From NCBI GenBank assembly GCA_003153855.1, contig PMBM01000046.1, forward strand, positions 4,699 to 16,012: a stretch of 11,314 nucleotides of DNA. The letters run 5' to 3'. Positions within the stretch are counted from its first letter, which is position 1. Each line of letters opens with the position of its first letter. The position numbers and the translations under genes are program-made. The DNA comes from Propionibacteriaceae bacterium. GTDB lineage: Bacteria; Actinomycetota; Actinomycetes; Propionibacteriales; Propionibacteriaceae. This document shows positions 1 to 11,314 of the stretch, piece by piece. The notes beneath the pieces are model-generated. The model was not told the origin of the DNA. It searched no databases and was given only the letters and a program-made list of their open reading frames with translations.

Positions 1-321
1 GCCGGCCCGGCCATCAACCCGCTCATCAAGGTCATGAACCTCGTCGCCGTCCTCATCGCGCCCGCCATTGTCGGGCTCCCGATGGCCGGCTCGCTGGGGT
101 GGGTGCGGTATGCCATCGCGCTGGGCGCGGCCGTGATCGGCATCGGCGCGGTATTCATCTCGACGCGTCGCGGCATGTCCATCAAGGGACACGGCGAGGA
201 GCCCAACCCCGGCCTGATCGGGATCCCGGGCCCCGAGGACTGGGACGAGATCCACGCGGCCCACGTCCGCTACGCAGCCCTCATGCGGACCGACGCCGAG
301 GACTCGCACGTCCGCGACTAG
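1..321 (+). CDS. hppA: Membrane-bound proton-translocating pyrophosphatase, C-terminal part (5' end outside window)
   Basis: The frame is open from base 1 and ends at TAG 319-321, giving the last 106 residues. The first residues read AGPAINPLIKVMNLV, the conserved stretch before the last membrane helix of H+-translocating pyrophosphatases, enzymes that couple PPi hydrolysis to ion pumping across the cytoplasmic membrane. Two hydrophobic segments follow: LVAVLIAPAIVGLPMAG, then WVRYAIALGAAVIGIGAVFI. After them comes a hydrophilic tail of about 50 residues, rich in acidic residues and histidine and probably cytosolic. The residues that separate K+-dependent from K+-independent and Na+ from H+ pumps lie upstream of the window, so the subtype cannot be read here. 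A soluble pyrophosphatase lies at the other edge of the window. No clear terminator follows the stop; the four-unit repeat element starts 43 bp further on. Confidence 0.9.
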   Translation, partial: AGPAINPLIKVMNLVAVLIAPAIVGLPMAGSLGWVRYAIALGAAVIGIGAVFISTRRGMSIKGHGEEPNPGLIGIPGPEDWDEIHAAHVRYAALMRTDAEDSHVRD

Positions 322-364
322 CTGGCACGTGGCCGTGGCGGCACTTCCGCGCGAGGTACCAGCG

Positions 365-533
365 GAGACCCCGAGTCGTGGTTCTTCTGAGCATGCTTGA
401 AGGACGTTCCTCGGCGAGGACCCGAGCTGTGGTTGTTCTCGGCCCCGATGGTGCGCTGATAAGCACCACCAGTCGGGTTCTCGATCTCGGAGCTGCCCAC
501 AGCCCCGCGAGAACAACCACAGCTCGGGTTCCG
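365..533. repeat. Four-unit symmetric repeat element, copy 1 (forward-forward-reverse-reverse)
   Basis: Four related 28-nt units lie at 365-392 (+), 416-443 (+), 455-482 (-) and 506-533 (-), separated by spacers of 23, 11 and 23 nt. The layout is symmetric about base 449. All units carry CCG at unit positions 7-9 and TT-T at positions 21, 22 and 24. Unit 2 and the inverted unit 4 share a perfect 22-nt inverted repeat (420-441 against 508-529). Units 1 and 3 agree at 22 of 28 positions. Smaller hairpins sit inside: TCCTC-GGC-GAGGA at 408-420 and TGGTGC-N8-GCACCA at 449-468. The element fills most of the gap between hppA and the META-domain gene and has no convincing ORF. Copy 2 at 8781-8949 has the same dimensions. 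It could be a structured RNA or terminator, a multi-site protein-binding element, or a small non-autonomous mobile repeat; the sequence does not decide. Confidence 0.85.
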
Positions 534-568
534 GCTCCACGGCCCGACGCCAGCGGTGTACTGGAGAC

Positions 569-1159
569 ATGCAGCTCCAGGCGCATGAGCGGACACCACG
601 CCCCGGCCGGAAACGTAGAGCGTGGCTCGTCGGGGGGATCGTCGTCGTCCTTCTCCTCGCAGCCGTCCTCTGGGAGGGCAAGCCCTGGACGAACTTGTCC
701 GCCAGACTGGTCGACACCAGCTGGAGGATCGAGAAGGTTCGGGGCGTGCCGATGAAGGCGGGAGGCTACTTCACGCCGTTCCTCCAGTTCCTCCCACACG
801 CGACGATCTTCGGGACCGACATCTTCTTGGGCGAGGACACGTGCAACGCGTTACAGGGCACGTACGTCGTGACGGGCGATCAGCTGCAGTTCACCGACAT
901 CGGGGGGACGCTCGTCGGGTGCCAGGACGGGACCGACGTGATCGGCGCGCTGACCGCTACCCACTCGTGGCACAAGGACGGGGACCGGCTCTTCCTGTAC
1001 GACGCACGGGGCACAGGGACGATCGAGCTCACCAGGACCAGCTACGTGCGCTGGACACCAGACCAGCCGGCCCCGACGCCGACCCAGGACCCGAACGCGG
1101 GGCCTGTGGTCGACTCGTCGCGACTGGCGATCCAGAGCCCGTCGGCAACAAATACCTAG
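569..1159 (+). CDS. Membrane-anchored META (HslJ-like) domain protein
   Basis: The protein has 196 residues: a basic N-terminus (about 1-17, with RKRR), one transmembrane helix (about 18-35), an extracytoplasmic META domain (about 48-158) and a Pro/Thr/Asn-rich C-terminal tail. Family marks are the opening DTSW at 49-52, the CN pair at Cys92-Asn93, G-x-Y-x3-G-x-x-L-x-F right after it, and a second cysteine at 118. HslJ-type META proteins have the same order (W...GCN...G.Y...L.F...T..C). Their role in actinobacteria is unsettled; HslJ in E. coli is linked to heat and novobiocin resistance. The start has no well-spaced Shine-Dalgarno site, but TGTACT (557-562) lies 6 nt upstream, as for other apparently leaderless starts here. 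The stop codon overlaps that of the convergent YqeY-like gene. Confidence 0.8.
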   Translation: MQLQAHERTPRPGRKRRAWLVGGIVVVLLLAAVLWEGKPWTNLSARLVDTSWRIEKVRGVPMKAGGYFTPFLQFLPHATIFGTDIFLGEDTCNALQGTYVVTGDQLQFTDIGGTLVGCQDGTDVIGALTATHSWHKDGDRLFLYDARGTGTIELTRTSYVRWTPDQPAPTPTQDPNAGPVVDSSRLAIQSPSATNT

Positions 1160-1614
1160 CCCGCGAGCGCTGCCTTGACCTTGGCGGCGATGACGGAACC
1201 CTCGGCGCGGCCCTTGGCGCGGGCGTTGACGGCCTTGATGACCTGGCCCATCTGCTTCATCGAGACGCCCTCGCCGGCAGCGGCGACCTCCTCGGCCACG
1301 ATCGCGTCGACCTCGGCCTCGGTGAGGGCGGTCGGCAGGTACGCGCCGAGCAGCTCGACCTCGGCCAGCTCCTTGGAGGCGAGCTCCGGACGGTTGCCCG
1401 CCTCGTACAGCTCCGCGGACTCCTTGCGCTTGCGCACCTCGCGGCCGAGGATGGCTCGCTCCTCGTCCTCGCTGAGCTCGCGGGCGCTCGTGCCGGCGAC
1501 CTCCTCGGTCTGGATGGCCGACAGCACCATCCGGATAACGCCCGTACGGAACGCGTCGCGGGCCTTCATCGAGGTGGTGAGATCGCTGCGGAGCTGGGCC
1601 TTGAGGGCTGCCAT
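1156..1614 (-). CDS. GatB/YqeY domain-containing protein
   Basis: This 152-residue protein starts MAALKAQLRSDLTTSMKARD and is all-helical in character. It carries the family features TSMKARDAFRTGVIRMVLSA near the N-terminus and the run YLPTALTEAEVDAIV, with MKQMGQVIKAVNARAKGRAEG towards the C-terminus. YqeY proteins are stand-alone relatives of the C-terminal tRNA-binding domain of the GatB subunit of Asp/Glu-tRNA amidotransferase; their own role is poorly known. The frame stays open to base 1695, but the start at 1614 is preferred because AAAGGA lies just upstream at proper spacing and the extension is Arg/Pro-rich and unlike the family. The gene meets the META-domain gene tail to tail: the palindrome CTAG (1156-1159) contains both TAG stops. 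Confidence 0.9.
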   Translation of the reverse strand: MAALKAQLRSDLTTSMKARDAFRTGVIRMVLSAIQTEEVAGTSARELSEDEERAILGREVRKRKESAELYEAGNRPELASKELAEVELLGAYLPTALTEAEVDAIVAEEVAAAGEGVSMKQMGQVIKAVNARAKGRAEGSVIAAKVKAALAG

Positions 1615-1680
1615 GGTGTCCTTTCGTCTCCGACATCCTCTCACTGGGTCTTTAGAGGCGCTCGTGACATACCTCGCCGG

Positions 1681-1686
1681 TACCGT
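1681..1686 (+). promoter_or_regulatory. Putative -10 hexamer of a leaderless transcript (TACCGT)
   Basis: TACCGT fits the actinobacterial -10 pattern TANNNT and ends 7 nt before the ATG at 1694, so transcription would begin at or next to the start codon. The only SD-like bases (GAGGA, 1688-1692) stand one base from the ATG, too close to work. No convincing -35 was seen at a 16-18 bp spacing. Confidence 0.45.
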
Positions 1687-1693
1687 TGAGGAC

Positions 1694-3520
1694 ATGAAAC
1701 GGTTGGGATTGGTGCTCGCGACGTTGGTGCTGGCTCTCGGGGTTGTCGCGGTGGCCTCTCCAAAGGCCTACGCGGCAAGTGCTCCCATCACACGCATGGC
1801 TGTCACGGCGTCCGTGGCGACCGACGGGACCATCACGGTGGCCGAGGAGTTCGACATGGACTTCACCACCGCCGGCCACGGTCCCTACCTCTACTTCACG
1901 ACGCGGCAGGGGAGCGGACAGACCAACCAGTACCGCATCTACGACTACCACTTCGTGAGCGTGACCAGCTCGACCGGAGCCCCGACGACGTTCATCACCG
2001 AGACGCCGCAGTACGGCACCACGGCGCTGCGGATCGGCGACGCCAGCAAGACGGTGACCGGCACCCAGACGTACACGGTCTCGTACACGGTGAAGGGCAT
2101 CGTCAACCCGAACGTCAGCTCGAGCAGCATGGACGAGCTGTACTGGAACGTCATCGGCACCGGCTTCACGATCCCGATCAGCAACATCACGGTGAACGTG
2201 ACGGGTCCCGCGGCCGTTCAGAAGACCACCTGCTACATGGGCGCGAACTTCGACCAGTCCTGCACCGCCAACACCTTCTCCGGCGACAAGGCCACGTACT
2301 CGCAGACCAACCTGTCGACCGGTCAGGGGCTCGCGATCGCGGCCGGCTGGCCGGTCGGCACGTTCGTGAACGCGGAGCCGACGTTCGAGACACACACCGG
2401 CTCGACGAGCAGCAGCTCTCCGCTGGCCTCTCTGACCTCGCCCATCGGTCTCGGAGCTGCGGGCGTCGTGGTGCTCGGTGCGATCGGCTGGCTGATCGCG
2501 GCGTCACGGCGCGGACGCGACGAGATGTACGCGGGGCTGACGCCCGGCCTCGTGCCGGTGGCCGGTGAGCCGGCGCCGGTGGTCAAGGTGAGCTCGATCC
2601 CGTTCGCCGTACAGTTCACGCCGCCGAAGGGCGTCCTGCCGGGCATGATCGGCACGCTGTTCGACGAGAAGGCCGAGACCAGGGACGTGACGGCCACGCT
2701 CGTCGACCTCGCGGCGCGCGGCTTCTGGCGGATCGAGCAGCCCGACCCCAAGGGCGACTTCCAGATCGTCAGGCTGGCCCCGCCCAAGGGTCTGACCGCG
2801 TACGAGCAGCTGCTGTACGACGCGCTGTTCGGCGACGGCTCACAGGTCGTCACGAGCAGCGAGCTGCAGGGCAAGTCGTTCGGCCAGTCCGTACAGTCCA
2901 TCGAGCGTGAGCTGTACAACGCGGTCACGGCCGTCGGCTGGTTCAAGGGCAACCCGCAGTCGGCCCGCGGCGTCCGGTCCGCATTCGGCATCGTCCTGGC
3001 CGTCGCAGGGTTCTTCCTCAGCTTCAACGGCGGGTTCGTCGTCGGGGTCCCGCTCGTGGTGGTCGGCGCCGCCGTGGCGATCAGTGCACGCTTCGCGCCC
3101 GTCCGTTCGGCGGTCGGCAGTGCGATGACGAGCCAAGCGCTGGGCTTCAAGCAGTACCTGGAGACCGCCGAGGCCGACCAGATCAAGTGGGAGGAAGGTC
3201 AGGACATCTTCTCCCGCTACCTCCCGTACGCGATCGCCTACGGCTGTGCGGACCGCTGGGCGAAGATCTTCGCCGACCTCGCTGCTCGGGGGGTGCCCAT
3301 CACGCAACCGACCTGGTACATCGGGCCGGGGTACGGCTACGGCTACGGAGCTGCGTGGGGCGCCGGCGGCTTCGACTCCATCATCAGCACGTTGGACGGC
3401 TTCAGCTCCTCCGCGGCCACGGCCATGACCGCTGCCACAGCCGGCTCGAGCGGCGGCTCGGGATTCTCCGGCGGCGGCTTCGGCGGCGGCGGTGGCGGCG
3501 GGGGCGGCGGCAGCTGGTGA
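1694..3520 (+). CDS. DUF2207 family membrane protein, paralogue 1
   Basis: The 608-residue protein has a signal peptide (residues 1-27, likely cut after AYA), an extracytoplasmic beta-rich domain (about 30-240) with cysteines 180 and 190 that may form a disulfide, a transmembrane helix (about 245-268) followed by SRRGRDE, a cytosolic region (about 290-425), a helical hairpin in the membrane (about 428-466), then a conserved block with YLETAEADQI and YLPYAIAYGC. It ends in a glycine-rich tail closing in GSW. This order is that of DUF2207 (YciQ-type) predicted membrane proteins, whose function is not established. The frame stays open to 1175, but that extension is antisense to the YqeY-like gene; the ATG at 1694 directly precedes the signal peptide. 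The stop overlaps the GTG of the next paralogue, so the two are probably co-expressed. Confidence 0.85.
   Translation: MKRLGLVLATLVLALGVVAVASPKAYAASAPITRMAVTASVATDGTITVAEEFDMDFTTAGHGPYLYFTTRQGSGQTNQYRIYDYHFVSVTSSTGAPTTFITETPQYGTTALRIGDASKTVTGTQTYTVSYTVKGIVNPNVSSSSMDELYWNVIGTGFTIPISNITVNVTGPAAVQKTTCYMGANFDQSCTANTFSGDKATYSQTNLSTGQGLAIAAGWPVGTFVNAEPTFETHTGSTSSSSPLASLTSPIGLGAAGVVVLGAIGWLIAASRRGRDEMYAGLTPGLVPVAGEPAPVVKVSSIPFAVQFTPPKGVLPGMIGTLFDEKAETRDVTATLVDLAARGFWRIEQPDPKGDFQIVRLAPPKGLTAYEQLLYDALFGDGSQVVTSSELQGKSFGQSVQSIERELYNAVTAVGWFKGNPQSARGVRSAFGIVLAVAGFFLSFNGGFVVGVPLVVVGAAVAISARFAPVRSAVGSAMTSQALGFKQYLETAEADQIKWEEGQDIFSRYLPYAIAYGCADRWAKIFADLAARGVPITQPTWYIGPGYGYGYGAAWGAGGFDSIISTLDGFSSSAATAMTAATAGSSGGSGFSGGGFGGGGGGGGGGSW
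3440..3517 (+). repeat. Glycine-tail coding repeat, copy in paralogue 1
   Basis: This GGC-rich stretch encodes the tail GSSGGSGFSGGG followed by a long Gly run and SW. Its first 39 nt (3440-3478) match 5281-5319 in paralogue 2 at 36 positions. The low-complexity GGC tracts are prone to slippage, so the exact number of glycines may differ between strains. Confidence 0.75.
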
Positions 3521-5370
3521 GCCGCCCGCCGGCCGGCCGGAAGTACGTCGCGACCGCCCTCATCGCCGTCTTCGCGATCACCGTGGTGTTGGGCGGGCTG
3601 ATCGCCTTGGGCCTTCGGCAAGGGCAGGACTCGATCACGCGGATGGACATCGCCGCCCATATCGCGGCGGACGGGTCGCTCGCCGTCACCGAGACGTTCG
3701 ACGTGCACTTCGTCGGGACCGGCCACGGACCGTACGTCTACTTCGTCACCCGGCAGGCGACGGGCACGAAGGACCAGTACCGGGAACTGGACTACTCGGT
3801 GACCGGGGTGACCAGCCCCACGGGTGCCCCGGCGGACCAGGTGATCAGCGCACCGAGCTACGGCGTGCTGATGGTCCGGATCGGCAACCCGGACGTCCAA
3901 GTGAGCGGTGACCAGACGTACGTGCTCACGTACACGGTGTCCGGCGTCGTGAACCCCAAGGTCGTCGCAAGCGGGATGGACGAGCTGTACTGGAACGTCA
4001 TCGGGACCGGCTGGACCCTCTCCATGTCCAACATCACCGTCACGCTGACCTCCGACGCCGAGATCTCTGCGACCCAGTGTCTGCAGGGGAGTACCTACTC
4101 GGGGAGCTGTGCAGACTCGGGGTCGGGCAGCAGCGCCACGTACAGGCAGGACAGCCTGGCGCCGGGTCAGGGGATGGCGATCGTCGCCGGATGGCCGTGG
4201 GGAACGTTCAGCGCTGCCGAGCCCACGTACAGCACGCACTCGACCCCGCCGCCGGCCTTCGAGATGACCCCCCTCAAGGACGCGGTGGTCGGTGGGTCGG
4301 TGCTCCTCGTCCTGGTCTGCGGCGTGGTGCTGTGGTGGCGGGGCAGGGACCAGATCTTCACCGCAGTCTCGCCCGGACTGCTGCCGATGGCGAACGAGAC
4401 CGCCGATACGCGGCGGGTCCGTCAGGTGCCGTACGCCGTCCGCTTCTCCCCACCGGATGCCGTCGGCCCTGGCATGGTCGGCACCCTCCTGGATCGCAAG
4501 GCCGACATCGTCGACGTGACGGCGACGCTCACGGATCTCGCCGTACGCGGGCTGATCCGTTTCGAGGCCAGGAAGAGCTCGGACATCCCGCGGATCCACA
4601 AGGTGGTGGCCGACCCGCAGGGGCTGGTCCCGTACGAGCAGGAGCTCTTCGACGCGCTCTTCCCGAAGGGCGCGCTCAAGGCCGGTACGGGCAGGCTGAC
4701 CGGCCATCCGTTCGGCTTGGCGGTGTCGAAGGTCCGCCACGACCTGTACGCGGCGGTGGTCGAGGCCGGATGGTTCTCCAGCCCTCCCGACTCGACCAAG
4801 ACCGTGCTCACGGTCGGCGCGGTGGTCGCCCTCACCGCTTCGATCATCACCCTCGGGTTCGGAGCATTCTTCGGGTGGGGCCTGCTCGCCGTCCCGGTGC
4901 TCCTGCTCGCCGTCGTCCTCTTCGTCGCCCGGTGGTGGCTGCCCGCCAGGACTCCCGCGGGCAGCGCCCTGCTGTCGCAGACCCTCGGGTTCAAGCTGTA
5001 CCTCGAGACCGCGGAGGCCGACCAGATCGCGTTCGAAGAGGCGGAGAACATCTTCTCCCACTACCTCCCCTACGCCATCGCGTTCGGCTGCGTCGACCAC
5101 TGGGTCTCGGTGTTCGCCGAGCTGGTCGACCGTGGCGCACCCATGTCGACTCCCGCCTGGTACTCCGGCGGCAGCAACGCGTCCCTCCAGACGATGTTCG
5201 CTGCGACAGGGTCGAACTCGTTGACCGGGATATTCACCGGCCTGGGGAACTCGTTCGACTCGGCCGTCTACACGCCCACGGCCGGCTCCAGCGGCGGATC
5301 GGGATTCTCCGGCGGTGGCGGTGGGTTCAGCGGCGGCGGCATCGGCGGCGGCGGGGGCGGCACGTGGTGA
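3517..5370 (+). CDS. DUF2207 family membrane protein, paralogue 2
   Basis: The 617-residue protein starts at a GTG that overlaps the previous stop (GTGA, 3517-3520), a layout typical of translational coupling. It has the same order as paralogue 1: an N-terminal hydrophobic helix (about 11-33), an extracytoplasmic domain with cysteines 188 and 198, a transmembrane helix (about 256-274), a cytosolic region, a membrane hairpin (about 429-475), the YLETAEADQI and YLPYAIAFGC blocks, and a Gly-rich tail ending GTW. It lacks the AxA cleavage site of paralogue 1, so the N-terminal helix may stay as an anchor. The frame is open back to 3187 but only as a shadow of paralogue 1. The two proteins probably arose by tandem duplication and may form a hetero-oligomer; function is unknown. 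Confidence 0.85.
   Translation: MSRPPAGRKYVATALIAVFAITVVLGGLIALGLRQGQDSITRMDIAAHIAADGSLAVTETFDVHFVGTGHGPYVYFVTRQATGTKDQYRELDYSVTGVTSPTGAPADQVISAPSYGVLMVRIGNPDVQVSGDQTYVLTYTVSGVVNPKVVASGMDELYWNVIGTGWTLSMSNITVTLTSDAEISATQCLQGSTYSGSCADSGSGSSATYRQDSLAPGQGMAIVAGWPWGTFSAAEPTYSTHSTPPPAFEMTPLKDAVVGGSVLLVLVCGVVLWWRGRDQIFTAVSPGLLPMANETADTRRVRQVPYAVRFSPPDAVGPGMVGTLLDRKADIVDVTATLTDLAVRGLIRFEARKSSDIPRIHKVVADPQGLVPYEQELFDALFPKGALKAGTGRLTGHPFGLAVSKVRHDLYAAVVEAGWFSSPPDSTKTVLTVGAVVALTASIITLGFGAFFGWGLLAVPVLLLAVVLFVARWWLPARTPAGSALLSQTLGFKLYLETAEADQIAFEEAENIFSHYLPYAIAFGCVDHWVSVFAELVDRGAPMSTPAWYSGGSNASLQTMFAATGSNSLTGIFTGLGNSFDSAVYTPTAGSSGGSGFSGGGGGFSGGGIGGGGGGTW
5281..5367 (+). repeat. Glycine-tail coding repeat, copy in paralogue 2
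   Basis: This is the second copy of the Gly-tail coding stretch, starting GSSGGSGFSGGG, with an extra GFSGGG repeat before the final Gly run and TW. It matches 3440-3478 at 36 of 39 nt in its first part. The two copies are far closer than most of the rest of the two genes. Confidence 0.75.
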
Positions 5371-5405
5371 TCGCCGGTTTCCCGGGTTCGACCTGCCCCG
5401 ACCAC

Positions 5406-5411
5406 TACACT
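5406..5411 (+). promoter_or_regulatory. Putative -10 hexamer of a leaderless transcript (TACACT)
   Basis: TACACT matches TANNNT and ends 8 nt before the ATG at 5420. A TTCGAC sequence (5387-5392) resembles a -35 but stands only 13 bp away, shorter than usual. No Shine-Dalgarno sequence precedes the ATG. If real, the zinc-ribbon gene has its own promoter in addition to any read-through from the DUF2207 pair. Confidence 0.45.
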
Positions 5412-5419
5412 CGGCACCC

Positions 5420-6250
5420 ATGACCGCGTGTCCACAGTGTGGAACCGAGCCGCCCGACGGAGCACTGTTCTGCCCGTCGTGCGGGGCACGGATGTCGGCC
5501 GAGCCAAGGACGAGCCCGGCCGCTCCCGCGTGGGACCTGGACCGTCCGGCCATCCCCGACGACCTGTACCGTCGCCCCGTCGAGGAGCCACCGGCCGCTC
5601 CCGGTGACGACCTCTTCCGGTCGCCCGGCGCGAAGGGGGACCCGGAGGCGACCGCGGTGCGACCCGTACCGCCGCCCTTGATGCCCGCGCCCGCCTGGCA
5701 GTACCGTCCGGGCACTCCGGAGGCCGACCTGCTGCCGTCGGAACGCCCGTACGTTCCCCTGCCGCCGTCTTCCCCTCGGCCCGCGCGCGGCAACCTCGCG
5801 GGCTCGCGGGGCGTCATCATCCTGCTGGTGCTCCTGGTCATCGCGGCGATCGCCGGAGGCATCCTGTGGTTCACCGGCGGAGGTTCGCCGACCGCTGGTT
5901 CGAGCCCGTCGAAGTCCGCGTCCTTGACGCCCTCGGCATCGGCCAGCAAGGCCAGCGGGACGCCGTCGAAGGCGCAGAGCGCCACGGTGACACCGTCCGC
6001 GGTCCCGTCCGACGCGTTCCCGCCGGCGGGCGCGGCCCTGTGCTCCGGCTCGACGACCGTGGCCGTCAACTCGACGACGAGCTGCGGCTTCGCGCTCAAC
6101 GTGGCCGCGGCGATCCCGGCCGGCGCGACCGGGAGCTTCACCGTGACAGCGAACTCCCCGGCGACCAACAAGGACTACCAGATGGCCTGTGTGCGCGGCA
6201 CGTACACGGTCTGTACGGGCGGCGTGAACGCGTTGGTGTACGTGAAGTGA
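5420..6250 (+). CDS. Zinc-ribbon, single-pass membrane protein
   Basis: The protein has 276 residues. It begins with a zinc ribbon, CPQC at 4-7 and CPSC at 18-21 (CxxC-x10-CxxC), followed by a Pro-rich cytosolic linker to about 128. One transmembrane helix lies at about 131-152 (GVIILLVLLVIAAIAGGILW). A Ser/Thr/Ala-rich extracellular stalk (about 155-205) leads to a small C-terminal domain with four cysteines, in LCSGS, SCGF, MACV and TVCT, probably two disulfides. Zinc-ribbon/TM proteins of this form are common in actinobacteria and mostly uncharacterised. The gene lies 49 bp after the DUF2207 pair on the same strand, which suggests a shared role at the membrane, but it may be transcribed from its own promoter. 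I do not recognise the C-terminal domain. Confidence 0.75.
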   Translation: MTACPQCGTEPPDGALFCPSCGARMSAEPRTSPAAPAWDLDRPAIPDDLYRRPVEEPPAAPGDDLFRSPGAKGDPEATAVRPVPPPLMPAPAWQYRPGTPEADLLPSERPYVPLPPSSPRPARGNLAGSRGVIILLVLLVIAAIAGGILWFTGGGSPTAGSSPSKSASLTPSASASKASGTPSKAQSATVTPSAVPSDAFPPAGAALCSGSTTVAVNSTTSCGFALNVAAAIPAGATGSFTVTANSPATNKDYQMACVRGTYTVCTGGVNALVYVK

Positions 6251-6311
6251 GCCTGACCGGCTCGCTGGCGCGCGGACTGTCGGACGCCTGCTCGTCTGCC
6301 AGGATGACGCC

Positions 6312-7220
6312 ATGATCATTGCCGCGGCCGACGGGTCGAGCCTGTCGAACCCCGGCCCGGCCGGTTGGGCGTGGTTCGTCGACGAGGACCGCTGGGCGGC
6401 TGGCGGCTGGGCGCACGGCACGAACAACATGGGCGAGCTCATGGCCGTGCTCGACCTGCTGCGGCAGACGCGCGGCGAGGAGCTGCGAGTGCTCTGCGAC
6501 TCGCAGTACGCGATCAACTGCTGCACCAAGTGGATCCCCGGCTGGAAGCGCCGGGGATGGCGCAAGGCGGACGGCCAGCCCGTCCTCAACATCGACCTGC
6601 TCAAGGAGCTCGACAAGGAGCTGACCAGCCGTGTCGTGGAGTTCGAGTGGGTGAAGGGCCATGCCGGCCACTCCCTGAACGAGAGGGCCGACGACCTCGC
6701 GAGGGCTGCGGCGACGGCGTACCGTGACGGCCTGGTCGTGCCTCACGGACCGGGCTTCATCGCCGGGTCGGCTCCCGCGATCTCGCTCGCGGTCGGGCCG
6801 ACGAAGCCCGAGCCGGAGCCGGACCTGTTCAGCGCGGCGGAGACCCCGGTGGTACCGGTGGCGTCGGGCCGGTGGCCCGCCCCCGAGGACGATGTCGAGA
6901 CCACCGTGGTCGCCCTCGAGCGCGCGTTGCTGACCGACGAGGTGCTGCTCGACCGGGACCGGCTCGCCGAGCTGCTGCACCCCGAGTACGTGGCCTACGA
7001 GCCGGGCGGCGCGATCCGTACGCGCGGGTCTGTTCTTGCCCGTGCGGTCTCTTTGCCGGGCGCGGTCGAGCTGACGGTGCTGGGCGCGGACCGGCTGTCG
7101 GCAGATGTGCTGCTGCTGCGGTACCGGCTGCGGCGCGCGGGCGAGGAGACGCTGTGCTCGTCGGTGTGGCAGTACGACGGGTCGGCGTGGCGCCGCCGCT
7201 TCCACCAGGGAACGGTCTGA
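6312..7220 (+). CDS. RNase HI fused to an NTF2-like (DUF4440) domain
   Basis: Residues 1-137 form an RNase HI domain. The four carboxylates of the active site are visible: Asp7 (AADGSS), Glu42 (NNMGELMAV), Asp63 (LCDSQYAI) and Asp127 (NERADDLAR); the catalytic-loop His117 lies in WVKGHAGH. The basic segment WIPGWKRRGWRK (74-85) matches the handle region that binds RNA/DNA hybrids. The domain should therefore be active in removing RNA from hybrids. A Pro/Glu-rich linker (about 144-192) leads to a C-terminal NTF2-like domain (about 194-302) of the DUF4440/SnoaL type, marked by LAELLHPEYVAYEPGG, RTRGSVLARA, VLLLRYRLRR and the closing SSVWQYDGSAWRRRFHQGT. The role of that domain next to RNase H is unknown. 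The start at 6312 is supported by AGGA at 6301-6304, 7 nt upstream; CAGGAT could instead be a -10. Confidence 0.9.
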   Translation: MIIAAADGSSLSNPGPAGWAWFVDEDRWAAGGWAHGTNNMGELMAVLDLLRQTRGEELRVLCDSQYAINCCTKWIPGWKRRGWRKADGQPVLNIDLLKELDKELTSRVVEFEWVKGHAGHSLNERADDLARAAATAYRDGLVVPHGPGFIAGSAPAISLAVGPTKPEPEPDLFSAAETPVVPVASGRWPAPEDDVETTVVALERALLTDEVLLDRDRLAELLHPEYVAYEPGGAIRTRGSVLARAVSLPGAVELTVLGADRLSADVLLLRYRLRRAGEETLCSSVWQYDGSAWRRRFHQGTV

Positions 7221-7235
7221 GGAACCGAGGAGGCA

Positions 7236-7739
7236 CTAGGGCTTCTGGGGGAGCCTCGTGCGGTACGTACGGGTGAGGCTCGCGGACTCGAGGTCGGCCC
7301 AGGACCCGTCGAACTCCAACCGGCAGCAGGTGGCGGCGGGGAAGTGCGTGGACACGAGGTCGAGGGCCTCGCTGTCGGACCCCTCGTCGGCGAGCATGTG
7401 GACCAGCGTCGGGATGCTCGGCGAGTGACCTACGACGAGCACACAGGTCAGCGCCGGGTCGAGCTCGTGAATGATGTCGAGGATCGTGCCGCTGCCCGCC
7501 CCGTACAGGTGGTCGCTCGGCTCGACATCCACGCCCAGCCCGAGGTTCATGACGGTCTGACGTGTACGAGCGGCTGCGGAGACCACCACGTACTGGATGC
7601 CCGAGCCAGCGAGCTGCCCCCCGATGAGCTCAGCCTCCGCACGTCCCGCGGGCGTGAGCGGCCGGTTCCTGTCGCCAAGGATCCCCCAGGAGTCGGCGGA
7701 CGCGTGACGCATCAGGTACAAGACGCGGTGTTCGCTCAT
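7236..7739 (-). CDS. Histidine phosphatase family protein, SixA-like
   Basis: The protein has 167 residues, the usual size of SixA-type phosphohistidine phosphatases. It has the catalytic motif LYLMRHASADSW (nucleophile His12, Arg11), the PLTPAGRAEA segment, Arg58 in SAAARTRQT, and the second catalytic histidine His105 in VVGHSPS. It probably removes phosphate from phosphohistidine or a small phosphoester in the cytoplasm; the substrate cannot be told from sequence. Of three in-frame ATGs (7748, 7745, 7739), 7739 is chosen because CACAAT lies 7 nt upstream and fits a leaderless start, and because it leaves the usual short lead before the RHA motif. The frame stays open to 8513 across the opposite gene, which is a GC-rich shadow. 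The stop lies 15 bp from that of the convergent RNase H gene. Confidence 0.88.
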   Translation of the reverse strand: MSEHRVLYLMRHASADSWGILGDRNRPLTPAGRAEAELIGGQLAGSGIQYVVVSAAARTRQTVMNLGLGVDVEPSDHLYGAGSGTILDIIHELDPALTCVLVVGHSPSIPTLVHMLADEGSDSEALDLVSTHFPAATCCRLEFDGSWADLESASLTRTYRTRLPQKP

Positions 7740-7826
7740 GGGCATCATTGTGGCCGAGACAGCCCGCCCCCCCCGTGGCTGTGCATAACTTTCCTGCATC
7801 GGCGGGGATGTCGCCAGACTCGATGC
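7740..7826. promoter_or_regulatory. Divergent promoter region between the SixA-like and AbiEi-like genes
   Basis: This 87-bp spacer must start transcription in both directions. For the rightward gene, CAGACT (7815-7820) lies 6 nt before the ATG at 7827, and TAACTT (7786-7791) is an alternative -10. For the leftward gene, CACAAT on the reverse strand ends 7 nt before the ATG at 7739. A run of eight Cs (7767-7774) sits in the middle. No operator-like palindrome is clear. Confidence 0.45.
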
Positions 7827-8783
7827 ATGCGCACCCCCAGGCCATGGACCCTGCCCACCCAACCCGTCACCCGCGCGCTGCTGCTGGCTGCCGGAGTGAC
7901 GCGCGCCATGGTGGCGACCCAGGTGGCGAACGGTCGCCTGGTCCGGCTCCGCCGGGGAGTCTTCGTCAGTGCCGAGAGCTGGCCCGACGAACCGGCCGGG
8001 CAGCACCTCGTGCGTGCCCATGCCGAGCAGGTGGCCAACCCGGACGCGGTGATGAGCCACGCTTCGGCGGCGGTGTTCTGGGGCTTGCCGTCTCCCGGCT
8101 TCCACGACTGGGACGAGTCTGCGGTCTCCCTCACGCTGCCCTCCACCGGCAACGGAGCGCGCCACCCTGCCGCTGAGTGGCACATTGCGTCGCTTCCGGC
8201 TTCGCATGTCGCTCGGGACCGGGACGGCTATCTCGTGACGTCGCTGGCCCGGACCGCTGTCGACCTCTCCGCGGGCCTGTCGCTGCCCGAGGCGCTCGTG
8301 ATCCTTGACGCCGCAGGACGGCGGCTCGTCGCGTCGTTCGTCACGTCGCCGCGCCGATCCGACTACGTGAGTCCGCGACTGGTCCGCGCGGTTCGGGAGG
8401 CCCTGTCGGATCCGGTGGGTCGACGTTGGCGCACTCAGCTTCTCCCGGCCATCGAGCGCGTGCAGCCGTGCCGGGAGTCGGCCGCAGAGTCGCTCACGGC
8501 CGGCCACCTGCACCTGTCAGGTCTGCCGATGCCGGAGTTCCAAGCGAAGATCGTGACGCCCAGCGGGACGTTCTACCCAGACTGTTACTGGCGTGACGCG
8601 CGACTCGTCGGCGAGTGCGACGGAAAGCTCAAGTACGCCAGTCGCGACGACCTCGTGGCGGAGAAGCAGCGCGAACAGGTGCTGCGAGACGAGGGCAACA
8701 GGTTCGTACGGTGGCTCGGTGGCGAGATCATGGCCAGGCCGAGCGAGGTGATGGATCGGATCGCTCGCGCGCTGGGCGTCTGA
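7827..8783 (+). CDS. AbiEi-type antitoxin-like protein with C-terminal PD-(D/E)XK (DUF559-like) domain
   Basis: The protein has 318 residues. The N-terminus (about 8-50) is a winged-helix region of the AbiEi antitoxin type (LLLAAGVTRAMVATQVANGR, then LVRLRRGVFV). The middle carries family marks SHASAAVFWGLPSP (77-90) and TSLARTAVDLSAGLS (138-152). The C-terminus resembles the Vsr/DUF559 nuclease fold: PD at 251-252, then the strand LVGECDGKLKY (260-270) with Glu263 and Asp265. AbiEi proteins act as antitoxins of type IV systems with a nucleotidyltransferase toxin, but no AbiEii gene is present here, so this is an orphan that may instead be a nuclease or DNA-binding protein. The frame is open back to 7344 only as antisense of the SixA gene; the ATG at 7827 has CAGACT 6 nt upstream. 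The stop codon lies inside the repeat element at 8781-8949. Confidence 0.78.
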   Translation: MRTPRPWTLPTQPVTRALLLAAGVTRAMVATQVANGRLVRLRRGVFVSAESWPDEPAGQHLVRAHAEQVANPDAVMSHASAAVFWGLPSPGFHDWDESAVSLTLPSTGNGARHPAAEWHIASLPASHVARDRDGYLVTSLARTAVDLSAGLSLPEALVILDAAGRRLVASFVTSPRRSDYVSPRLVRAVREALSDPVGRRWRTQLLPAIERVQPCRESAAESLTAGHLHLSGLPMPEFQAKIVTPSGTFYPDCYWRDARLVGECDGKLKYASRDDLVAEKQREQVLRDEGNRFVRWLGGEIMARPSEVMDRIARALGV

Positions 8784-8949
8784 CTTCCGTGTTCGGTGGG
8801 TTATCAGCGGGAGGCGGGAAGCAACACAAGGCGACTTCCGTGTTGTGCAGGTTATGGAGGGTCGTGGACGCCCCATAAGCCACCGAACACGGAAGTCGCG
8901 GTCCGGGCAGAAGGCGAGCGTCCCCATAACCCGCCGATCACGGAAGACG
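8781..8949. repeat. Four-unit symmetric repeat element, copy 2 (forward-forward-reverse-reverse)
   Basis: Four 28-nt units lie at 8781-8808 (+), 8832-8859 (+), 8871-8898 (-) and 8922-8949 (-), symmetric about base 8865. The offsets 0, 51, 90 and 141 are identical to those of copy 1 at 365-533. Every unit has CTTCCGTG at unit positions 4-11 and TTAT at 21-24. Units 1 and 3 agree at 23 of 28 positions, with 18 identical nt in a row, and units 2 and 4 at 22 of 28. The element begins at the stop codon of the AbiEi-like gene and ends 3 bp before the stop codon of the convergent methyltransferase gene, so it fills the whole gap. It may serve as a two-way terminator, but there is no T-run and the spacing is far more regular than a terminator needs. 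Confidence 0.87.
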
Positions 8950-8952
8950 GGA

Positions 8953-9957
8953 TCAGACCTCGCGTACCGCCACGATGACGTCGCGGTGGACGGACGAGTC
9001 GACGCGGTGGGAGAAGTGACGCCAGGGTCCGTCGTCGCGGACGACGAGGCCGGCGGCTGTCAGGAGCTCGGCCAGGCGCTCGCGCGGGGTGCCCAGGGTG
9101 TTCCAGGACATGCCGAGCGCACCGCCGCTGCGGAGCTGACTGGCCCAGACCGGGATCGCGTCGGCGAGCAGTCCCGAGGCGGAGCGGTCGCGGCCGCCCC
9201 CACGTACATCGCTGACTGACCCGTGCACGATCCCGTACGGCGCATCAGTCACGATCGCGTCGAACCGGCGCTTGCCCCACAGCTTGGCCGACTGGCGGGT
9301 GTCGCCGGTGAAGACGCCGAGCGACATGCTCCGACCGTCGACGGTCACCTCGGCGTCGAACCTCTTGCCGAGCGACTTGCCCTCGCGACGTACGGGCGTC
9401 ATCTCCGCGGTGTGCTTGATCCGCTTCCGGCGCAGGTACGTCTTCAGGTACGCCGCGAACGCCTCGACGGCCTTCTGGTCGGACTCGATCCCGGCCGCGT
9501 CGTGACCCAGGCGCCACGCCTGCAGCAGCGTCGTTCCGCGGCCGCACAAGGGATCCAGCACCGACCGCGTTCCCTGACCCGCGACGACCTGAGACAGCGT
9601 GACGTTGAGGAGGAGGCGCGTGAGCTGCTCGTTCGTCTTGCCGGGGTACTTGGGGATGGTCACCAGGTCCTCGTCCAGCACGTCAACCACCGGCAGCTCG
9701 ATCGGCCGGAGCAGCCCGGACACCTCCTCGTACAGCCCGAGCCTGGCGGACTGGACAGCGACGATGCCGCGCAGGTTCTCGCTGTCCTCCGCCTGGATCC
9801 GCAGGTAGTCGACACCGGCGATCACCACCGGCTCGACCTCAACGCCGGCGGTCACCGCCAGCTCCGAGGCGGCAAGGCGTGGGGCCTCACCCGCGTACAC
9901 GCGGTTGAGGGACGGAGCGATCAGCATCAGCAAGGGCACCGGCACATTCAACCGCAT
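8953..9957 (-). CDS. TRM11-like SAM-dependent methyltransferase
   Basis: The protein has up to 334 residues. The N-terminal part (about 10-90) is a substrate-binding region beginning LIAPSLNRVYAGEAPRLAA. The methyltransferase part holds IPKYPGKTNEQLTRLLLNVT (101-120), the SAM-binding motif LDPLCGRGTT (134-143), the acidic IESD (157-160) and the catalytic-type motif TDAPYGIVHGS (237-247), a variant of the DPPY/NPPY motif of N-methyltransferases. It ends in HRVDSSVHRDVIVAVREV. By family it may methylate guanine N2 in tRNA, but the RNA target cannot be read from sequence. Two starts are possible: ATG 9957, used here, and ATG 9927 (residue 11, giving MLIAPS), which fits the conserved core better; neither has a Shine-Dalgarno site. 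It is divergent from the fluoride-channel genes and convergent with the AbiEi-like gene. Confidence 0.85.
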   Translation of the reverse strand: MRLNVPVPLLMLIAPSLNRVYAGEAPRLAASELAVTAGVEVEPVVIAGVDYLRIQAEDSENLRGIVAVQSARLGLYEEVSGLLRPIELPVVDVLDEDLVTIPKYPGKTNEQLTRLLLNVTLSQVVAGQGTRSVLDPLCGRGTTLLQAWRLGHDAAGIESDQKAVEAFAAYLKTYLRRKRIKHTAEMTPVRREGKSLGKRFDAEVTVDGRSMSLGVFTGDTRQSAKLWGKRRFDAIVTDAPYGIVHGSVSDVRGGGRDRSASGLLADAIPVWASQLRSGGALGMSWNTLGTPRERLAELLTAAGLVVRDDGPWRHFSHRVDSSVHRDVIVAVREV

Positions 9958-9988
9958 GTGGACGTCGACGAGATGGGCGACGGCCTCG

Positions 9989-9997
9989 CCCTAGGGT
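9989..9997. promoter_or_regulatory. Overlapping divergent -10 hexamers in the palindrome CCCTAGGG
   Basis: The palindrome at 9989-9996 places TAGGGT on the + strand (9992-9997), 7 nt before the GTG at 10005, and TAGGGC on the - strand, about 30 nt upstream of the ATG at 9957. The first is a close match to a leaderless actinobacterial -10. The two promoters would compete for the same bases. The 47-bp gap leaves no room for a fluoride riboswitch ahead of the channel genes. Confidence 0.45.
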
Positions 9998-10004
9998 TGT
10001 CGTC

Positions 10005-10532
10005 GTGACGAAGGCGGCCAGTCGGAAGGCGAGTCCCGACGAGCTCGTCCCCGGTGTCTTCCACGGCCACACCGACACCCATCCCGAACTGCCGGTCGAT
10101 GCCGACGTCGACTCGACAGGGCATTTCCACGGTCCGCTGCACCTTCGGTGGCGCTACATCTACGTGGTCTTCCTCGGCGGAGTGTTCGGTACGACGGCGC
10201 GGTACCTCTTCTCGCTGTGGATCCCCAAGACCGACGGCCTGCCGATCCCCACGCTCGCGGTGAACCTGCTCGGGGCGTTCCTACTCGGCCTGCTGCTCGA
10301 GCGCGTCACCGTCTCGGGCCCTGACCACGGCTGGCACCGCCTGGCGCGGCTCCACTTCGGAACGGGCTTCCTCGGCGCCTTCACCACCTACTCGTCGTTC
10401 GCCGTCGAGACCGTCCTCCTGACCCACGCCGGCCGCTTCGGCTGGGCGGTCCTCTACCTCGCCGGCACCCTGGTCGGCGGGGTGCTGCTCTGCGCCGCCG
10501 GCATCAGGTTCGGGGGTCGACGGTCATGGTGA
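10005..10532 (+). CDS. crcB: Fluoride-exporting channel subunit FluC/CrcB, first of pair, with His-rich N-terminal extension
   Basis: The protein has 175 residues, about 50 more than a usual FluC. After a hydrophilic extension rich in His and Asp (HGHTDTH at 20-26, GHFHGPLH at 39-46) comes the four-helix FluC core: GGVFGTTARY (58-67), the PTLAVNLLGAFLLG segment with Asn87, GTGFLGAFTTYSSF (119-132) at the break of helix 3 that holds the central Na+ and the fluoride pore residues, and the last helix (about 147-168). FluC channels let F- leave the cytoplasm down its gradient and work as antiparallel dimers. The next gene encodes a second subunit and overlaps this one by 7 bp, which suggests an obligate heterodimer. 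GTG 10005 is supported by TAGGGT 7 nt upstream. Confidence 0.92.
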   Translation: MTKAASRKASPDELVPGVFHGHTDTHPELPVDADVDSTGHFHGPLHLRWRYIYVVFLGGVFGTTARYLFSLWIPKTDGLPIPTLAVNLLGAFLLGLLLERVTVSGPDHGWHRLARLHFGTGFLGAFTTYSSFAVETVLLTHAGRFGWAVLYLAGTLVGGVLLCAAGIRFGGRRSW

Positions 10533-10894
10533 TGCTGCTGGTAGCCCTGTGCGGGGGCCTCGGGGCGGTCGCGCGCTTCGTCGTCGACGGGCTGATCCGT
10601 GGCCGAGTACGGTCCATCGGCTCGATCGGCACCCTCATCATCAACGTCACCGGCGCCATCGCGCTGGGGATCATCGCCGGCCTCGTCGCCGCGCACGTGG
10701 CGCAGCCCGACTGGCAGATCGTCATCGGTACGGGCTTCCTCGGCGGCTACACCACCTTCTCGACGACGTCCTTCGAGACCGTACGACTGATCCAGCAGGG
10801 CAGGTTCAGCCTCGCTGTCGGACTGGGGCTGCTGCAGCTCTCGCTCGCGCTGGCCGGCGCGGCAGGCGGATTCGCCGTCGGGCTCTCGCTCTAG
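10526..10894 (+). CDS. crcB: Fluoride-exporting channel subunit FluC/CrcB, second of pair
   Basis: The protein has 122 residues, the usual FluC length, with four helices and no extension. It shows CGGLGAVARF (9-18), GTLIINVTGAIALGI with Asn40, and GTGFLGGYTTFSTTSFET (68-85). The start ATG lies inside the end of the first crcB gene (ATGGTGA, 10526-10532), so the two are translated together. Paired crcB genes in Gram-positive bacteria encode subunits of opposite topology that form one two-pore channel, while single crcB genes encode dual-topology homodimers. The charge around the first helix differs between the two proteins here, in keeping with opposite insertion, though this was judged by eye. 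Confidence 0.92.
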   Translation: MVMLLVALCGGLGAVARFVVDGLIRGRVRSIGSIGTLIINVTGAIALGIIAGLVAAHVAQPDWQIVIGTGFLGGYTTFSTTSFETVRLIQQGRFSLAVGLGLLQLSLALAGAAGGFAVGLSL

Positions 10895-10940
10895 CCGACC
10901 GGCCCTGAGGCGCTGGCGGTTCCGCATCATCCTGGAATAC

Positions 10941-10977
10941 GAAATCCGCCGGCCCCACTGAGGGGCAGACGGATTCT
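10941..10977. terminator. Hairpin between convergent crcB and ppa, probable two-way terminator
   Basis: An outer stem AATCCG (10943-10948) / CGGATT (10970-10975) and an inner stem GCCCC (10952-10956) / GGGGC (10962-10966) enclose the loop ACTGA. It lies between the stops of two convergent genes. Neither side has a strong T-run; the leftward side reads ATTTCGTATT, which is the better one. Confidence 0.6.
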
Positions 10978-10999
10978 CATATGGCGTTCGGGCGGAGGA

Positions 11000-11314
11000 T
11001 CAGGCCAGGTTCACGTGGTGGGCCTCGTAGTGAGTGCCCTTGGCCCTGTCGTACGACGCCAGGATCTCAGCCTCGGCCGCCGCGCGGCCGGCCCAGGTCG
11101 CGCCTTCAACCGACTTGCCGGGCTCAAGGTCCTTGTACACGGTGAAGAAGTGCTGGATCTCGAGCAGCTGGTACTCGGGGATGTCACCGATGTCGCGCAG
11201 GTAGTCCTGGCGACTGTCTGCCGTGGGGATGCACATGACCTTGTCGTCGCCGCCCATCTCGTCGGTCATGCGGAACATCGCGATGGCGCGGCACTCGATG
11301 AGCGCGCCGGGGAA
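11000..11314 (-). CDS. ppa: Soluble family I inorganic pyrophosphatase, C-terminal part (5' end outside window)
   Basis: The reverse frame is open to the window edge and gives the last 104 residues, starting FPGALIECRAIAMFRMTDE. The motif MTDEMGGDDKV holds the residues matching Asp97, Asp102 and Lys104 of the E. coli enzyme, and HFFTVYKDLEPGK holds the Tyr141-Lys142 pair; these bind Mg2+ and PPi. The C-terminus (EAEILASYDRAKGTH) is also typical. The enzyme hydrolyses PPi to phosphate in the cytoplasm and so drives biosynthetic reactions. The ATG at 11278 is internal, not the start, because the conserved sequence continues upstream without a break. Confidence 0.95.
   Translation of the reverse strand, partial: FPGALIECRAIAMFRMTDEMGGDDKVMCIPTADSRQDYLRDIGDIPEYQLLEIQHFFTVYKDLEPGKSVEGATWAGRAAAEAEILASYDRAKGTHYEAHHVNLA

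Follow-up and report, generated by a model that had tools for sequence, protein, structure and literature searches.

Four-site intergenic elements and a putative cognate AbiEi-type nuclease in relatives of propionibacteria

The stretch of DNA analysed here (the window; 11,314 nucleotides, positions 4699-16012 of contig 68 in a 3.67-Mb draft genome that is 78% complete) contains two 169-bp elements of identical layout and a gene for a putative nuclease. The favoured reading, to which we give a probability of roughly 0.55, is that a cognate AbiEi-nuclease recognises such four-site elements, which spread, get lost and mostly differ by species. Comparison among loci and genomes shows that nuclease genes are coupled to elements, that each paralog has one unit family and that units co-vary with the N-terminal domain of the protein; by the same means the elements are placed between genes, at mostly species-specific positions, and whole-element duplicates are seen in Propionicicella superfundia. 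From these comparisons we infer that the nuclease spreads the elements. The system occurs in some environmental relatives of propionibacteria.

Each window element consists of four 28-nt units in the order forward, forward, reverse, reverse. The units of copy 1 (365..533) lie at 365..392 and 416..443 on the forward strand and at 455..482 and 506..533 on the reverse strand, and those of copy 2 (8781..8949) at 8781..8808 and 8832..8859 (forward) and at 8871..8898 and 8922..8949 (reverse). A scan blind to sequence, which places four such units at offsets 0, 51, 90 and 141 and counts the matching letter pairs among them (maximum 168), scores 121/168 at 365 and 131/168 at 8781; the runner-up place in the window scores 84, and the top score from 200 shuffles of the whole window (mononucleotide shuffles, 60-base blocks) is 87. 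The scan recovers the original prediction of two symmetric elements sharing one layout. The letters then proposed as fixed, CCG at unit positions 7-9 and T at 21, 22 and 24, hold by eye for the eight window units and do not hold for the wider family, in which the commonest letters are C7 (0.87), T24 (0.87), T22 (0.78), G20 (0.76) and G17 (0.71). As had also been noted, units are alike within an element and different between copies 1 and 2; this is because the copies belong to two specificity families, B and A respectively, each with its own paralogous gene. Copy 2, the gene-adjacent element of family A, sits between the 3' ends of two convergent genes, and its unit 1 includes the stop codon of the cognate gene. 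Copy 1 is a dispersed element whose cognate paralog is L008.

Further elements are abundant in the same genome. A covariance model trained on a gapless structural alignment of 17 elements (A3; L005, L061 and L067 were dropped), ten of which come from this genome and so match by construction, finds 126 matches on the two strands, corresponding to 65 distinct places with the window copies included. The possibility that two similar elements were a coincidence falls with this count. Spacing is exactly 51/39/51 at 43 of the 65 places, and one place, L191 (score 65), is unconvincing in that the four-unit pattern is not shown there. Because average-linkage clustering merged related families, families are given by assignment to the nearest cognate, which requires a margin and no minimum similarity and leaves out the broken L006 element. 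Among the 58 dispersed elements, 53 are closest to a single gene-adjacent element, which leads the next by 0.05 or more; L002 takes 17 of them, the window gene 11, L007 7, L008 6, L003 5, L004 4 and L005 3. Copy 1 has a similarity of 0.797 to the L008-adjacent element (G000:C195:9751-10704) and of 0.622 to the next. The five ambiguous elements include L191, L179 and L190; for the word of the latter two, no matching gene is seen in this 78% complete genome.

The family A gene (7827..8783, forward strand) probably codes for an AbiEi-type DNA-binding protein fused to a Vsr/homing-endonuclease-type nuclease. Its AlphaFold model (pLDDT 93.4) comprises an AbiEi-like DNA-binding region at residues 3-213 and a Vsr/homing-endonuclease-like domain at about 216-318, and, among the fold families listed in the structural comparison, AbiEi-like and Vsr-like ones (matches 6y8q, 3r3p, 1cw0 and 3hrl) cover the model. 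Pfam matches to AbiEi_4 and MTES_1575 are each under their curated cut-offs, PADLOC reports AbiEi (1.2e-11), and NCBIfam gives no match for this protein or for that of L008. Residues E217, E221, D252, E263, D265, K269, E279 and K280 are invariant in 50 sequences. The genome carries eight full-length copies of the gene, the other seven being 53-60% identical to the window's, and the closest homologs of the protein belong to records labelled Propionibacteriaceae or another of the Propionibacteriales, a few labels being less precise. A Pfam-A search (E 0.001) of the gene beside copy 2 finds no transposase. Its neighbours match a histidine phosphatase, a UPF0020 methyltransferase and other families. 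Elsewhere in the window, two tandem pairs, of DUF2207 membrane proteins and of CrcB-like proteins, occupy 1694-5370 and 10005-10894.

The PADLOC match, together with the presence of several paralogs with different units in one genome, could point to defence or self-marking, in which a restriction-like nuclease is held, regulated or titrated by the chromosomal elements and acts on invading DNA only. However, a Pfam scan of the 13 window proteins finds no toxin or defence partner, including no AbiEii, at this locus; no homolog of the gene is present in 50,697 phage records; and a self-mark would not call for dispersed copies of varying number and position. A defence role is therefore improbable. 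Among viral contigs, 31 stretches fit a pattern and none was confirmed as a relative, and two matches at 30-34% lie on Tsukamurella plasmids.

The gene and an adjacent element are closely coupled. Within this genome the four-unit architecture stands beside seven of the eight gene copies by scan and is visible by eye across an assembly gap at the eighth. Across genomes, an element adjoins 38 of the 40 close homologs with usable flanks (score cut 90), and in 36 of these 38 it follows the gene 3', no more than about 25 nt from where the reading frame ends. The 40 genes are seven from this genome, where L001 is the same locus as the window and an assembly gap interrupts L006, and 33 of 39 loci found by homology; the six dropped are L054 (contig end), L075 and L076 (partial genes) and L077-L079 (distant). 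L052 and L065 are the loci below the cut, and L007 was scored with its 5' element because its contig ends 3' of the gene. The 5' windows of 25 re-scanned loci score 63-86. Unit sequence varies from gene to gene among the elements adjoining these 40 genes. An ortholog of the window gene with a 3' element is found at the same locus in G001, G003, G004, G005 and G006.

Distant homologs (30-40% identity) give a different picture: none of the 19 loci with usable flanks reaches a score of 95, and a few score 88-94 at other spacings, in a count that leaves out L091, L103 and L107 (mis-set by contig ends) and treats L108 apart. Gene-element coupling is therefore claimed for the close clade only. Two distant homologs, L077 and L078, have other short repeats of the GTCGCTAC type near the gene. 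L108, a 30% homolog of another family (G033:C1 near 4848481-4849796), adjoins a 20-bp tandem array, forward then inverted, with similar repeats elsewhere in G033:C1 near 339212, 1544474, 6991637 and 7182525 and none in two congeners. This array may represent another construction on the same principle.

Elements occur in all nine relatives with a close homolog, that is, a best E-value of 4e-97 or lower (G001-G006, G013, G022 and G029), and in none of the 34 other relatives tested with the covariance model, 25 of which have distant homologs. The co-occurrence (p = 1.8e-9) takes no account of relatedness, six of the nine genomes belonging to one genus and three to other genera. The model search scored the 71 to 150 top candidates of each genome, with cut-offs of 0.001 and 1e-4; 13 of the 57 genomes of the homolog survey lay outside it, elements unlike the model could be missed, and the genomes compared are mostly draft MAGs. 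All four named genomes searched gave matches, P. superfundia at the same places as G029 and Actino_02 at the same places as G013.

Unit sequence varies most closely with codons 1-90 of the gene (7827..8096, forward strand). Over 38 gene-element pairs, the distance between units correlates with that between residues 1-90 (Mantel r = 0.489, p = 2e-4), weakly with residues 91-205 (r = 0.21, p = 0.011) and not clearly with residues 206-318 (r = 0.12, p = 0.10). The partial correlation for residues 1-90 controlled for the nuclease domain is 0.479, and the reverse is 0.057. Windows 181-220 and 226-250 give r values of 0.22-0.27 (p = 0.003, 300 permutations). These tests were run with free register; with L055 misregistered, the whole-protein correlation was r = 0.24 (p = 0.013). 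Residues 51-90 associate with unit positions 5-16, and residues 1-50 with positions 11-28. Comparison thus shows unit sequence tracking the N-terminal domain, not the nuclease domain. A multimeric binding protein co-varying with its site, one of two explanations offered in the original prediction, is borne out in so far as the N-terminal domain of the cognate family co-varies with the unit, and putative recognition of the units by the cognate protein is well supported.

The palindromes could instead act at the RNA level, as hairpins transcribed at gene 3' ends that serve as terminators or mRNA stabilisers, and both the bias to gene 3' ends and the covariation of the arms would suit such a role. 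Yet a hairpin needs only the pairing of unit 1 with 4 and of unit 2 with 3, whereas units that do not pair are as alike as those that do (outer-outer 0.777, inner-inner 0.787, outer-inner 0.781). The mean folding energy of the 256 units in this genome is -5.37 versus -5.41 for shuffled ones, and GTAG stands at the start of 1 of the 256, although some other tag may be present. The equal likeness of non-pairing units and the lack of extra folding favour double-stranded sites over a hairpin function. Rfam has no match anywhere in the window, and the units vary in step with the DNA-binding domain of the protein encoded alongside. An RNA-level element is thus very unlikely.

A further alternative is an operator network, in which the paralogs are DNA-binding regulators or chromosome organisers, the host selects the four-site operators, the nuclease has some other role and the elements arise or spread otherwise. 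The strict spacing, exact at 43 of the 65 places, agrees with this, as does the conservation of units amid random spacers, including two sites that pairs of species have inherited. Over nine families together, units agree better within elements (0.781) than between them (0.716), because related families are merged; in the purest families they are about as alike between as within elements (0.733/0.722 for family A of this genome), which again suits selected operators. The siting of the elements speaks against it. Of the 65, 31 lie between codirectional genes, 26 in convergent and 5 in divergent gaps, and 3 overlap a predicted frame (the frames overlapped by copy 1 and L182 look spurious); the deficit of divergent relative to convergent gaps (p = 1.9e-4) is the opposite of what promoter operators would give. 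Most tested positions are not common to species, the nuclease residues are invariant across the 50 sequences, and P. superfundia has whole-element duplicates. An operator network is accordingly possible and the strongest of the alternatives, and is well short of the favoured reading of a cognate nuclease with elements that spread.

The comparison of orthologous gaps proposed to find empty sites yields an empty site in 17 of 19 comparisons and an element of another family in the other two. At the gap of copy 1 there is no element in G002-G005 and one of another family in G001; the insertion is placed no more finely than the gap, since G005's intergenic sequence does not align. The META-domain gene adjoining copy 1 (569-1159) is matched in G005 and not in the same gap of G001-G004. 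Two L300 sites are empty in six of six and five of five sisters. Two L301 sites were compared with G005, where one is empty and the other has an element of a different family; the latter site is empty in G006. A dispersed element also lies where gene order breaks off in a comparison of this genome with G005 and G006 (L301:7913-10068).

Some positions are shared. A protein-level check of the flanks of dispersed loci (58 from this genome, 27 from G001, 29 from G004 and 3 from G006) finds two sites common to two species on both flanks, and several on one flank. L113 of this genome and L212 of G004 both carry the ACTTCCGTG word, with a spacer identity of 0.28; L230 of G004 and L242 of G001 carry related words, with a spacer identity of 0.34, and are shared on one flank only by blastn. 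The flanks of the two shared sites are 75-82% identical. Some elements are thus inherited, their units kept while the spacers drift, a pattern that fits selected binding sites. Sites with one or both flanks shared can also have different words, as at L190/L223, and at L166/L267 and L240/L115 a nuclease gene with its element in one species corresponds to an element of another word without a gene in the other. Reuse or take-over of a site is thus possible. Different families by species are found within one gap at window 322-568 and its orthologs, at L301:7917-8124 and at L190/L223, which hints at preferred landing places or site take-over.

Against a simple copying account, spacers in this genome, G001 and G004 are no more alike within families (0.358) than between unrelated elements (0.353), and 2 of 266 same-family pairs exceed the 99th percentile, with unit cores 78% identical. 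In P. superfundia (DSM 22317, an isolate), spacers are more alike within families (0.50 and 0.61) than between them (0.40). Its 42 elements fall into two groups, one of 32 and one of 10 (L395, in the smaller, is doubtful), that correspond to its two close homologs, and one of its nuclease genes has elements on both sides. L374 and L376, 27 kb apart and inverted, are 96.9% identical, with ends 7-13 bp outside the element: a recent element-bounded copy. Across 11 aligned copies, conservation runs from the first bases of unit 1 up to the end of unit 4. In G004, near-identical copies (L224/L227/L233 and L262/L263/L264) reach 25-200 bp past the element and share the outer flank TCGACGCC, L264 breaking exactly at the element edge; some of these duplicates may belong to a larger repeat. 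The second explanation offered at the outset, a mobile or amplifying repeat family, draws support from positions that mostly differ between species and from the element-bounded duplicates of P. superfundia.

Inverted ends, intergenic siting, multiple copies and mostly lineage-specific positions would equally describe ordinary MITEs that depend on a classical transposase encoded elsewhere, with the nuclease gene as a bystander. Such MITEs are hard to reconcile with one unit family per nuclease paralog, with the co-variation, and with co-occurrence of elements and close homologs. Moreover, target-site duplications of 3-9 bp at the ends of 130 elements are close in number to shuffled expectation (at 6 bp, 8 versus 3.7 +- 1.9), old duplications possibly having decayed, which sets the elements apart from DDE-type transposons and their MITEs; no clear target or flank motif is seen in the same 130. 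This explanation is consequently given very little weight.

Among described systems, RAYT/TnpA-REP genes and their REPINs are the closest in organisation (PMC3116915, PMC8266576): a chromosomal nuclease gene that is not visibly mobile adjoins its cognate repeats, and several classes per genome each have their own repeat, with non-autonomous copies dispersed through intergenic DNA. The elements described here likewise stand next to their cognate gene and are scattered between other genes, by analogy rather than homology. The parts differ: an AbiEi winged helix with a Vsr-type nuclease here, an HUH (Y1) tyrosine transposase there; four non-hairpin units at 51/39/51 here, hairpins, singly or in pairs, that carry a GTAG tag there; and unit similarity here points to double-stranded DNA sites. 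The AbiEi-type fold is shared with AbiE (type IV toxin-antitoxin), but no AbiEii nucleotidyltransferase toxin adjoins the gene at the window locus by Pfam, and the protein here has a C-terminal nuclease domain and dozens of dispersed cognate four-site elements. The putative nuclease is of a homing fold class, like the Vsr-like I-Bth0305I; unlike I-Bth0305I, the Vsr nickase and DUF559/MTES_1575 restriction endonucleases, it is seen with no intron, and its gene lies beside, not inside, the element. The P. superfundia gene bracketed by two elements may form a composite unit with them. MITEs and BIMEs are likewise short, inverted, intergenic and multicopy, but lack the fixed four-unit spacing and the cognate nuclease gene beside a copy. 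Membership in AbiE, MITEs and homing introns was rejected by tests of the toxin partner, of target-site duplication and of a gene inside the element. The original prediction knew of no named element with this layout, and no paper on the gene-element association was found in the open-licence literature, subscription papers and preprints being outside that search. The system is probably new as such and analogous to REPtrons in its probable working.

The best reading, by that analogy, is that a domesticated nuclease has its own cognate non-autonomous elements, much as in a REPtron but with unrelated parts. The 169-bp element would be a double-stranded DNA platform of four sites, two direct units followed by their inverted counterparts, and its reader would be a cognate AbiEi-type winged-helix protein with a Vsr/homing-endonuclease-type nuclease domain. 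The nuclease gene would usually keep one element at its 3' end, with non-autonomous elements of the same unit scattered through intergenic DNA of the same genome; these would spread by duplication, get lost again and for the most part occupy other positions in other species. Four (or two) protein copies may hold the four units together, and the nuclease may nick or cut at or beside the element, driving its copying through repair. The shared sites, unrelated spacers, absence of target-site duplication and over-long G004 copies lowered the probability of this reading from about 0.60 to 0.55 and raised that of the operator network slightly. They also took a little from the view, now about an even bet, that this is an undescribed genome-resident repeat system, in which a domesticated homing-type nuclease with an AbiEi winged helix maintains four-site populations, with specificity re-evolved per paralog and take-over of old sites possible, independently of RAYT/REPIN.

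The enzymes that serve REPINs are of the HUH type. If true, a second solution, unrelated to these and with similar population biology, would allow an independent comparison of what such systems are for. Seven or more protein-site families in one genome form a natural data set for AbiEi winged-helix specificity, and P. superfundia DSM 22317, a named isolate with two close homologs and 42 examined elements, would make both questions testable.
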